From Haladaptatus halobius (GTDB taxonomy: Archaea; Halobacteriota; Halobacteria; Halobacteriales; Haladaptataceae), in NCBI RefSeq assembly GCF_020618475.1, contig NZ_CP085335.1, positions 1,674,001-1,738,000 on the forward strand: DNA of 64,000 nt, written 5' to 3'. Positions 1 to 64,000 of the stretch are shown one piece after another (position 1 is the first letter of the stretch; each line of letters opens with the position of its first letter). A model generated the notes under the pieces. The model made no database searches, had not been told where the DNA came from, and saw only the letters and a program-made list of their open reading frames with translations. A program made the translations under genes and the position numbers.

Positions 1-640
1 CGGCGACGCCCTCGTCGTAGGCGCGGATTCCCTCGTTTATCCACGGCATGAGGATGCGGTTGGTGACGAAGCCGGGTTTGTCGTCGGACTCCCACGTCTC
101 CTTGCCGAGTTCCTCCGCGAGGTCGTGGGCGAGGTCGACCACGTCGCTGTCGGTCTTCTCGCCGACGACCAGTTCGACGCCCTTCATCACGGGAACCGGG
201 TTCATGAAGTGCAGACCGACGACCAGTTCCTCGCGGTCGGTCGCGCTGGCGATGGTCGTGATGGAGAGCGTGCTGGTGTTCGTGGCGAGCACCACGTCCT
301 CGGGGAGAACGTCGTCCAAGTCCGCGAAGATGTCCTGCTTGATGGCCATATCCTCGACTGCGGCCTCAACGACGAGGTCGCAGTCGGCGAGGTCGGCGAG
401 GTTGGTCGTCCCCGCGATGCGGGAGACGACCGCCTCGGCCTCGTCCTCGCTCAACTCCTCCTTGGCGACGAAGCGGTCGAGACTGCTCTCGATGGCGTCG
501 AACCCGTTCTCCACGAACGACCGCTCGATGTCGCGCATAACCACGTCGAACCCGTTCGCGGCGGCGACCTGTGCGATGCCGCTGCCCATGGTGCCTGCGC
601 CGACTACGCCGATGGTGTCGATATCGTCCAGCGTACGCAT
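1..640 (-). CDS. 3-hydroxyacyl-CoA (3-hydroxybutyryl-CoA) dehydrogenase, 3' part cut by window edge
   Basis: The start codon is the complement of 638-640 and the frame runs off the left edge, leaving 213 visible residues; family members are about 285-290 long, so roughly the last quarter is missing. The N-terminus has the Rossmann dinucleotide motif GAGTMG at residues 14-19, and NTSTLSIT and HFMNPVPVM follow in the order expected for the NAD-binding domain of this family. The enzyme oxidises (S)-3-hydroxyacyl-CoA to 3-oxoacyl-CoA in cytosolic beta-oxidation or butyrate/PHA-type metabolism. Family identity is clear from the motifs; the chain-length preference cannot be read from the sequence. 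Confidence 0.93.
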   Translation of the reverse strand, partial: MRTLDDIDTIGVVGAGTMGSGIAQVAAANGFDVVMRDIERSFVENGFDAIESSLDRFVAKEELSEDEAEAVVSRIAGTTNLADLADCDLVVEAAVEDMAIKQDIFADLDDVLPEDVVLATNTSTLSITTIASATDREELVVGLHFMNPVPVMKGVELVVGEKTDSDVVDLAHDLAEELGKETWESDDKPGFVTNRILMPWINEGIRAYDEGVA

Positions 641-796
641 GGCCGGGAGTGCTCCGGGAACGATTGTAAGGATAGCGGAACGTGAGGCGGAGTCGTCCGC
701 CCCGCGCCGCGAGAGACGAACCCGCCGTCGAACGAGATACCGCCTGCGAAAAGTTCAAGAATCGGGGGTGTGAGAGGGAAATAAGTCGGTGAGACC

Positions 797-1366
797 GTGA
801 CGAAAAACGACACAGATGGGGAGGAACTGACTGAAACCCGACTGAGCGACGTGCAGTTCGTCGGTCCGGCGACGGCGGCGGTCATCGAGGACGCGTCGTT
901 CGACGCCGGGGGAATTCTACGGCGAACCGTCTCCTACGAGATGCTGCGCGAGGCGGGCGTGAATCCGGGGGTCGCCGGACGCTTACGAAGGGAGCACTCC
1001 CTGTCGTGGTCGTTCGGCGGGTCGGGCGACGACCTGACCGACCGTTCGAACCAGATTCGCGGTCTACAGGACGAAGAGCGCGCGTGGATAGCGGCCAGTT
1101 CCGGCGACTGGGAAGCGATCTCGGCCTCGACCGACGGGAGCGGCGACGCGCAAGTCGAGGAAGCGGCGTGGCGCGAGCGAAGCAGTCCGGAACCGGTGAC
1201 CGACGTGCCGGGAATCGACGACGAAGCGGCCTCAGAACTCGCGGAGGCCGGCATCATCTCCATCCGGAGCATGGTTATTGCCGACCCCGAACGAGTGGCC
1301 GAATCGTTGCGATTCGACGAGGAACAGGTCGTCCGATGGCAAGACGCCGCCCGAGAACTGCTGTAA
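797..1366 (+). CDS. Haloarchaeal helix-hairpin-helix-type protein (189 aa)
   Basis: This acidic protein has two short segments resembling helix-hairpin-helix units: VQFVGPATAAVIED near residue 20 and VPGIDDEAASELAEAGI near residue 143. The region between is variable and polar. Such proteins are common in haloarchaea and probably bind DNA or act as small scaffolds, but no enzymatic motif is visible. A GTG start is used here; no in-frame ATG gives a better N-terminus. It is divergent from the upstream dehydrogenase and sits before the aldolase operon without an obvious link. The name DUF7409 may apply, but that is from memory of the family and not checked. Confidence 0.75.
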   Translation: MTKNDTDGEELTETRLSDVQFVGPATAAVIEDASFDAGGILRRTVSYEMLREAGVNPGVAGRLRREHSLSWSFGGSGDDLTDRSNQIRGLQDEERAWIAASSGDWEAISASTDGSGDAQVEEAAWRERSSPEPVTDVPGIDDEAASELAEAGIISIRSMVIADPERVAESLRFDEEQVVRWQDAARELL

Positions 1367-1456
1367 ATTTACTACTTTCGTAGTTCCCGAGTGCTCGATA
1401 GGACTATCGAGGGCGACGAAAATGGGGGTTTCGACTCGCGCGCGACCAGTAGACTC

Positions 1457-1464
1457 ATATATTT
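1457..1464 (+). promoter_or_regulatory. TATA element of the aldolase operon
   Basis: ATATATTT lies 21-28 bp before the aldolase ATG. This spacing predicts a transcript that starts at or next to the start codon, the common leaderless arrangement in haloarchaea. Confidence 0.6.
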
Positions 1465-1484
1465 CGTCGGCGCAGTTCGGAACG

Positions 1485-2276
1485 ATGATTCCGCTGAGTG
1501 ACTCACCAGTGACTCGGGACGATAAGGCGCTCATTCTCGCGATGGATCACGGTCTGGAGCACGGACCGTCGGCCGACTTCGGTTCCGTGCCGGACTCGCT
1601 GAACCCCGAGACGGTCTTCGACATCGCCACCCACGATGCGGTGACCTGTCTCGCCGTCCAGAAGGGAGTCGCCGAGACGTACTACCCCTCCTACGACGAC
1701 TCCGTGAACCTGCTCGCCAAGCTGAACGGGACGAGCAACCTCTGGATGGGCGAGCCGTACTCGCCACAGAACTGGACGGTCGACTACGCTGCCGAACTCG
1801 GCGCCGACGCGGTCGGCTACACCGTCTACTCCGGGTCGAACCACGAGACGAAGATGTACGAGGACTTCCGCGACGTGCAGGAGCGGGCGCACCGCGAGCA
1901 CGGGATGCCCGTCGTCATGTGGTCGTACCCGCGCGGACAGGGTCTCAAGAACGACACGAAAGAGAGCGTCATCGCCTACGGAACCCGAATCGCGCTCGAA
2001 CTCGGCGCGGACATGGCGAAGGTCAAGTACCCCGGCACCCGCGAGTCGATGGAGTGGGCCGTCAAATCCGCCGCCGACATGCCCGTCGTCATGAGCGGCG
2101 GGTCGAAGACCAGCGACTACGACTTCCTCTCCAGTGTCGAAGCCGTGATGGACGCGGGCGGTGCCGGTCTCGCGGTCGGTCGCAACGTCTGGCAGCGCGA
2201 GAACCCCGAGCGAATCCTCGACGCGCTCGAAAAGGTCATCTTCGAGGGCGCAACCGCTGACGAAGCGCTCGAATGA
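1485..2276 (+). CDS. Archaeal class I fructose-bisphosphate aldolase (DhnA type)
   Basis: The 263-residue product matches the archaeal DeoC/DhnA-like class I aldolases in length and motifs: LAMDHGLEHGP near the N-terminus, MWSYPRG in the middle, the Schiff-base region MAKVKYPG with K181 as the likely catalytic lysine, and a phosphate-binding end with VMSGGSKT and GLAVGRNVWQ. It interconverts fructose-1,6-bisphosphate with DHAP and GAP. A longer frame opens at 1278, but ATG 1485 fits the family N-terminus and the TATA spacing. Its stop overlaps the next gene by four bases (ATGA), so the two are cotranscribed. The related ADTH synthases of aromatic synthesis are the main alternative, but the phosphatase partner favours gluconeogenesis. 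Confidence 0.92.
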   Translation: MIPLSDSPVTRDDKALILAMDHGLEHGPSADFGSVPDSLNPETVFDIATHDAVTCLAVQKGVAETYYPSYDDSVNLLAKLNGTSNLWMGEPYSPQNWTVDYAAELGADAVGYTVYSGSNHETKMYEDFRDVQERAHREHGMPVVMWSYPRGQGLKNDTKESVIAYGTRIALELGADMAKVKYPGTRESMEWAVKSAADMPVVMSGGSKTSDYDFLSSVEAVMDAGGAGLAVGRNVWQRENPERILDALEKVIFEGATADEALE

Positions 2277-3214
2277 TGGAGACGGTAAACCAGATCATCG
2301 AGACGGTCGCATCGGCAGCCCCGAAAATCCGGGGCGGACTCGCGGGTCGCCGCCGGAAAGCCGACGAGGAAAACCCCAGCGGCGAGACGCAGATGGCGGC
2401 GGACGTGTGGGCCGACGAGTACCTCGAAGCCGAGTTGACCGCCATCGACGGCGTCGGCGAGTTCGCCAGCGAGGAACGCGAGGAGGTGATCGTCTGCGGC
2501 GACGGTCTCTCGGTCGCCGTCGACCCCCTCGACGGTTCCTCGAACCTCAAGTCGAACAACTCGATGGGAACCATCGTCGGCGTCTACGACGCTCCCCTCC
2601 CGGCGTCGGGAAGGGACCTCGTCGCGGCGGCCTACGTCCTCTTCGGGCCGATCACGACGATGATGGTCGCCCGCGAGGGAACGGTGAAGGAGTACGTGGT
2701 CGAGAACCGCGAGGCGCAGTGCGCCTCGGAACGGTCGAGCGGCAGGGGCGAAACTCCGACGGAGCCTCGAAAGGCGAGCGGTGAAGCCGCGAGTCCCTCG
2801 CCGCGAGACGTCGATATGCGAGCCGTCAAAGACGACGTGACTCTCCCCGACGACCCCGTCGTCTACGGGTTCGGCGGGCGCGTCCCCGACTGGACCGAGG
2901 AGTTCACCGAGTACGCCCGCGAGATAGAGGACGAACTCAAACTCCGGTACGGCGGTGCGATGATAGGTGACGTGAATCAGGTGATGACCTACGGCGGCGT
3001 GTTCGCGTATCCAAGCCTTCGGTCGCGCCCCGAGGGGAAACTCCGCCTCCAGTTCGAGGGCAACCCAATGGCGTACATCGTCGAGTCCGCGGGCGGACGC
3101 TCCTCGGACGGCGAACGCTCGCTCCTCGACGTGTCGCCCGAGGGGCTTCACCAGCGCGTTCCGCTCCACGTCGGTAACGCGGAACTCGTCGACCGACTGG
3201 AAGCGACGCTGTAA
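2273..3214 (+). CDS. fbp: Class I-type fructose-1,6-bisphosphatase with an internal insert
   Basis: The metal-binding signature DPLDGSSN is at residues 84-91, followed by the expected GTIVGVYD and YGGMIGDVNQ-like (YGGAMIGDVNQ) segments and a phosphate-site end near LRLQFEGNPMAY. The enzyme removes the 1-phosphate from fructose-1,6-bisphosphate in gluconeogenesis, matching the overlapping aldolase gene upstream. Residues about 145-182 form a low-complexity stretch rich in Ser, Arg, Pro and Glu that interrupts the normal link between EYVVE and KDDVTLPDDPVV. Its DNA includes a perfect palindrome, so it looks like a secondarily inserted piece. Start codons ATG at 2273 and 2276 are both possible. 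Confidence 0.92.
   Translation: MMETVNQIIETVASAAPKIRGGLAGRRRKADEENPSGETQMAADVWADEYLEAELTAIDGVGEFASEEREEVIVCGDGLSVAVDPLDGSSNLKSNNSMGTIVGVYDAPLPASGRDLVAAAYVLFGPITTMMVAREGTVKEYVVENREAQCASERSSGRGETPTEPRKASGEAASPSPRDVDMRAVKDDVTLPDDPVVYGFGGRVPDWTEEFTEYAREIEDELKLRYGGAMIGDVNQVMTYGGVFAYPSLRSRPEGKLRLQFEGNPMAYIVESAGGRSSDGERSLLDVSPEGLHQRVPLHVGNAELVDRLEATL
2710..2728. repeat. Palindrome within the FBPase coding insert
   Basis: CGAGGCGC and GCGCCTCG are perfectly complementary 8-base arms separated by AGT. The palindrome opens the extra segment of the FBPase gene (about 2706-2820), and a second short one (CTCCGACGGAG) follows within the same segment. Confidence 0.8.
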
Positions 3215-3292
3215 TCGCCCGCTCTTTTCGCGGACTCATTCACAAATTCGTGGCGGTTTCGAAAAATCGAATCGGCTAGCCCCGATTCGGAC

Positions 3293-5722
3293 TCACCCCG
3301 ACTGCGTCGTTTCGGCGGTTCGTAGCTGCGTTGTCCCGCCTGCGGTTGTCGTATTTTGAGTCGTCGTCGGTTGCGTCGTCGGTGGTGTGGTCGTCCGTCC
3401 CGCCGGGCGCTCTTGGTCGATGCACGCCTGCACGTCGTCCTGTTCGGAGGTTGCGATGACCTGCCCGTCCGCGTCGAAGACCGCCACGTTGACGAAGACG
3501 TAGCCCTGGACGCCGAGGTCGGTCGTGTCGTTCATCCACGTGACGTTCCCGTCAGGCGCTCGCTCGAACTCTTCGGCGGGAATCGTCCGATTCACCAGCA
3601 CGCCGGACTGCGGGTTCGAAATGTTGACGAGCAGTGCGGATAGCCTGTAGTCCGCCGGTTGCGTCGCGTTCACCGTGACCGCGGTGCAGTTCACATCGAC
3701 CGAGAGCGGTGCGGTCGGCGGCGCGGTGGTCGGCGGTCGCGTCGTGGTCGTCGCCGGTGGTCGCGTCGTGGTGACGTTCGGCGTCGTAGTCGTGGCGTTC
3801 GGCGTCGTGGTGACGTTCTCCGGCGTTGTGGTCGGTGGCGTCGTTTCCGGCGGTGTCGTCGGTTGCGTTTCGGCGACGTTCGGTGTCGTCGTTGCGTTCC
3901 CCGCAGTCGTCGGCGGCGGCGGTTGCGTCGTGGTCGTCGTGGTAGTCGTGGCCGTAGTAGTCGTCGTGGTCGTTATCGGCTGCGCCGTGGTCAGCGTCGG
4001 TAGGGTCGTGGTCGCTGGCCGTTGCGTCGTGGTCGCCGTGGTCGTGATTTCTTGGATCTGGCTCGCCTCCTCCAAAGCGACCGACCGAACCTCCTGGGGT
4101 TCGACGTCCTCCGCGGTCGAGATACGCTCAGCGGCCCGTGCGGTACCTTCGCGGGCGGCCTGCTGTATCTGACTCGCGTCGCTCACGCCCTGCTGTGCCG
4201 CCGCCTGCGCCGCGCCTGCGGATGCGCCGAGCGACGCCGCCTGAATCTGGGTGACGCTCGCCCGCTGAATCTGTGTGATACCGCCCGCGGCGGCACCCTG
4301 CGCCGCGGATTGAAGCTGGACGATGCTCGCCTGTTGGCTCTGGGAAACCGCCCCGGTCGCGGCACCCTGCGTGGCGGCTTGTACCTGCCGAACGCCAGCC
4401 TGCTGGCGCTGACTCGCCTTCACGCCACCGGTCGCGGCACCTTGCGCGACGGCTTGGACTTGGGTGACGCTCGCCTGTTGGCTCTGCGTCACCGCCCCCG
4501 ACGCGGCTCCGATGCAGGCCACCTGAATCTGCCGGATTCGGACGGTCTGAACCTGCGTGATGCCGCCGCGCGCCGCACCCTTCGCGGCGGCCTGCACCTG
4601 TCGAACCTCGACGACCTGCTTCTGAACCGCACCCTGCACGGCCCCCTGCGCCGCACCCTGCGCGACGATCTGAATCTGAACCACGTTCACAACCTGAATC
4701 TGAACGACGCTCAGCGCGCCGACCGCCGCGCCTCGGCAGGCCGCCTGCACCTGCTTGACGGTCGCCTGCTGACCCTGTTTAATTCCTCCGGCGGCCGCAC
4801 CGTGTGCGGCCACCTGAATCTGGACGATACTCGCCTTCTGAACCTGCGATATCGCACCCGCCGCCGCACCGCGGCAGGCCGCCTGCACTTGCCGAACGTC
4901 GACCCGCTGTACCTGCGTCACACCGCCTTTCGCCGCGCCCAGCGCCGCGACCTGCACCTGTTTGGCGTTCGCCCGCTGGGTCTGAAGCGCGCCCTTTGCC
5001 GCGCCGCGTGCGGCGAACTGCACCTGTCTGATTTCGACCGTTTGGCGCTGGTCGAGCGCGCCGAAGGCGGCACCTTGCGCCGCCTCCTGAATCTGCGAGA
5101 CGCTAGCTTTCTGGTTCTGAACGGCTCCTTTCGCCGCACCTCGCGCCGCGCCGCGCGCGGCCACCTGCACCTGCGTCACGGTCGCTTTCTGGCTCTGGGC
5201 GACCGCGCCGTGTCCGGCCCCGAACGCCGCCGACTGTACCTGCTCGACCTTCGCTCGCTGCACTTGCGTCGTCGCACCCTTCGTCGCACCCTGCGTCGCG
5301 CTCTGGATCTGTGTAACTTGCACGTCCTGACTCTGGAGTAACGTCCCGTGCGCCGCGCCCCGCGCGGCGGCTTGAATCTGCGTGACGTTCGCCTGCTGTT
5401 CCTGCTCGACGGCTCGCACCGCACCGATAACCACGGCTTGTCGTTGCTGCTGCGTTATCGAAACGCCCTGTCGCTGTGCGAGCACGGCGCCCTGCGCGGC
5501 TCCGCGCGCCGCCGCTCGCTCGCGCTCGGAGAGGTTCGTATCCTGTAGGATCGACCACGGCAGATGCGGCGAGACGGGGACGTCCGTTCGCTGACTCGAT
5601 GGTAGCACCGCCGGCGCGTCCGCGGAAGGACGTTCCGCGGGTTCTATCACCGAAGTGATTCCAGTGCTCGAAAGACTCACGACCAACACGAGCACGAGTA
5701 CCGTCCGCGCGAATCGTCTCAT
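3293..5722 (-). CDS. Secreted repeat protein: signal peptide, GAA/QVQ repeats, Thr-rich stalk, C-terminal domain
   Basis: The 809-residue product (ATG at 5722; a TTG 33 bases upstream is a weaker choice) starts with MRRFARTVLVLVLVVSL, a Sec signal peptide. From about residue 60 to 535 it carries about nineteen repeats of 23 residues with consensus xVxQVQxAAxGAAxGAxxQxQxA. A Thr/Pro-rich stalk follows to about residue 675, then a domain of about 100 residues with several N-glycosylation sequons (NCT, NAT, NIS, NRT, NVT, NDT, NTT) and two cysteines, then a second Thr-rich tail. No C-terminal membrane anchor or PGF motif is seen. The layout suggests an exported, glycosylated cell-surface or matrix protein. 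I do not recognise the repeat family. The gene stands alone, divergent from a small regulator. Confidence 0.85.
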   Translation of the reverse strand: MRRFARTVLVLVLVVSLSSTGITSVIEPAERPSADAPAVLPSSQRTDVPVSPHLPWSILQDTNLSERERAAARGAAQGAVLAQRQGVSITQQQRQAVVIGAVRAVEQEQQANVTQIQAAARGAAHGTLLQSQDVQVTQIQSATQGATKGATTQVQRAKVEQVQSAAFGAGHGAVAQSQKATVTQVQVAARGAARGAAKGAVQNQKASVSQIQEAAQGAAFGALDQRQTVEIRQVQFAARGAAKGALQTQRANAKQVQVAALGAAKGGVTQVQRVDVRQVQAACRGAAAGAISQVQKASIVQIQVAAHGAAAGGIKQGQQATVKQVQAACRGAAVGALSVVQIQVVNVVQIQIVAQGAAQGAVQGAVQKQVVEVRQVQAAAKGAARGGITQVQTVRIRQIQVACIGAASGAVTQSQQASVTQVQAVAQGAATGGVKASQRQQAGVRQVQAATQGAATGAVSQSQQASIVQLQSAAQGAAAGGITQIQRASVTQIQAASLGASAGAAQAAAQQGVSDASQIQQAAREGTARAAERISTAEDVEPQEVRSVALEEASQIQEITTTATTTQRPATTTLPTLTTAQPITTTTTTTATTTTTTTTQPPPPTTAGNATTTPNVAETQPTTPPETTPPTTTPENVTTTPNATTTTPNVTTTRPPATTTTRPPTTAPPTAPLSVDVNCTAVTVNATQPADYRLSALLVNISNPQSGVLVNRTIPAEEFERAPDGNVTWMNDTTDLGVQGYVFVNVAVFDADGQVIATSEQDDVQACIDQERPAGRTTTPPTTQPTTTQNTTTAGGTTQLRTAETTQSG
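4190..5545 (-). repeat. Tandem 69-bp coding repeats
   Basis: These encode the 23-residue GAA/QVQ units. Copies are diverged at the DNA level but keep phase; a few carry in-frame extra residues (for example an additional KGA or VQGA step). GC-rich codons for Gln-Val-Gln and Gly-Ala-Ala give the visible periodicity. Confidence 0.8.
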
Positions 5723-6055
5723 GACTGTACCGTACTCGACGGTTTTGGTTTTCAACCCTCGACACCGTTAATTCCGTTCTCGACCGACGCCGGTACGGTA
5801 TGGTGACACCGCAACGGCGGTGGCTTCCGATACCGTTCGCAACCGCGTCGAACCGTCCCGGTAATCGTCGTTTCGACCGGACTTTCCTTCCGCTTCTGTG
5901 GCTGGGCGTCGGTCGAGGTCGCACGGGACGTACGAAACGTATTCATGTTGGAAATGGAACCTATAACACCGCGGTTTTCAGATTAATTGGCAGTTCTCTA
6001 GGTGTCTAGATTCACCATTCTTTACGGACGGTGGTCAACTGGTGATGAGCGTCGC
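5723..6055. other. Divergent intergenic region
   Basis: About 330 bp between the secreted repeat protein and the small regulator. It becomes AT-richer toward 5940-6020. No convincing gene, repeat or RNA was found; it presumably holds both promoters. Confidence 0.5.
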
Positions 6056-6475
6056 ATGAGCAATGAGTCACCGTACCGTGACGACTCGGGGAAACGACCG
6101 TCGGCACATCCGCCCCACGTACTTCGTGCTGAACCGGGGGTGAGTAGGCCTTCCTTCGACGATATCTTCGGACTGCTGTCGAAGAGACGACGACGATACG
6201 CCATCCACTATCTCTCGCAGACGCCGGACGGCGCGGCGACGCTTTCCGACCTCGTCGATCAGGTCGTCGCGTGGGAGACCGAAACGTCGCCCACCGACGT
6301 TCCGAACGATTACCGGAGACGCATCGAAGCGTCCCTACACCACACGCACCTCCCAAAACTGGCCGACGCGAACATCATCGACTACGACGCGCGAAGCGAG
6401 TCGATCCGCTACTGGGGTCAACCGGTTCTCGAAGAGTACGCCGAACACGTCGCAGCGATGGAACTGCCGGAGTAG
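6056..6475 (+). CDS. Haloarchaeal winged-helix-like regulator (DUF7344 type)
   Basis: This 139-residue protein carries the pattern FGLLSKRRRRYAIHYL, then ATLSDLVDQVVAWE, then RIEASLHHTHLPKLADANII. This is the hallmark of the abundant haloarchaeal DUF7344 winged-helix family: a helix with the RRRYAI motif, a second helix, and a recognition helix before Leu-Pro-Lys-Leu. It is likely a cytosolic DNA-binding regulator. ATG 6056 was chosen because the residues just after it match a typical disordered head; an upstream in-frame start at 6002 would add a poor-looking N-terminus. The target is unknown; the divergent surface-protein gene is a candidate by position only. Confidence 0.8.
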   Translation: MSNESPYRDDSGKRPSAHPPHVLRAEPGVSRPSFDDIFGLLSKRRRRYAIHYLSQTPDGAATLSDLVDQVVAWETETSPTDVPNDYRRRIEASLHHTHLPKLADANIIDYDARSESIRYWGQPVLEEYAEHVAAMELPE

Positions 6476-6647
6476 TAATCTCTCGTCCGGTTCTCCCCGT
6501 GAATTCCCGCAGACGCTTCTAGGCCCTCCCTCTCTTCCGACGCTCGCTCCCCCGTCTTTATTGCGATTCGGCGGGTCGCTCCGCGTCCGAAATCCCACCG
6601 CGTAGGAAAGGGAAAACGGTTTGAAATCACCCCGCGGACACGCAGAC

Positions 6648-8354
6648 ATGAAAGTCCGCATCGGCGAGGGAGCGACCGACGAGGAAGCCTCGGCCATCGC
6701 CAGCGCGCTCGCCAAGCACGTCAGGAGCGAAGTGGAAGTGTACGTCGGCGACGCGGAGGAACCGACCGTCACGTGGAGCGACCCCGGCGAACCGCCAGAA
6801 CGGGACGACTTGGAACCCACCGAACGCGAGGAGATTCTGTGGGAGGAGATCAAAGCCATCGAGTCCGGCGGCCCGGAGAAGTACAAAGAACGACTCCCCG
6901 AGAAGGGCAAACTGTTCGTCCGTGACCGACTCGACCTCTGGTTCGGCGAGGACGGTCTGAAGTTCGAGGACGGTAAGTTCGCGGAGTTCGACGCGGACGA
7001 CCAACTCCCGGCGGACGGACTGCTCACGGGGGCGGCGGAGTTCGAGGGCCGCGACGTGCATTTCATGGCGAACGACTTCACGGTCAAGGCCGGAAGCATG
7101 GCAGCGAAGGGCGTCGAGAAGTTCCTCCGGATGCAACAGCGCGCGCTCCAGAGCGGCAACCCCGTCCTCTACCTGATGGACTCCTCCGGCGGGCGCATCG
7201 ACCAGCAGACCGGCTTCTTCGCCAACCGCGAGGGTATCGGGAAGTACTACTACAACCACTCGATGCTCTCTGGCCGTGTTCCGCAGATCTGCGTCCTCTA
7301 CGGACCGTGCATCGCTGGGGCGGCCTACACCCCCGTCTTCGCCGACTTCACCATCATGGTCGAAGGGATGTCCGCGATGGCAATCGCCTCCCCGCGGATG
7401 GTGCGGATGGTCACGGGCGAGGACATCGACATGCAAGACCTCGGCGGGGCGGGGATGCACGCGAAACACTCGGGAAGCGCCGACCTCGTCGCCCGCGACG
7501 AGGAACACGCCCGCGAACTCGTCGCCGACCTCGTCACATACCTCCCCGACAAGGCCCACGAGAAACCGCCTCGAAGTGAACCGCAGGCCCCTCGAAAATC
7601 CCCCGTCGGAGTAGACGCCGTCATCCCGGGGAGTCCGAACCGAGCCTACGACATGACCGACCTGATAGAGCGCGTGGTCGATGCCGACTCCCACTTCGAA
7701 CTTAAGCCGGATTACGGGTCGGAGATACACACCGCGTTCGCGCGAATCGACGGGCGACCAGTCGGCATCGTCGCCAACCAACCGGCGCAGCGGTCGGGCG
7801 CTATCTTCCCCGACGCCGCCGAGAAGGCGGCCGAGTTCATCTGGAAGTGCGACGCCTTCGAAATCCCCCTGCTCTACCTCTGCGACACGCCAGGCTTCAT
7901 GGCCGGGTCGCAGGTAGAGAAGGACGCCATCCTCGAAAAGGGCAAGAAGATGATCTACGCTACCTCCTCGGCCACCGTGCCCAAGATTTCGGTCGTCGTG
8001 CGGAAGGCCTACGGCGCGGGCATCTACGCTATGTCCGGCCCGGCTTACGACCCCCAGAGCACCATCGCGCTCCCGTCGGGCGAGATAGGCATCATGGGGC
8101 CGGAAGCCGCCATCAACGCGGTCTACGCGAACAAGCTGAACGCTATCGAGGACGACGAAGAACGAGCACAACGCGAACGAGAACTCCGCGAGGAGTACCG
8201 CGAGGACATCGACGTCCACCGCATGGCGAGCGAGATGGTCATCGACGATATCGTCCCGCCGAGTACCCTGCGCGAGGAACTCGTCCAGCGGTTCGACTTC
8301 TACGCCGACATGGAGAAAGACCTGCCGGACAAGAAACACGGGACGATTCTGTAA
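6648..8354 (+). CDS. Acyl-CoA (propionyl/methylmalonyl-CoA) carboxylase carboxyltransferase subunit with fused small N-terminal domain
   Basis: The 568-residue product has the two halves of a carboxyltransferase: the N-terminal half with MDSSGGRIDQQ and GPCIAGAAYTP, and the C-terminal half with CDTPGFMAGSQ and RKAYGAGIYAM, which bind biotin and acyl-CoA. It transfers CO2 from carboxybiotin to acetyl- or propionyl-CoA. The first 35 residues (MKVRIGEGATDEEA to VEVYVGD) look like the small epsilon-type accessory unit found near haloarchaeal PCC genes, here fused to the front. An earlier TTG at 6621 is possible, but ATG 6648 fits better. The biotin carboxylase subunit is not next to it. Confidence 0.92.
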   Translation: MKVRIGEGATDEEASAIASALAKHVRSEVEVYVGDAEEPTVTWSDPGEPPERDDLEPTEREEILWEEIKAIESGGPEKYKERLPEKGKLFVRDRLDLWFGEDGLKFEDGKFAEFDADDQLPADGLLTGAAEFEGRDVHFMANDFTVKAGSMAAKGVEKFLRMQQRALQSGNPVLYLMDSSGGRIDQQTGFFANREGIGKYYYNHSMLSGRVPQICVLYGPCIAGAAYTPVFADFTIMVEGMSAMAIASPRMVRMVTGEDIDMQDLGGAGMHAKHSGSADLVARDEEHARELVADLVTYLPDKAHEKPPRSEPQAPRKSPVGVDAVIPGSPNRAYDMTDLIERVVDADSHFELKPDYGSEIHTAFARIDGRPVGIVANQPAQRSGAIFPDAAEKAAEFIWKCDAFEIPLLYLCDTPGFMAGSQVEKDAILEKGKKMIYATSSATVPKISVVVRKAYGAGIYAMSGPAYDPQSTIALPSGEIGIMGPEAAINAVYANKLNAIEDDEERAQRERELREEYREDIDVHRMASEMVIDDIVPPSTLREELVQRFDFYADMEKDLPDKKHGTIL

Positions 8355-8540
8355 TCGGCCGACCTACCGTTTCTAAACTGAAATCAGAGTTACTGTTATC
8401 GGACTATCTCAAGGAGGGGCGTAGTTCCACGACTGTTTAGGAGGTGCCTTACGGTCGAATTCCAGCGATAATGCGCCGCATAATAAAGCCCCATTCCACC
8501 GTTGGTCTGGACGACGCGGGGTCGCCCCGTGACATCACCT

Positions 8541-8882
8541 ATGAACCATCAGCGGTTTTCAGCCCGACTTCGGCGCGCGAACTGGCTCGACCTCGGCGAC
8601 GGGGAACGACTCCTCTGGTACCTCGTCCTGCTCGCACTCGTCGGTGACTTGCTCACCACCTACGTCGGTTTGCGCGCGGGATTGACCGAAACGAACCCCG
8701 TCGCGCGAAGCGCGCTCGCGCAGTTCGGGTTCCTGTCGCTCGTCGCGCTGAAAGCATTCGCCGTCGGGGTCGGACTCGCCGGCCGACGGCTCATCCCGCG
8801 GGAGTACGGTGCGCTCGTCCCGGCGGGACTCGCGCTCCCGTGGACGCTCGCGGTGTTCGTCAACCTCTCATTGTTCGTCTGA
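8541..8882 (+). CDS. Small multipass membrane protein (DUF5658 type)
   Basis: The 113-residue protein has a short polar head followed by about three hydrophobic segments: LLWYLVLLALVGDLLTTYV, LSLVALKAFAVGVG and ALPWTLAVFVNLSLFV. The DLLTTYVGL and ETNPVAR motifs between the first two are typical of the DUF5658 family, whose function is not known. ATG 8541 is preferred to the upstream GTG 8502 because the extra residues are not family-like. It stands alone between the carboxylase and a convergent MaoC gene. Confidence 0.75.
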   Translation: MNHQRFSARLRRANWLDLGDGERLLWYLVLLALVGDLLTTYVGLRAGLTETNPVARSALAQFGFLSLVALKAFAVGVGLAGRRLIPREYGALVPAGLALPWTLAVFVNLSLFV

Positions 8883-8909
8883 TTTCTCGGCTCGCCCGAC
8901 TCCGACCGC

Positions 8910-9365
8910 TCACTCGACGTTTTCGCGCTTCAGCGAGAGAACCGTGCGCTCGAACTCGCAGACGAGGTCGTCGTCCTGATTGAACACCTCGACGTGCATG
9001 GTGACGACGCCGCGCTCGCCGTCGCTCGTCTCGCGCTTGTCCGTCACAGTCGACTGCGCGCAGATCGTATCCCCGTGGAAGACCGGCTTCGGGTGCGAAA
9101 CGTCGTCGTACGAGAGGTTTGCGACGATGGTGCCGTCGGTCGTGTCGGGGATGGTCATCCCGACCGCGAGGCTCATGGTGTAGAGACCGTTGACGAGCCG
9201 CTTGCCGAACTGCGTGTTCGCGGCGAACTCGGCGTCCAGATGGAGTGGTTGTTGGTTCATAGTCATGTCACAGAACTGTTGATTGTCGCTCTCGCTCACG
9301 GTGCGCCGTTTCTCGTGTTCGATAGTTTGGCCGACCGTGAACTCCTCGTAGTAGCGGCTTGTCAT
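8910..9365 (-). CDS. MaoC-family (R)-specific hydratase
   Basis: A single hot-dog-fold protein of 151 residues. It starts with YYEEFTVGQTIEH, has a DNQQF segment and the stretch PLHLDAEFAANTQFGKRLVNGLYTMSL, where Asp and His form the usual catalytic pair, then the family-typical PKPVFHGDTI. MaoC enzymes hydrate trans-2-enoyl-CoA or dehydrate beta-methylmalyl-type CoA esters. The CitE-like lyase gene 3 kb away would be a chemically sensible partner, but they are not in one operon, so this is only a suggestion. Confidence 0.88.
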   Translation of the reverse strand: MTSRYYEEFTVGQTIEHEKRRTVSESDNQQFCDMTMNQQPLHLDAEFAANTQFGKRLVNGLYTMSLAVGMTIPDTTDGTIVANLSYDDVSHPKPVFHGDTICAQSTVTDKRETSDGERGVVTMHVEVFNQDDDLVCEFERTVLSLKRENVE

Positions 9366-9455
9366 GGCGGAATCTGCGCCGCGTACCAGAAAAATCCTGT
9401 CGGTCTGTCTCCGCTATCTCCCGGTCTGCAACTCCTTTCCGTTCGTCTATCTCCG

Positions 9456-9486
9456 ATTGTTGCAACCGTTCCAATCGTTGCAACCG
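9456..9486. promoter_or_regulatory. Direct repeat of a TTGCAA-centred 13-mer, candidate operator
   Basis: ATTGTTGCAACCG (9456-9468) and ATCGTTGCAACCG (9474-9486) differ at one base and begin 18 bp apart. Each has the self-complementary TTGCAA core. They lie between the start of the MaoC gene and the decayed PQQ gene, so either could have been the target. Confidence 0.3.
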
Positions 9487-9504
9487 CGACGGACGGTATA
9501 ATCG

Positions 9505-10891
9505 GTGCGTAACAAAGTAGACACTATTCGAACGGGGGTTGTAGTCGAACTGAATTCAGATCAAAAAAACCGTGAGAGACCAAAACACACGGCGTTCGAC
9601 GGTGAATCGACGTACTACAAATCGATAGGAACGTCCTTCGGCTTCGAGTCCGAGGCGGAACCTGACAGCTTCTATATAAGCGCGACCAGCGAATTCCAGT
9701 TCGACCAAGTGGTGACGCGCGGAGATACACGCATCTCGCGGAGCGTCGAGTGGTCGTTCGAGTGCTCCGAGACGGCCGACTCGACGGATGCGCCCACTTC
9801 GACCGCCGACGCCGACGCAGAGTCTACGGCTCGTCGGGGCTCGACTGACGGTGGCGTCGACTGGCAGTCGGCACCGCACGGCGGCGACGGAGGAACTGCG
9901 CTTCGAGCCGATCGAACATCGTCGAGAGGCGACCGCGTTCGCGCACGCTGGTACGCGCAGGCGGGCGGGCCGGTCGAGACGACCCCCGTCGTCCGGAACG
10001 GAACGGTGTAAGTGGGAACCGGAAACGGATTCGTCTGTGGCGTCGACCGCCGGACGACGTGAGCAACTGGCTGTTTCAGGCGCCCAACGCGGTCGGGACG
10101 CCGACTATCGGCCCGGAACTGACGCACGTCGGCGACCGCAACGGAAACCTGTTCGCGCTCGACGCCGCCAACGGCAGACGAGAGTGGCAGTTCGAGACGG
10201 ATGCCGGACTGGATGTGTCGCCGGTTCTACTCAGCGACACCCTCTACGTAGCGGCTCGGGCCGGGCAGGTGTCCACGCTCGACGCCGACACTGGCGAGGT
10301 TCAGAACTCGTCCGGAGTCCGGCGCGGGCGCTCACCTCGTTGCGGATCGCGGGCGATAACCTCTACGTGACCGGACTCGACGGTGGCTTGTTCGCCCACG
10401 ACGCGACCGACGGGAGCGAGCGTTTCCGATTCGCCCCGGCCCTCGCCATCGCGGGCATACCCGAAATCGTCGGCGACACCGCCTACGTCGGCACCGTGGA
10501 CGGCGATTGAGTGTACGCGCTCGACGCCGAGACCGGCGAGACGAAGTGGCGGTTTCGGACGGAAGCTGGCGTCTGGTCGTCTCCCGTCGTCGTGAACGGC
10601 ATCGTCTACGTCGGCTGTGCGGACGGCAACGTCTACGCGCTCGACGCTCGGGAAGGAACGGTTCGGTGGCGCGTCCAGACCGGGGCGCGTGTGTGGGGGT
10701 CGCCGGTCGTCACCGACGGACTCGCGTACGTCAGCAACGACGCGGGGCAAGTGTTCGCACTCGACCGCGCCGACGGGCGAATCCGCTGGCGCTTCCGAGC
10801 GCAGGACGCGCTGGTCTCGTCACCGGCGGTCGGAAGCGACGCCGTCTACGTCGGCGACGTCGCGGGCACGGTGTACGCGTTCCCGCAGTAG
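9505..10891 (+). pseudogene. Decayed PQQ-type beta-propeller protein gene
   Basis: The region encodes successive propeller blades such as [43 protein letters not shown] and [13 protein letters not shown], but in three frames. Visible lesions are a TAA at 10009-10011 where a Tyr codon is expected (GTV-stop-VGTGNG), a frameshift between about 10012 and 10060, another near 10305-10320, and a TGA at 10508-10510 between VDGD and VYALD. The last 380 bases are an intact frame. Intact relatives are exported propellers that may bind PQQ or act as scaffolds. The first 270 bases (9505-9780) are coding-like but not recognisable as propeller and may not belong to the original gene. Confidence 0.8.
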
Positions 10892-10989
10892 CGTGTCTTG
10901 GTATTGCATATCGCTTTCAACTCGGATGGCAAGGTCTTTCTCCGGTCGCGCAAGAATTGCCGGTCAGAACCATCAGAGGCGTCCGAAAA

Positions 10990-12264
10990 ATGTCAACCAC
11001 AGGGAAACAGAAGCCTGACGAACCCGAAACGGCGGTCGAAACGGCGCGTCGCCAACTCGAACGAGCGGCGGCGCACCTCGACATCGACCGCGGCATCATC
11101 GACCGATTGAAACATCCCGACCAAGTTCACCGCGTGTCGGTTCCGCTCAAGCGTGACGACGGCAACACGGACATCTTCACCGGCTACCGCGCCCAACACG
11201 ACAGCGTGCGCGGTCCGTTCAAGGGAGGTATGCGATATCATCCCGGCGTGACCGAAGAGGAGTGTATCGGTCTCTCGATGTGGATGACGTGGAAGTGCGC
11301 CGTGATGGACATCCCGTTCGGGGGCGCGAAAGGTGGCATCGTCGTGAACCCGAAGGAGCTGAGCACCGAGGAGAAAGAACGGCTCACCCGGCGCTTCGCG
11401 GAGGAACTGCGCGATTTCATCGGCCCGATGCGGGATATCCCCGCACCCGACATGGGAACCGACGCGCAGACGATGGCGTGGTTCATGGACGCCTACTCGA
11501 TGCAAGAAGGCGAGACCCAACCCGGCGTCGTCACAGGGAAGCCGCCGGTCATCGGCGGTTCGTACGGGCGCGAGGAGTCACCCGGTCGCTCCGTCGCCAT
11601 CATCGCCCGCGAGGCATGTGACTACTACGACTATCCCTTGGAAAAGGCGACGGTCGCCATCCAAGGATTCGGCAGCGTCGGCGCGAACGCGGCGCTCGCC
11701 CTGCACGAGTGGGGCGCGAACGTCGTCGCCGTCTCCGACGTGAACGGCGCGATCTACGACCCCGACGGGCTTGACATCGACGACATCCCGACGCACGAGG
11801 AGGAACCCGAGGCGGTCACGACCTACGACGCGCCCGAGCACCTGCCGAACGACGAATTGCTCGAACTGGACGTGGACGTGCTCGTCCCGGCCGCCATCGG
11901 CAACGTCATCACCGAGGCGAACGCCCGCAACGTGGATGCCGACATCGTTGTCGAGGGTGCGAACGGTCCGACAACCACCACCGGGGACGAGATACTTGAA
12001 AATCGCGGTATCACGGTTATTCCGGACATCCTCGCCAACGCGGGCGGGGTCACGGTGTCGTACTTCGAGTGGTTGCAGGACATCAACCGCCGCCAGTGGT
12101 CGCTGGAGCGCGTGAACGAAGAACTTGAAACCGAGATGCTGAAGGCGTGGAACGACGTGCGCGCCGAAGTCGAAGCGCGCGGCGTGACGTGGCGCGACGC
12201 GGCCTACATCGTCGGCCTCTCGCGCATCGCGGAGGCCCATCAGGCGCGCGGTCTCTGGCCCTGA
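10990..12264 (+). CDS. Glu/Leu/Phe/Val dehydrogenase (glutamate dehydrogenase paralogue 1)
   Basis: The 424-residue product has the substrate-binding signature [13 protein letters not shown], the catalytic-lysine loop [18 protein letters not shown], and the Rossmann core [13 protein letters not shown], ending with [16 protein letters not shown]. It catalyses reversible oxidative deamination of glutamate with NAD(P). ATG 10990 was chosen; the frame is open upstream but that part overlaps the decayed propeller gene. A second, clearly diverged paralogue lies 1.2 kb downstream on the same strand, with the CitE-like gene between them. Cofactor preference is not readable with confidence. Confidence 0.93.
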
Positions 12265-12280
12265 GACGCCGGCCGCCGTC

Positions 12281-12412
12281 TCACCGCGAGGACAGTCCCG
12301 CTCCGATAGCGACGCCGACCGCGATGCCCATTCCCATTCCGAGCGCCAGATTATCCATCGCCACGCCGAATGCGGCGCCGATGCCCATTCCGAGGGCGAT
12401 TCCGATTCCCAT
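12281..12412 (-). CDS. 43-residue glycine-zipper membrane protein
   Basis: The ORF starts at the complement of 12410-12412, just after an in-frame stop and a GGAGAG ribosome-binding-like stretch, and ends at TGA 12281-12283. The product is almost entirely Gly, Ala, Ile, Val, Met and Leu, in two copies of a pattern like MGIGIALGMGIG and MGMGIAVGVAIG, split by the polar DN at residues 20-21. The GxxxG-rich halves suggest two packed transmembrane helices. Similar micro-proteins occur in many bacteria and haloarchaea with no assigned role. It is convergent with the dehydrogenase gene. Confidence 0.7.
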   Translation of the reverse strand: MGIGIALGMGIGAAFGVAMDNLALGMGMGIAVGVAIGAGLSSR

Positions 12413-12511
12413 CTGCTCTCCGTCGGTATCGTCGGCAATATCACGTCACTCGCATACGACGACATAATTGTTCCCGGTGGGTTGAAATCGAACCCGCGCG
12501 TCGGGCCGGAT

Positions 12512-13360
12512 ATGCCACGACGAAGCGTCATGTTCACGCCCGGCGACCGTCCGGAGATGCTGCGCAAAGCGCCCGGGGCGAGGGCGGACGTGATAGTGTT
12601 CGACTTGGAGGACGCCGTCGCACCCGAGCGAAAGGACGAGGCGCGCGAGGCGGTTCGTGACGTGCTCGCCGACCCGGAGTTCGCCCCGGACTGCGAGGTG
12701 TGCGTGCGGGTCAACCCGACTGGGGTCGCGGCGGACGATGACCTGCGAGGAATCGCGGCGGGCGCGGACTCGCTCGATTCGGTCATGCTTCCGAAAACCG
12801 GGTCGGCGGGCGACGTGGAGACGCTGTCCCGCCTCCTCGCCGAACACGACTGCGAAGTGCTTGTTCTCGCGCTGGTCGAAACCGCCTCCGGCGTGCTCGA
12901 CGCCGAAGAGATCGGCGCGGCGGATGCGACCGACGCCCTCGTCTTCGGGGCGGAAGACCTCTCGGCTGACATCGGGGCGACCCGAACCGCCGAGGGGACG
13001 GAAGTACTCTACGCCCGCGAGCACGTCGTGTTGGCCGCGAGCGCCGCAGGGGTGGACGCCATTGACACCGTCTACACCGACTTCGGAGACGCCGAGGGGT
13101 TGCGCGAGGAGACCGAGTTCGCCATCCGACTCGGCTACGACGGAAAGATGGCGATCCATCCGTCGCAGGTCGAACCCATTAATGAGGCGTTCACACCCGA
13201 CCCGGAGCTCGTCGAGTGGGCCGAGAAGGTGTTGGCGGCGAAATCGGACGCCGACGAAGACGGTCGCGGGGTCTTCCGGGTCGACGGGGAGATGATAGAC
13301 GCCCCCCTCGTTGCGCAGGCCGAACGTATCCTAGAATACGCTCGTGTTTCCGGAAATTGA
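12512..13360 (+). CDS. HpcH/HpaI aldolase / citrate lyase-like (CitE) protein
   Basis: The 282-residue protein begins RRSVMFTPGDRPEML, the usual CitE head. It contains VIVFDLEDAV with the metal- and substrate-binding acidic residues, RVNPTG, a conserved PKT (SVMLPKTGS), ALVETASGV and GAEDLSADIG, and ends with GKMAIHPSQVEPIN. Enzymes of this fold cleave or form malyl-CoA, beta-methylmalyl-CoA or citramalyl-CoA, using Mg2+. ATG 12512 is the best start. With a MaoC hydratase gene nearby, a methylmalyl-CoA-type reaction is plausible, but exact substrate cannot be decided here. Confidence 0.9.
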   Translation: MPRRSVMFTPGDRPEMLRKAPGARADVIVFDLEDAVAPERKDEAREAVRDVLADPEFAPDCEVCVRVNPTGVAADDDLRGIAAGADSLDSVMLPKTGSAGDVETLSRLLAEHDCEVLVLALVETASGVLDAEEIGAADATDALVFGAEDLSADIGATRTAEGTEVLYAREHVVLAASAAGVDAIDTVYTDFGDAEGLREETEFAIRLGYDGKMAIHPSQVEPINEAFTPDPELVEWAEKVLAAKSDADEDGRGVFRVDGEMIDAPLVAQAERILEYARVSGN

Positions 13361-13440
13361 AACGCTCACCCCGAATCGAGGGGCGATTAGTTACCCCGAT
13401 TCCGCCATGCTTAACAGTGGGTGGGTGTCATTGACAGACG

Positions 13441-14697
13441 ATGTCAGAACAAGCCAATCCGTTTGAGAGCTTACAGGAGCAGATCGATGACGCGGCCGAG
13501 TACATCGACGCGTCCGACGACGTTCTCGAACGGCTTAAGCATCCCGAGCGGGTGCTCGAAACGAACCTCTCCGTGGAGATGGACGACGGTTCCATCGAGG
13601 TGTTCAAAGCGTTCCGCTCGCAGTTCAACGGCGACCGTGGGCCGTACAAAGGTGGCATTCGCTACCACCCCGGCGTCAGCCGCGACGAGGTGAAAGCCCT
13701 CTCCGGATGGATGGTCTACAAGACGGCCGTCGTAGACATCCCCTACGGCGGCGGGAAAGGCGGCATCGTCATCGACCCCAACGAGTACAGCGAGGCGGAA
13801 TTGGAGCGCATCACGCGCTCCTTTGCGACGGAACTCCGCCCGTTCATCGGCGAAGACCGCGACATCCCCGCGCCGGACGTGAACACCGGCCAGCGGGAGA
13901 TGAACTGGATAAAGGACACCTACGAGACGCTGGAGAACACGACGGCTCCGGGCGTCATCACCGGCAAGGCGCTCGACTCCGGCGGAAGCGAGGGCCGCGT
14001 CGAGGCGACGGGGCGCTCGACCATGCTCACCGCCCGCGAGGCGTTCGACTACCTCGACAAGGAAATGGCCGACGCGACCGTCGCCGTGCAGGGCTACGGG
14101 AACGCGGGGTGGATCGCCGCGAAGCTACTCGAAAATCTCGGCGCGAAGATCGTCGCCGTCTCGGACTCCAGCGGTGCCGTCTACAACGTCGAGGGTCTCC
14201 ACGCCCGCGACGTGAAAGGCCACAAGAACGAGACGGGCAGCGTCGTCGGCTACGCCGGCGCGGACGAGGAGTTCGGCAACGACGACCTGCTCACGCTCGA
14301 CGTGGACCTGCTCGTGCCCGCGGCGCTGGAGAACGCCATCGACGGCGACCTCGCGCGGGAGGTGCAGGCCGACGTCATCGTGGAGGCCGCGAACGGACCG
14401 CTCACCCCCGAAGCGGACGACGTGCTCACGGAGCTCGGCGTCCACGTCTTCCCCGACATCCTCGCCAACGCGGGCGGGGTCACGGTGTCGTACTTCGAGT
14501 GGGTGCAGAACCGCCAGCGATTTCACTGGTCCGAAGACCGCGTCAACGACGAACTCGAAGGCGTCATCGTCGACGCCTTCGAGGACCTGACGAGCGCCTA
14601 CGAGGAACACGACCTGCCGAACTTCCGCACCGCGGCGTACGTCGTCTCCCTCCAGCGCGTCATCGACGCCTACACGGAAAGCGGCAACTGGCCCTAA
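13441..14697 (+). CDS. Glu/Leu/Phe/Val dehydrogenase (glutamate dehydrogenase paralogue 2)
   Basis: The 418-residue product has [39 protein letters not shown] and the nucleotide fold [13 protein letters not shown], ending [18 protein letters not shown]. It is the same family as the gene at 10990 but differs in most of the variable positions (for instance GYGNAG against GFGSVG in the dinucleotide loop), so it is an old paralogue and not a recent copy. Having two types often separates catabolic and biosynthetic roles or NAD and NADP use; which is which cannot be assigned here. It has its own upstream region of about 80 bases. Confidence 0.93.
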
Positions 14698-14877
14698 ACG
14701 CGGTTGAACAGGATTTTCGGTGTGATTTCGTCTTCAGAAGATTTCGGTGGAGTTCTAGACGCAGTAACCCTGATCGCTTGGTTCACAGTGGGGTGTTTTC
14801 GTTTGTGCTACAACTTCGAGGGCCAATACCGACGAATCGCTAGGGTCGATACCCAACCGCACTGCAACCGCAGGAGT

Positions 14878-15251
14878 CGCTAGGGCAAAATACCGCGACC
14901 GCACCGCAGGTGTCCCCAACCCTCCCCGCCAGCGTGGGGATACACTCGCCCCTCACGTTCGTTCGGTGCTCGCGTGCCGCACGCTGGCGCAACCTCTGGG
15001 AAAAGATCGGCAGGCTGCTACGAATCGACAAATCGGCCTGCCACTACGAATCTGCTGGTCGGCCTGCCGCTTCCGGTGGCTGATCGAATTCTGCCCCAAG
15101 GATGCGCCAGCAGACATCGTGCGAGGGGCGCGTGGAACGCACACCGAGCACACTCCCCGCTGGCTGGGCAGAGTGGTGGACACCTGCGGTAAGGGCAGTC
15201 TGGCCGACCGTGCTAGACTGCCCGCAGGCAGTGCGGTATTTTGCCCTAGCG
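14878..15251. mobile_element. MITE-like non-coding element with 19-bp perfect terminal inverted repeats
   Basis: CGCTAGGGCAAAATACCGC at 14878-14896 is repeated as its exact reverse complement at 15233-15251. A second pair of complementary 12-mers (CCGCAGGTGTCC at 14904-14915 and its complement at 15178-15189) lies inside, and similarity continues imperfectly inward, so both ends are about 90 bp inverted copies. The 374-bp element encodes no protein. A partial extra copy of the left end occurs just outside at about 14837. No clear target-site duplication was found. The structure is that of a MITE; no transposase partner is in the window. Confidence 0.75.
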
Positions 15252-15406
15252 CTAGCAAACGACGAGTTCATCAATACCGAATCGACCGAAACCGGAATCC
15301 CGTTTTATCGAATCGAGGATACATCTCATCGAATCGACGAAGCGACGACATCTCCAAATCAGTCGAGTTGGAGATTTCGGTTCCGCGCGAACCGCGTTTC
15401 GAGAGA

Positions 15407-15412
15407 CATATA
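15407..15412 (+). promoter_or_regulatory. TATA element of the blue-copper gene
   Basis: CATATA lies 25-30 bp before the ATG at 15437, consistent with a leaderless transcript. It is about 155 bp downstream of the MITE-like element. Confidence 0.55.
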
Positions 15413-15436
15413 CCCTCGGCGACCCGACCCCCGGAT

Positions 15437-15859
15437 ATGAACCGCCGAGCGTTTCTGGCCGGGGTCGTCGGCGCGGCGTCCGCGACGGTGTCGGGGTGTA
15501 CAGGCCTGCTGAACACCGGGTCAAACGCCCCGGAGGGCGACATCTCGATGGGGTCGAGGTCCTTCAATCCGCGGAAGTTCGAAGTGAAAACCGGAGTGCC
15601 CGTCGTCTGGACGAACACCGACATGCGGAGACACAGCGTGACGGCGTACGAGGACGGCATCCCGAACGAGGCCGAGTACTTCGCGTCCGGCGGCTTCGAC
15701 TCCGAGCAGGCGGCCCGCAAAGCGTGGCAGAAGGGGAAAGGTACCATCAACCCGAACACGACCTTCGAACACACGTTCGAGGTGCCAGGGAGCTACTCCT
15801 ACTTCTGTATCCCCCACGAGGCGGCGGGCATGTCGGGCACCGTCGTCGTCACGGAGTAG
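15437..15859 (+). CDS. Halocyanin-like blue copper lipoprotein
   Basis: The 140-residue protein begins MNRRAFLAGVVGA, a Tat-type signal, followed by the lipobox VSGC with C21 as the lipidated residue. The mature part is a plastocyanin/azurin-like domain. Likely copper ligands are H66 (RRHSV), C124, H127 and M132 in YFCIPHEAAGM. It would sit on the outer face of the membrane and shuttle single electrons in respiration. Halocyanins usually have one such domain, as here. The donor and acceptor are not indicated by neighbours. Confidence 0.9.
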   Translation: MNRRAFLAGVVGAASATVSGCTGLLNTGSNAPEGDISMGSRSFNPRKFEVKTGVPVVWTNTDMRRHSVTAYEDGIPNEAEYFASGGFDSEQAARKAWQKGKGTINPNTTFEHTFEVPGSYSYFCIPHEAAGMSGTVVVTE

Positions 15860-15916
15860 TGACTCCGCGAGAAACTACGTTTCGGAACCACTGGCTGCGA
15901 AAAGGAAACGTTTCGT

Positions 15917-16552
15917 TTAGACTTCCACGTCTTCTTCTTCCACGTCCACGGAGGTCTCTTCTTCTTCCGCGACCTCCTCGGGGTGGGCTTCCAACGTCGC
16001 CTTCTGGATCTCCACCCGGCGAAGCGGGTAGATGGTCTTCGCCTCGCCGTAGATCGCGCTGGAGAGGCGACCTTCGACGACGCTGTCGATGAGGTCGTCG
16101 AAGGTGCGGTCTCGCGCGGCCTCCTTGACGAGGTCGATCATCGTCCGGCGGACGGCCTTCTCTTGGCTGTGATCCGCCTTCTTTGTCGTGAACGCGACGG
16201 GCTGAATCTGGACGCGGTGGTCGTCCGCCGTCAGCACCGTGACGTACGCCTCGATCTTCGAGGCGCCGCGTCGCACGAGGCTACGCAGGTAGTCGCGGGT
16301 GAGTTCGTGCTTGACGAACTCGGTGTAGGCCGCGTCGCTTCCCACGTCGCTGATCTTGAAGGTGAGTTTCGTGTTGTTCTCGCTGGCGTTGTTCGTCAAC
16401 TCGCCGAGCGTCGTTTCGATGGTGCGACCGAGCACCTGATTCGGTTCGTCGGCGGGGGTCGTTCCAAGCTCCGCTCGGTCGAACTGCTCGGGAGCGTGGA
16501 CGGTGTACCACCGCTTTTGCTGTGACTTCTTCGAGACTGATCGTTCACTCAT
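15917..16552 (-). CDS. rps3ae: 30S ribosomal protein S3Ae (eS1)
   Basis: The 211-residue product has the S3Ae order of motifs: a basic start with KKSQQKRWYTVHAP, then LGRTIETTLGELTN, KLTFKISDVG, THEL-type contact KHELTRDYLRSLVRRG, the YVTVLTADDHRVQIQPVAFT strand and a charged acidic tail typical of halophiles. It binds 16S rRNA in the small subunit. Its start overlaps the end of the Pcc1 gene by eight bases, making it the last gene of a uS15 / DHH-like / Pcc1 / eS1 transcription unit. Confidence 0.96.
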   Translation of the reverse strand: MSERSVSKKSQQKRWYTVHAPEQFDRAELGTTPADEPNQVLGRTIETTLGELTNNASENNTKLTFKISDVGSDAAYTEFVKHELTRDYLRSLVRRGASKIEAYVTVLTADDHRVQIQPVAFTTKKADHSQEKAVRRTMIDLVKEAARDRTFDDLIDSVVEGRLSSAIYGEAKTIYPLRRVEIQKATLEAHPEEVAEEEETSVDVEEEDVEV

Positions 16553-16820
16553 GGTTCGTGTTGGTGTCGTCGTTCGCTATCTGTGCTGTCCGGGTTGTCT
16601 GTGCCTTCTGCGCCGTTCGTACTACCTGTTCCGCCACCGAGAGGTTCACGACGTAATCGTCCACGGTGGACTGGAGCCCGCCAGACGTCTCGCGTTCTAT
16701 CGTCGTCACGACCGCGCCGTCCTCCACACTCGTCTCGATTTCGGGCGTGTTGTCCGGCGCGACCGACGCCGCGATAACGTCGGCGTCTTCCAGTTTTGTG
16801 CGAATCGTCGCTCGTCTCAT
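16545..16820 (-). CDS. pcc1: KEOPS complex subunit Pcc1
   Basis: The 91-residue protein carries the short alpha/beta pattern of Pcc1: a first strand RRATIRTKLEDADVIAASV, then the DNTPEI segment, a strand with VVTTIERE, and the conserved GGLQSTVDDYVVNLSVAEQV helix. Pcc1 is the dimerisation subunit of KEOPS, which makes threonylcarbamoyl-adenosine at position 37 of tRNAs. It overlaps both the upstream DHH-like gene and the downstream eS1 gene. Confidence 0.9.
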   Translation of the reverse strand: MRRATIRTKLEDADVIAASVAPDNTPEIETSVEDGAVVTTIERETSGGLQSTVDDYVVNLSVAEQVVRTAQKAQTTRTAQIANDDTNTNHE

Positions 16821-17983
16821 AGCGCCTCCCGGAACGCCGAGAGGAATTCCTTCGCGTCCGCGTCGAACCGCGCGTACCCGCGGCGTGCACTTCCCGTTCC
16901 GTCGCCGCCGACCGCAGACGCTGCCTGCCGCATCGCGTTGCCCAGTCCGATGACGCCCGCTTCGGGGTCGTCCGGTTCGCGGTCGTCCACCGAAACCGCG
17001 GCGGCTTCGGCGTCCGTGACGACGAGCGCGATCGGCTCCGGCGACCGAAAGTCGCCGAGGAGTCGGGCCGCCGTCTCGACCGGCGCGTCGTTCGTTCGGG
17101 CGACGAACAGGCCGTCGTACCGTCCCGTCGTCGCTTCGTGAAGCACCGCGTGCGCCGCGCTCGCGTGGTCACGCCACGCGTCGAGTACGGGCGCGCGAGC
17201 GTCGTGTCCGAGCGCCAGCGCGACGCCCGTCCCGGGCAGTTCTCGCGCGACCGCCTCGAGTACGTCGGCGTAGCCGCCAAGCGTCGCAAACGGCCCGTCC
17301 GCGAGTTCGTAGGGGCGAAGCGCGCGCTCCACGGCGTCGCTCGCTCGCGGCGTCGCGCCCTCCGGCCCCGCGACCGAGAGCGCGACGAGCGAGGCGACCC
17401 GTCGATGCGCGTCGTCGTCGAGGTCGACCGGCAGACCCAGCTCCGCGAGTTTGGCCTGCACCGCCTCCAAGTTGCCGGAGAATCCCGCGTGAACCAGCGT
17501 CGAGTGTGCCAGCCCGTCCGCGAGGTCGTTCGTGGGCGTCGCAACGCCGGATCTGCGCACGAGTCGGTCGCCCGCGGCGTCTAGCAGGTGCGCGCTCTCG
17601 TCGTCGCCCGGCAGGACGCCGGCGGCCACGACGCCAGCGAGTGCTAGCACCGGATCCGGCGATCCGCCGAGTTCGTCCGCGGCCTCGTAGGCCGCGACGC
17701 TGGCCGACCGCCCGAGGAGCGACACGTCGCCACCGGTTGTACCGACGGTCACGACGACCGATTTGTCGTCGCGGCTCTCGGCGTGGTGAGTAGGGAAGCG
17801 CGTGGAGCTCACCTGAAACGGGACTCCGACGTCCGTGCACGCGCGTGCGAGGACGCCGCTAGCCGCTAGGGCGTCGCCGTCGGCCTGCGCGACGATTCGG
17901 ACGAAGTCGACGTCGCGGAGCGCCGCGGCGACCTCGCTCGCGGTGGAGGCGTCCTCGGAAGCGGTTCGACCGGACGTTGACAT
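16817..17983 (-). CDS. DHH/RecJ-like phosphoesterase-fold protein without the usual catalytic motif
   Basis: This 388-residue protein is the haloarchaeal gene that sits between uS15 and Pcc1 and is usually named RecJ-like exonuclease. The first region VRIVAQADGDALAASGVLARAC aligns with the DHH-family strand that normally reads HxDADG, but the leading His and Asp are missing. The VVVTVGTTGG stretch lacks the DHH triplet. C-terminal features include RRGYARFDADAKEFL, close to a DHHA1-type nucleic-acid domain. It may be a nuclease-like regulator or inactive paralogue. It is adjacent to the uS15 gene (one-base gap) and overlaps pcc1. Confidence 0.75.
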   Translation of the reverse strand: MSTSGRTASEDASTASEVAAALRDVDFVRIVAQADGDALAASGVLARACTDVGVPFQVSSTRFPTHHAESRDDKSVVVTVGTTGGDVSLLGRSASVAAYEAADELGGSPDPVLALAGVVAAGVLPGDDESAHLLDAAGDRLVRRSGVATPTNDLADGLAHSTLVHAGFSGNLEAVQAKLAELGLPVDLDDDAHRRVASLVALSVAGPEGATPRASDAVERALRPYELADGPFATLGGYADVLEAVARELPGTGVALALGHDARAPVLDAWRDHASAAHAVLHEATTGRYDGLFVARTNDAPVETAARLLGDFRSPEPIALVVTDAEAAAVSVDDREPDDPEAGVIGLGNAMRQAASAVGGDGTGSARRGYARFDADAKEFLSAFREAL

Positions 17984-18448
17984 CTATTCGAGGAGTCCTT
18001 TCGCTACGTCGTAGGTGTACGTGAAGTCCTCGTCGAGTTCGTTGCCGCGGTAGTAGTTTACGAGGCGGCGAACTTTCGACTCGGTGTTCTGCAGGGCGCG
18101 TTTGTTCTGCTTGTCCTGCGGGTTTTCGTCGACGTGTTCGCGGAGGCGCACGGCGCGCTCCATCAGATTCTCGAGGTCTTCGGGTACGTCGGGCCCCGCG
18201 TCGTTCTCCTCCAGAATCTCGGTCATTTTCTTGTCGGTGACCAACTTCACGTCGGGGACGGGCGTGCCGGTCACGCCTTCGTCGCGGAGCTTCAGCCCGA
18301 TCTGGCTGGGGCTGTATCCTTGCTCCGCGAGTTCGACGACGCGGTCTTCCACGTCGCCCGCTTCTACGTCGCTCCACTCCGGTGGTTCGTCTGCCACGGG
18401 CCGGTCGGAACCGGACGAGCCGCGGCGTCGGGTGTGCATTCGTGCCAT
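17984..18448 (-). CDS. rps15: 30S ribosomal protein S15 (uS15), archaeal type
   Basis: The 154-residue protein begins MARMHTRRRGSSGSDRP, the typical archaeal/eukaryal extended N-terminus. It continues with GYSPSQIGLKLRDEGV, then DVKLVTDKKMTEIL, and ends with the rRNA-binding three-helix core containing LREHVDENPQDKQNKRALQ and VRRLVNYYRG. ATG 18448 was chosen; the upstream extension has no family similarity. It is the first gene of the four-gene cluster and is followed by the DHH-like gene. Confidence 0.96.
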   Translation of the reverse strand: MARMHTRRRGSSGSDRPVADEPPEWSDVEAGDVEDRVVELAEQGYSPSQIGLKLRDEGVTGTPVPDVKLVTDKKMTEILEENDAGPDVPEDLENLMERAVRLREHVDENPQDKQNKRALQNTESKVRRLVNYYRGNELDEDFTYTYDVAKGLLE

Positions 18449-18742
18449 TGTTCGAGGATAGGAACTGCACGAGCCGCTAGAGTGCTGGCGGTGGGTTCCG
18501 CCAGTCGTGACGAGAGTCACGTTGCACGTCCGCAATCCCAAGTCGCGTTACAGTACGTCCGCGACGAGTCGGATTTGCGGCTGTGCCGTTCCCTAACGCC
18601 TGATTCCCTTCTCAGCGGTTAAAGGGTTTCCATTCCGGTGTTGGGTGCGTCGGTTGCCGACCGAGTATGACACGCTCCGGCGGGGGTGCGCGGATTTCGA
18701 GAGGTTTATCAATGGTCGCAGGGAAGAACTGACTGCAGACGC

Positions 18743-18814
18743 GGGCTCGTAGATCAGTGGTAGATCACTCCCTTGGCATGGGAGAGGCCCCGGGTTCAAA
18801 TCCCGGCGAGTCCA
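18743..18814 (+). tRNA. tRNA-Ala (GGC anticodon)
   Basis: The acceptor arms GGGCTCG and CGAGTCC pair over seven bases. The anticodon stem CTCCC/GGGAG encloses TTGGCAT with anticodon GGC (alanine). The T-arm CCGGG-TTCAAAT-CCCGG is perfect. The discriminator base is A and no CCA is encoded. Confidence 0.95.
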
Positions 18815-18905
18815 CTGCGCTTCGCGCATTTTTCACATTCCGTAGACGGCGCAGGGGTGTTTATATTGGAAAGTGCCGAAAAGGTCTCTCAGGAGACCAG
18901 AGTGA

Positions 18906-19154
18906 ATCTTCTCCGGAGAACTCAGTGTATCTTCGGGGACCCTAATTCACTTTTTCTATCAGGATTCCGGTGACGGGGAATGGGAGTATCTGGAATTAGT
19001 TGATGACCTCGATTATCGGTTTGAGGAGCAAGATGTCGACAGGTCGTGGTGTATGAGATGGAACACCAAAAGAGAGATTGAAAACCCACTGAGTCCACTC
19101 CTTTTCACTTCGTTTCGCTTGAGTCAGCGAACTTGCGACCGCCGAAACACCTAA
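18906..19154 (+). pseudogene. Coding-like remnant beside tRNA-Ala
   Basis: A frame of 82 codons stays open to a TAA at 19152 and reads as plausible acidic protein in its middle (EWEYLELVDDLDYRFEEQD), but it has no start codon near the front and its base composition is more AT-rich than the neighbours. It may be a leftover of a gene that entered next to the tRNA. I do not recognise a family. The rest of the 18815-19200 interval shows nothing else. Confidence 0.3.
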
Positions 19155-19202
19155 TCACTCCTCCGTAGTACCCCCGACGAACCAGAATGAGTAGTGATAA
19201 CA

Positions 19203-19664
19203 ATGAGCAAACAAACGAGACGCACCCTGCTCCGCCGCATCGCCGCTGGAACCGTCCTCGCGACCGTTGGAACGACCGCAGCCGAATCGCCTTCGAGCGA
19301 ATCCGCCGACGAGACCGACGGCCCAGCCCGGCTCCTCTACTCCTGCGACATCACCGCCGAGGACGACCCCACGCCGGACGTGAACGACAGGATCGACCTC
19401 CGGCGAGTCGAGGGAACCTTCGCCCCGGCGAAGCCGACCTGCTTCGAGGAGGAGACGCTGATCTACCGCTACCTGTTCGCCGACCTCCAACGCGACCAGC
19501 GCAGGCGCGAAGGTATCGCGTGGGCGACTCGAAAGCGACTTCCGCGGGGCACGTACCGCATCGCCAACATCTTCGTCTGCGACGACGCCCCGAGCGGATA
19601 CTGTGCGCGCAAACCGTTCTACGGAGTCGTGGTTCGGCGCGTCGGGGAGTCGGGAAGTCGATGA
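19203..19664 (+). CDS. Exported protein of unknown function with Tat signal
   Basis: The 153-residue product begins MSKQTRRTLLRRIAAGTVLATVG, with a twin-arginine motif (TRRTLLRR) and hydrophobic core, so it is probably exported folded. The mature part has four cysteines (YSCDI, PTCFEE, FVCDD, GYCAR) and a LPRGTYRIANIF strand that looks like an immunoglobulin-like or carbohydrate-type edge. I do not recognise the family. An in-frame GTG at 19194 would add three residues. The four Cys could form two disulfides outside the cell. It stands alone upstream of the convergent aIF-1A gene. Confidence 0.65.
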   Translation: MSKQTRRTLLRRIAAGTVLATVGTTAAESPSSESADETDGPARLLYSCDITAEDDPTPDVNDRIDLRRVEGTFAPAKPTCFEEETLIYRYLFADLQRDQRRREGIAWATRKRLPRGTYRIANIFVCDDAPSGYCARKPFYGVVVRRVGESGSR

Positions 19665-19778
19665 CCGCGATTCGAAGGAAACGAATCGACGGGAGATATG
19701 TCTCCCGTCGATTCGCCGTCACTCCGAAGAAGCCATCGTCCCTGATCAGTCGCTCGAATTAGCGGCTCGATTCTCGTC

Positions 19779-20063
19779 TCATTCGATGTGGCCTTCGCGC
19801 CGGAGTTGGTCGGCGTCCTGTCCGGTGTAGCGCCACGTCACTTCGGCCTTCTCGTCCTGCCAGTCCCACGGTTCCGCGAGGACCACGTCGTCCTCTCGAA
19901 TCCAGATGCGCTTTCGCATTCGTCCGGGGATGCGACCCATTCGTTCCTTACCGTCGCTACACCGGAGCCGAACTCGGTTCTTCCCGAGCATATCGGTCAC
20001 GACAGCAAACAGTTCGTCGTCGTTAGGCATGCGGAGGTTCCGTCGCCCGGATTCATCACTCAC
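19779..20063 (-). CDS. eif1a: Translation initiation factor aIF-1A
   Basis: The 94-residue protein is an S1-like OB-fold: [47 protein letters not shown] and [11 protein letters not shown] are the strands conserved from archaea to eukaryotes. It binds the A site of the small subunit and helps scan or select the start codon. Length and motifs match the archaeal family fully. Confidence 0.96.
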
Positions 20064-20128
20064 GATCGAAATTCGCCGTAACCACGGTTAAGTTATAGCA
20101 TTCATTCGTTCGGCTCCGAGCGCACGGA

Positions 20129-20395
20129 TCACACGCTCGACCGAATCCAGTTCGAATTCACCTCGACGACTCGAAGCAACTCCACGTCCGCGTCGTCGAA
20201 CACGACGAACAACGTCTGTTCTCCCTCGGCGAACTGCAACACAACACCCACGTCGAAGGTGTAGATGGCGAAGTTCAGGTTCCCCATCCGGAACGCGTTC
20301 TCTGCGTTCTCGCGCTCCCGACCGGCGAGAAGCGACTCGCGATGAATCCGGTCGAAGTCCTCCGACCGAAACTTGCCAGCGACGTCGTCTCGCAC
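20129..20395 (-). CDS. Small haloarchaeal protein, DUF7522-like, with a missing normal start
   Basis: From a GTG at 20395 the frame gives 88 residues (VRDDVAGKFRSEDFDRIHRE onwards, ending in a VVLQFAEGEQTLFVVFDD strand). The same frame continues upstream to about 20490 as family-like sequence (FVTALRSHLGSALQAVADS), with no ATG or GTG before it. An ATG one frame away at about 20539 would restore a full gene if one base were removed. So the gene is either GTG-started and short, or frameshifted near its 5' end. Family resemblance to DUF7522 is from memory. Confidence 0.55.
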   Translation of the reverse strand: MRDDVAGKFRSEDFDRIHRESLLAGRERENAENAFRMGNLNFAIYTFDVGVVLQFAEGEQTLFVVFDDADVELLRVVEVNSNWIRSSV

Positions 20396-20593
20396 GTAGA
20401 GCAGTTCGTAGCCCTCATCTCGGGAGTCCGCGACCGCCTGTAACGCGGAGCCGAGATGTGACCGTAGGGCGGTGACGAACTCGCCGTTGGATTCGAACAG
20501 AGCGACGTTTCGTCGAGGAGAAATATCAACTTTCTGCCATTTTGATTTCGAAGACGGGGGGCTTCCGGGAGTGCGAACCGCCCAAATCCCTAC

Positions 20594-20725
20594 TTACGAG
20601 CCGGCGAGTAGACGCATCGCCACGCCCGCCAGAATGACGAGAACGGCGAGTCCGGACGTTATCGGCTCCGGGATGAAGAACAATACGACACCGACGAGCA
20701 CGACGAGCGTCGAAGTACGAGCCAT
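20594..20725 (-). CDS. 43-residue small membrane protein
   Basis: ATG is the complement of 20723-20725 and TAA that of 20594-20596. The product MARTSTLVVLVGVVLFFIPEP is followed by ITSGLAVLVILAGVAMRLLAGS, giving two transmembrane helices joined by a Pro-Glu-Pro turn. Micro-proteins of this shape are common in haloarchaeal genomes; no role is known. It lies immediately upstream of the DUF7522-like gene on the same strand. Confidence 0.65.
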   Translation of the reverse strand: MARTSTLVVLVGVVLFFIPEPITSGLAVLVILAGVAMRLLAGS

Positions 20726-20904
20726 AATCGATGACCGTCTGCGACGAGGGTACTAGTTGTGCCTTTATGCGCAAGCCATTTCGGAGAAACAGTTCATCCG
20801 CGATAATTGACGAGCGAAAAGTCCGCAGCGTCAGCGCCGAAAAACACGACAATTTTCCGAAATCAGTGCGGATATTTATTACACATGACGAAAGAAGGAG
20901 CGAC

Positions 20905-21400
20905 ATGACCACTGCCCCCGCCCAGACCGAGACGCTGGGCATCGTCCTCCTGCTCGCGGTTACGCTCGCGGGAACGGGACTCGTCGTCGCGTTCGGGTCG
21001 TCGATGTTGGACGATTCAAAGCGCGGCCGATCTCGACAGTGCGGAACACGCGATGACGCAACTCGACTCCAAAGCCAGTCTCGTCGGAATCGGCGACACC
21101 GATACCCAACAGGTGAACCTTGGCGTCGAGAACGACGGTCGGACGCTCGCCCGCACGGACGACGGGTGGATGCGCGTCAAGATTGACCCCGACGACGGAG
21201 GCGAGATGGAAGTGGTGAACCAGACGCTCGGCGCGGTCGTCTACCGAAACGGCGACACGGCCATCGCTTATCAAAACGGTGGCGTCTGGAAACGAACCGG
21301 CGACGGCGCGACGATGGTCTCCCCGCCGTAGTTCCACTTCCGAGAGACGACGCTCACGCTCCCGCTGGTCGTCGTCGGTGGCGAGGGGGCGCTCGAATGA
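20905..21400 (+). pseudogene. Broken, truncated pilin-like protein gene (DUF7289 type)
   Basis: The 5' part encodes an N-terminus typical of haloarchaeal pilin-like exported proteins (AQTETLGIVLLLAVTLAGTG, a class III-like signal/helix). The frame shifts by one base near 21019, after MLDDS, and continues as SAADLDSAEHAMTQLD and VWKRTGDGATMVSPP. A TAG at 21329-21331 then takes the place of an expected Glu codon (PP-stop-FHFRE), and the frame ends at 21400, 22 bases before the tRNA-Arg gene. Intact members are much longer, so the 3' part is lost. Identity as DUF7289 is from the motif order. Confidence 0.75.
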
Positions 21401-21422
21401 ACGATTCCGCGGGTCACGAACA

Positions 21423-21495
21423 CGAGCGTGGCGGGATTCGAACCCGCGGTCGAGAGGTTAGGAACCTCTCGCCCTATCCGCTAGGCCACACGCTC
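21423..21495 (-). tRNA. tRNA-Arg (CCT anticodon)
   Basis: On the minus strand, GAGCGTG pairs with CACGCTC, the anticodon stem AGAGG/CCTCT encloses TTCCTAA with anticodon CCT (arginine), and the T-arm GCGGG-TTCGAAT-CCCGC is perfect. The discriminator is G; CCA is not encoded. Confidence 0.95.
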
Positions 21496-21521
21496 GCCAC
21501 GAAATAGGTCAGAAAAATGGT

Positions 21522-21809
21522 TTATCTTTCGGATTCCGTCTCGGTCGCGGTGTCGTCGGTTTCGGTGTCCGTGTTCGGTTCCGATTCGTCGAACTCGGTT
21601 TCTGTGGACGAGGTGCCGGACTCCTGCATCTCGCGGAGTTCGTTCTCGACTTCTTGTCGTCCCTTCTTGAACTCGCCCATAGCTTCGCCCGTCGAGCGCG
21701 CAAGTTTTGGAATCTTGTTTGCACCGAAGAGGAGTACTGCGATGAGCAGAATCACCGCGAGCTCCATCCCGCCGGGAATCGGCCCGAACAGTGGTATCAT
21801 TTCGAACAT
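21522..21809 (-). CDS. tatA: Twin-arginine translocase subunit TatA/E
   Basis: The 95-residue protein has a short N-terminal transmembrane helix (GGMELAVILLIAVLLFGANK), the hinge KIPKLARSTGEAMGEFKKG that opens the amphipathic helix, and a Glu/Asp/Thr-rich acidic tail. TatA forms the pore-like assembly that exports folded proteins. Several neighbours, such as the blue-copper lipoprotein and the 19203 protein, carry Tat-type signals and would be clients. TatC is not in the window. Confidence 0.92.
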   Translation of the reverse strand: MFEMIPLFGPIPGGMELAVILLIAVLLFGANKIPKLARSTGEAMGEFKKGRQEVENELREMQESGTSSTETEFDESEPNTDTETDDTATETESER

Positions 21810-22086
21810 CCTCTATCAGTTGGTTACCCATTGGCAATTATAGGCTTTTTGCATTTCTAAGGTCGGCAAAATCGCTGATTAGAACAAGACGGTTTGAAGA
21901 TGGAAACACCGGCACGCGAAGTGTGCCGGGAAGTCCCCACCGCGACGATGGGCTTTTTCGGCGCGCAGAAACCGTGGGTTGCCGCGGTTCAACGGACGCG
22001 TTCCGTGAGAGCGCAAGAGCGGGAAGCGAACGACGGGAAGTCGGTCGACCTCAGAACCGCCGACGAGGAACGAATGACAGCATGCA

Positions 22087-22278
22087 CTATTCCTCATCGA
22101 CTTCGAACGAGATAGCGACCGGTCGCACGGTGTTTCCGGTGAGCGCCTCGAGTGTTTCATCATCGACGTTGAGAAGAACTCCATCGATGCTGAAGGCGAT
22201 TTTGTCATCTTCAGCAGCAACACCGACATCCTTGAGTTCCAACCGTGCTCCATCGTCCAGTCGGACGGTGACCTCCAT
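22087..22278 (-). CDS. Small acidic protein of unknown function (63 aa)
   Basis: The product begins MEVTVRLDDGARLELKDVGVAAEDDK and continues as beta-strand-like sequence (IAFSIDGVLLNVDD and NTVRPVAISFEVDEE). It has no cysteines, no signal and no membrane segment. I do not recognise the family. It is preceded by an AT-rich gap and followed by an interval with only a small hairpin at 21909-21929. Its codon use and acidic character are ordinary for a haloarchaeal gene. Confidence 0.55.
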   Translation of the reverse strand: MEVTVRLDDGARLELKDVGVAAEDDKIAFSIDGVLLNVDDETLEALTGNTVRPVAISFEVDEE

Positions 22279-22605
22279 ACTTCGATGGAGCCGTACTAAC
22301 GAGAAATATCTACCGAAGTCGCGTGTTTTGTCGTGAAATTCAAAATAAATTCGGAATATATTTCGAGGGTAGTAATCTTCCCAGAATAGAAGGAAGTCGC
22401 AAAAAAATCTCGGGGTCGGGAGGACGGAATGGTAGTTGGCCTACTCCGTTACGCTCGTAGTTATTCCTACGTCGTGGATTTAGGCCGAACCGGTTCGACG
22501 GATTTTGCCAGCCTACGGCGCGTTACCGTCGCTCCGCCGTTCGGGAAAACGGGGCGAAAATCCGGCCGCCCGAGAGCTTTTTGCGTCAGAACGAGAGATT
22601 CCACC
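22279..22605. other. Intergenic region before the HD-domain gene
   Basis: About 330 bp with an AT-rich core at 22320-22410. No gene, RNA or clear repeat was recognised. Confidence 0.5.
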
Positions 22606-23430
22606 ATGGGCGATATCGAAACGGAAGGAGAGACGGAAAACGGTCGGATGGCCTACGACCCGGAGGCAGAACACACCTTTCCGGACGAGCGGCTGAACGA
22701 GGTGCTGGAATTCGTCGAAAACGATGTCGAGATTCAGACGTATCTCGAAGCCCAGAACGTCAACGCCGTCGCTCGAAAAGGGTACAACGATCACGGGACG
22801 AAGCACATCGAAATCGTTCTCAACCGTGCGCTTCTCCTGTACGACCTGCTGAAGCGCGGCGGCGTTGAGTTCAACGGGGCGACGGATCAAGGGTTGGACG
22901 AAGAAGACGAGAGCGTCATCGTCGCTCTCGCCGCGAAACTGCACGACATCGGTCACGTCGTCCACCGGGACTCGCACTCCTACTACTCGATTCCGCTCGC
23001 CGCGGACGTGCTCGACAGGATACTTCCGAACTTCTACGACACCGCGAACACCGTTCGGATGAAAGGCGAGGTTCTCCACGCCATCCTCTGTCACCACACT
23101 GAAGAAGACCCGCTCACCACCGAGGCGGGCGTGATCCGCGTCGCGGACGCGCTGGACATGGAACACGGTCGGTCGCGTATCCCCTACGAGAAGGGCGGTC
23201 GCGGCATCAACACCGTCTCCAGTCAGGCCATCAAGAAGGTGAGTCTCAGGCAGGGCGACACCGTCCCGGTCCTCGTCGAGATCAAGATGCTGAACGCGGC
23301 GGGCGTCTATCAGGTGGACAACCTGCTCAAGGCGAAACTACACAAGTCCGGGCTGGAAGACGACATCCGAATCGTCGCCCTGAACGTCCGCGAAGGAACC
23401 GATCACATCGTCGAGCGAGTGGAACTGTAG
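22606..23430 (+). CDS. HD-domain phosphohydrolase
   Basis: The 274-residue protein has the metal-binding HD signature: an early His in GTKHIEIVLNRALLLYDLL, the HD pair in LAAKLHDIGHVVHRDSH, and later HAILCHHTEEDP and VADALDMEHGRSRIPY. These give the H...HD...D ligand set of HD phosphohydrolases, which cleave nucleotides or cyclic dinucleotides. ATG 22606 was chosen; the upstream in-frame extension is not family-like. Its last 28 bases overlap the 3' end of the convergent glycosyltransferase gene. The exact substrate is not predictable. Confidence 0.85.
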   Translation: MGDIETEGETENGRMAYDPEAEHTFPDERLNEVLEFVENDVEIQTYLEAQNVNAVARKGYNDHGTKHIEIVLNRALLLYDLLKRGGVEFNGATDQGLDEEDESVIVALAAKLHDIGHVVHRDSHSYYSIPLAADVLDRILPNFYDTANTVRMKGEVLHAILCHHTEEDPLTTEAGVIRVADALDMEHGRSRIPYEKGGRGINTVSSQAIKKVSLRQGDTVPVLVEIKMLNAAGVYQVDNLLKAKLHKSGLEDDIRIVALNVREGTDHIVERVEL

Positions 23431-24533
23431 GCGACGCTCTCGTACACCCGACGCAACGCTTCGACCGCTCGCTCGACGCTTATCTCTTCGCGCCGAGCCA
23501 AACACGCCTCCCGAAGCCGATCCGATTCTGAGAGTGCGCGCCGAACGGCGTCCTGAAACTCGTCGACATCGCCGCTCTCGAAGTGGTACCCCGTCTCGCC
23601 GTCGACGATGGTGTTCGCCAGCGCGCCGGCGTTCGCGCCGACGACAGGGGTTCCGCAGGCGTTCGCCTCCAGCGCGACCAATCCCTGCGTTTCGACCGGG
23701 CTGGGGAACGCGAACACGTCGAGCGCGGAGTAGAATGCGGCCATCTCGTCGCGCTCCAGGAAGCCGAGGAATCGCGCGTCCACGTCGCTCTCGCGGGCCT
23801 GCTTTTCAAGCGATTCGCGGGCCGGTCCGTCGCCGCCGAGAACGAGCGTCACGTCCATCCCGTCCGCCGCGGCAACGAGTTCCGAGAGGCGCTTTTCGAA
23901 CCCGTGACGGCCGGTGTAGCCGACGAGCGGTCGGTCTACGTCGAGGTCGTACTTGCGCACGAACGCCGCGATTTCGACGGGATGGAATCGCTCGATATCA
24001 ACCCCGTTCGAGACGACGTGAACCGGAGCGTCGACACCCACTGTCTCGACGATGTGTCGTTTCGTCGCCTCGCTCGGCGTCAACACGGCGTCCGAGTGGT
24101 CGAAGAACCAGCGTTCGTAGGCCACCGACGCGCGTTCGACGTACTCGGCGACGGCGTCGTTCGAGACGAGGTAATCCGCGTACTCGCCGGTCGGTGTATG
24201 ATACGAGGTCACGAAGGCTCGGTCGTGCTTTCGAGCCAGCCGAAGGCCGCCGAGTCCGATGGCGAACGGCGTGTGAGAGTGGACGATGTCGGCGTCTCGA
24301 ACCGCCTTCGGAACGCGCGGCGTGCCCAGTCGGTAGCCGTCGTAGAAGGGGAACGGGAGGCTCCCGATGGGGTGTTCGCCTTTCTCCGGTACGTAGTCGT
24401 CCGACCGGGGGTAGACCACGTCCATCCGTCCCCCGTTTCGCTCCCAGCAGTCGCGCCACGACCGTATCGTGTAGGTAACGCCGTTTATCGTCGGCAAGTA
24501 CGTATCCGTGAACGCGGCGACCCATCGGCTCAT
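23403..24533 (-). CDS. GT4-family (GT-B fold) glycosyltransferase
   Basis: The 376-residue product begins VAAFTDTYLPTINGVTYTI, the donor/acceptor loop of lipid-type GT4 enzymes, and contains SYHTPTGEYADYL, SNGVDIERFHPV, GYTGRHGFEKRL and the sugar-nucleotide signature FPSPVETQGLVALEANACGTPVV with the E-x7-E pair. These resemble glycosyltransferases that put sugars on glycerolipids. The ATG at 24533 is preferred to a GTG six bases earlier. A second GT4 gene follows 35 bases upstream on the same strand. It could act in archaeal glycolipid or surface polysaccharide synthesis; that is inference. Confidence 0.88.
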   Translation of the reverse strand: MSRWVAAFTDTYLPTINGVTYTIRSWRDCWERNGGRMDVVYPRSDDYVPEKGEHPIGSLPFPFYDGYRLGTPRVPKAVRDADIVHSHTPFAIGLGGLRLARKHDRAFVTSYHTPTGEYADYLVSNDAVAEYVERASVAYERWFFDHSDAVLTPSEATKRHIVETVGVDAPVHVVSNGVDIERFHPVEIAAFVRKYDLDVDRPLVGYTGRHGFEKRLSELVAAADGMDVTLVLGGDGPARESLEKQARESDVDARFLGFLERDEMAAFYSALDVFAFPSPVETQGLVALEANACGTPVVGANAGALANTIVDGETGYHFESGDVDEFQDAVRRALSESDRLREACLARREEISVERAVEALRRVYESVAYSSTRSTM

Positions 24534-24574
24534 TATCACGTGATTCGGGTAGGGGGTGTTAAGGGCTTGTGACT

Positions 24575-25648
24575 TCAGGCAAGGTCGCGATACGCCTCCG
24601 CGAGTCGCTCGCCGACGCGCTCTAGACTGTGTTTTCTTGCCGTCTCGCGGGCGTTTTCTCCGAGTCGCTCGCGCAGGTCGGGGTTCCGGTCAAGCAGTTC
24701 CAACGCACGTCTAAACTCCGCTTCCGTCTCGCATTTCAAACAGTCCTCGCCGTGAGTGTAAAACTCGTCGAAGACGGAGATATCTCGCAGGACGACCGCC
24801 TTCCCGCAGGCCATCGCCTCCAGCACGACGATGCCCTGATTCTCGACCTTCGCCGGAAAGCATAACACGTCGCCCGCCGCGAACGCGCCGCGCTTATCCT
24901 CGACCCACCCGGTGAACGTGACGTTCTCCGGCGGGTCGCGCGTCCACTTTCTGACCGTCGAACTGGCGTGTAGGCCAGTGTCGTACGTGCCGAACCACGC
25001 GAAATCGAAGTCGGTCGCCTGCGCGAGTCGGCAGAACGTCGTGACTCCTTTGCGCTCGAAGACGTTGCCGACGGCGAAGACAGTCATCCCGTCCAGGTCG
25101 TAGCGATCGCGGTACTCCTCGCGGAACGCTTCGAATCCCGCTAGCGATTCGATGTCCACGCCGTTCGTCATCGGTCGAATCGGCGCGTTCACCGGATACG
25201 ATTCGAGCACGCCTTTCGTGTACCGACTCGGGCAGAGCACGAGGTCGGCCTGCGAGTAGAACCACTTCAGATAGCGTCCGAGCGCCGGGCCGACGAGCGT
25301 CGAACCGCGAAAGCTCTCCGCGAAATCCTCGCGCGTGACGTGCGCGTGGAGGACGAGCGGAACCCCGACGCGCTTCGCGTGGCGAGCGACCGTCACCGAC
25401 CCCGGCCCGATGAGATTGCAGTGAGCCACGTCGAACTCGGCGAAGAAACGACGCCCTACCGCCCGCGAGGCCGGCGCGCGAACCGCCGTTCCGCCCCGCC
25501 ACGGCGAGGTGACGACTTCCACGTCAGTCCCCGCGAGCGCCTTGCGCTGGTGCTTCGCGGCGGTTCCGATACCGCTCCGGTGCAGTCGGGATTCCAGTTC
25601 GAGGTAGTTGAGTGCGCGCACTGGCCGTGTGATGGTGTAGCCACCCAT
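24575..25648 (-). CDS. GT4-family glycosyltransferase, second copy
   Basis: The 357-residue protein has a GT-B fold: N-terminal GGYTITRPVRALNYLELES, a HCNLIGPGSV acceptor loop, HAHVTREDFAESFRG, the central TNGVDIESL, and the donor end LCFPAKVENQGIVVLEAMACGKAVVL with the E-x7-E. ATG 25648 was chosen from the family N-terminus; the frame is open about 220 bases upstream but that part is unrelated. It is diverged from the neighbouring GT4 gene. The pair is likely cotranscribed and may add two sugars in one pathway. Confidence 0.87.
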   Translation of the reverse strand: MGGYTITRPVRALNYLELESRLHRSGIGTAAKHQRKALAGTDVEVVTSPWRGGTAVRAPASRAVGRRFFAEFDVAHCNLIGPGSVTVARHAKRVGVPLVLHAHVTREDFAESFRGSTLVGPALGRYLKWFYSQADLVLCPSRYTKGVLESYPVNAPIRPMTNGVDIESLAGFEAFREEYRDRYDLDGMTVFAVGNVFERKGVTTFCRLAQATDFDFAWFGTYDTGLHASSTVRKWTRDPPENVTFTGWVEDKRGAFAAGDVLCFPAKVENQGIVVLEAMACGKAVVLRDISVFDEFYTHGEDCLKCETEAEFRRALELLDRNPDLRERLGENARETARKHSLERVGERLAEAYRDLA

Positions 25649-25785
25649 TACCGCTTTCGGAAAGCGGTCGTTGAACAACCAAAAAGTATTTGTTGAAGCG
25701 GGAGAATGACCCGCATGGGGCAATACAGGAACACTTCTATCCTTGTCCTGTCTCGCCCCGGAAACCCCCCACCCCCCCATTCCGA

Positions 25786-26061
25786 ATGACAGTAGCCGAA
25801 GAGCGGATAGAGCGTCTCGCCATACTTGCGAAAGGCGCCGCCGCCGAGTGTCACGACAACCGTGCACGAGAGTACGTTCGCCTTGCCAGGCGGATCGCCG
25901 AGCGAAATCGCCTCCCGCTCCCCCGCCAGTTCAAGCGATTCACCTGCGACGCCTGCGACGCCTACCTCCGCCCCGGCAAGAACGCCCGCGTCCGGTTGCG
26001 GGGCGACCACGTCGTCGTCACCTGCGACTGCGGCCATCAGAAGCGGTACCCTTACGAGTAG
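25786..26061 (+). CDS. rnp4: Ribonuclease P protein component 4 (Rpp21 homologue)
   Basis: The 91-residue protein has a basic helix at the start (ERIERLAILAKGAAAE) and REYVRLARRIAERNRLPLP. It ends with a zinc ribbon with C54, C57, C80 and C82 (FTCDACDAYL and TCDCGHQKRYPY). Component 4 pairs with Rpp29 in archaeal RNase P, which trims pre-tRNA 5' ends. ATG 25786 follows a run of C and fits the family length. Confidence 0.93.
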   Translation: MTVAEERIERLAILAKGAAAECHDNRAREYVRLARRIAERNRLPLPRQFKRFTCDACDAYLRPGKNARVRLRGDHVVVTCDCGHQKRYPYE

Positions 26062-26313
26062 CGAGAAAACGTGCGAATCGGCGGATTTTCGACTCCGATA
26101 GCGTTTCTTCCGGAAAGGAGTCGTTACGTCCGATTTCGAGGTCGTGTCGGGTGCGTACCCGAGCGCGACTCGTACTCCCTTCGACCGAAATCCGCGTCGC
26201 TGCGCCCAGGGCGCGGCCTCGTTCGAGCGTCGAGGCGCACGTTTCGTCACCCGTATCCGAGCGGTCTTTTCGCAGACGAAAACACCAAGTCTCGCGCCCC
26301 GCCAGTCTGTAGT

Positions 26314-26760
26314 ATGACCAGCCAGCAGTGGACGGACATGATAGTGGGAGACAGGATGGCGGTCGACCAAGAGTTCACCCAACGCGTGGCCGACTCGCAG
26401 TTCTCCAGGCAGGAGTGGGGGCTGATAATGACCGCCGTCGAGTTCGACATCGAACACCCCGCGGACGACGAACGGGCGAAGCTCGTCGCTGACACGAGCA
26501 AAGTGCGACAGGTGATGCCCGAGATGCAGAACATCCGATCGCAGATGAACGCGATGGCCGGCAAATCCTCGGAAAAGGAGAGCAGGGGCGTCTTCAGCTC
26601 GATCAAGGAAGCCCTCGGACTCGGTGGGGGTGACGGCGGCATCGACGAGGAGCGACTCGCCGCGGCCGAGCGACTGGCCCAAGAGTACGCCGACGAACTG
26701 CAAACTCGGCTGGAAGCGAACAACCGGTGGAGTCGCGTCCGCAGGGCGGTTCAAGAGTAA
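26314..26760 (+). CDS. Conserved haloarchaeal protein (DUF5799-like)
   Basis: The 148-residue product begins TSQQWTDMIVGDRMAVDQEF and has RQEWGLIMTAVEFDIEHP, then VADTSKVRQVMPEM. This set of segments matches the haloarchaeal DUF5799 family, a cytosolic alpha-helical protein without known function. The rest is helical and polar, with a low-complexity GLGGGDGG patch. The stop overlaps the start of the decarboxylase gene by one base, so they are cotranscribed. Confidence 0.75.
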   Translation: MTSQQWTDMIVGDRMAVDQEFTQRVADSQFSRQEWGLIMTAVEFDIEHPADDERAKLVADTSKVRQVMPEMQNIRSQMNAMAGKSSEKESRGVFSSIKEALGLGGGDGGIDEERLAAAERLAQEYADELQTRLEANNRWSRVRRAVQE

Positions 26761-27356
26761 TGCGCCTCGCACCCGGCGCGTGGCGGTACGCCACCCCGCC
26801 GCTCCTGCTCGCCGGGCCGGTCGGGTTCCTCTCGCCGGTCGCCACGCTCGCCGCCCTCGCGCTGGGGGGTGCTATCCTGCTCTTCTTCCGCGACCCGGAG
26901 CGCAGCCCACCGGCGGAGGGAATCCTCTCGCCCGCCGACGGGCGGGTGTCGGTCATCCGGGAGGAGGACGGTCGGGTTCGCGTCGGCGTGTTCATGAACG
27001 TGACCGACGTGCACGTCAACCGCGCGCCGCTGGCCGGGCGGGTCGAATCGGTCGAACACGAACCCGGCGCACACCGCCCCGCGTTCAGCAAGGAGTCGGA
27101 CAGGAACGAGAAGGTTCGCGTCTGTTTTCCGGAGTACGACGTGACGCTCATCGCCGGCGCGTTCGCTCGTCGGATTCACCCCTACATCGAAGCCGGCGAC
27201 GCGGTGGAGCGAGGCGACCGCCTCGGCCACATCGCGTTCGGGAGTCGGGCGGACGTACTCCTCCCGACGTCGTTCGACGTAACGGACGTATCGGTGACGA
27301 AAGGAGTGCGCGTCTGGGCGGGTGAGACGGTCATCGCCTCTCAGTCGCTCGAATAG
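26760..27356 (+). CDS. Archaetidylserine decarboxylase (phosphatidylserine decarboxylase family)
   Basis: The 198-residue protein has two N-terminal membrane stretches (RYATPPLLLAGPVGF and ATLAALALGGAILLFF), FRDPERSPP, and the core ILSPADGRVSVI, VGVFMNVTDVHVNRAPL, PGAHRPAFSKESDRNEK. The self-cleavage site FGSR is at residues 160-163, where S162 becomes the pyruvoyl group. It removes CO2 from archaetidylserine to give archaetidylethanolamine. The ATG overlaps the stop of the preceding gene. The related synthase is not adjacent here. Confidence 0.92.
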   Translation: MRLAPGAWRYATPPLLLAGPVGFLSPVATLAALALGGAILLFFRDPERSPPAEGILSPADGRVSVIREEDGRVRVGVFMNVTDVHVNRAPLAGRVESVEHEPGAHRPAFSKESDRNEKVRVCFPEYDVTLIAGAFARRIHPYIEAGDAVERGDRLGHIAFGSRADVLLPTSFDVTDVSVTKGVRVWAGETVIASQSLE

Positions 27357-27496
27357 TCCCCGCCGTGGAACAGCGTCAGTTCCTCCGCTTCGTAGATGTT
27401 GATGAGTTCGGTGACGATCTCGTCGTAGGACTCGTCTTCGACCCGGAGGTTGTCGAGACGCGATACGGTCTCCTCGTCGAGTGTTATCTTAGGCAT
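27341..27496 (-). CDS. Small antitoxin-like protein (51 aa)
   Basis: ATG is the complement of 27494-27496; TGA ends at 27341. The product MPKITLDEETVSRLDNLRVED continues SYDEIVTELINIYEAEELTLFHGGDY. The KITLDEETVSRLDNLR start is the ribbon-helix-helix / VapB-like pattern of haloarchaeal DUF7557-type antitoxins. No toxin gene is adjacent, so it may be a stand-alone regulator. Its last 16 bases overlap the end of the decarboxylase gene on the other strand. Confidence 0.7.
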   Translation of the reverse strand: MPKITLDEETVSRLDNLRVEDESYDEIVTELINIYEAEELTLFHGGDYSSD

Positions 27497-27723
27497 CACG
27501 TTAACTAATGGTCGCGAAGCTCATTAAAGCATAGGCCAGTGGTTGATTTTCGCGCCGAACGCGACTCACGGTGGAATCAGCGTTTTCCGCACTCGAATCG
27601 AGTAACCACCCGTTACCGACTCCGTAGAGCCGTCTTTCGTGATGACAGGGGTTGCTTTCTCCTGTACAGCGACCGGATAACAAAGTACCCACGCTCTTGT
27701 TACACGTATCGCCGAGGCTCACT

Positions 27724-27957
27724 ATGACAACGACAGACAGCAGGATCACCAGTCGAAACGACACCGTCTCTGAAAACCGATGCCGAAGCTGTGGCTCGTT
27801 CGTGACTCGCGATTTCGCACGGGTGTTCGGAAACAACGAGAACGAAGTTTTCGGATGCCTCGAATGTATGACTGCCACGGAAGTGAAAAAGGGCGGTGCG
27901 CGAGCCGAGCACGTAGACACGTCGAAGCTCATCGGCGGCCGAGAACCGCTTCGCTGA
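27724..27957 (+). CDS. Small zinc-ribbon protein (DUF7563-like)
   Basis: The 77-residue product has CRSCGSFVTRDFARVFGN and then VFGCLECMT, giving two CxxC pairs that form a zinc ribbon. The KKGGARAEHV tail is basic. Single-zinc-ribbon haloarchaeal proteins of this sort are usually DNA/RNA-associated or of unknown role. The ATG at 27724 was used because it precedes the ribbon by a short disordered head; upstream in-frame sequence has no support. Confidence 0.7.
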   Translation: MTTTDSRITSRNDTVSENRCRSCGSFVTRDFARVFGNNENEVFGCLECMTATEVKKGGARAEHVDTSKLIGGREPLR

Positions 27958-28509
27958 GGACGGTGGGGGGACGAGGAAAAACATGACACTGCTCTTTTCT
28001 GATTCGACGCCCGTTAGCGTCGGCCTTCGTTTCCGCGTTCAAACACTCGGTTCGCTCCGAGCGCTTCGTGTGGCGGCGTGTGAGCGACGTCCGCCATCGT
28101 CTCGTTAGTTCGACCCCCATCGGTCGCCGGTCGTCGTCGGTCGGAGAAGTTCGTACCGCGGTCGGCGTTCGGGGGTGCGTGGTTCGTCTCTCGCATCGTC
28201 TGTCGGTCGTTCGTCATCGTGTGTCTGTTTGGTAGGTTCGTTCGTTTCTCGTAGGATGTCGATTCGTCGGATCGGAAGTGCGGTAAGTAGGGGCGTCACA
28301 CCCCTACGATGAGAATCGAACCGACAGCGACACCGCTCGCGGCGTCGGCGTGCGAGTGAGTGTTTAACTGCCTCATCGTACTGTGTTACTCAGATGGTAG
28401 TAAGATATAAGTTTTGCGTGGCTTACGACGTTTGCCGGCCACCGAGAAACGGACCGACATAGCTGTTTGCCACAAGGATAAGGAAGATTCACGACGAACT
28501 AGGAGCTGC
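27958..28509. other. Long intergenic stretch with a GTAGGGG/CCCCTAC hairpin
   Basis: About 550 bp with no supported gene. The central part (28080-28290) is pyrimidine-rich with many TCG steps. GTAGGGG at 28287-28293 and CCCCTAC at 28301-28307 are perfect 7-bp arms of a stem-loop. AT-rich sequence with AGATATAA-like promoter elements precedes the ferritin-like gene. Opposite-strand frames here are judged spurious. Confidence 0.45.
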
Positions 28510-28962
28510 ATGACGAACCAAGAAGTCACCCAACTCCTCCGGAAAGCCTACGGCGACGAAATCGAGACCGTGATGAACTATCTGACGAACTCCGTCGTCC
28601 TCGAAGGCGTCAGCGCCGAAGAGGTGAGGGAGAGTCTCGAAGCGGACATCCAAGAGGAGCTCGGCCACGCGGAGATGATCGGCCAGCGACTCAAACAACT
28701 GGACGAGCGCCCGCCGGCCTCGTACGACTTCGAGGCGAGACAGGAGAGTCTCCAACCGCCGGAGAACAGCACGGACGTACTGTCGGTCATCGATGGCGTG
28801 CTCGAAGCCGAAGAAGACGCCATCGAAACGTACCGTTCACTCATCTCGGCAGCGCGAGACACGGACGACCCGGTCACCGAAGACCTCGGAGTGACGATTC
28901 TGGCCGACGAGGAAGCGCACCGAACGGAGTTCCGCGGGTTCAAGCGCGAGTACGAGGAGTAA
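28510..28962 (+). CDS. Ferritin-like domain protein
   Basis: The 150-residue product has four-helix bundle character with two ligand-type pairs: helix EIETVMNYLTNSVV, helix LEADIQEELGHAEMIGQRL containing ExxH, then AEEDAIETYRSLIS and ADEEAHRTEFRGFK, again ExxH. This is the E...ExxH...E...ExxH layout of ferritin-like diiron proteins. A clear AGGAG at 28501-28505 lies 4 bases before ATG 28510, so this gene uses a ribosome-binding site, unlike many neighbours. It could store iron or oxidise substrates in stress. Confidence 0.85.
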   Translation: MTNQEVTQLLRKAYGDEIETVMNYLTNSVVLEGVSAEEVRESLEADIQEELGHAEMIGQRLKQLDERPPASYDFEARQESLQPPENSTDVLSVIDGVLEAEEDAIETYRSLISAARDTDDPVTEDLGVTILADEEAHRTEFRGFKREYEE

Positions 28963-29000
28963 GGCAAGGATTTTTCTCGGGGGGGTGAGAGGAACCCCCC

Positions 29001-29291
29001 ATGAGCAACCCGGATTTCGACCTGGACTTGCAGTCGGCCGAGCAGGAGATGGATTTCTCCGACGGTGAGCGTATCCTGTTGGGTGTACTTGACGGGACGA
29101 CACCGATAGAAGAACGGGTCGAGGCCATCGACCACGGGAACGTACTCGTCCTCGCCATCGAGGGCGACCTGAACGAGCTCGCGTCCGACCTCGCGCCGGC
29201 CGTCAAAAAGCGGGGAGGTAATCTGGTGCATTTCAGGAAGTTTCTCATCATCTCACCGCCCGATTTCGAAATCGACACGAGCGAACTTTGA
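29001..29291 (+). CDS. Conserved haloarchaeal protein (DUF5779-like)
   Basis: The 96-residue protein starts SNPDFDLDLQSAEQEMDF and has LLGVLDGTTPIEERV, VLVLAIEGDLNELASDLAP and GGNLVHFRKFLIISPPDFEIDT. This matches, from memory, the DUF5779 family, a small cytosolic alpha/beta protein of unknown role. It lies 38 bases after the ferritin-like gene on the same strand and could be in the same transcript. Confidence 0.75.
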   Translation: MSNPDFDLDLQSAEQEMDFSDGERILLGVLDGTTPIEERVEAIDHGNVLVLAIEGDLNELASDLAPAVKKRGGNLVHFRKFLIISPPDFEIDTSEL

Positions 29292-29533
29292 GAAACGCCT
29301 GCGCTAGATGGAGGAGGGCACAGTGTCACGGCGGAGCACTGCACCACTGTACGTCAGCGGGGCCACTGGGTGGCCCAAGCGTTAATACCATCTCGAACCC
29401 ATATAAAAATTCTATTTCGAGACGTAGAGGTCTACGGCTCCGGTAGAATTCTCCATTTAGTTTGGAATCTGATGAAAATTCGCCGACGAACGATAAGAAA
29501 AAGAACCAGACGGTAGAAGGGTTTCATACCGCC

Positions 29534-30313
29534 ATGGAAAAACAACGGTCGTTCGTCGAGTACGTACTTCGGTCGGGGGCACGCACGGACGTGTTACTAT
29601 CTCTCGCCGACGATTGCAACTCGACGCAGGAACTGCTCGACCGCGGACTTGCAAGCGAGTCCGCGGTGTACAACGCCCTCACCGAACTCAATGACTGTGG
29701 ACTGATCTACGTACCGCGAACGAAACGCTGGGCGCCGACGGGAACGGGTTCGGTCGTCGCCACCCTCATCCGGCGACAACGGGAGACGGAGAATGTCCTC
29801 CGGATAGACACCGAATATTGGAAACAGCACGACGTGACCGCCCTCCCCGTACCGTTTCGGTTCTATCTCGCCGACCTCTCCGACGGAACAGTCGTCCGTG
29901 CGACCGACACGCAACCGACGCAGGCCGAACGCGAGGTGGAACGACGACTCGCGGCGACGGACTCAGCGGCGGTCGTCGCACCGATATTCAACGAACGCTA
30001 CTCGGAGGCCTTTCAAGACGGCTGTTGGGACTCACGACTCGTCCTCGATGCGACCGTGCTCGCGGATATACTTGACGACGAGGAATTCGAGGAGCAACGG
30101 GACGAGAACGAGGGCCTCGACATCCGCGTGGCGGACGTGTCGTTCGCGCTAGGGGTGATGGACGGCAGTCTGTTGCTCTCGCTTCCGACGCTCGACGGTT
30201 CGTACGACAGTCGAACCGAGTTCGTCGCGGAGTCGGAGCGCGCGTGTTGCTGGGGGGAGAGACTGTTTGAACAGATTTGGGCGGACGCGACGCCTATCGA
30301 CGACCACGTTTAA
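29534..30313 (+). CDS. Winged-helix transcriptional regulator (FilR1-like C-terminal domain)
   Basis: The 259-residue protein starts with a winged-helix DNA-binding domain (RSGARTDVLLSLADDCNSTQELLDRG and ESAVYNALTELNDCGLIYVP). It has a C-terminal part with PVPFRFYLADLSDGTVVR and MDGSLLLSLPTLDGSYD typical of the FilR1-type sensor domain in archaea. It should regulate genes in response to a signal bound by that domain. ATG 29534 is used; the frame opens as far back as 29462. A strong AT-rich block (AATATAAAAATTC) at about 29401 would place transcription start further upstream, leaving a long leader. Confidence 0.8.
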   Translation: MEKQRSFVEYVLRSGARTDVLLSLADDCNSTQELLDRGLASESAVYNALTELNDCGLIYVPRTKRWAPTGTGSVVATLIRRQRETENVLRIDTEYWKQHDVTALPVPFRFYLADLSDGTVVRATDTQPTQAEREVERRLAATDSAAVVAPIFNERYSEAFQDGCWDSRLVLDATVLADILDDEEFEEQRDENEGLDIRVADVSFALGVMDGSLLLSLPTLDGSYDSRTEFVAESERACCWGERLFEQIWADATPIDDHV

Positions 30314-30990
30314 TCGTCGGTCACGACGGTCAGGTAGTGTCCGTCCGGGTCGCGGATTCGAACGCCTGAGCCGACTGTCTCGACGCGGCTATCTTCGACC
30401 TCCCTTCGAATCGCCATCGGGTCGCGGGCGCAGAGACCGATATCGACGTGGACGCCGCCCCGAGCGTCCGCGATACCGAGGTGCGGTTCCCAGAGTTCGA
30501 GGTCGAACGGGCCGCCCATCCGGATCCGCCGCCTGTTCACTCCCCGGTCTAGCGTCTCGAACCCGAGATCGGCGTAGAAGCGCTCGGCCCGCGCGACATC
30601 CTCGACTTCGAGCACGATTTCGAAGATTCCCGCGATAGCGCCCCCGTCTTCCTCGGTACCGCCGATCTCGACGCAGTTGCCGTCCGGATCGTAGAAGTAC
30701 AGCGATCGGGACCCACCGAAGTCGTGTTCCACGATATCGAAGTCGGCCGAGAGGCGGTCGTACCAGTCGTCGTATCGCGCCTTCGGCGTCGAGAAGGCGT
30801 AATGGGTGTGAATCCCGCCACGAGGCGGGTCGTGAGGTCGCCGGAGAACGAGCGCGTGGTTGCCGGCTTCGAAAACGACTTCCTCGTCGCTCGCCTCTCG
30901 AACCGACAGGTCGAGGGACGTTTCGTAGAACTCCCGCGCACGGTCGAGGTACTTCACTTCCAGCGCCAGCCAACGAAGGCCCAAGAGCAT
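30310..30990 (-). CDS. Two-domain VOC family protein (glyoxalase/dioxygenase fold)
   Basis: The 226-residue protein has two beta-alpha-beta-beta-beta repeats: one from WLALEVKYLDRAREFYETSLDL to YFYDPDGNCVEIGG and another from FEIVLEVEDVARAERFYADLGF to RDPDGHYLTVV. Likely metal ligands are in HALVL/HTHYAF, the Glu of CVEI and the corresponding sites of the second domain. Such proteins may be isomerases, dioxygenases or resistance proteins; this one cannot be assigned. Its 3' end overlaps the convergent regulator by four bases. Confidence 0.85.
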   Translation of the reverse strand: MLLGLRWLALEVKYLDRAREFYETSLDLSVREASDEEVVFEAGNHALVLRRPHDPPRGGIHTHYAFSTPKARYDDWYDRLSADFDIVEHDFGGSRSLYFYDPDGNCVEIGGTEEDGGAIAGIFEIVLEVEDVARAERFYADLGFETLDRGVNRRRIRMGGPFDLELWEPHLGIADARGGVHVDIGLCARDPMAIRREVEDSRVETVGSGVRIRDPDGHYLTVVTDD

Positions 30991-31063
30991 AGTCCGTCGT
31001 ACACAGCGACCGCGCTTAAATCGTCGCCCGTCGATTTATGCCCTCACGGGGGGTAGTGGAACT

Positions 31064-31738
31064 ATGCCGGTAAAAGAGACATCCTCGCCAACCGAGTATC
31101 GGGAGATAGATCGGTGGAACAGCGGCGTCGGGTGGATCGCACATCCGGACGAAACGATGCAGCGGGCGAGTCACGCGCTCGCGGCGGACGACGGCGTGTG
31201 GGTTATCGATCCGGTGGACGCCCCCGGGATCGACGACCTACTCGCCGAGTTCGGCGACGTCGAAGGCGTCGTTGTTCTCCTCGACCGCCACATGCGCGAC
31301 GCGGAGGCGCTCGCTCGGCGACACGACGTTCCGCTGTACCTCCCCACGTGGGTACGCCGAAGCCCGAACGAAATCGCGATTCGGAGGTTCGAGACATCGC
31401 TCCCCGACACCGGGCTCCGGGTGTTGAAACTGTTCGACAACCTCGCGTGGCAGGAGGCCGCGCTGTACGACGAAACGACCGGAACGCTCGTCGTTCCGGA
31501 GTCGGTCGGAACCGTCGACTACTACCGAACTTCCCGCGAGCGACTGGGCGTCCATCCCGCGATTCGACTGCTACCACCGGACGAACTCCGTGGACTGACC
31601 CCCCGGCGAATCCTCGTCAGCCACGGAGCGGGCGTGTTCGACGACGCATCTACCGCACTCGCCGACGCGCTCGACGGTTCCCGACGACGATACCCCTCGT
31701 TGCTGGCGGCGACCATGCGTCGATTCGCGCCGATATAA
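31064..31738 (+). CDS. Conserved haloarchaeal protein with a relic metallo-hydrolase look
   Basis: The 224-residue protein has short segments that resemble the outline of metallo-beta-lactamase-type folds (WVIDPVDAPGIDDLLAEFG, VVVLLDRHMRDAEALARRH, RRILVSHGAGVFDD), but the HxHxDH metal site is absent. I do not recognise its function. It stands alone between the VOC gene and the broken CHAT gene. An ATG at 31064 follows a short AT-poor gap. It may be a catalytically inactive member or an unrelated fold. Confidence 0.55.
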   Translation: MPVKETSSPTEYREIDRWNSGVGWIAHPDETMQRASHALAADDGVWVIDPVDAPGIDDLLAEFGDVEGVVVLLDRHMRDAEALARRHDVPLYLPTWVRRSPNEIAIRRFETSLPDTGLRVLKLFDNLAWQEAALYDETTGTLVVPESVGTVDYYRTSRERLGVHPAIRLLPPDELRGLTPRRILVSHGAGVFDDASTALADALDGSRRRYPSLLAATMRRFAPI

Positions 31739-31916
31739 CGCAGCCGAGTGATCCATAGCCGATAGGTTTTTGACGTTCGGTTCGTAGTCAGTATACATGT
31801 GCCTTGTATACCGTGTTCGAAAATCCCAATTTCTAGAGTGATCCAGTGACTATCTCGTTCGACTCCCGCAGAGACGGAACGGGAATAGAGATACAGAATC
31901 CGGTAGAACGACGAAC

Positions 31917-33875
31917 GTGTACGCTCTACACGTCCGACGTAGTTCGCCCGACCCTGCCGACCCCGAGCAGTTCCATTTTCCGGTCGACGACGCGGTGACC
32001 ATCTCAACCGACGGGCTAACGCTTCCGACGCCCGCCGCAGTGTACCTCCGCGACGAGCGCGGCGGGATGTGGCGAACGTCGAGGGTTTCGGCTACGAAGA
32101 ACTGCCGGAAGGAACGTACAGTCTCGAACTCCACGCGCCCATGAAGTTCTATCTATAGGTTGAGGGATCGCTCCGCGTTACGGGGTCGTTCGACCACGTC
32201 GCGTTCGAGTTCGAAACCGAGACGGAGGTGCTCGTCGGCGGGCGGTCGTCCCATCGCCGCCCCGCGGGGACGGTGAGGACGACTGACGCGGAGGACGTGA
32301 TGATGGCGATATTGACGTTCAGGTCGGCACTGAAGACGACTAGCCCAGAGCGGTCGTTTCCCACCCTCCGCGGGCACCCGCCCGCCATCGAACTCGACGA
32401 CCGACTGGAAATCCCCGACGACTGACGCCCCCGACATCGGCATCCACATCGAAATTCCCCCCCAATTACGAGTCTATCTTCCCCGTCGCACCGTTGGCCT
32501 ATTATCTCGGTGCGAAACTGATACCGGGGAATACGTCGCAAATCGTGACGGATGGCTTCGAGCACCCGCTACGCACTGCACGCGGCTTCGAGAACGAAGT
32601 CGAGAGCGTGCTGAAACAGACGTTCCTCCTCGACTGCGTGGCCCGCATGGAAGGATTTTACAGGATTGACCTGCACGAGCGCCAGCAGATCGAACCGCTG
32701 GTCGATCTCGATTTCGCGGTGCTCTACGACGCGCCGATAGCCGAGCGACTCGAAGCGTATCTCTCGGTTCCGTACGCGGTTATCGAGGAGTTCGTGCCGG
32801 ACTGGCAGTTGACGACCCACGTCGAACCGATATCCGAGAGCGTCGAGACGCTCCCGTTCCTCGTGGACGACCTCGCGGTTATTCGAATGCCACAAACGAA
32901 GAGGGTGTCTGCTTCCACGCTACAGATTCCGGCGGTTGACGAGTTCGTCAGGGATGGCGATTCGACGCGAAGTGCCGTCGAAGCACCTGCGAGTGTGAAC
33001 TCACTCGTCGAACCCGAAACGACGGATTCGCTGGAGCAAGTGTGGGTCGGCGAAGACGCGCCGGTCGGCGCTAGCAAGGCGACGACGGCGGCGTTTCGCA
33101 ACCGCCTTGAACGGACGCCCCTGTCCGGCGATATCGACACCACCGTCGTCTGCAACGACAGGCAGATGGGTGAAGAGCGAACCCTCGCGGACGAGGTGTA
33201 CGGTTCGCGCGAGGAGCTACCTTTCGACGTGACCGTTCGGAACGACCTCTCGACGGAGAAATTACGCGCCGTCCTCGAATCGGAGACGCAGTTCCTCCAC
33301 TAAATAGGTCACATCGACGAGAAGGGATTCAAGTGCGCCGACGGGATGCTGGACACGAGGGAACTCGACACCGTCGGTATCGAGGGCTTCTTCCTCAACG
33401 CATGCCAATCCTACGACCAAGGGATGGCACTCATCGACGCGGGGGCCGTCGGCGGCGTCGTCGCCTTAAACGACGTGATAAACAGCGGCGCGGTTCGCGT
33501 CGGACGGACGATGATTCGGCTCCTGAACCGCAGCTTCCGCTCTGGGCGGCGCTGGACATCGCCCGCGACCGAAGCATCATCGAGGGGCAGTATCTCGTCG
33601 TCGGCGATGGAAACATCAACGTCGTTCAGACGGAGAGCATTGTCGCGGTACTGTACGATATCGAAACGAAGGGCGATGCGTTTGAGCTAACGCCGATCAC
33701 GTACATCTCCGGTGATGAGGGATTAGGTGGACTAGTCACACTACGACTTTCAAAGGAAGATCGATTACACCTCACTTCAGGGTCACTCCCAACGCTCACG
33801 CTCGCTAAGGATGAGCTAGAACAACATCTTCTGTTGGAGAACGTCCCTGTTCGTTTCGACGGACGGTTCACGTAG
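31917..33875 (+). pseudogene. Heavily broken CHAT-domain protein gene
   Basis: One gene is readable over about 2 kb but in several frames. It starts as VYALHVRRSSPDPADPEQFHF, shifts frame near 32070, has a TAG near 32155, a TGA at 32423-32425, a shift in a C7 run near 32457-32463, a TAA at 33301-33303 (LH-stop-IGHID), and a last shift near 33535. The C-terminal part holds GHIDEKGFKCADG and FFLNACQSYDQGMALIDAG, the His and Cys sites of a CHAT (caspase-HetF) peptidase, then VGGVVALNDVINSGAV and the WAALDIARDRSI tail. Intact CHAT proteins act in signalling or abortive defence. The N-terminal start of the original gene is unclear. Confidence 0.75.
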
Positions 33876-33907
33876 AGCGATATGATCGATCATGACGCGC
33901 TTTGATT

Positions 33908-34043
33908 TTAGACTTCGTAAGTTCCTGTTAAGGCCGCTCCTGCAACACTACCTACCTGCGAGAGTAGCAATGCGATAGTGAACAGCACGCCGATCATTTG
34001 GGGGATTCTCTGCGAAGTACGAGATGAGGTCGTTTTCTGCCAT
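33908..34043 (-). pseudogene. Frameshifted small membrane protein gene (DUF7503-like)
   Basis: The minus strand reads MAENDLISYFAENP, then in the next frame MIGVLFTIALLLSQVGSVAGA and a TAA at 33908-33910. Removing one base from a C5 run joins the two parts into a 44-residue protein with the NPxMIGVLFT hallmark of the haloarchaeal DUF7503 family. The span is 136 bases, one more than a multiple of three. It is convergent with the broken CHAT gene. It is a recent break or a homopolymer sequencing error. Confidence 0.65.
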
Positions 34044-34215
34044 CACCCTCCTATACTAACATCATGAATATTAATTTTATATTTTATCTGGGAAATGTAT
34101 CCCCATAACAGACTACATTATTCATTATGTTTCATATTAAAAAACAGGTACGGGTAGAGAAGTGGGACTGCACGTTGGGCGACGACGTTATCATGCAACG
34201 ACACGAAAAGCGGTC

Positions 34216-34629
34216 GTGGTTTTCGTAACACGCGGACTGAGGGACGCACTTCTCGAACTGGCTGCGGACGCCGAACCGGAGCAGATGGCGGTTTCGCTCG
34301 CGATCACCCCTGCGGGCGACCTGCACGGGACAGACGACCTACCACCGCCAGAGACGCCCGTGTTCACGCATTTCTATCCGCCGGACACGGGCGGGTCGGT
34401 CGCCGCCGTGTTCGGCATGGATCTCTCCATCCCCGCCGGGCAGTCGCAGGGTCGGTTCGTCTCGCATCCACGGGGTGACCTCGAAGTCGCTCGGACGGAC
34501 GACCTGCGCGAAGCGATGCTGGTCGCAGTTCCTCCGTGGCGTCCCGACTCCATCGCCGCGTTCGACAGGGTCGGGCGCAAGCAACGGTTGGTCGTCATCG
34601 ACGCCGAGCCGCCCGCAGAACTCCTCTGA
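34216..34629 (+). CDS. Conserved haloarchaeal protein of unknown function
   Basis: From GTG 34216 the frame gives 137 residues starting VVFVTRGLRDALLELAADA; an earlier GTG at 34162 would add 18 unlikely residues. Conserved-looking segments are ETPVFTHFYPPDTGGSV, AVFGMDLSIPAGQ and GRFVSHPRGDLEVARTDDL. The SHP-x7-D order has some likeness to the JAMM metal site, but the usual first His and the Glu are not in place, so no peptidase call is made. It follows an AT-rich gap after the two broken genes. Confidence 0.55.
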   Translation: MVFVTRGLRDALLELAADAEPEQMAVSLAITPAGDLHGTDDLPPPETPVFTHFYPPDTGGSVAAVFGMDLSIPAGQSQGRFVSHPRGDLEVARTDDLREAMLVAVPPWRPDSIAAFDRVGRKQRLVVIDAEPPAELL

Positions 34630-34665
34630 GTGGCGACCGTGCGCCTCGATGGCGAGAGACCGACG

Positions 34666-34875
34666 CTACTCCAGATATCCCAGTTCGCGCAACTGGTCGG
34701 TGATCTCGCTGAACTCCGATTCGGTTAGCCGACCCTCCTTCTGGTGCTGGATGACGATGCTTCGCAGGAGAAACCGGACGAGGTCGCTCGTGCTCGAAAA
34801 GCTCGTCCCCTCGATGGTCTCATCGACGCGATCCGCGAGGTCTTTTGGGATGGAAACCGTCGTGTAATCCGTCAT
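34666..34875 (-). CDS. Ribbon-helix-helix (CopG-like) DNA-binding protein
   Basis: The 69-residue protein starts MTDYTTVSIPKDLADRVDETI and continues STSDLVRFLLRSIVIQHQ: the beta-strand TTVSIP and the two helices of the MetJ/Arc fold. The tail SEITDQLRELGYL is a predicted helix. It should bind DNA as a dimer, as a regulator or antitoxin. No toxin gene is next to it. The start ATG 34875 is preferred; the upstream extension to 34977 has no similarity. Confidence 0.82.
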   Translation of the reverse strand: MTDYTTVSIPKDLADRVDETIEGTSFSSTSDLVRFLLRSIVIQHQKEGRLTESEFSEITDQLRELGYLE

Positions 34876-35064
34876 GGCTGGCGTTTGGTCGGCCTGCCGG
34901 TTATCGTTTACGTCGTCCGCGCGAGATTCGTGTCGAGGGAAGATGCGAACGTCGGCGATACGTCTCATCGAAATCAAGACGTTCGTCGGAAAGAGAGCTG
35001 TCGAAGGAAACGGCCTACAATCGTCTCCCGGATGACCCGGATCGAGACCTGCACACCGCCGCGA

Positions 35065-35520
35065 TCATTCGATGAGGTCTTCGAACTCCGGCAGTACGTC
35101 GTCGTCGTTTTCGTTCTCGGTGGTCGTGTCCTCGCCGTTTTCGCTTTCGGAGGTGCTTTCGGCTTCGTCCTCCTCGTCTTCGTCCTCCTCTAACACCTCG
35201 ACTTCGAGGACGGTGAGGGGGATGTTCTCCAGCCGTTGGCCGATCTCCTTGCGCGCGATGCGCGAGGCGTGTTCCTCCCGTTCGACGTTGAACACCGTCA
35301 TCTCCAACTCCAGCGCGACGAGCGCCTCGTCGGCGGCGATGAACGCCGGCGGGAGCTCCTCGCCGGACGGTGACGTGCGCTCGCCCATGCTGATCTCGAC
35401 GTAGTTTAGATCCGGGTTCAGCAACTCGCCAGTTTTGGAGATGGCGATTCGCACCGCCTCGTCCGATGTCTGTACATCGTACACCGGAATCGCGGCTTCC
35501 ACGACAACTCTGCAGTTCAT
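35065..35520 (-). CDS. DUF555 (UPF0212) family protein with acidic tail
   Basis: The first 110 of 151 residues match the conserved archaeal DUF555 pattern: NCRVVVEAAIPVYDVQTSDEAV, ISKTGELLNPDLNYVEI, ADEALVALELEMTVFNVE, REEHASRIARKEIGQRLENIPL. The last 40 residues are almost all Asp, Glu, Ser and Thr, a halophile-type disordered extension. The family is archaeal and of unknown function. It is divergent from the dipeptidase gene. Confidence 0.85.
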   Translation of the reverse strand: MNCRVVVEAAIPVYDVQTSDEAVRIAISKTGELLNPDLNYVEISMGERTSPSGEELPPAFIAADEALVALELEMTVFNVEREEHASRIARKEIGQRLENIPLTVLEVEVLEEDEDEEDEAESTSESENGEDTTTENENDDDVLPEFEDLIE

Positions 35521-35595
35521 GATCCCAAAGGCAATTGGAGAGCCAGAGGTATGAATTTTCGCACGCCCCGAGCCTCGTGACAGGTCACACAAGCA

Positions 35596-35602
35596 CTTAT
35601 AT
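35596..35602 (+). promoter_or_regulatory. TATA element of the dipeptidase gene
   Basis: CTTATAT lies 24-30 bp before ATG 35626, the spacing of a leaderless promoter. Confidence 0.55.
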
Positions 35603-35625
35603 CGCCGTCGAACACACGTTCGACG

Positions 35626-36663
35626 ATGACCGACGTGCCGATGATCGACGGCCACAACGACACCCTCCTTCGATTGAGTCGCGCCGACGACCCGGTACTG
35701 AGCTTCGCCGACGGATGTGAGAACGCGCATATCGACCTACCCCGCGCCCGCGAAGCGGGACTGGGCGCGGGGTTCTTCGCGGTCTTCGTTCTGAGCGACG
35801 ACGAGCACGACCCCGAACCGGGCGACGGCGGCTACGAGTACCCCCTACCGGACGCCGTCGACCACGGGGAAGCCCGGCGCGTCACTTACCGAACCCTCGA
35901 ACTGCTCCATCGCCTCGCCGCTGACGTGGACGGATTTCGCGTCGTCCGCTCGCTCGCCGACCTCGACGCCTGCCTCGAATCGGGCGACCTCGGGGCCATC
36001 CCGCACCTCGAAGGGGCGGAGGGCGTCGCGTCGGATCTCGCCAATCTCGATTTCCTCTACGCGGCGGGCGTCCGCTCCATCGGTCCGGTGTGGAGCAGGC
36101 CGAACGCTTTCGGCGAGGGCGTCTTCTCGCGCTACCCCGGCAGCCCCGACACCGGGGCGGGACTGACCGACGCGGGACGCGACCTCGTCCGGGCGTGCGA
36201 GAGACGGGGCATCGTCGTCGATTGTGCGCACATGACCGAGCGGGGGTTCTGGGAGGTCAGCGAGTTGAGCGACGCGCCACTCGTCGTCTCGCACACCGGC
36301 GTTCACGAACGCTGCCCGCACTCGCGGAACCTTACTGACGAACAGCTCGACGCGGTGGCCGAGTCGGGCGGCGTCGTCGGGATCGCGTTCCACGAACCGG
36401 GCGTCGCCGACGACCCTGACCCGGACGCCAGCGCCTCCCTCGAGGATATCGCGGAGCACATCGAGTACGTCGCCGACTATGTTGGCGTCCAGCACGTCGT
36501 CCTCGGGTCGGACTTCGACGGCGCGAGAATCCCCGACGACGTGGGTGACGTGACCGGTCTCCCCGCACTCTTGTCCCGCCTCCGCGAGCGCGGATTCAGC
36601 GACGGCGACATCGCGCGGGTCGCCTGCGAGAACTGGCGACGGGTGCTCGCCGAGACGTGGTGA
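35626..36663 (+). CDS. Membrane dipeptidase-type metallopeptidase (M19)
   Basis: The 345-residue protein has the M19 metal motifs: MIDGHNDTLL (HxD) at residues 6-15, HLEGAEG with the bridging Glu, VDCAHMTERGF and SHTGVHERCPHSRNLTDEQ, and a late Asp in LGSDFDGARIP. Members hydrolyse dipeptides (often with D-residues) using two zinc ions; no signal peptide is present, so it acts in the cytosol here. A TATA element precedes it. It is followed after about 40 bases by the glycosylase gene. Confidence 0.92.
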   Translation: MTDVPMIDGHNDTLLRLSRADDPVLSFADGCENAHIDLPRAREAGLGAGFFAVFVLSDDEHDPEPGDGGYEYPLPDAVDHGEARRVTYRTLELLHRLAADVDGFRVVRSLADLDACLESGDLGAIPHLEGAEGVASDLANLDFLYAAGVRSIGPVWSRPNAFGEGVFSRYPGSPDTGAGLTDAGRDLVRACERRGIVVDCAHMTERGFWEVSELSDAPLVVSHTGVHERCPHSRNLTDEQLDAVAESGGVVGIAFHEPGVADDPDPDASASLEDIAEHIEYVADYVGVQHVVLGSDFDGARIPDDVGDVTGLPALLSRLRERGFSDGDIARVACENWRRVLAETW

Positions 36664-36703
36664 ACCGAAAGATTTGCTCCCCCGCGCTCCCTCTCCCGGA
36701 ACG

Positions 36704-37585
36704 ATGGAAACCGGTTCGATTCCCGTCGCCGACCTGCCGGGTGGGTTCGACCTCCAATCGACCGTCGAGAGCGGCCAGAGCTACCTCTGGCGGCGCGAGG
36801 ACGGTCGGATGTACGAGACGCCGCGCGCCTACGGCGGTGATGCGTGGTACTACACCGTCCTCGAGGGCGAGGTCGTTCGCGCGCGCCAGCGGGACGGCCT
36901 ACTGGAGTGGGAGGCGACGACCGACGCCGAACCCCTGCTCTTCTCCCTCCTCCGCCTCGACGACGATTTGGACGCCATCATCGACGCGACGCCGGACGAT
37001 CCGCTGGTCGAGGAGGCCTACCAGAAGTATCGCGGGATGCGGATCGTCCGTGACCCCTTCTTCCCCTGTCTCGTCTCGTTCATCTGCTCGGCCCAGATGC
37101 GTGTTAGCCGAATCTATGGGATGCAGACCGCGCTGGCGCGCGAGTTCGGGGAGCGTATCGAGTTCGGCGGGAGTGCGTACTACGACTTTCCGACGCCCGG
37201 GCGGTTAGCCGCGGCGACGGAAGCCGACCTGCGCGATCTGAACCTCGGCTACCGCGCGCCTTACGTCCGGAAAACCGCGGAGCTGATCGCGTCGGGAGAG
37301 GCCGAACCCGGCGACGTGCGGGGCAGAGCCTACGAGGACGCCCGCGACGCCGCGAAGGTGTTCGTCGGCGTCGGCGACAAGGTGGCCGACTGCGTCCTGC
37401 TGTTCTCGCTCGGCTACTTGCAGGCGGTTCCGCTCGACACGTGGATTCGGAGCGCCATCGAAGATCACTACCCCCACTGCGAGCGGGGGTCATACGCGAA
37501 GACCTCACGGGCGATTCGGGAGCAGTTCGGCGACGAGTACGCCGGTTACGCCCAGACGTACGTGTTTCACTACCTGCGGAACTGA
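36704..37585 (+). CDS. HhH-GPD base-excision DNA glycosylase (OGG1/AlkA-like)
   Basis: The 293-residue protein begins PVADLPGGFDLQSTVESGQSYLWRR, the N-terminal domain of archaeal/eukaryal OGG1-type enzymes. It has FICSAQMRVSRIYGM, then the helix-hairpin-helix VGVGDKVADCVLLFSLGYLQAVPLDTWI, with Lys in GDKVAD and catalytic Asp in PLDTW. It excises damaged bases such as 8-oxoguanine (with a lyase step through the Lys) or alkylated purines; the presence of that Lys favours an OGG1-type mechanism. The gap to the upstream dipeptidase gene is 40 bases. Confidence 0.88.
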   Translation: METGSIPVADLPGGFDLQSTVESGQSYLWRREDGRMYETPRAYGGDAWYYTVLEGEVVRARQRDGLLEWEATTDAEPLLFSLLRLDDDLDAIIDATPDDPLVEEAYQKYRGMRIVRDPFFPCLVSFICSAQMRVSRIYGMQTALAREFGERIEFGGSAYYDFPTPGRLAAATEADLRDLNLGYRAPYVRKTAELIASGEAEPGDVRGRAYEDARDAAKVFVGVGDKVADCVLLFSLGYLQAVPLDTWIRSAIEDHYPHCERGSYAKTSRAIREQFGDEYAGYAQTYVFHYLRN

Positions 37586-37624
37586 GGTTTCAGTCGAAAG
37601 ATATTTTATCCGAACGTTTTACCG

Positions 37625-37807
37625 GTGAATATAATTTCCGGAATTTTCGGACTCGCTGCCGCTTTCATCGGTTTGGTACTCGCGTCGGGAATCGGCGCAC
37701 TGCTCGCTCTCCGCATGTTCGTCTACAGTGAACTCGGTCTCACGAAGAACGAAGTTCGAACCGCGGTCAAACACCTCTCCTACGAACGAGCGTCCGGCGA
37801 CGAGTGA
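37625..37807 (+). CDS. Small single-pass membrane protein (60 aa)
   Basis: The ORF starts at GTG 37625. The product has one transmembrane helix (IFGLAAAFIGLVLASGIGALLAL) and a basic/polar tail TKNEVRTAVKHLSYERAS. An AT-rich ATATTTTAT at 37601-37608 fits a TATA box with leaderless spacing. I do not recognise the family. It lies between the glycosylase and acylphosphatase genes on the same strand. Confidence 0.6.
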   Translation: MNIISGIFGLAAAFIGLVLASGIGALLALRMFVYSELGLTKNEVRTAVKHLSYERASGDE

Positions 37808-37851
37808 CGACAGCCCCGACGATTTTGTGCCTCGGATTCGAATGGTCAACC

Positions 37852-38130
37852 ATGGCAGACCGAACCCGCGCACACGTCTTCGTCTCAGGCACGGTACAGG
37901 GCGTCTACTACCGCGCGAACACCCGCGACGCGGCGCAGGAGAAGAGCGTCGACGGCTGGGTACGAAACCTCTCGGACGGGCGCGTCGAAGCCGTCTTCGA
38001 AGGTTCCGAGGAGGCGGTGAACGAGATGGTCGAGTGGTGTTACACGGGTAGTCCGGCCGCCGATGTGGAGGATGTCGCGGTCGAGTACGGCGAACCGGAG
38101 GACGAAGACGGCTTTCAGGTGCGTCGGTAG
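37852..38130 (+). CDS. acyP: Acylphosphatase
   Basis: The 92-residue protein has the short acylphosphatase fold: AHVFVSGTVQGVYYRANTR, where the Arg of YYRA and the Asn of WVRNL form the active site, then DGWVRNLSDGRVEAVFEG and the EGSEEAVNEMV helix. It cleaves carboxyl-phosphate bonds such as those in acetyl phosphate. Length and motifs match the family. It is followed by the eS17 gene. Confidence 0.94.
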   Translation: MADRTRAHVFVSGTVQGVYYRANTRDAAQEKSVDGWVRNLSDGRVEAVFEGSEEAVNEMVEWCYTGSPAADVEDVAVEYGEPEDEDGFQVRR

Positions 38131-38216
38131 GCGGCGACCACCGGGAGGCGTGAGAGATTCACGCTCGCCGGACGCGAACGAATGCTTTTAAGGCACGCAA
38201 CCGGAAACAGTTCGGT

Positions 38217-38393
38217 ATGGCAATCAAACCCGACTACGTCAAGAAGACGGGAAGCATCCTGCTGGAGCGATACCCGAACGCCTTCACGAAGGATTTCGAC
38301 CAGAACAAAGAGAGCGTCGAGAAGCTGACAAACATCGGGTCGAAGGGCGTCCGAAACCGAATCGCCGGGTACGTCACCCGCAAGAAAGAGTAA
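38217..38393 (+). CDS. rps17e: 30S ribosomal protein S17e (eS17)
   Basis: The 58-residue product MAIKPDYVKKTGSILLERYP continues NAFTKDFDQNKESVEKLT and NIGSKGVRNRIAGYVTRKKE. This is the complete archaeal eS17, known for its short length, and all conserved segments (NAFTKDFDQNK and SKGVRNRIAGYV) are present. It is a small-subunit protein. It is shorter than most ORF-length cutoffs and easy to miss. Confidence 0.95.
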   Translation: MAIKPDYVKKTGSILLERYPNAFTKDFDQNKESVEKLTNIGSKGVRNRIAGYVTRKKE

Positions 38394-38451
38394 TTCTGCA
38401 GAACGAATTCCGGCGGCCGACGAAGAACATCGATAGAGAACGGTTCGCGTC

Positions 38452-38613
38452 TCAGTCGTCGCCGGTAATCTCATCGACGACTTGAGAGAACTGGTTTCCG
38501 CCACACCTGTCACATTCGCCCGTCTCGGTCGGGAGAACGAATGTCCCATCGTCTCGAACCCGAACGGAGTACGGCTGTCCGCACCCTTCACATGTAACGA
38601 CTTCCCGCCTCAT
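38452..38613 (-). CDS. Small zinc-ribbon protein (53 aa)
   Basis: ATG is the complement of 38611-38613 and TGA ends at 38452. The product MRREVVTCEGCGQPYSVRVRD has a first CxxC (TCEGCG) and a second (GECDRCGGNQF) about 26 residues later, forming one zinc ribbon, followed by an acidic tail VDEITGDD. Similar one-ribbon proteins are common in haloarchaea; function unknown. It is convergent with eS17. Confidence 0.75.
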   Translation of the reverse strand: MRREVVTCEGCGQPYSVRVRDDGTFVLPTETGECDRCGGNQFSQVVDEITGDD

Positions 38614-38742
38614 GAGGTCTTAGAGGCGACAGTCGGTATATTAGGGTAGCGATGGGCGGTATTCCTCTATCTTCTGACGCTCTCGGCAAGCACCGACAAC
38701 GTCGAAAGCTACTTGCGCGCTCTTTCGTTACCATCTCGCACA

Positions 38743-39777
38743 ATGAGTATCGACGTTGGTATCCTCGGCGGAACGGGGGCGGTGGGGCAGCGATTCATCC
38801 AACTGTTCGACGGCCACCCCGAGTTCGAACTGGCAGCGATAACGGCGAGCGACGATAGCGCGGGCAAGTCGTACCGCGAGGCGGCGAAGTGGCGCATCGA
38901 CTCGCCGATTCCGGACGCCGTCGGCGACATCACGGTTCGCGCGACCGACCCCCGCGACGTACCGGACGACGTTGATCTGCTCTTCTCGTCGCTCCCATCC
39001 GGAATCGCCGCGGAAGTGGAACCGCAGTTCACCGAGGCGGGCTACGTCGTCTCTTCGAACTCCTCGAACGCCCGGATGGCCGACGACGTTCCGCTCGTCA
39101 TCCCGGAGGTCAACGGGGATCACTTGGATCTCATCGAAATCCAGCGGGACGAACGCGGGTGGGACGGCGCGCTGGTGAAGAACCCGAACTGCTCGACCAT
39201 CACGATGGTTCCCACGCTCGCGGCGCTCGACCGATTTGGATTGAACCGCGTCCACGTCGCCACCTTGCAGGCCGTCTCCGGGGCGGGCTACTCCGGCGTC
39301 ACCTCGATGGAGATAATCGACAACGTCATCCCGCACATCGGCGGCGAGGAGTCGAAGATGGAGACTGAATCGAGGAAACTTCTCGGGACGTTCGACGGGA
39401 GCGAAATCGACCACCACGACGTCGACGTATCGGCCTCCTGCAATCGCGTGCCGACGCTCGACGGCCACCTCGAAAACGTCTGGGCCGAAACTGCGGAGAC
39501 GCTCACCCCGTCGGACGCCCGCGACGCCTTCCGCGACGCGCCGACGCTCGACCTGCCGAGCGCCCCCGTCCCGCTCATCGAGGTGTTCGAGGACGACGAC
39601 CGCCCGCAACCGCGACTCGACCGCACCCTCGGCGGCGGGATGCAGGTCGCCGTCGGCGGGGTGCAGGACACTCCCGCTGGAATCCAGTACAACTGCCTCG
39701 CCCACAACACCATCCGCGGGGCCGCCGGGGCGAGTCTGCTGAACGGAGAACTGCTCGTGCAGGAAGGCTGGGTGTAG
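38743..39777 (+). CDS. asd: Aspartate-semialdehyde dehydrogenase
   Basis: The 344-residue protein begins SIDVGILGGTGAVGQRFIQL with the NADP-binding GxxGxVG. It has LLFSSLPSGIAAEVEP, VVSSNSSNARMADDVPL, and the active-site KNPNCSTITMVPTL with the catalytic Cys, then GAGYSGVTSMEI and DVSASCNRVPT. It reduces aspartyl-4-phosphate to aspartate-4-semialdehyde on the way to Lys, Thr, Met and Ile. ATG 38743 was chosen; the upstream frame is not family-like. The archaeal/fungal-type length and motifs fit. Confidence 0.95.
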   Translation: MSIDVGILGGTGAVGQRFIQLFDGHPEFELAAITASDDSAGKSYREAAKWRIDSPIPDAVGDITVRATDPRDVPDDVDLLFSSLPSGIAAEVEPQFTEAGYVVSSNSSNARMADDVPLVIPEVNGDHLDLIEIQRDERGWDGALVKNPNCSTITMVPTLAALDRFGLNRVHVATLQAVSGAGYSGVTSMEIIDNVIPHIGGEESKMETESRKLLGTFDGSEIDHHDVDVSASCNRVPTLDGHLENVWAETAETLTPSDARDAFRDAPTLDLPSAPVPLIEVFEDDDRPQPRLDRTLGGGMQVAVGGVQDTPAGIQYNCLAHNTIRGAAGASLLNGELLVQEGWV

Positions 39778-39801
39778 GGGAGACGGAACTTCTTTCGGAG
39801 T

Positions 39802-40434
39802 TCAGGGAACCGAATAGCGGAGCAACACCCCGTCGTCGATTCGTTCGACGCTCTCCAGTTCGAGGTTCGGGAACGCCTCGCGGTCGACGAACCCGTCCCC
39901 GTCGGCGAGGGTTGGCGCGTCGCGCCCGCCGACGACCAGCGACCCGACGTAGAGGCGGAGTTCATCCACCAGTCCGTCGGCGAACAGCGAGAAGATGAGT
40001 TCACCGCCGCCTTCGACCATCACCCGCTCGACTCCCCGCGATTCGAGTTCGTCGAAGGCGGCTTCAAGCGAGACGCGGCCGGAACCCGCAACCACGACGT
40101 TCGCACCCGCCTCCCGGAGCGCGCCGACCCGGTCGTCCGGTGCGGACGCGGCGACGAAGACGAGGGTGTCCGCCCGGTCGTCGAGCACGCGAGCGTCGGG
40201 TGGCGTCCGCGCGCGCGAGTCCGCGACGACTCGGAGCGGATTCGGCCCCCCGTCGGCGGTGAGCGACGGGTCGTCCGCGAGCACCGTCCCGACGCCGACG
40301 ACGATGGCATCGCTGTCGACCCGGAGGTCGTCCACCCGGTCGAAATCGTCCGGCCCGCTGATGGCGACCTGCTCGCGCCGCCGCGAGGAGAGTTTTCCGT
40401 CTGCGCTCGTCGCGGTGTTGACGACCACGTGCAT
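39802..40434 (-). CDS. 2,5-diamino-6-(ribosylamino)pyrimidinone 5'-phosphate reductase
   Basis: The 210-residue protein is a RibD C-terminal reductase: HVVVNTATSADGKLSSRR, SDAIVVGVGTVLADDPSL, LRVVADSRARTPPDARV, VMVEGGGELIFSLFADGLVDEL and the end LVVGGRDAPTL. In archaea this enzyme (ArfC-type) reduces the ribosyl group before deamination in riboflavin and F420 precursor synthesis. It is convergent with the aspartate-semialdehyde dehydrogenase gene and divergent from the arylsulfotransferase-like gene. Confidence 0.93.
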   Translation of the reverse strand: MHVVVNTATSADGKLSSRRREQVAISGPDDFDRVDDLRVDSDAIVVGVGTVLADDPSLTADGGPNPLRVVADSRARTPPDARVLDDRADTLVFVAASAPDDRVGALREAGANVVVAGSGRVSLEAAFDELESRGVERVMVEGGGELIFSLFADGLVDELRLYVGSLVVGGRDAPTLADGDGFVDREAFPNLELESVERIDDGVLLRYSVP

Positions 40435-40516
40435 GCGCCGAGGTAGGTTCCCTCCGCGAAAACCGCTTTCGGTGCTATCAGGAACTTTATGAACCCTCCA
40501 CCAAACCGGACTGACG

Positions 40517-41887
40517 ATGGATACCCGAAACGCCTATCGAGCGTTTTTCGCCGCCCTGCTCCTCCTCTGTTCGGTCACGGTGGGCTACGCGTACGCCACT
40601 TCCCCGGTTCGGGACGCGGTCGGCAAGTATCACGACCAATCGAACGTGCCCTTCGAGCAACGTGAGTCGGTCGCCCCGGCGAGCGGGGGCGTCACCGTCG
40701 TCGCGGGACACGGGATGAACGGAGAGAAGTCCGCACTCGTCGCGTTCGGGGCCGACGGTCGGGTGCGCTACCACGACGACACCTACACGGGCTACTTCGA
40801 CGTCGACTCGGTTCCCTCCGAGTCGATGACCGTCGAGTACGTCGCGGAGAAACCCCTGACCGGCCCGCGAGCGAAAGCGTGCGACGCGAAATGTACCCTC
40901 TCGTTCGTGGAGCGAGTGAACCTCACGACGGGCGAGAAGACGCGGGTCTACTCGAAGGTCATCCCACAGGATAGGGGCGCGAACTGGCACGACGTGGACA
41001 GGATCGACGACGACCGCCTCCTCGTCGGCGACATCTATCAGGATCAGGTGTACGTCGTCAACACGACCACCGACATCACGACGTGGCGCTGGGACGCGCA
41101 GGACGACTTCCCCATCACCGAGGGCGGTCCGTACCCCGTCGATTGGGTGCATCTAAACGACGTGGAGCGCCTGCCGGACGGTCGCTACATGGTCAGCCTC
41201 CGCAATCAGGATCAGGTCGTCTTCCTGAACGAGAGCGGCCCGATGGAGTCGTGGACGCTCGGCGCGGAGGACAACTACAGCGTGCTGTACGAACAGCACA
41301 ATCCTGATTACATCCCGCGCGAGCACGGCGGTCCGGCGGTGGTCGTCGCCGACTCGCTGAACGACCGCGTGGTCGAATATCAGCGCGAGAACGGCGAGTG
41401 GCAACAGACGTGGGTGTGGAACGACTCGGAGACTATCTGGACGCGGGACGCAGACCGCCTGCCGAACGGACACACGCTCGTCGCTGACACCAACGGAAAC
41501 CGCGTGGTGGAAGTGAATCGATTCGGTGAGGTTATCTGGACTGTGCCGTTCTACTCGCCCTACGAGGTCGAACGTTTGGGTACCGGTGACGAGAGCGCGC
41601 GCGGGCCGAGCACAGAGCGTGTGGGAATCGAATCGTCCACGGCGAGCATCGACGAGCGCGGCGCGTACGAACGACTGGCGCACGCGCTGTTCTCCAAGAA
41701 GACCGTGAGTAGCCTCTGGTTCGTCCTCCCGATGTGGGCCGGACTCGGCGAATTGCTCGCGGCGGTCGTCGCCCTGCTGACGGCGCTCGTCTGGGCCGGA
41801 TTCGAACTCCGTAACGTGAACATCAGCATCGAGACGCGGATTCCGATTCGGGTCTCCCGGGAAACGAGCGACGACGAACACTTTTAA
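40517..41887 (+). CDS. Arylsulfotransferase-family-like membrane-anchored propeller protein
   Basis: The 456-residue protein starts with a transmembrane signal/anchor (AYRAFFAALLLLCSVTVGYAYA) and ends with a second helix (WAGLGELLAAVVALLTALVW). Between them are propeller-like repeats: HDVDRIDDDRLLVGDIYQDQ, VHLNDVERLPDGRYMVSLRN, DADRLPNGHTLVADTNGNRVVEVN, which match the ASST-type pattern of haloarchaea with HxND and D-R-L-P-N-G blades. Several NxT/S sequons (NLT, NTT, NES, NYS, NDS) suggest glycosylation outside. Sulfate transfer is known only for a few family members, so the activity is uncertain. Confidence 0.75.
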   Translation: MDTRNAYRAFFAALLLLCSVTVGYAYATSPVRDAVGKYHDQSNVPFEQRESVAPASGGVTVVAGHGMNGEKSALVAFGADGRVRYHDDTYTGYFDVDSVPSESMTVEYVAEKPLTGPRAKACDAKCTLSFVERVNLTTGEKTRVYSKVIPQDRGANWHDVDRIDDDRLLVGDIYQDQVYVVNTTTDITTWRWDAQDDFPITEGGPYPVDWVHLNDVERLPDGRYMVSLRNQDQVVFLNESGPMESWTLGAEDNYSVLYEQHNPDYIPREHGGPAVVVADSLNDRVVEYQRENGEWQQTWVWNDSETIWTRDADRLPNGHTLVADTNGNRVVEVNRFGEVIWTVPFYSPYEVERLGTGDESARGPSTERVGIESSTASIDERGAYERLAHALFSKKTVSSLWFVLPMWAGLGELLAAVVALLTALVWAGFELRNVNISIETRIPIRVSRETSDDEHF

Positions 41888-41911
41888 TCTATCCCGACCC
41901 AACTTCGGGTG

Positions 41912-43183
41912 ATGAACGTAGACGACCATGCCGAGGCGCTTGCCTCCGACCTCGGCGTCGAAAAAGAGGAGGTCAAAGCCGACCTGCAGAACCTCATCGA
42001 GTACAGCGTTCCGGTCGACGAAGCCAAACAGAGCCTCCGCCGGAAATACGGCGGCGGGAGCGGAGGGAGCGCCGAACCATCGACCGTCGAGATAGACGAC
42101 GTGACGACCGAGATGGGCAACGTCACCGTCACCGCGAAGGTTCTCACGGTCGGTAAACGCTCGATTCGCTATCAGGGGAACGAACAGGTCATCTTCGAAG
42201 GTGAACTCGCCGACGGGACGGGGAAGATATCGTACACTGCATGGAACGATTTCAGCCTCGTCCCGGGACAGGTAATCACCGCGGGCAACGCGAACGTCCG
42301 CGAGTGGGAAGGCAACCCCGAACTCAACCTCGGCGAGAGCACCAACGTCGCCCGCGAGGAGACGGACATCGACGTCCCGTACGACGTCGGCGGCGATTCG
42401 ACGCTCGCCGAGGTCGAACCCGGTGACAGGGGCGTCGCGCTCGAACTGACCGTGCTTGAAGTCGAGGAGAAGGTCATCGACGGACGGGACGGCGAGACGA
42501 CCATCAAAAGCGGTGTCGTCGCCGACGAGTCGGCCCGACTTCCGTTCACCGACTGGGAAGCGCGCGCCGGACTGGAAGAAGGCGCGACCATCCGCGCCGA
42601 GAGCGTCTACGTCCGCGAGTTCCGCGGCGTCCCCTCCATCAACTTCTCGGAGTTCACGACGGTCGAACCCCTCTCCCGAGAGGTGGACGTGCGCGACACG
42701 GCGACCCAGATGTCGGTTCGAGAGGCCGTCGAGACGGGCGGCGCGTTCGACGTGGAGGTGTTCGGTAACGTCGTGGCAGTTCGTGACGGATCGGGCCTCA
42801 TCCAGCGCTGTCCCGAATGCGGGCGCGTCATCCAGAAGGGTCAGTGTCGAAGCCACGGACAGGTCGACGGGCAGGACGACCTGCGCGTGAAAGCTATCGT
42901 GGACGACGGAAGCGGCACCGTCACCGCCATTCTGGACGACGAACTCACGGCCGAGGTGTACGGCGGCGGCCTCGAAAAGGCCCGTCAGCAAGCTCGCGAC
43001 GCGATGGATCAGGAAGTCGTCGCGGACACCATCCGCGACACCCTCGTCGGACGCGAGTTCCGCGTCCGCGGGAACCTTTCGGTGGACGACTACGGCGCGA
43101 ACCTCGAAGCGAGCGAGTTCGACGAAACTGACGACGACCCGATGGAGCGTGCGAAAACTCTCCTCTCGGAGGTGGACGCATGA
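41912..43183 (+). CDS. rpa1: Replication protein A (single-stranded DNA-binding protein)
   Basis: The 423-residue protein has an N-terminal DDHAEALASDLGVEKEEVKADL helix pair, three OB-folds (first with VTAKVLTVGKRSIRYQGNEQVIFEGELAD, second starting at VALELTVLEVEEKVIDGRDGE, third near VEVFGNVVAVRDGSG), and a zinc finger RCPECGR...GQCRSHG near residue 300. It coats single-stranded DNA in replication and repair. ATG 41912 follows directly on a GTG. Its stop overlaps the RPA-associated protein gene (ATGA), giving the rpa1-rpap1-phosphoesterase order known from Haloferax volcanii. Confidence 0.93.
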   Translation: MNVDDHAEALASDLGVEKEEVKADLQNLIEYSVPVDEAKQSLRRKYGGGSGGSAEPSTVEIDDVTTEMGNVTVTAKVLTVGKRSIRYQGNEQVIFEGELADGTGKISYTAWNDFSLVPGQVITAGNANVREWEGNPELNLGESTNVAREETDIDVPYDVGGDSTLAEVEPGDRGVALELTVLEVEEKVIDGRDGETTIKSGVVADESARLPFTDWEARAGLEEGATIRAESVYVREFRGVPSINFSEFTTVEPLSREVDVRDTATQMSVREAVETGGAFDVEVFGNVVAVRDGSGLIQRCPECGRVIQKGQCRSHGQVDGQDDLRVKAIVDDGSGTVTAILDDELTAEVYGGGLEKARQQARDAMDQEVVADTIRDTLVGREFRVRGNLSVDDYGANLEASEFDETDDDPMERAKTLLSEVDA

Positions 43184-44826
43184 GTTCCCAAGGCGGTGCG
43201 GGCCGCCGCGAAGTCGCGTGGCGCATCTTCGCCGCCGAGTACGACGACGCGAACCTCGAACACTCGGATAGCGACGAAGAGCGCGCGCCGAACTACGTCG
43301 TCACGCCGACCGGGGCGCGAATCAACCGCCTGTTCGTCGTCGGCGTGCTGACCGAAATCGAACAGGTCGGCGACGAGGTGCTCCGCGCCAGAATCGTCGA
43401 CCCGACCGGCGGATTCGTCGTCTACGCCGGGCAGTACCAGCCTGACGCGCTGGCGTTCCTCGAACGCGCCGACCCACCGATGTTCGTCGCCGTGACGGGC
43501 AAGGCGCGAACCTTCCAGCCGGAGGACTCGGACGCGGTGTACACGTCGATTCGCCCCGAGAGCATCAACACCGTGGACACGGAGACCCGCGACCGCTGGA
43601 CCGTGCAGACGGCAGAACAGACCCTCGAGCGCGTCCGAACGTTTGCGCAGGCGCTCGACTCCGGCGAGCGCGAGGAGAGTCTCCGGCGGACGCTCGAAGC
43701 GAACGACGTGGACACCGGACTCGCGTCCGGCATCCCCCTCGCACTCGACCACTACCACACGACGACGCCGTATCTCGCGGAAGTCAGAGACGTGGCCCTC
43801 GACGCGGCCCGCGTCGTCGCGGGCGAGCAGGACGAAGTCGGAACGCTCGACGCGAAACCGGACGAACCGGGCGACGCGACCGTCGACTTCGACGTGTCGC
43901 TCGAAACCGCCGGGATAGCGCCCGAATCGGATATCGAGCCGGAAGTAGCGTCGGAAGTCGAAGCGGGCGGAGAGACCGAACCGGCGTTCGGTTCGGAATC
44001 AGAGCCGGAGCCGGCAACCGAAGCCGGAGCGAGCTCGGAGGCGGCGGAATCGGAACCGACGCTCGAATCAGAGTCGGAAGCGACAGCAGAATCCGCGTCC
44101 GAAATCGAAACCCAATCCGAAGCCGCGCCCGACTCCGGGCCGGAGGCGACGACGCCTCCGGCGGAGGCCCGCGAACCCGAACTGGGTGGCGAACCCGACG
44201 ACACCGACACCGCGGCCGAGGAGTCGGATGCGGGCGACGAACTGGGCGACTTCGACGTCGGGGAATCCGGAGAGCCCGGAGACGAGCTAGGAGATTTCGA
44301 CGCCGAATCGCCGGACGAGAGCGGTGGCAGCGAGATGTACGAGTTCGAAGAAGGGGAGCGCGAGCGAATCGAAGAGGAGTATGGCACCGAGTTCTCGACC
44401 GGAGGTGAAGTCGGCGAACCCGGCGAGTCGGGCATCGAAACGCCGGAGCCGGGGTCGGAATCCGAAGTCGAACCGGAGACGGAGGTCACGTCGGAGCCGG
44501 AGCCGACTCTCGAACCGCAATCCGAAACGGGCACCGAATCAGAACCTGACACTGGTGCCGAACCAGAGCCGGAGCCGACCGTCGAGGCCGAACCGGAAGC
44601 CGAAGACGAAGGGGCAGGCAAAGAAGCCCCCGAGAATCTCGAAAACACCGTGATGGAGAAGATGCAGGAGCTGAACGGCGGCGACGGCGTTGAGCGCGAG
44701 CGCCTGCTAGCCGCGATGGTCGACGCGTACGACGTGACGCCCGCGGACGTCAAGGACGCCCTGCAAGACGCGCTGATGGCCGGGCGGTGTTACGAGTCCG
44801 GCGAGGACACCCTGAAGCCCATCTGA
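43180..44826 (+). CDS. rpap1: RPA-associated protein with long acidic repeat region
   Basis: The 548-residue product begins VAWRIFAAEYDDANLEHSD and has an OB-fold-like domain (VGVLTEIEQVGDEVLRARIVDPTGGFVVYAGQYQ), then the YTSIRPESINTVD segment, both typical of RPAP. A region from about residue 250 to 480 is a low-complexity mix of Glu, Pro, Ser and Thr in SEPEPE-type runs, and a small helical C-terminal domain (ENTVMEKMQELN to DALQDALMAGRCYESG) follows. RPAPs interact with RPA. Gene overlaps link it to both neighbours. Confidence 0.9.
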   Translation: MSSQGGAGRREVAWRIFAAEYDDANLEHSDSDEERAPNYVVTPTGARINRLFVVGVLTEIEQVGDEVLRARIVDPTGGFVVYAGQYQPDALAFLERADPPMFVAVTGKARTFQPEDSDAVYTSIRPESINTVDTETRDRWTVQTAEQTLERVRTFAQALDSGEREESLRRTLEANDVDTGLASGIPLALDHYHTTTPYLAEVRDVALDAARVVAGEQDEVGTLDAKPDEPGDATVDFDVSLETAGIAPESDIEPEVASEVEAGGETEPAFGSESEPEPATEAGASSEAAESEPTLESESEATAESASEIETQSEAAPDSGPEATTPPAEAREPELGGEPDDTDTAAEESDAGDELGDFDVGESGEPGDELGDFDAESPDESGGSEMYEFEEGERERIEEEYGTEFSTGGEVGEPGESGIETPEPGSESEVEPETEVTSEPEPTLEPQSETGTESEPDTGAEPEPEPTVEAEPEAEDEGAGKEAPENLENTVMEKMQELNGGDGVERERLLAAMVDAYDVTPADVKDALQDALMAGRCYESGEDTLKPI

Positions 44827-45566
44827 TGGCGCTGGTCGAACCGATTCTCGGCGGACCGGCCGCGACCGCCGACCTCGGAGACGAGCGCGCGCTGGTGGTG
44901 GCGGACTATCACGCCGGAATCGAGGACGCGCTGCGCTACGAGCAGGGCATCAACCTCAACAGTCGGGCGGAAGAGCGCCGCGAGCGGATGTGCTCCCTAC
45001 TCGACCGCACCGACCCCGACCGGGTCGTCTTCCTCGGCGACCTGATGCACTCCATCGCCGGGCCGGGCGGCGCGGAACGCGGCGAGATCGAAGTCCTGCT
45101 CGAAGCCATCGACGTTCCGACGACGCTGGTGAAGGGAAACCACGACGGCGACATCGAATCGTGGGTCGAGTGCGACGTGACGCCGGGGGACGGAATCCGA
45201 CTCGGTGACGTCGGCTTCGTCCACGGGCACACGTGGCCCGCCCGCGACGTGCTCTCGGGAGACGCCGTCTGCGTCGGCCACGAACACCCCTGCGTGCGAC
45301 TGGAGGACACGGTGGGCGGAAGTCGAGTGGAGCGCGTCTGGTTGCGCGGCGGACTGAATCCGGAACCCTTCGAGGAGCGCGAGGAAGAGGAGTTGGACAT
45401 CGACGGCGAACTGATCGTCTTTCCCGCGTTCAACGATTTGACGGGTGGCACGTGGGTGAACGTCGAAGGGCAGGGCTTTCTCGCGCCGTTTCTACCTGAG
45501 GGGTTGGCCGAGGGTGAGGCGTATCTACTGGACGGCGCGCGATTGGGGCGGTACGATACGATTTAA
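44826..45566 (+). CDS. rpe: Calcineurin-like metallophosphoesterase (Rpe)
   Basis: The 246-residue protein has the four metallophosphoesterase motifs: VVADYHAGIEDALRY, VFLGDLMHSIAG, TLVKGNHDGDIESW and VGFVHGHTWPAR. They give the D-x-H / GD / GNHD / GHxH metal site. It is the third gene of the RPA operon (TGATG overlap with rpap1) and corresponds to the phosphoesterase of the Haloferax rpa1 operon. Its substrate is unknown; the context points to nucleic-acid processing. Confidence 0.92.
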   Translation: MALVEPILGGPAATADLGDERALVVADYHAGIEDALRYEQGINLNSRAEERRERMCSLLDRTDPDRVVFLGDLMHSIAGPGGAERGEIEVLLEAIDVPTTLVKGNHDGDIESWVECDVTPGDGIRLGDVGFVHGHTWPARDVLSGDAVCVGHEHPCVRLEDTVGGSRVERVWLRGGLNPEPFEEREEEELDIDGELIVFPAFNDLTGGTWVNVEGQGFLAPFLPEGLAEGEAYLLDGARLGRYDTI

Positions 45567-45812
45567 GTCGATTTCGGGGCGTTCTCTCGCGTACAGTCCG
45601 CGACTCTACTCGTGTAGCGTCAGCGTCCCAGAAATTCCGTGTTTGAGTAGGCTTTCGGGACATCGTCACTGCGGTAGTGACTGCAAGAGAGCGACCGAGG
45701 ACTTTCGAAGACTGTATCTCGGAATCGAACCCACCGAAGTGAGTCCAAAATCGCCGACGAAACGCGATAGGCAACGGACTTAATTCGCTCGAACCCCTAT
45801 CCGAAAATCACG

Positions 45813-48650
45813 ATGCAGGATAGGCAGGCCGCGGGTTCTGCGGCCTTCGCGCGACTCGGCTCCGAGGTTCGGTCGGCGCTCTCGGAACGGGGCTTTTCGA
45901 CGCCCACCGAACCGCAGAAGCGGGCGATTCCGCCACTCGCGGAGGGCGATCACGGCCTCGTCATCGCGCCGACCGGAACTGGCAAGACCGAGACGGCGAT
46001 GCTCCCCGTGTTCAATGCCATAGCGCGGGCGGAACCGCAGTTCGGCATCTCCGCGCTCTACATCACGCCGCTTCGGGCGTTGAACCGCGACATGCGACAG
46101 CGATTGGAGTGGTGGGGGCAGACGCTCGACCTGCGAATCGACGTGCGTCACGGTGACACCACGGATTACCAGCGCCAGAAGCAGGCGAACGACCCGCCGG
46201 ACGTGCTGGTGACGACCCCCGAGACGCTACAGGCGATGCTCACCGGGTCGAAATTGCGGACGGCGCTTTCGGACGTGCGCCACGTCGTCGTCGACGAGGT
46301 GCACGAACTCGCCAGCGCGAAACGGGGAGCGCAGTTGACCATCGGACTGGAGCGCCTGAACGAACTCGCGGGCGACTTCCAGCGAATCGGGCTGTCAGCG
46401 ACGGTCGGCGACCCTGCGGAGGTCGGGAAGTTCCTCACCGGAGACCGAGGCTGCGAGATAATCGAGGTGGACGTGGGAAGCAAGGTCGACTTCCGGGTTC
46501 ACGAACCCGAGACTCGAGACGAGGACGAACGACTGGCGAGGAAGCTGATGACGAACCCCGACATCGCCAGCCACGTCAGGGCGATTCAGGACATCGTAGA
46601 CGACCACGACTCGACGCTCGTCTTCGTCAACACGCGCCAGACCGCCGAGGCGCTGGGGGCGCGCTTCCTCGAACTCGATGCGAACATCGGCGTCCACCAC
46701 GGAAGCCTCTCGAAGGAGGCCCGAATCGACGTGGAAGACCGGTTCAAGGCGGGCGAACTCGACGCCCTGCTCTGTACCTCTTCGATGGAACTCGGCATCG
46801 ACGTGGGGCGAATCGATCACGTCGTGCAGTACCAGAGTCCGCGGGAGGTCGCGCGCCTGCTCCAGCGCGTGGGACGTGCGGGCCACCGGATGGACGAGGT
46901 GTCGGAAGGAACCATCGTCACGGCCAACCCGGACGACGCGCTCGAAGCGATGGCCATCGCCCGGCGCGCGACCGAGGGCGACGTGGAGCCCGCGGCCATC
47001 CACCACGGGAGCCTCGACACGGTGGCGAACCAGATCGTCGGTCTCGTGATGGACTTCGGCGAAATCGACGCTCGCCGAGCCTACGACATCGTCACTCGCG
47101 CCTATCCCTTCCGCGACCTCGAAGAAGACGAGTTCAAAGAGGTCGTTCGGGAACTGAAGGGGAATCGGTTGGTGTGGCTGGACGAGGAGAGAGACCGAAT
47201 TGAGAAATCGGGCAAGACGTGGCAGTACTTCTACGCCAACCTCTCGATGATTCCCGACGAGGAGACCTATAGCGTCTACGACGTGGCGAGCGGGTCGCAG
47301 GTCGGGACGCTGGACGAGCGGTTCGTCGTCAACTTCGCGGAACCCGGCGAGGTGTTCATCCAGCGCGGCGAGATGTGGCGCATCGCCGAGATCGACGACG
47401 AGGAGAGTCGCGTAAATGTCTCGCCCATCGAAGACCCCGGCGGCGAGGTTCCGTCGTGGGTCGGCGAGGAGATTCCGGTTCCGTTCGAGGTGGCACAGGA
47501 GGTCGGCGAGATGCGCGCCGTCGCCGGACCGCAGTTCGAGCGCGGCGCGCCCCGAGAAGGCGTGGGCCGCGAGTTCACGAACCGCTATCCGACCGACCAG
47601 TACACCGCCGAATCGGCGCTCGAACAGGTTGATCGACAGGCCGAAACCGAGACGCCGATCCCGACGAGCGACCGAATCGTCGTGGAGTTCGCCCCCCGAA
47701 AGGTAGTCGTCAACGCCTGCTTCGGCCACAAGGTGAACGAGACGCTCGGGCGCGTGCTCTCGTCGCTCGTCGGCCAGCGCACGGGGTCGTCGGTCGGGAT
47801 GGAGATCGACCCCTACCGAATCGAGTTGGACGTGCCGCCGAAGGTCGACGGCCGGGAGGTCGTCGAAGTGCTGGAGACGACCGACCCCGACCACGTCGGT
47901 CCGCTCATCGAACTCTCGCTCAAACGCTCCGACACCCTCAAGTTCACCCTCGCGCAGGTGGCCGCGAAGTTCGGCGCACTCAATCGCTGGGAGGGACGGA
48001 ATCCGGTATCGATGGGTCGCCTACTGGGTGCACTGGAGGACACCCCGATGTACGACGAAGCGGTGCGGGAGGTGTTCCACGACGACCTCGAAGTCGAGCG
48101 TGCGGGCGACGTGCTCCGCCGGATTCGAGCGGGCGACGTCGAAGTCGTCTCGACCGGCGGGCGAACCCCGGTCGGGAGCGGCGGCCGCTCCTCGGGGCGG
48201 GAACTACTCGCGCCCGAGAACGCCGACGCCAGCGTCATCGAGACAGTCAGGGAGCGGATCCGAAACGACCGAACCATCCTGCTCTGTCTGCACTGTCAAG
48301 ACTGGAAGCGGAAGACGAAGGTGAAACGCGTCGCGGATCGACCCGAATGCCCGGAGTGCGGTTCGACGCGGATCGCCGCCCTCAACCCGTGGGCCGACGA
48401 GGTGGTGAAAGCCGTCAGGGCGAACGAGAAGGACGACGAACAGGAGAAGATGACCGAGCGCGCCTACAAGGCCGCGAATCTCGTGCAGAGCCACGGGAAG
48501 CAAGCGGTCGTCGCGCTGGCGGCCCGCGGCGTCGGCCCGCAGAACGCCGCCCGGATCATCGCTAAACTGCGCGAGGACGAGGACGACTTCTACCGCGACA
48601 TCCTCGCCCGAGAGCGGGAGTACGCCCGGACGCAGGCGTTCTGGGATTAA
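45813..48650 (+). CDS. Lhr-type DEAD/DEAH-box helicase
   Basis: The 945-residue protein has helicase motifs: Q-motif region SERGFSTPTEPQKRAI, Walker A APTGTGKTETA, TTPETLQAML, DEVH (VVVDEVHELA), LSATVGDP, FVNTRQTAEAL and QRVGRAGHRMDE. Downstream comes the winged-helix/beta-barrel Lhr core and a C-terminal part with two CxxC zinc pairs (LCLHCQDW and CPECGS), then VQSHGKQAVVALAARGVGPQNAARII, an HhH-type segment. This architecture is that of archaeal Lhr family 2-type helicases in DNA/RNA repair. It is separated from the RPA operon by 246 bases but same-strand. Confidence 0.92.
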   Translation: MQDRQAAGSAAFARLGSEVRSALSERGFSTPTEPQKRAIPPLAEGDHGLVIAPTGTGKTETAMLPVFNAIARAEPQFGISALYITPLRALNRDMRQRLEWWGQTLDLRIDVRHGDTTDYQRQKQANDPPDVLVTTPETLQAMLTGSKLRTALSDVRHVVVDEVHELASAKRGAQLTIGLERLNELAGDFQRIGLSATVGDPAEVGKFLTGDRGCEIIEVDVGSKVDFRVHEPETRDEDERLARKLMTNPDIASHVRAIQDIVDDHDSTLVFVNTRQTAEALGARFLELDANIGVHHGSLSKEARIDVEDRFKAGELDALLCTSSMELGIDVGRIDHVVQYQSPREVARLLQRVGRAGHRMDEVSEGTIVTANPDDALEAMAIARRATEGDVEPAAIHHGSLDTVANQIVGLVMDFGEIDARRAYDIVTRAYPFRDLEEDEFKEVVRELKGNRLVWLDEERDRIEKSGKTWQYFYANLSMIPDEETYSVYDVASGSQVGTLDERFVVNFAEPGEVFIQRGEMWRIAEIDDEESRVNVSPIEDPGGEVPSWVGEEIPVPFEVAQEVGEMRAVAGPQFERGAPREGVGREFTNRYPTDQYTAESALEQVDRQAETETPIPTSDRIVVEFAPRKVVVNACFGHKVNETLGRVLSSLVGQRTGSSVGMEIDPYRIELDVPPKVDGREVVEVLETTDPDHVGPLIELSLKRSDTLKFTLAQVAAKFGALNRWEGRNPVSMGRLLGALEDTPMYDEAVREVFHDDLEVERAGDVLRRIRAGDVEVVSTGGRTPVGSGGRSSGRELLAPENADASVIETVRERIRNDRTILLCLHCQDWKRKTKVKRVADRPECPECGSTRIAALNPWADEVVKAVRANEKDDEQEKMTERAYKAANLVQSHGKQAVVALAARGVGPQNAARIIAKLREDEDDFYRDILAREREYARTQAFWD

Positions 48651-48787
48651 TCGCGCTCTCCGAAGCGGCCTCCACCGCGGTCGCTCGCCCAACGAACGGC
48701 TCTCCAGCAGAGCCAGACCCCGACGAGGACGAGGGCGGTTTCCGCACCGAGAAGTTCGGAACTGCCGGGGCCGACGAGGGGATGCAT
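48647..48787 (-). CDS. Small single-pass membrane protein (46 aa)
   Basis: ATG is the complement of 48785-48787; TAA is complementary to 48647-48649. The product MHPLVGPGSSELLGAETALV continues with LVGVWLCWRAVRWASDRGGG and ends GRFGERD, one membrane helix with a basic tail. Its 3' end overlaps the helicase stop codon on the other strand by three bases, and its start overlaps that of the divergent 48782 gene. It could be spurious, but the strict hydrophobic pattern and the lack of alternatives in this gap support it. Confidence 0.45.
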   Translation of the reverse strand: MHPLVGPGSSELLGAETALVLVGVWLCWRAVRWASDRGGGRFGERD

Positions 48788-49636
48788 GGCCAAACTTCAT
48801 TTCTCACCGCTATCAACTTTCTCGGTGCGATTCGGAAGACCGCTCGGCCGACGCTCCGACCACCGACCAGCCGACGGTTTCACACCGACCAACCGCCGGA
48901 ACTGAACAGACCGACTTTCGACCGCCCTGATGGACTGAAAGGGCGAGTACGTTTCGACGGACGACCGCTCGAACAGTTAGTTCGAGATATCGCAGCGGTC
49001 GAAGGAGGCGAACTTCGATTCGAATCCATTAAGTGCGAAAATTTATTCCGCCGCACTCGAACTGCCGAAACGCGACCGTTCGCCGTCGAAGCACTTAGAG
49101 GAGATCGATTTCGGCAGATACCTCCGTCGACGATAGAATCGTTCGCCGGTGCAACGCCCAAGCGCCCGAAGGCGGTTATCGAGGGTCTCGTCCGTGGATT
49201 CTGCGACCACACGTACTACGACGTTCCGCGCTATCTCGCCGGATCAGTGGAGGACAACGTCCTTTTCGGAACCGTAGACTTGCGGAAATATTTCAAAACT
49301 CCGACCGAGTACGATGCAATAGAGTCGGGCGAAACGGCCGGGATGTTCTGCTACGAATTCACGTGGCGGTCTAGCGAAGCGCTCCACGCGGTTCCCGCAC
49401 ATCAGCAGAGAACGCCAGTGATGGGTGCAATGGTCTACGACGAACGTCACAAACACGTTTACATAGGAATTGCGAGCCCATTCAGAGACGAAGACGAGTT
49501 GGTCGTCCCGATGACGTTCGTCGACTACACCCACACCACGCTGTACGACGACTTGCATCTCCGCTGGTTGCTCGGTGAGGGGCTGGCGGCCTACGACCGC
49601 CGCCACCGCGCGACCGACATCTACTGGCAACCGTGA
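48782..49636 (+). CDS. Haloarchaeal protein of unknown function (284 aa)
   Basis: The frame is open from ATG 48782. The first 60 residues (HGQTSFLTAINFLGA and so on) look poor, and a later start cannot be excluded. The body has DNVLFGTVDLRKYF, PVMGAMVYDERHKHVYIGIA, LVVPMTFVDYTHTTLYDDLHLRWLLGEG and ends with HRATDIYWQP. I do not recognise a family. There are no membrane segments. It lies between the helicase and the DJ-1 gene; neither neighbour suggests a job. Confidence 0.6.
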   Translation: MHGQTSFLTAINFLGAIRKTARPTLRPPTSRRFHTDQPPELNRPTFDRPDGLKGRVRFDGRPLEQLVRDIAAVEGGELRFESIKCENLFRRTRTAETRPFAVEALRGDRFRQIPPSTIESFAGATPKRPKAVIEGLVRGFCDHTYYDVPRYLAGSVEDNVLFGTVDLRKYFKTPTEYDAIESGETAGMFCYEFTWRSSEALHAVPAHQQRTPVMGAMVYDERHKHVYIGIASPFRDEDELVVPMTFVDYTHTTLYDDLHLRWLLGEGLAAYDRRHRATDIYWQP

Positions 49637-49665
49637 CGAACGCGGCATCTCGGCGCAAAAATCCT

Positions 49666-50193
49666 CTACGCGGGTGATTCGACTTCCTCGCTGACGAACG
49701 TCAGCGTCTCGCGCATGAACGCCGGGAGGTCGTCAGGCGCGCGCGAGCAGACGAGGTTGTCGTCGACGACGACTTCCTCGTCCACGAAGTTCGCCCCCGC
49801 GTTCTCGATGTCGACTTCGAGCGACCAGTAGCCGGTCGCGGCGCGTCCTTCCAGTACGTCGGCGCTGATGAGCAGTTGCACGCCGTGGCAGATGGACGCA
49901 ATTGGTTTGTTCTCGGCGTCGAACTCGCGGACGAGGTCGGGGACGCCGGGAGCTTCGAGTCGGAGGTTCTCGGGTGCGCGACCGCCGGGCAGCACGAGCA
50001 GGTCGTACTCGCCGACCTCGGCGTCTTCGATGGCGAGGGTGGTGGCGTCGAACGACTGGCCGTGTTTGCTCTCGAACGACTCCCCGTTCGGTGCCGCGAC
50101 GTCGACCTCGACGTCCCACTCCTGCAGTCGGTAGTACGGGTACGTGAACTCCACGTCCTCGACTCCGTCGCCAGTTACAATGAGCGTGCGCAT
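49666..50193 (-). CDS. DJ-1/PfpI-family protein
   Basis: The 175-residue protein has a DJ-1 fold: TLIVTGDGVEDVEFTYPYYR with the conserved Glu, EYDLLVLPGGRAPENLRL, and the nucleophile elbow ASICHGVQLL with C102. Members act as proteases, glyoxalase-like or chaperone-like enzymes; this length is like bacterial PfpI. It is cytosolic. The gene is single, preceded by an AT-poor gap. Confidence 0.92.
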   Translation of the reverse strand: MRTLIVTGDGVEDVEFTYPYYRLQEWDVEVDVAAPNGESFESKHGQSFDATTLAIEDAEVGEYDLLVLPGGRAPENLRLEAPGVPDLVREFDAENKPIASICHGVQLLISADVLEGRAATGYWSLEVDIENAGANFVDEEVVVDDNLVCSRAPDDLPAFMRETLTFVSEEVESPA

Positions 50194-50237
50194 AGCAACA
50201 ATACTAGTCCGGTCGAGCGCCTAAATCTGATGGCTAA

Positions 50238-52385
50238 CTACGTCGTCGGTCGAACGAACTCCCGAGCCACGTCGAAGTGGCGCTTCTCGATGACTATCTC
50301 GTCCGCCCGCTCGTTCGCTTCCTCCGCACCCCACTCGTCGGCGGCCTCGCGGATGGCTCGCATCGAGGCGTTCCGAACGAGGGCTTCGAGATCCGCGCCC
50401 GTGTAGCCGTCGAGTTCCTCGGCAAGGGCGTCCAAATCCACGTCGTCCGTGAGGGGTTTGTCGTCCGCGTGGACGGACAGGATTTTGCGTCGCCCGGCCT
50501 CGTCAGGTGCGGAAATCTCGACGTGGGATTCGAGCCTACCGGGACGCAAAAGCGCGGGGTCGATGGCCTCGCGGCGGTTGGTCGCCGCGAGGACGACGAG
50601 GTTCGGGTTCTCGGTCAACCCGTCGAGTTCGGTCAGCAGTTGCGAGACGACGCGCTCGGTCACCTCGTGCGATTCGCCGCGTTGAGACGCGAGCGCGTCT
50701 ATCTCGTCGAAGAACACGATAGCGGGAGAGGCCTGTCGGGCGCGTTCGAACACCTCACGAACCGACTTCTCGCTCTCGCCGACGTATCGGTCGAGGAGTT
50801 CCGGCCCGGCGACGTGGACGAAGTTCACGTCGCTCTCGCCCGCCAAGGCGCGGGCGAGGAGCGTCTTCCCCGTGCCCGGCGGTCCGTGGAGCAGGAGGCC
50901 GCTCGGCGGTTCCGTGTTCGTCGCTTCGAAGAGGTTGGCGTAGGAGAGCGGCCACTCGACGGCTTCGACGAGCGTCTGTTTCGCGTCCTCCAGTCCTCCT
51001 ACGTCGTCGAACGATATTTCGGGCGCTTCGGCGACGAACTCGCGCATCGCGGAGGGTTCGACACTCGCCAGCGCGGTGTTGAAGTCCTCGCGGGTGACTT
51101 CGACCGAGAGGAGTGCTTCGTCGTCGGCCCCCGCATCCCGCGCCCTGCGGAGCGCGGCCATCGCCGCCTCGGTGACGAGCGCGTGGAGGTCGGCTCCGAC
51201 GAACCCGTGCGTGGTCGCAGCGAGACGGTCGACGGCCACGTCGTCGGCGAGTGGCATCCCGCGGGTGTGGACTTCGAGAATTTCGCGTCGTCCGCCTTCG
51301 TCCGGAGCGCCGATCTCGATCTCGCGGTCGAATCGCCCGCCGCGGCGGAGCGCCGGGTCGATGGCGTCCACGCGGTTCGTCGCCCCGATGACGACGACTT
51401 CGCCGCGCGATTCGAGCCCGTCCATCAGTGAGAGCAGCTGAGCGACCAAGCGATTCTCCATGTCGCTCTCCTCGTCGCGCTTGCCTCCGAGGCTGTCCAC
51501 CTCGTCGAAGAAGACGATGGCGGGCGCGTTCTCCTCGGCCTCGTTGAAGATCTCGCGCAGTCGTTCCTCGCTCTCGCCCTTGTACTTACTCATCACCTCC
51601 GGCCCGGAAACGGAGACAAAGTGGGCGTTCACCTCGTTTGCCACGGCCTTGGCGATGAGCGTCTTCCCGGTGCCCGGCGGTCCGTACATCAGGACGCCCT
51701 TCGGCGGGTCGATGCCGAGTCGGCGGAAAAGTTCGGGATTCGAGAGCGGAAGTTCGACCATCTCTCGAACCCGTCGAAGCTCCTCGTCCAACCCGCCGAT
51801 ATCCTCGTAGGTCGCGCCAGTCACCTCTGCCAGCGGCGCGTCGTCGTCACCCGACTGCGCTGGCATCACCGAGTCGAGGAGGTTCGACAGGGACACGTTC
51901 ACGTCGGTCTCGCTCGTCACTCGGACGGTTCCGTCGGGGTCGGTCTTCGAGACGACGAACAGGCCCGCATCGCCGAGTCGCTCGATTCTGGCGCGCTCCC
52001 CAGTGCTCACGGGACGATCCAACAGTTCGCGCTTCGCGGCGGCTTCGAGGGTGTCCACGTCGTCCAGCGAGAAGTTCGCCTTCGGAACGACCGTCACCGA
52101 TTCGGCGTCGGCGACGGAGATGGGTCGCACCGTCACCTCGTCGCCGATTCGAACGCCCGCGTTCGCCCGCGTTTCTGCGTCTATCTGAACGGTGTTCTCC
52201 CGGAGCGTGCTGGCGGCGGGCCACACCTTCACGACCGTCGTCTGCTCGCCGTCGAGGGCGACGGTGTCGCCGCTGAGAACGCCGAGTTGCTGGCGGGCCG
52301 CGTCCGCGATGCGGGCGATGCCGCGTCCGCCGTCGCGCTTTTCCGCGCCCCTGACGGTGAGCGTGACCGTCGGTTCTTTCGTCAT
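50238..52385 (-). CDS. CDC48/VAT-type AAA+ ATPase
   Basis: The 715-residue protein starts [20 protein letters not shown], the double-psi N-domain, followed by two AAA+ modules. Each has Walker A GPPGTGKT, Walker B (FFDEVDSL and FFDEIDAL), sensor and arginine-finger segments ([14 protein letters not shown] and [20 protein letters not shown]). CDC48 unfolds and extracts proteins for the proteasome. ATG 52385 is used; the open frame upstream to 52460 is not conserved. The last residues [12 protein letters not shown] are a short C-terminal helix without the acidic tail of eukaryotic forms. Confidence 0.94.
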
Positions 52386-52462
52386 GTCGCTTACTCGTCC
52401 CCCGACCGTCTTCAGGGTTTCCCGGGGCAACGCCTTTGTCCGATGCGGGCCACGTCTCAATT

Positions 52463-52597
52463 ATGGTGGCACGAACAGAGCGCGACGACATGACTTGGTA
52501 TCAGTGCGAACGGTGCGGACTGATGTTCGACGACCAAGGCGACGCGAAACGACACGAGGAGAACTGCGACGCAGAAGATCCCTCCTACATACAGTGA
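52463..52597 (+). CDS. C2H2-type small zinc-finger protein (DUF7128-like, 44 aa)
   Basis: From ATG 52463 to TGA 52595-52597 the product is VARTERDDMTWYQCERCGLMF, then DDQGDAKRHEENCDAEDPSYIQ. It has CxxC in YQCERCG and HxxxxC in KRHEENC. The MTWYQCERCGLMFDD signature is typical of the DUF7128 family, one of the most conserved micro-proteins in haloarchaea, with unknown function. It is divergent from CDC48, 78 bases apart. Confidence 0.85.
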   Translation: MVARTERDDMTWYQCERCGLMFDDQGDAKRHEENCDAEDPSYIQ

Positions 52598-52672
52598 CCG
52601 GCGATTCCTCGAATCGCCGGGCATGACTTATGCAACCACAGCGTTGAAACGAATGGCCGCCGTCCGGTCAGT

Positions 52673-52819
52673 ATGGGATATCGCACGACTATCGGCTGGT
52701 CGCTTTTCACGTCCGGCGTCGTCACGTTGTTGCTGCACTGGCTCCCCTACCCGTCGATCTACTGGGGCATCGGACTACTCGTGGCCGGTTTGCTGGTGAT
52801 GTCGCGGCGAATCCTGTAG
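52673..52819 (+). CDS. Small two-helix membrane protein (48 aa)
   Basis: ATG 52673 to TAG 52817-52819. The product MGYRTTIGWSLFTSGVVTLL is followed by LHWLPYPSIYWGIGLLVAGL and ends LVMSRRIL. It shows two membrane helices split by Leu-Pro-Tyr-Pro. No family is recognised. It may be a species-specific micro-protein. Confidence 0.5.
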   Translation: MGYRTTIGWSLFTSGVVTLLLHWLPYPSIYWGIGLLVAGLLVMSRRIL

Positions 52820-52929
52820 CTCCAATCGCTCACCATCGATTCGGAAGGCGTCTCCCGGCGGGGGTCGGACTCTCGAAAAGTACCCTGCGAGTCGCTGACT
52901 CGGTCGCCGTGCTTTCCGTTCCTGGACGT

Positions 52930-52946
52930 TTTAGATTCACTCTAAA
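52930..52946. promoter_or_regulatory. TTTAGA/TCTAAA inverted repeat, candidate operator of the CDF gene
   Basis: TTTAGA and TCTAAA flank a 5-bp spacer (TTCAC), 62 bp before the CDF transporter start and upstream of its TATA-like CATATTTTTA. Metalloregulators of the DtxR/MntR class bind similar palindromes in haloarchaea, but the protein here is not known. Confidence 0.35.
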
Positions 52947-53007
52947 CCGAGCATTTGTTCAATCTAATGGACATATTTTTAACCGCCCTCACTGCACGAC
53001 AGAACGA

Positions 53008-53922
53008 ATGGTCGACCACCGCATCGCGTTCCTCAAGGCGTCGTGGGTCAACGTCGCCACGAACGTTCTCAAAATCGCGGTGGAGGGCGGCCTCGGACTC
53101 GCCTTCGGAAGCCTCGCGCTCGTCGCCGACGCCGCCCACTCAGTGGCCGACTTGCTCGCCAGCGCGGTGGTGCTGGTCTGGGGTCGCCTCTCGTTCGAAG
53201 GGCCGGACACCGACCATCCGCACGGTCACGAGCGATTCGAACCGCTCACCGCCCTGTTCGTCGGCGGGACGCTCGTCCTGCTCGGTCTCAAACTGCTCTC
53301 CGACGCGTGGCGGACGATCCAGTCCGCGCCCGAACCCCACTACAGCATCTTCCTCGTGGTCGGCCTCGCGTTCGCCTTCGTCGACCGTCTCTTCTGTTAC
53401 TGGTACACGAAGCGCGTCAACCGCGTCGTCAAATCGCCCGGCCTGACCGCCCTCGTCGCCGACAGCAAGAACGACCTCTACACCACGGCGGCGGCGGTGG
53501 TCGGCGTGGCGGGGATGGCCGGCGGAATCCCAGTCCTCGACCCGCTCGCGGGCGCGCTGGTCAGCCTGCTCGTCATCCACCAGGGCGTCGAAGTCTCGCG
53601 CGAGAACGTCGATTACCTCGTCGACACCGCCGCACCGGAACGCGTCCGCGAGGAGATTCGGGACGAGATCCTCGCGCACGACGACGTTCACGGCGTCCAC
53701 GATTTCACCGCCTACCACGCGGGAACCGTGTTGGAAGTCGAGTTCCACGCCGAGGTCGACGCAGAGCACAGTTTCGTCGAAGCCCACGACATCGAGACGG
53801 AACTCCGGAACGCGCTCATCTCGCGTGCGGACGTCGGAGACGTTCACGTCCACCTCGACCCGGCGGGACTGGGCGAGTGGAAAGACGCCGACGAAGAACG
53901 ACCGTCGCCGACCGGGAACTGA
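53008..53922 (+). CDS. Cation diffusion facilitator (metal efflux transporter)
   Basis: The 304-residue protein has six predicted membrane segments; the first helices include LGLAFGSLALVADAAHSVADL with the HxxxD metal site, and DSKNDLYTTAAAVVGV contains the second DxxxD-type site. A His/Asp-rich loop (DTDHPHGHERFEPL) and a C-terminal cytoplasmic domain HDVHGVHDFTAYHAG follow. It exports divalent metals such as zinc, iron or manganese with proton exchange. The TTTAGA-TCTAAA palindrome upstream may control it. Confidence 0.92.
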   Translation: MVDHRIAFLKASWVNVATNVLKIAVEGGLGLAFGSLALVADAAHSVADLLASAVVLVWGRLSFEGPDTDHPHGHERFEPLTALFVGGTLVLLGLKLLSDAWRTIQSAPEPHYSIFLVVGLAFAFVDRLFCYWYTKRVNRVVKSPGLTALVADSKNDLYTTAAAVVGVAGMAGGIPVLDPLAGALVSLLVIHQGVEVSRENVDYLVDTAAPERVREEIRDEILAHDDVHGVHDFTAYHAGTVLEVEFHAEVDAEHSFVEAHDIETELRNALISRADVGDVHVHLDPAGLGEWKDADEERPSPTGN

Positions 53923-53927
53923 GTTCG

Positions 53928-54110
53928 TCAGAGGAGCGTCGCTATGGCGATGATTCCGAAAACGATGAGTCCGACTCCGTAGAAGACCGACGCCGCATCG
54001 GCGTGGTCGCGGTCGCGAGCGGCGAACACGTCGTTCGACCCCGACGAGGCGAGGGCGCTCGCCGCACCTGCGGCGTCACCGCCGGTCGTCGGACCCGCGT
54101 TGTCCCCCAT
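53928..54110 (-). CDS. Small membrane protein (60 aa)
   Basis: From ATG 54110 the protein begins MGDNAGPTTGGDAAGAASAL, then a hydrophobic end YGVGLIVFGIIAIATLL. A TTG 48 bases upstream would add a hydrophobic stretch GAVATGLLLLGRAAV and give a second helix or signal. The Ala/Gly/Ser-rich middle is low-complexity. Unknown function. It is convergent with the CDF gene, five bases apart. Confidence 0.45.
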   Translation of the reverse strand: MGDNAGPTTGGDAAGAASALASSGSNDVFAARDRDHADAASVFYGVGLIVFGIIAIATLL

Positions 54111-54232
54111 GACCGCCGCACGACCGAGCAGGAGTAGCCCGGTTGCGACGGCTCCCAATAGCGCGTATCCGCGGGCGGACGACGGGAATTAGAAAACTAT
54201 TATCGTCCGTTGTCGGTACCTTCCCGACACGA

Positions 54233-54418
54233 ATGTCCCCGGAACGAACGGAAACCTATCTCGTCGCCATCGTCACCCTCCTCGCGGTCATCGCCTCCCT
54301 GCTCGCCGGCGTCGTCACCTCCCTCGGGACGCCGGCGATGGCAACCGCGGCTCTCGTCTTCGTACTCTTCGCGGTCGTCGGAGTCGTCGCGTACGACATG
54401 AACCGACGTTCAGCCTAG
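54233..54418 (+). CDS. Small two-helix membrane protein (61 aa)
   Basis: ATG 54233. The product MSPERTETYLVAIVTLLAVI has a first helix (LVAIVTLLAVIASLLAG) and a second one (ATAALVFVLFAVVGVVAY), ending DMNRRSA. No family is recognised. It is convergent with the 54410 gene, overlapping by nine bases. Confidence 0.55.
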   Translation: MSPERTETYLVAIVTLLAVIASLLAGVVTSLGTPAMATAALVFVLFAVVGVVAYDMNRRSA

Positions 54419-54658
54419 CCCGGCTCGTTCGCGGTGCTCCTGCACCAACTCCTCCGCGTGCTCCCGCGATTGACACGCTTCCCAGCGCACCTGCTCTGCG
54501 TTGCCGTACGCGAGCGCGGTCTTCAGTTCGTCGCACAGGACGCCGGAGTCGATCTCCAGCACCTCGCCGTCGGAACCGAGTTCGTACAGCCCCCAGCGCT
54601 CCGGCGCGCGTCCGACCGTCCCTCTGTCGAGCGACCGCCAGCGTTTCGAGAGGGGCAT
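54410..54658 (-). CDS. Small conserved haloarchaeal protein (82 aa)
   Basis: The product PLSKRWRSLDRGTVGRAPER continues WGLYELGSDGEVLEIDSGV and CDELKTALAYGNAEQVRWEA. The WGLYELGSD and VRWEACQSREHAEELVQEH elements are like a small GIY-YIG-related or DUF7508-type protein of haloarchaea; this is from memory. It overlaps the preceding DUF5796-like gene by one base, so both are in one transcript. Confidence 0.65.
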   Translation of the reverse strand: MPLSKRWRSLDRGTVGRAPERWGLYELGSDGEVLEIDSGVLCDELKTALAYGNAEQVRWEACQSREHAEELVQEHRERAGLG

Positions 54659-55119
54659 CAGTCGTCCGCGTCGCTTTCGCCGTTCTCGTCGGAGCCTTCG
54701 TTCACGAACTCGAACGAGCGTTCGCCCAGTTCGTCCTCCTCGAAGACGAACACCCGACCGCGGGCGATCTCGGGGTCGGCGTCCACCTCGACGGCGTACC
54801 CCTCCGAGCGCACCATCACGCCGGGGAACAGCTCTTCTTCCTCGCCGGGTTCGACGATGACCCGCCCGACGCCGCTCGATTCGAGGATCTCGTCGTGGGT
54901 CTTGCGGTCGTTGACGTACGTCATCACGCCCTCCGTCTCGGTCGGGTCGGTGACGAGCACTTGTACGAGCTTGCCGGGTTGGGTTCGGAGGGTATCCTGC
55001 ACTTTCTTCGGAATCCCGTTGTAGAACACCTCTCTCCCGTCGGTGTACTCGACGACGATACCGTCCTCGGTGAGTTCGACGCCGAGCGTGTCCGGGGACA
55101 CGTCGTTACGAACGCTCAT
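54658..55119 (-). CDS. Conserved haloarchaeal protein (DUF5796-like)
   Basis: The 153-residue protein begins SVRNDVSPDTLGVELTEDGI and has VVEYTDGREVFYNGIPKK, TQPGKLVQVLVTDPTETEGV, RVIVEPGEEEELFPGVMV and GRVFVFEEDELGERSFEFV. This succession of strands is characteristic of DUF5796, a cytosolic haloarchaeal protein of unknown role. ATG 55119 is used because upstream frame residues are not conserved. It is divergent from the CBS-domain gene. Confidence 0.75.
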   Translation of the reverse strand: MSVRNDVSPDTLGVELTEDGIVVEYTDGREVFYNGIPKKVQDTLRTQPGKLVQVLVTDPTETEGVMTYVNDRKTHDEILESSGVGRVIVEPGEEEELFPGVMVRSEGYAVEVDADPEIARGRVFVFEEDELGERSFEFVNEGSDENGESDADD

Positions 55120-55265
55120 ATCAAACGATTGGCCGGGACGGGGGAAAAAGACCGCGCTCCGGGGTGACGTCCTGAATCCTCCGAGCGAAGGATTCGCTTC
55201 CGAAATATCGGGGAGCTCGCCGACAGGCAAAGGACTTACCTGTCCGTTGCTGGTACGTGCTGCCG

Positions 55266-56336
55266 ATGGAACCCCCGATAGTCGCGGGTCGGCTCGTCGC
55301 GGGACTTCTGTTGATACTGACGAACGGCTACTTCGTCGCCATCGAGTTCGCCCTCACCCGGGTTCGCCAGTACTCGGAATCGGAGTTCGACGCACCCGGC
55401 CTGCGGCGGGCGTGGGAGATGACCGACGACCTCGAAATCTATCTCACGAGCTGCCAGGTCGGCATCACCGCCTCTAGTATCGCGGTCGGTATCGTCGCGG
55501 AACCGGCGCTGGCGGCCATCTTCGAACCGATTTTTGCTAACACCGGACTCGCCTCCGTCGGAGCGGGGGCGTTTTTAGGTTTTCTCATCATCAATCTCCT
55601 CCACTTGACGCACGGCGAACAGACGCCGACGTATCTCGGCGTCGAACGCACGAAGTTCGTCTGCCGATACGGTGCGACGCCGCTGTACTGGTTCCACCGG
55701 GCTATCGCCCCGATAATCACGTTCGGAGATGGGATAGCGAAGTGGACACTGAGACTGTTCGGCGTCGAAATCACCGGCGCGTGGAAGGACGCCGAAACCG
55801 ACGCCATCGAATCGCGCGCCGATCTCCGGAACGAACTGGACTCGGTTCTCGAACGGGGTGACCTCCCCGAGGAACGACACGAAGAAGTGATGAACGCGCT
55901 ACAAATCGGTGAAACGCCGATTCGGGACATCATGATTCCGCGCGAGGACATCGTGACCGTTTCGACGGAAGGCGCGCTCGATGAGAACCTAGAGCGTGTG
56001 CGAAACAACCCCCACACCCGCTTCCCGCTCGTCGGGGAGTCGTTGGCCGACTACCAGGGCAACGTGTACATGCCAGCACTGTACCGCGAACACGACGCGC
56101 TCGAATCGGGGGAGGTGACGCTCGAAGAAGTCGCCCACCCCCCGATGACCATCGCCGCGAACACCACCATCAGCGACGCGCTCGACCTGTTACAGGTCGA
56201 AAACCAGGAACTCGCGTTGGTGATGGAGGACGGCGAGGTCGTCGGTCTCGTCACTGCGACGGACGCGCTCGAAGAGGTCATCGGTGACCTCCGCGACCCG
56301 ACCGACGAGCGCGCCGAATCGACCGCATCGACCTGA
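55266..56336 (+). CDS. CNNM/CorC-like CBS-domain membrane transporter
   Basis: The 356-residue protein starts with a DUF21 membrane domain (three helices: VAGRLVAGLLLILTNGYFVAI, CQVGITASSIAVGIVA, VGAGAFLGFLIINLL), then two CBS domains (IRDIMIPREDIVTVSTEGALD and MTIAANTTISDALDLL). Family members bind nucleotides on the CBS pair and move Mg2+ or other divalent metals. ATG 55266 is used; a GTG nine bases earlier is possible. No C-terminal transporter-associated domain is visible, so this is a short form. Confidence 0.87.
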   Translation: MEPPIVAGRLVAGLLLILTNGYFVAIEFALTRVRQYSESEFDAPGLRRAWEMTDDLEIYLTSCQVGITASSIAVGIVAEPALAAIFEPIFANTGLASVGAGAFLGFLIINLLHLTHGEQTPTYLGVERTKFVCRYGATPLYWFHRAIAPIITFGDGIAKWTLRLFGVEITGAWKDAETDAIESRADLRNELDSVLERGDLPEERHEEVMNALQIGETPIRDIMIPREDIVTVSTEGALDENLERVRNNPHTRFPLVGESLADYQGNVYMPALYREHDALESGEVTLEEVAHPPMTIAANTTISDALDLLQVENQELALVMEDGEVVGLVTATDALEEVIGDLRDPTDERAESTAST

Positions 56337-56392
56337 CCGGACACGATTGCGACGACCGCCATCCTGAAGGCGGCCCCCTGCGAACGGAGAGC

Positions 56393-57238
56393 ATGCACGG
56401 ACGCGCAAAAGCGCCCGCCGCCGGGACGGTGCTCAACGCGCTCGCCACGGGCACCGGATCGGCGTTCGCCATCGACGCCGCCACCACCGCCGACGTGGAA
56501 CTCGACGACTCCGGCGAGGTTCGGGGCGAGGTCGCGAACGCACCGGACGCCGACACCCGACTCGTGGAGCGATGCGCGGAACTCGTCCTCGAAACGCGGG
56601 ACGCCGACTACGGCGCGACTGTTCGTACCGAGAGCGACGTGCCGATGGCCTCCGGTCTGAAGAGTTCGAGCGCCGCCGCGAACGCCACGGTGGTTGCGAC
56701 CCTCGCCGCGCTCGGCGTCGAGATGCCCCGAAAGGACGCCTGCCGCCTCGGCGTGCGGGCGGCCCGCGACGTGGGCGTCACGGTCACGGGAGCCTTCGAC
56801 GACGCCAGCGCGAGCATGCTCGGCGGCGTGACCGTCACCGACAACGAGCGGGACGAACTGCTCACCCGCGAGGAGGTCGAGTGGGACGTGCTGGTCTGGA
56901 CGCCGCCGGAGCGAGCCTTCTCGGCGGACGCGGACGCGTCGCGCTGTCGCCGGGTCGCGCCGATGGCCGACCTTGTCGCCGACCTCGCGCTCGACGGGGA
57001 GTACGGGCGGGCGATGACCGTCAACGGATTCGCATTCTGCGGCGCGCTCGGATTTCCGACCGACCCCTTGCTCGACGCCCTGCCGGACGTTCGGGGCGTC
57101 TCGCTCTCCGGAACCGGCCCGAGTTTCGTCGCGGTCGGCGGGCGGGAGGTTTTAGAGGACGTGCAAGAAAGGTGGGGGACACGGGAGGGAACGACGTGGC
57201 TAACGACGACGCAGACAGACGGAACCCGAACGATATGA
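56393..57238 (+). CDS. Archaeal-type (GHMP) shikimate kinase
   Basis: The 281-residue protein belongs to the GHMP kinases: GRAKAPAAGTVLNALATGTG, VPMASGLKSSSAAANATVVA (ATP-binding glycine/serine loop), and VSLSGTGPSFVAVGG near the end. This is the archaeal shikimate kinase type, unrelated to bacterial AroK. It phosphorylates shikimate in aromatic amino-acid synthesis. It overlaps the chorismate mutase gene by four bases (ATGA), confirming the pathway link. Confidence 0.93.
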   Translation: MHGRAKAPAAGTVLNALATGTGSAFAIDAATTADVELDDSGEVRGEVANAPDADTRLVERCAELVLETRDADYGATVRTESDVPMASGLKSSSAAANATVVATLAALGVEMPRKDACRLGVRAARDVGVTVTGAFDDASASMLGGVTVTDNERDELLTREEVEWDVLVWTPPERAFSADADASRCRRVAPMADLVADLALDGEYGRAMTVNGFAFCGALGFPTDPLLDALPDVRGVSLSGTGPSFVAVGGREVLEDVQERWGTREGTTWLTTTQTDGTRTI

Positions 57239-57501
57239 CGCTCGCAGAGCTACGCGAAGAGATAGAATCCATCGACCGCGAGATAGTCGAACTCATCGCC
57301 CGCCGAACCTACGTCGCCGAGACGGTGGCGCAGGTGAAAGCGGCCGAGGACATCCCGACGACCGACGAATCGCAGGAACAGCGCGTGATGGACAGGGCGG
57401 GGGAGAACGCCGAGCAGTTCGACGTGGATTCGAATCTAGTGAAGGCCATCTTCCGGTTGTTGATAGAACTGAACAAGGTGGAGCAACGGGAAAGCAGGTA
57501 G
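57235..57501 (+). CDS. Chorismate mutase (AroQ type)
   Basis: The 88-residue protein has LAELREEIESIDREIVELIARR, ETVAQVKAAEDIPT, and IFRLLIELNKVEQRESR, the all-helical AroQ mutase pattern with catalytic Arg, Lys and Glu residues on the three helices. It converts chorismate to prephenate. The gene is last in the shikimate kinase operon. Its 3' end (57469-57499) is repeated 1.76 kb downstream at 59227-59257 with two synonymous differences. Confidence 0.93.
   Translation: MTLAELREEIESIDREIVELIARRTYVAETVAQVKAAEDIPTTDESQEQRVMDRAGENAEQFDVDSNLVKAIFRLLIELNKVEQRESR
57469..57499. repeat. 31-bp direct repeat, left copy (3' end of chorismate mutase)
   Basis: This sequence encodes LNKVEQRESR of chorismate mutase. 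It matches 59227-59257 at 29 of 31 positions. The two mismatches are CAA/CAG and CGG/CGA, silent in this frame. Confidence 0.85.
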
Positions 57502-57630
57502 CCGAATCTGGACGTTTCAGCCCTCTATTGGCGGTCGGCCAGTCAGATCTTCTTCCGGCAGTTGCGCTTTCCGTTGTTGCTAGCTGAGCGAAACAAAATA
57601 CTATCAAGAGAGTAATCACTGAGCATACAA

Positions 57631-57753
57631 CTAGCAGTTCCATGAACCTACTTGCAGTACGATGGATTTCCACTTCAGCAACACGAATCCCACTGAGATT
57701 ACGAGAAATCCGACGAAGGAGAGTAGTTCGAGCGGCTCACCGAGGACCAGCCA
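57631..57753 (-). pseudogene. C-terminal fragment of an EamA/DMT-type transporter
   Basis: The frame read on the minus strand contains WLVLGEPLELLSFVGFLVIS and GFVLLKWKSIV, which is the last helix pair of EamA-type transporters (WxxLGEPL...GxxLIxxGF). The beginning of the gene is absent; the piece is joined directly to the truncated regulator gene at about 57753. It is a leftover of a recombination event. Confidence 0.65.
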
Positions 57754-58414
57754 CCCCGAGCTCGTCGGCGAGGTCACTGGCCGTCGCCGATTTCGGATGT
57801 GCGTAGTACCCAGATTCACGAGCCAGTTGGAACACTTCCCGCTGGCGAGGGGACAACCGCGATAGCGGAAGCTCACCCAATTCAGGGCGGGCGTTCACTT
57901 CCGAAATCCCGACGAGTTCGATCTTTGCGGCCTCCAGATTACGAACCTCGTCTAGGGCCGTCTCGATGGCGTGTCGGTCGTTGTGGGTTAAAAGCGGCCA
58001 GTGTTCGACTCCCTCTCGAATATCCACCGGTGCGCCGTAGACGAACCCTCTAGCTGTGAACGCGTCGCTCACCTGCTGGGTAGGGTCGTGTTCGACCAGC
58101 AGCTCGCGGCTAGCGTTTCCGGGGACGACTGGAGTAGCGTATTCACGCCCGTATGTCATCTCAGACACCGAGAACGGGTGGCCAGACGCACGCGCGACTT
58201 CGACCGCCTCATCGAGTTCGGCGCTTTTGTCCCCGAAGAGAGTTACGTGGCTGTTGGCTCGTCGGTCAGCAGTGTGGTATACACCGCGTCCGAGGATTCC
58301 GACCTCGACCTCGGAGGAGAGCTCGATGAGCCAACACTCGGGATGGCGGACGGCCAGGTCTACCCGGAGCGCTGCGCCCTGACTTCGAGCGTCACTTGAC
58401 GGTGATTCGCTCAT
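57737..58414 (-). pseudogene. Truncated bacterio-opsin-activator-type (HTH-10) regulator
   Basis: The 225-residue frame has the haloarchaeal HTH-10 layout: an N-terminal sensor-like domain (RVDLAVRHPECWLIELSSEVE to HWPLLTHNDRHAIETALDE) and the start of the HTH, LSPRQREVFQLARESGYYAH and SATASDLADELGV. At Gly-Val the recognition helix should continue with about 30 residues, but the sequence changes to AGPR and stops. The change point coincides with the start of the transporter fragment in another frame, so the gene has lost its 3' end. It overlaps the hisH stop by 23 bases. Confidence 0.75.
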
Positions 58415-59036
58415 CTTGGTACTCTCGGGCGTAGTTGACGAAGTTCTGGAGGATTCGGAGACCGAGTTCCCCGCTCTTCTCGGGGTGGAACTGGGTCCCC
58501 ATCACATTCCCTGCTTCGTTCGCTACGATGGCGGCGAAGTCGAATCCGTAGTCACAGGACGCTATCGTGTGGTAGGCCACTCTCGATTCGTACGAGTGGA
58601 CGAAGTACGCATAGTCCCCGTCTTCGATACCGTCAACGAGTTGGTGGTCCCGCTCGACCGTGAGTTCGTTCCAACCCATATGCGGTACCTTCACCTCGTG
58701 GTTGGGAAGTCGTTCGACACGACCCGGAATCAGATCGAGGCCGTCGATGGTTTCGCCGTCGGGTGCACCCTCCGTACTCTCGGTGAACATGAGTTGGAGC
58801 CCGACGCAGATGCCGAGAATGGGCGTCTCCTCGGCAGCCTTGACGAGAACGTCGTGGAAGGGTTCGGAGTTGCGAACGCACTCGCCGAACGCGCCAACGC
58901 CAAGGAGAACGAGCGCTTCGGCGGCAGCGATCTCTTCGGGATCGTCGGACATCGTCACCGTCGCGTCAGCTCGTTCGAGCCCGCGCTGAAGACTATGGAG
59001 GTTGCCGACCCCGTAATCGATAATGGGGACTTCCAT
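58392..59036 (-). CDS. hisH: Imidazole glycerol phosphate synthase glutaminase subunit HisH (isolated copy)
   Basis: The 214-residue protein has PIIDYGVGNLHSLQRGLER, GVGAFGECVRNSE, the amidotransferase elbow LGICVGLQLMF with C77, and QFHPEKSGELG with H184 and E186, the Cys-His-Glu triad. It supplies ammonia to HisF for histidine synthesis. The usual PGVGAF reads LGVGAF here. No other his gene is nearby. It lies in the segment between the two chorismate-mutase repeats and looks AT-richer than its surroundings, so it is probably a transferred or surplus copy, though it seems intact. Confidence 0.92.
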   Translation of the reverse strand: MEVPIIDYGVGNLHSLQRGLERADATVTMSDDPEEIAAAEALVLLGVGAFGECVRNSEPFHDVLVKAAEETPILGICVGLQLMFTESTEGAPDGETIDGLDLIPGRVERLPNHEVKVPHMGWNELTVERDHQLVDGIEDGDYAYFVHSYESRVAYHTIASCDYGFDFAAIVANEAGNVMGTQFHPEKSGELGLRILQNFVNYAREYQDERITVK

Positions 59037-59582
59037 ATTCGGATTTCGTAACCTCTGGTTATATGGCTTCACATACGTCGAAGGGAATAGGCACGGTCCA
59101 CTTCGTTAACTCCCACTACCCCATTTATATACTCGCTCGAGTGAGGGGCTGAAAAGCCCTAAAACAGGACTTTCATGACTGATTAAACTGTATTTTTCGG
59201 ACCAATCCGTTACGGATTTCACCTATCTGAACAAGGTGGAGCAGCGAGAAAGCAGGTGGCGAACACCGCAGTTAGAGACGATATACCACCGATTGAATCT
59301 AACGTCCCTTCGATGGTCGGCCGGGAGCGAGTGGAATCCGGCCTCGGCGAAGCGGGCTACTCGAATTTCGAGTTCGAAACCGGAGAAGCCGCCGTGCCGA
59401 GTCTTTCCGGGTCGTGGCTCGTGAGGAAAATCGAACGAAAAGAGATCGAAGCGAGCCAACCTTCCGCATCCGTGGAAGTTCCTCGATTCAGTTCCGTCCT
59501 TCTCCGCGGCCCTGACGCTTCAACCGGCCGACCTGGTCTCCGTCCGGGTAACGACAGCACGAATCGAATCGCGGACGGGAAA
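59037..59582. other. Intergenic region with right repeat and AT-rich promoter-like part
   Basis: About 545 bp. 59050-59220 is AT-rich and has GGGCT-GAAA-AGCCC followed by TAAAA, a small hairpin. The second copy of the chorismate mutase 3' end is at 59227-59257. Past that, the + strand from about 59313 reads as possible coding text (GLGEAGYSNFEFETGE), but no complete gene can be supported. Confidence 0.45.
59227..59257. repeat. 31-bp direct repeat, right copy
   Basis: It reads LNKVEQRESR in the same frame as the chorismate mutase end but continues TGG instead of the TAG stop. The two differences from the left copy are synonymous. It marks the right edge of the 1.73-kb segment that holds hisH and the truncated regulator. 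Confidence 0.85.
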
Positions 59583-60053
59583 CTACTGAAGCCGCTTTTC
59601 CATGACGATTTCGTCGTACCGGCGATTCTCCAGCGGATACTCGCCCGTCTTCTCGTATCCGCGACGCCGATAAAACCCGGGAAGATATGGATGCTTTTCG
59701 GGCGTCGTAAGCCAGACGGTAGTGTGGCTGCGATTCCGAACTGCTTCCTCCGCGTGATCCATCAACCGACCACCGATACCTTTCCCTTTCTGACTCTCGT
59801 GAACGCCGAGTCGGCTGAGCTTTACGCGAGCAGAATCCGTCGCTTCGAGTCGAACGCCGCCGACCACTTCGTCATCGATTTCGGCGACGTAGACCTGGCG
59901 CTTCCAAATCCAGTCCGCGACCTCACTTCTCGTCACGGATTCCGCTTTGGCGGGAAATCCGAGTCGACGGTTCTCCCGATACGCGCTTCGATACACCTGC
60001 GTGAGCTTTTCGGCGTCGGTGACGGTAGCGCGCCGAATTTGCGGTTCGGTCAT
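59583..60053 (-). CDS. GNAT-family N-acetyltransferase
   Basis: The 156-residue protein has IRRATVTDAEKLTQVYRSAY, a central VYVAEIDDEVVGGVRLEAT strand, the acetyl-CoA loop VHESQKGKGIGGRLMDHAEEAV (Q/RxxGxG/A pattern), and the end FYRRRGYEKTGEYPL. It should acetylate an amine or a protein N-terminus; the target is unknown. It is the first intact gene after the repeat-bounded segment. Confidence 0.9.
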   Translation of the reverse strand: MTEPQIRRATVTDAEKLTQVYRSAYRENRRLGFPAKAESVTRSEVADWIWKRQVYVAEIDDEVVGGVRLEATDSARVKLSRLGVHESQKGKGIGGRLMDHAEEAVRNRSHTTVWLTTPEKHPYLPGFYRRRGYEKTGEYPLENRRYDEIVMEKRLQ

Positions 60054-60157
60054 TCAGTTCGTACCACGGAGCGTACAATCGATTTTCATGTCAGCTCGGG
60101 GGTCGTCGCATCCCTGCGCGAACGGTATCCGCTGACTGTTCGAACTACCGGAGGTGT

Positions 60158-60838
60158 TCAGTATTCCCAGAGTCGCTCGATACGCGAGTCGATCTCCGGA
60201 TGTTCGTCCCGCAGAATCTCGACGTCCGTTTCACCGTCGACGTTGATGACGTGGACGTCCCCACGCCGCCCGGAGTAAACGTCCTGAAAGTCGTACACGA
60301 CGCCGATAACGTCGACTTCGCGGGGAATCTCGTCGCTCTCCACGAGAAACTCGACCTGCCTATCGACGTTGTACTCCACGAGACGATTCACGGCCTCCGT
60401 TCGGCTCGCGTCCGAGGGGAGCGATTCGACGCCCGCTTCGAGGTGCGGCTTCAACAATTCGAGACAGTGGGCGATGCCCGCGGGCTCGGAAATCCCGCCC
60501 GTCAGGTCGTCGTACGTCGCCGTAACGGCTCCGCACCCCGTGTGGCCGACGACGACGACGGTTTCGGTTCCCGTGTGCTCGACCGGATAGAGGACGTCGC
60601 CCGAGACCACGTCGCCGGATTCGGTTCGCTGGACGACGCGGTTTCCGATGTTGCCACACGTGAAGATTCGCCCGGGTACGTCGTTCCCCCAGATGCGGTC
60701 TTGCAGGACGCGAGAGTCCGAGCAACAGACGGTAACCGCGTCCGGCCGTTGGGCGTCTTGCACCTCGTCAAATCGGGACTGAAACTCGCTCGCGTGTTCC
60801 GAATTGTTCCGTAACAGTTCGATGAACGTCGCATGCAT
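60158..60838 (-). CDS. Beta-class carbonic anhydrase
   Basis: From ATG 60838 (an upstream frame adds eight residues of doubtful value) the 226-residue protein has VTVCCSDSRVLQDRIWGN with the zinc Cys C39 and the D41/R43 dyad, and VVVVGHTGCGAVTA with H99 and C102. It interconverts CO2 and bicarbonate. The helix-rich N-terminus and the IPREVDVIGVVYDFQ stretch match the family. Confidence 0.93.
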   Translation of the reverse strand: MHATFIELLRNNSEHASEFQSRFDEVQDAQRPDAVTVCCSDSRVLQDRIWGNDVPGRIFTCGNIGNRVVQRTESGDVVSGDVLYPVEHTGTETVVVVGHTGCGAVTATYDDLTGGISEPAGIAHCLELLKPHLEAGVESLPSDASRTEAVNRLVEYNVDRQVEFLVESDEIPREVDVIGVVYDFQDVYSGRRGDVHVINVDGETDVEILRDEHPEIDSRIERLWEY

Positions 60839-60978
60839 AGTTGTGCAGAAACGCTCCGTCAAATATAGTCATCGGTTCTACCGCGAGTACGGAATCCGAT
60901 CGACGGTTCGGCTGCCATCGACACCGCCTCGACGGACTCGGTGCGTGAACAGCGAGAGCTATGACGATGTCTTGTCGA

Positions 60979-61578
60979 TCACTCTCCGATCGTGAACGTG
61001 AAACCCCAATCGAACTCCCGCCACGTTTCCTTTTCTCCGAACGCGGAAATGACCGACCTCGAGAGAAACGACTCTTCGAAGAAGTAGTCTCTTGCGGGAA
61101 GGCAGTCCTCGGTTTCGGTGTCCGCGCCGAACCAGACGGTGTTCGTCGCCTCCGCGATATCCCGCTCCGGATAGTGCAGTACCGCGTAGTCGGTTCGGAT
61201 ACACTCGCCCGCATCGAGCGACCGCCATCGCAGAACGTCGGGGCGAACGAGGCGGACGAGATTCGTCCGCCAGCATCCTCCGACCGGACGGTCGGGAACG
61301 ATCCGTTCGTCGGTTCCGAAGACGTGCTTTTGAAGCTCCCGCTCGCTCGGAACGAGAACGAGCGGACTATCGCCTCGACTCCAGACGTTGGAGAACGGTC
61401 GAATCGAGCCGAACCCGACGGTTTGCTCGGTCGAGGACTGGTTCTCGAACACCGCGCGAACCCGAGCCGGAGCGTCGGGCGATAACCCGCGAAGCTTCTC
61501 GACTCCGAGCCGGAACGGTGCGTCCGTCGGTTGCGGGTCGCCGGCAACGTCCACGCTCGGATACCGTCCGGGGTCCAT
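60979..61578 (-). CDS. Haloarchaeal protein of unknown function (199 aa)
   Basis: The product begins DPGRYPSVDVAGDPQPTDAP and contains strand-like segments ARVRAVFENQSSTEQTVGFG, GECIRTDYAVLHYPE, TNTVWFGADTETEDCLPARDY and ends EFDWGFTFTIGE. It resembles an Ig-like or lipocalin-type exterior domain (NQS-type strand with FGSIRPF), but no signal peptide is visible, so the true start may be missing or the domain cytosolic. I do not recognise the family. Confidence 0.55.
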   Translation of the reverse strand: MDPGRYPSVDVAGDPQPTDAPFRLGVEKLRGLSPDAPARVRAVFENQSSTEQTVGFGSIRPFSNVWSRGDSPLVLVPSERELQKHVFGTDERIVPDRPVGGCWRTNLVRLVRPDVLRWRSLDAGECIRTDYAVLHYPERDIAEATNTVWFGADTETEDCLPARDYFFEESFLSRSVISAFGEKETWREFDWGFTFTIGE

Positions 61579-61789
61579 ATCTACTCGTACACGCCCGTCA
61601 CGATAAACGCGGGCTACTCAGACGGATTGTGGCGATTCGAACGCGGTGGAGCGACGGAAGTCCCGACGAGAAGACGAGTCGATAAGCGAGAGTTTCGTCG
61701 AACCACATTTGACACCGAGGGACAGCCATCGCCGTTAAGGATGTCCTGACCGTTTCACAGAACCCTGGCATGGGATCGGAGGAGAAACC

Positions 61790-62884
61790 ATGAGTTTAGA
61801 CGAAGACCGCGTTCACGACGAACCTACGCACCGAAATCGAGGACGGCGAGCCGCGAACGGGAACCTGAAAAACGTAGAGGAGCAAGTGATCGTGATCACT
61901 GGCGCGTCGTCCGGCATCGGTCTGACGACCGCGCGGATGGCCGCGGAGCGCGGGGCGCGACTGGTTCTCGCCGCGCGTAGCGAGGACGCCTTGCAGGAGC
62001 TAACCAAGGAGATTACGCAGGGGGGAGGCGAAGCGGTGTACGTCGCCGCCGACGTCAGCGACCGGGACGACGTCCGCGAAATCGCCCGAGTGGCGGAGGA
62101 GACGTACGGCGGTTTCGACACGTGGGTCAACGTCGCGGGCGTCTTCATCTACGGCAAACTGGAGGACACCCCCGTCGAGGATATGCGTCGGCAGTTCGAA
62201 ACTAACGTCTGGGGGCTGCTGTACGGTTCGCTCGAAGCCGCCGATCGCCTGAAAGAGCGCGGCGGTGCGATAATCAACATCGGCAGCGCCCTGTCCGATC
62301 GTGCCCTGCTACTGCAAGGCAGCTACTCGGCCTCCAAGCACGCCGTCAAAGGTTTCACCGACGCCCTTCGCATGGAACTGGAGGAAGAAGACGTGCCCGT
62401 GTCCGTGACGCTCATCAAACCGAGCGCCATCGACACGCCGTACACGCAGCACGCGAAAAACTACATGGACAAGGAGGCGCAGCTACCGCCGCCCATCTAC
62501 GCGCCGGAGACGGTGGCGCGCGCGATTCTGCACTCCGCGGAAAACCCGGAACGAGACGTGTTCGTCGGAGCGGGCGGCAAGAGTATCTCCATGCTCGGCT
62601 ACTACGCGTCGAGTCTCATGGACACTATCATGGAAAAGGTGTTCTTCCCGTTGCAACGGAAGGACGATGCGCCGCGCCCGCGTGAACAGAACAGTCTCGA
62701 CGGCCCGGCGGGCCACCTCGAAGAACGAGGCGGTTACGAGGGACACGTCGCCGAGAGGAGCCTCTACACCGAGGCGTCGTTGCGTCGGAGGGCTAACGCG
62801 GTCGTCGCCGGTATCGCGGTCGTCGCTGCGCTGTTGTACGCACGCTACAGGGCGGCACGCGGCAAAGAAAAAGGGAGTACGTAA
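61790..62884 (+). CDS. SDR-family oxidoreductase with C-terminal membrane helix
   Basis: The 364-residue protein has a Rossmann SDR core: VIVITGASSGIGLTTARMAAE, WVNVAGVFIYGKLED and the catalytic GSYSASKHAVKGF with Tyr and Lys, plus IGSALSD with Ser. The C-terminal 60 residues carry a basic stretch and one membrane helix (NAVVAGIAVVAALLYARY). A GGAGG site at 61777-61783 precedes ATG 61790. Substrate unknown; the tail suggests membrane tethering. Confidence 0.9.
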   Translation: MSLDEDRVHDEPTHRNRGRRAANGNLKNVEEQVIVITGASSGIGLTTARMAAERGARLVLAARSEDALQELTKEITQGGGEAVYVAADVSDRDDVREIARVAEETYGGFDTWVNVAGVFIYGKLEDTPVEDMRRQFETNVWGLLYGSLEAADRLKERGGAIINIGSALSDRALLLQGSYSASKHAVKGFTDALRMELEEEDVPVSVTLIKPSAIDTPYTQHAKNYMDKEAQLPPPIYAPETVARAILHSAENPERDVFVGAGGKSISMLGYYASSLMDTIMEKVFFPLQRKDDAPRPREQNSLDGPAGHLEERGGYEGHVAERSLYTEASLRRRANAVVAGIAVVAALLYARYRAARGKEKGST

Positions 62885-62988
62885 CGGCTGCGTCTCGTGT
62901 TACGTCGGTTTGCGGACCGAGAGAACCGAAGTTTCGGAACCCTGCCGATCGCCAAACCGATTTTCACCGTCGATGGCAAAGACGACGT

Positions 62989-64000
62989 ATGGTCGAGGCG
63001 TACGTCATCGTGCTGACGGCTCTCGGTGCCGTGATTCTCGCGGCCACCGTACTGCCGGAACTGCTCGGCGACCACGCCGTGTCCGTTCCCGTGGCGTACC
63101 TCGGTATCGGTGCGGTCGCGTTCTGGCTTCCGTTCGGGCTTCCTAACCCCGACCCGATAGCGCACAGCGACCTCACGGAGCGACTGGCGGAGTTCGTCGT
63201 CATCGTCTCGCTGATGAGCGCGGGACTGAAGATAGACCGACCGTTCTCGATAACGACGTGGACGTCGACGTGGCGACTGCTCGCGGTGACGATGCCCCTC
63301 ACCGTCGCCGGTGCCGCGATGATCGGCTGGTGGGCGCTCGGACTGGCGCCCGCCGGGGCGATACTGCTGGGCGCCGTCATCGCGCCAACCGACCCGGTTC
63401 TCGCCTCGGACGTGCAGGTCGGGCCGCCCGGCGAAGGCGAGCGGGTGACGCCCGAGGAGTCCGGCGGGCGAGAGCACGAGCACGAGGTTCGCTTCACACT
63501 GACCTCGGAGGCCGGTCTCAACGACGGCCTCGCGTTCCCCTTCACGAACGCTGCCATCGCCGTCGCCGTCGCGGGACTCGCACCTGTGGCGTGGTTGGGC
63601 GATTGGCTGCTCGTCGACGTGCTCTACAAAATCGTCGTCGGCACCGTTGCGGGCCTAGTGTTCGGCTGGTTACTGGCGAAACTCCTGTTTCGCTTCTCGC
63701 CGACGACGCGGCTCGCCAGCACGGTCGAAGGGACGGAGGCGCTGGCCGGGACGCTCCTCGTTTACGGCGCGACCGAACTGATTCACGGCTACGGCTTCAT
63801 CGCCGTCTTCGTCGCCGCGCTGGCGATACGACACTACGAGCGAACTGACGAGTACAATCTGGCGCTCCACGACTTCGCCGAGGTGGTCGAACGCCTGACG
63901 ATGGCCGTGTTGCTGGCGCTGTTTGGCGGGGCCCTCGCCACCGGCTTGCTCGACCACCTCACGTGGCCCGCCGCCGCGGTCGGCCTCGGGTTCGTCTTCG
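62989..64000 (+). CDS. Cation/proton antiporter (CPA1-like), 3' end cut by window edge
   Basis: From ATG 62989 at least 337 residues are visible, with many hydrophobic helices. The core LLGAVIAPTDPVLASDVQVG holds the ion-binding Asp pair region, and TSEAGLNDGLAFPFTNAAIAV the NDG-type signature of CPA1 antiporters. It likely exchanges Na+ or K+ for protons across the cytoplasmic membrane. The frame is still open at 64000. Confidence 0.88.
   Translation, partial: MVEAYVIVLTALGAVILAATVLPELLGDHAVSVPVAYLGIGAVAFWLPFGLPNPDPIAHSDLTERLAEFVVIVSLMSAGLKIDRPFSITTWTSTWRLLAVTMPLTVAGAAMIGWWALGLAPAGAILLGAVIAPTDPVLASDVQVGPPGEGERVTPEESGGREHEHEVRFTLTSEAGLNDGLAFPFTNAAIAVAVAGLAPVAWLGDWLLVDVLYKIVVGTVAGLVFGWLLAKLLFRFSPTTRLASTVEGTEALAGTLLVYGATELIHGYGFIAVFVAALAIRHYERTDEYNLALHDFAEVVERLTMAVLLALFGGALATGLLDHLTWPAAAVGLGFVF

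Follow-up and report, generated by a model that had tools for sequence, protein, structure and literature searches.

A putative mobile cassette at the 3' end of the chorismate mutase gene of Haladaptatus halobius, which looks like part of an integron-like array in haloarchaea

In this work, we have compared a 64,000-nt stretch of the Haladaptatus halobius genome (the window) with haloarchaeal genomes at large, around an island that lies between two copies of the 3' end of the chorismate mutase gene. We consider it likely that this island is a mobile cassette, brought in by site-specific recombination between a cassette core of about 33 bp and the end of the gene, and it looks like one cassette of a class-wide, integron-like array in haloarchaea. 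Comparison of sequences across the class allows us to show the repeats, their orientation, the cassette ends, the zone of exchange, the unit-wise transfer and the arrays. In favour of the cassette reading are the 66 gene-end copies in the same orientation, the A and B right ends, the pairs of cassettes transferred as units, and the swap of cargo between the window and its sister species. Against it count the failure to find an array-linked recombinase and the presence of the left-end motif in a minority of cassettes; the ectopic sites, which retain the entire core, also weigh against it, since simple secondary-site integration predicts otherwise.

The repeat in the window and in its sister species

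The preliminary description of this DNA reported that the chorismate mutase 3' end recurs downstream with 29 of 31 bases equal and that both mismatches are synonymous, and our alignment reproduced this. Positions 57469-57502 and 59227-59260 have 31 of 34 bases in common at an offset of 1758 bases, start to start; the two mismatches within the first 31 bases are CAA/CAG and CGG/CGA, and in the right copy the stop is gone (TAG to TGG), so that it is translated as LNKVEQRESRW. The repeat is far above chance: it matches at 30 of 33 bases, against 21 of 33 for the runner-up 33-base match on either strand of the window, and a pattern search of the 7.28-Mb genome with up to three mismatches found just these two places, the reversed control giving none. 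The G+C content of the island is 57.2%, and that of the flanks 64.5% and 61.1%. The features of the locus are as follows.

57235..57501, plus strand: chorismate mutase gene (88 aa), the insertion target; frame read, 95% identical over residues 1-88 to Haladaptatus salinisoli
57469..57501, plus strand: left core (putative attL), the last 33 nt of the gene; from repeat alignment, genome search and locus scan
57502..57585, plus strand: left element end, type L1, outer limit approximate; motif exact, aligned with other left ends
57552-57565, plus strand: left-end motif CTTCCGGCAGTTGC; exact match, 50 nt after the core
57737..58414, minus strand: HTH_10 regulator with truncated C-terminal DNA-binding domain, cargo; Pfam PF04967, profile positions 1-36 of 53
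58392..59036, minus strand: HisH-type glutamine amidotransferase, cargo; Pfam GATase
59203..59226, plus strand: right element end, type A, CAATCCGTTACGGATTTCACCTAT; from aligned right ends
59227..59259, plus strand: right core (putative attR), probably a displaced copy of the gene 3' end, stop lost; from the repeat, locus scan and sister comparison
59583..60053, minus strand: GNAT acetyltransferase, right flank, present in the sister species too; Pfam
60158..60862, minus strand: gene which we take to be carbonic-anhydrase-like, the conserved right-hand landmark; 3' of chorismate mutase in 15 of 17 loci

The content first ascribed to the island was partly borne out. Pfam places the hisH product in GATase, in a frame without internal stop, and the regulator in HTH_10, truncated as noted above; for the supposed transporter fragment (ORF 57631-57876) it gives nothing. 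In line with the first description, no integrase was seen among the island ORFs, by reading or with Pfam. The HisH-type protein is 73-81% identical to genes of six relatives and 58% identical to the genome's own other copy. The window cassette, with its HisH gene and broken regulator, is non-toxin cargo and partly decayed.

In the sister species H. salinisoli (locus L003) the same site holds other DNA. Its sequence is 93.4% identical to the window over 589 nt, reaching base 20 of the left core; the cargo is without match, and the likeness restarts at 59216, within the right end, and continues at 75-77% into the right flank. Both flanks are common up to the core and the cargo is unlike, and therefore the two sister species differ in the content of one site. 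H. salinisoli also has a decayed right copy (CTG..GAGGTGGAGCAGCGAGAAAGC) similar to that of the window, and its protein ends in LNKVEQRNQR where the window has LNKVEQRESR. The decayed copy fits the displacement of an old gene end in either species. Most likely, the 3' half of the downstream copy is the old gene end of the host, displaced, and the 3' half now in the window gene would be the part that travelled with the cassette, from which the gene probably received its last ~16 bases. The right copy had at first been regarded as the allele of another strain; the direction is probably the reverse, because the sister has a related GAGCAGCGAGAAAGC copy before the same right flank.

An empty site in relatives had been suggested as a check on the insertion. 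The sister site is occupied, by other DNA and the decayed second copy, and no empty site with a flank identical to that of the window was found among the relatives. In the genus and its near relatives, window included, the carbonic-anhydrase-like gene follows chorismate mutase in 15 of 17 loci and was not found within 6 kb in the remaining two; the distance between both genes runs from ~0.9 kb (L056) to 8.4 kb (L164). Two of the loci that lack a second core, L056 and L159, may represent empty sites.

Arrays, cassette ends and cargo across the class

The proposal of att-type integration at a protein gene's 3' end, which leaves this gene intact on the left, gains from the finding of the same event at the same site throughout the class. 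We surveyed 80 chorismate mutase loci (the best 80 of 274 from public haloarchaeal genomes and metagenome bins) together with loci of the genus, and searched the downstream DNA of 89 loci, the window among them, with a weight matrix built on the final 33 nt of the gene. In 45 of the 89 loci there are one to three extra copies of the gene end (>8 bits), a count in which four loci (L084, L086, L088, L089) are short refetches of others (L003, L012, L010, L004) and two species contribute two contigs each. All 66 extra copies lie on the strand of the gene, and the reverse strand and a reversed-letter control gave none above 5 bits. Some copies were missed because the downstream reach, 6 kb in most loci, was 1.5 kb in eight loci of the genus and less than the usual reach in a few. 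Among 145 genomes drawn evenly and scanned with a 60-position site model, 72 have at least two places, 71 have one and 2 have none, although a second gene copy, as in G011, may add to the multi-site counts. Three plasmids bearing a chorismate mutase gene have the same arrays, and in one of them (NZ_CP084320) PIN, PIN/AbrB, PIN/AbrB and VapC/VapB genes follow in tandem. The longest run of downstream sites is four (G421), and placed arrays extend to ~11 kb among the arrays listed. Given these class-wide copies and the unit-wise transfer of cassettes described below, the island, first described as a lone decayed element, is better seen as one cassette of an array system.

What precedes the downstream cores is mostly a sequence of type A (GTATTATGGATTTCAGCTAC) or type B (CGGCAAAGTAGACGGAATCTGTAACATCAGTCTGAGAC) and not the gene body: conservation at positions -60 to -32 is 0.01-0.26 bits in the downstream copies and 0.73-1.96 bits in the gene. 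The right ends of 98 cassettes divide into 65 A-like, 20 B-like and 13 of neither type, the window being type A, with a likeness limit of at least 13 of 24 bases that 14 of 5000 random stretches passed, and with consensus sequences drawn from the same sites. The A and B ends are common to unrelated cargo, and the conservation of right ends on such cargo suggests a protein-binding role.

At the left end, some unrelated cassettes have the motif CTTCCGGCAGTTGC 50-52 nt after the core. With up to two mismatches it occurs in 16 of the 202 left ends scanned and in 5 of 3000 random windows, the motif having been picked after looking at the sequences. Among the 98 cassettes it is found in 13 at up to two mismatches and in 21 at up to four, so that most cassettes are without the motif or have lost it. 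A 26-base form (up to three mismatches) was found in 13 of 292 genomes, four of which (G011, G043, G061, G150) had also fed loci into the discovery set; it occurs at one place in each, always 44-52 nt 3' of a core. Ten of these cores are that of the gene, and the other three are ectopic or lie inside arrays. As a separate observation, the left-end motif resembles the stretch of chorismate mutase before the core (CTTCCGG at -19).

Cassettes were defined as the DNA cut at cores; after removal of ten duplicate or short loci, and with the same-species pair L019/L021 kept, 61 loci yielded 98 cassettes with a median length of 962 bp (quartiles 747 and 1337). By single linkage, and with groups named by representative ORFs, they form a mazEF/ParE-type group of 29, a VapBC/PIN group of 24 and a second VapBC group of 6, and 31 are singletons. 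An ORF of toxin-antitoxin class occurs in 55 of the 98 cassettes, several antitoxin-like partners without Pfam match having been classed by position, and a toxin domain cluster named by Pfam (PIN, PemK, ParE) in 47; these cargo counts are approximate because the ORFs were filtered for acidic composition. Toxin-antitoxin cassettes have a median length of 801 bp. Other cargo includes genes for permeases, E1-E2 ATPases, methyltransferases and regulators, as judged from Pfam alignments in which the 25 commonest of 106 families were listed, and, by annotation, cupin and copper-binding proteins. Both Pfam alignment and PADLOC were applied to 69 of the 81 cluster representatives, and PADLOC matched 12 families, each by at most three of the 69 proteins. 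The same cassettes of ~750 bp recur as discrete units at 92-96% identity.

Cassette movement, the proposed mechanism and its alternatives

Cassettes are more alike between loci than the genes beside them. In 301 of the 327 pairs compared the cassettes are more identical than the shikimate kinase/chorismate mutase DNA next to them, the median difference being +7.4 points (for example, 96.1% against 79.1%, and 94.3% against 70.1%), in a set of non-independent pairs from which 19 of 346 were dropped for too short an upstream alignment, and with rates that may vary from gene to gene. When cassettes at least 90% identical occupy different or internal positions, their left neighbours are at most 52% alike in 30 of 33 pairs, the three exceptions having like neighbours (a mazEF cassette or the chorismate mutase gene), and the sequence past the right core is at least 60% alike in only 2 of 40 pairs. 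The 13 pairs that are first in both arrays have the gene itself as neighbour, with 73-98% likeness: over the 99 nt before the core, nine pairs are at 73-83% and the other four at 91-98%, with the cassette above 90%. Since the neighbours are unlike on both sides, the junctions fall at the core on both sides. These comparisons argue that cassettes move one by one between species.

The core itself points to where the strands may be exchanged. In 59 and 135 pairs of related cassettes, the variable bases of the left core track the cassette from base 17 (+0.30 over random pairs), earlier bases reaching at most +0.15 (base 0). In the right core, bases 14 (+0.31) and 10 (+0.14) track it and base 17 does so little (+0.09); wobble bases 8 and 11 give no excess (-0.06 and -0.03), and bases 25 and 31, beyond the exchange zone, track weakly (+0.19 and +0.16). 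We conclude that strand exchange occurs inside the core, roughly at bases 10-17 (CTGAACAAGGTNGARCA); the deviating right-core bases 8, 11, 25 and 31 keep us from placing it to the base. With exchange inside the core, every insertion would give the gene new last codons.

We propose the following mechanism. The cassette, probably as a circular intermediate, would recombine through its core (~33 bp) with the end of chorismate mutase, and, because the exchange falls inside the core, the last ~16 bases of the gene would be swapped for those of the cassette, with the same or nearly the same residues, the old gene end being shifted to the far side of the cassette. Cassettes stack in one orientation, most with a conserved right end of type A or B and part of them also with a conserved left end. 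The catalyst may be a trans-acting recombinase of the tyrosine type, encoded elsewhere in the genome or by a helper element, and toxin-antitoxin cargo would prevail by being resistant to loss. We see an even chance that, in a wider sense, Halobacteria own a cassette-capture system, a counterpart of the integron of independent origin, with the chorismate mutase 3' end as primary site whose last codons are rewritten at each insertion, a dedicated or co-opted trans recombinase unlike IntI in its site, and toxin-antitoxin cassettes that stabilise the arrays while adaptive genes ride along.

The search for a recombinase covered the loci, the array genomes and virus collections. A search with an HMM made from 30 relatives of a single haloarchaeal integrase matched 1 of 131 loci, a set that overlaps in part and comprises loci with arrays and loci that lack them. 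This match, in L058, is a provirus-like gene 1.2 kb beyond the array; no core bounds it, no further site follows it in that genome, and it was rejected as the array enzyme. The genome of the window has no Phage_integrase match within 100 kb of the site, and among the matches listed such genes lie elsewhere in all 26 array genomes tested. In G030 an ectopic site adjoins an integrase gene, but none of the 29 relatives of this gene that were fetched (~4 kb each, the best 43% identical) lies near a core; it was set aside as the mover, and the adjacency is probably a coincidence. The core, right-end and left-end patterns had no match in viral contigs, where a looser core pattern gave one chance match inside a phage gene, and none of 50,697 phage records matched. 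No ICE or IME using the same site was found in the loci, the viral contigs and the phage records, whatever the haloarchaeal share of the virus and plasmid sets.

It could be argued that the cassettes are independent, CIME-like relics of larger viruses or integrative plasmids with this attB, deletion derivatives that kept their att ends and were stacked by accretion. Such elements are known in tandem at housekeeping-gene 3' ends in streptococci, where CIMEs and tandem integrative elements are reported at the 3' ends of fda, rpsI and rpmG, with microCIMEs of 130-220 bp (PMC7563491). Like them, the haloarchaeal cassettes are att-flanked, stacked behind a housekeeping gene and without recombination genes inside, as far as the relatives of one integrase family tell, and their longer conserved ends resemble attP arms. 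They differ in the lack of an autonomous partner among the elements found, in a cargo that is often a single toxin-antitoxin operon and in their spread over a whole archaeal class. We regard the relic explanation as unlikely: no larger integrase-bearing element was seen at the site, where placed arrays reach at most ~11 kb among those listed, nor was the one bounded by the site, which an earlier check called for, found among the matches listed; a related integrase lies near 1 of 131 loci, unbounded by a core; phage records and viral contigs gave no source, their one match being due to chance; and the ~750-bp cassettes, 92-96% identical, come back as discrete units and not as deletions of varied extent.

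Homologous recombination after DNA transfer between cells might instead move the cassettes with no dedicated recombinase, through the long shikimate kinase/chorismate mutase homology on one side and the 33-bp core on the other. Haloarchaeal species are known to exchange genes, the recipient's gene end is of itself homologous to the core, many cassettes are without the left-end motif, and some first-position pairs have common flanks (L049 and L053 are 98% alike over the 99 nt before the core). We nevertheless find this improbable in view of the conserved right ends on unrelated cargo, of the same cassettes occurring in arrays between unrelated neighbours with the core alone in common, and of the nine of 13 first-position pairs in which 73-83% identity before the core gives way to more than 90% in the cassette. 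Finally, a tandem duplication or gene conversion of the gene end, with unrelated genes entering later, recalls the array of L064, which contains a true second shikimate kinase and chorismate mutase pair, but is hardly credible when downstream copies lie in one orientation, most with conserved ends of their own, and their conservation stops short of the gene body, so that simple duplication of a longer segment, named in the preliminary description as what would overturn it, was rejected.

Relation to known cassette systems

Site-specific cassette arrays are already known in bacteria, mainly as integrons, and bacterial integron arrays are also rich in toxin-antitoxin cassettes. Integron arrays include CALINs, clusters of attC sites without an integrase, and integrons are reported to occur in Archaea (PMC9668308). 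In integron arrays, small cassettes stand in tandem between direct recombination sites, are shuffled and common to several species, and often lack an integrase beside the array; the haloarchaeal arrays share these traits, with 66 forward and no reverse copies and with cassettes that appear to move individually. They differ in that cassettes enter primarily at the 3' end of a housekeeping gene and replace its last codons, and in that neither an IntI nor a consensus site fold was found. No IntI (TIGR02249) was over the cut-off in 27 genomes, of which 22 gave weak matches (E <= 0.001), as did 14 of 14 control genomes, and RNAalifold on 58 sites predicted no pairs of an attC-like fold, a limited test since RNA energies were used. 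The words 'Halobacter' and 'haloarchaea' are absent from the main text of the report on archaeal integrons (PMC9668308).

We found no description of such haloarchaeal arrays among the open-access papers listed, judged in broad searches by title or the opening of the abstract, a scope outside which preprints and most subscription papers fall, and the cassette-array system is apparently undescribed in haloarchaea. A class-wide array at one site, rich in toxin-antitoxin genes, would explain the spread and accumulation of these genes, and the chorismate mutase site would serve as a genetic tool, with a conserved gene as natural landing pad. With site, ends and exchange zone described, the question of which enzyme acts becomes testable.

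Archaeal viruses and plasmids integrate at the 3' ends of tRNA genes and regenerate the 3' end of their target. The same regeneration is seen here, as a direct repeat of the gene end stands at the far side and the gene frame stays open with its usual ending, whereas the cassettes use a protein gene as target, are much smaller and were not found to contain an integrase: none was seen in the window island, and the only one matched near any of the 131 loci lies outside the array. The pdif sites of Acinetobacter alternate in orientation, which the haloarchaeal sites do not; all 66 downstream sites scored stand in one orientation behind one gene, whereas the Acinetobacter modules are of two kinds (C and D) between pdif sites. 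The dif modules of Acinetobacter are small, often carry toxin-antitoxin genes and are credited to host Xer acting at short sites (PMC6449649, PMC13141974), and the haloarchaeal cassettes are similar to them in cargo and scale.

Duplication and relocation of the target gene

The chorismate mutase coding sequence directly 5' of the core, CTTCCGGCTGCTG, is similar to the left-end block of the elements, CTTCCGGCAGTTGC (window 57552-57565, for example), and this stretch of the gene might be a second site of protein binding in the target. The target gene itself can be duplicated or relocated. The cassette array in locus L064 contains a second shikimate kinase and chorismate mutase pair (L064:9411-10588), and in one genome, G011, two contigs (L097, L109) each carry a chorismate mutase. 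Three Natrialbaceae plasmids of 162-402 kb also have shikimate kinase and chorismate mutase together with their cassette array:

L094, plasmid NZ_CP119800
L095, plasmid NZ_CP084320
L096, plasmid NZ_CP031307

In three Halorubrum loci (L042, L049 and L053) a mazF-like gene is convergent with chorismate mutase and ends ~2 bp past its stop codon, with the 3' ends of the two genes almost in contact.

Cores away from chorismate mutase

In four loci a complete core occurs with an element end, and the fetched stretch lacks chorismate mutase:

L098:6934-6966
L099:7258-7290, on a contig of 283 kb
L100:7319-7351
L170

Toxin-antitoxin genes or their remnants adjoin three of these sites. Secondary-site integration, unlike what is seen here, should not leave a whole core.

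Another ectopic site lies in genome G030, remote from the chorismate mutase array of the same genome (sites C1:3005489 and C1:3006229):

G030:C1:2229000-2247999, fetched locus L126
2240215-2240272, ectopic site
2238743-2239897, tyrosine integrase of 385 aa

The site is adjoined by the integrase and also by a gene that we take to be rfcL-like. Since no core is close to any fetched relative of the integrase, its adjacency to the site may be due to chance.

The HisH-type cargo and its host genome

The nearest relatives of the HisH-type gene of the window (58392-59036) are 73-81% identical and come from six genomes, five of which hold a second match; none of the six has a core within ~1.5 kb of these relatives. 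The other hisH of the window's genome is 58% identical to this gene, which may belong to a sugar-modification pathway. That genome measures 7.28 Mb, with an estimated contamination of 9.5%, and the other eight genomes from this genus are all smaller (3.9-6.3 Mb); it may include extra replicons or be a mixed assembly.
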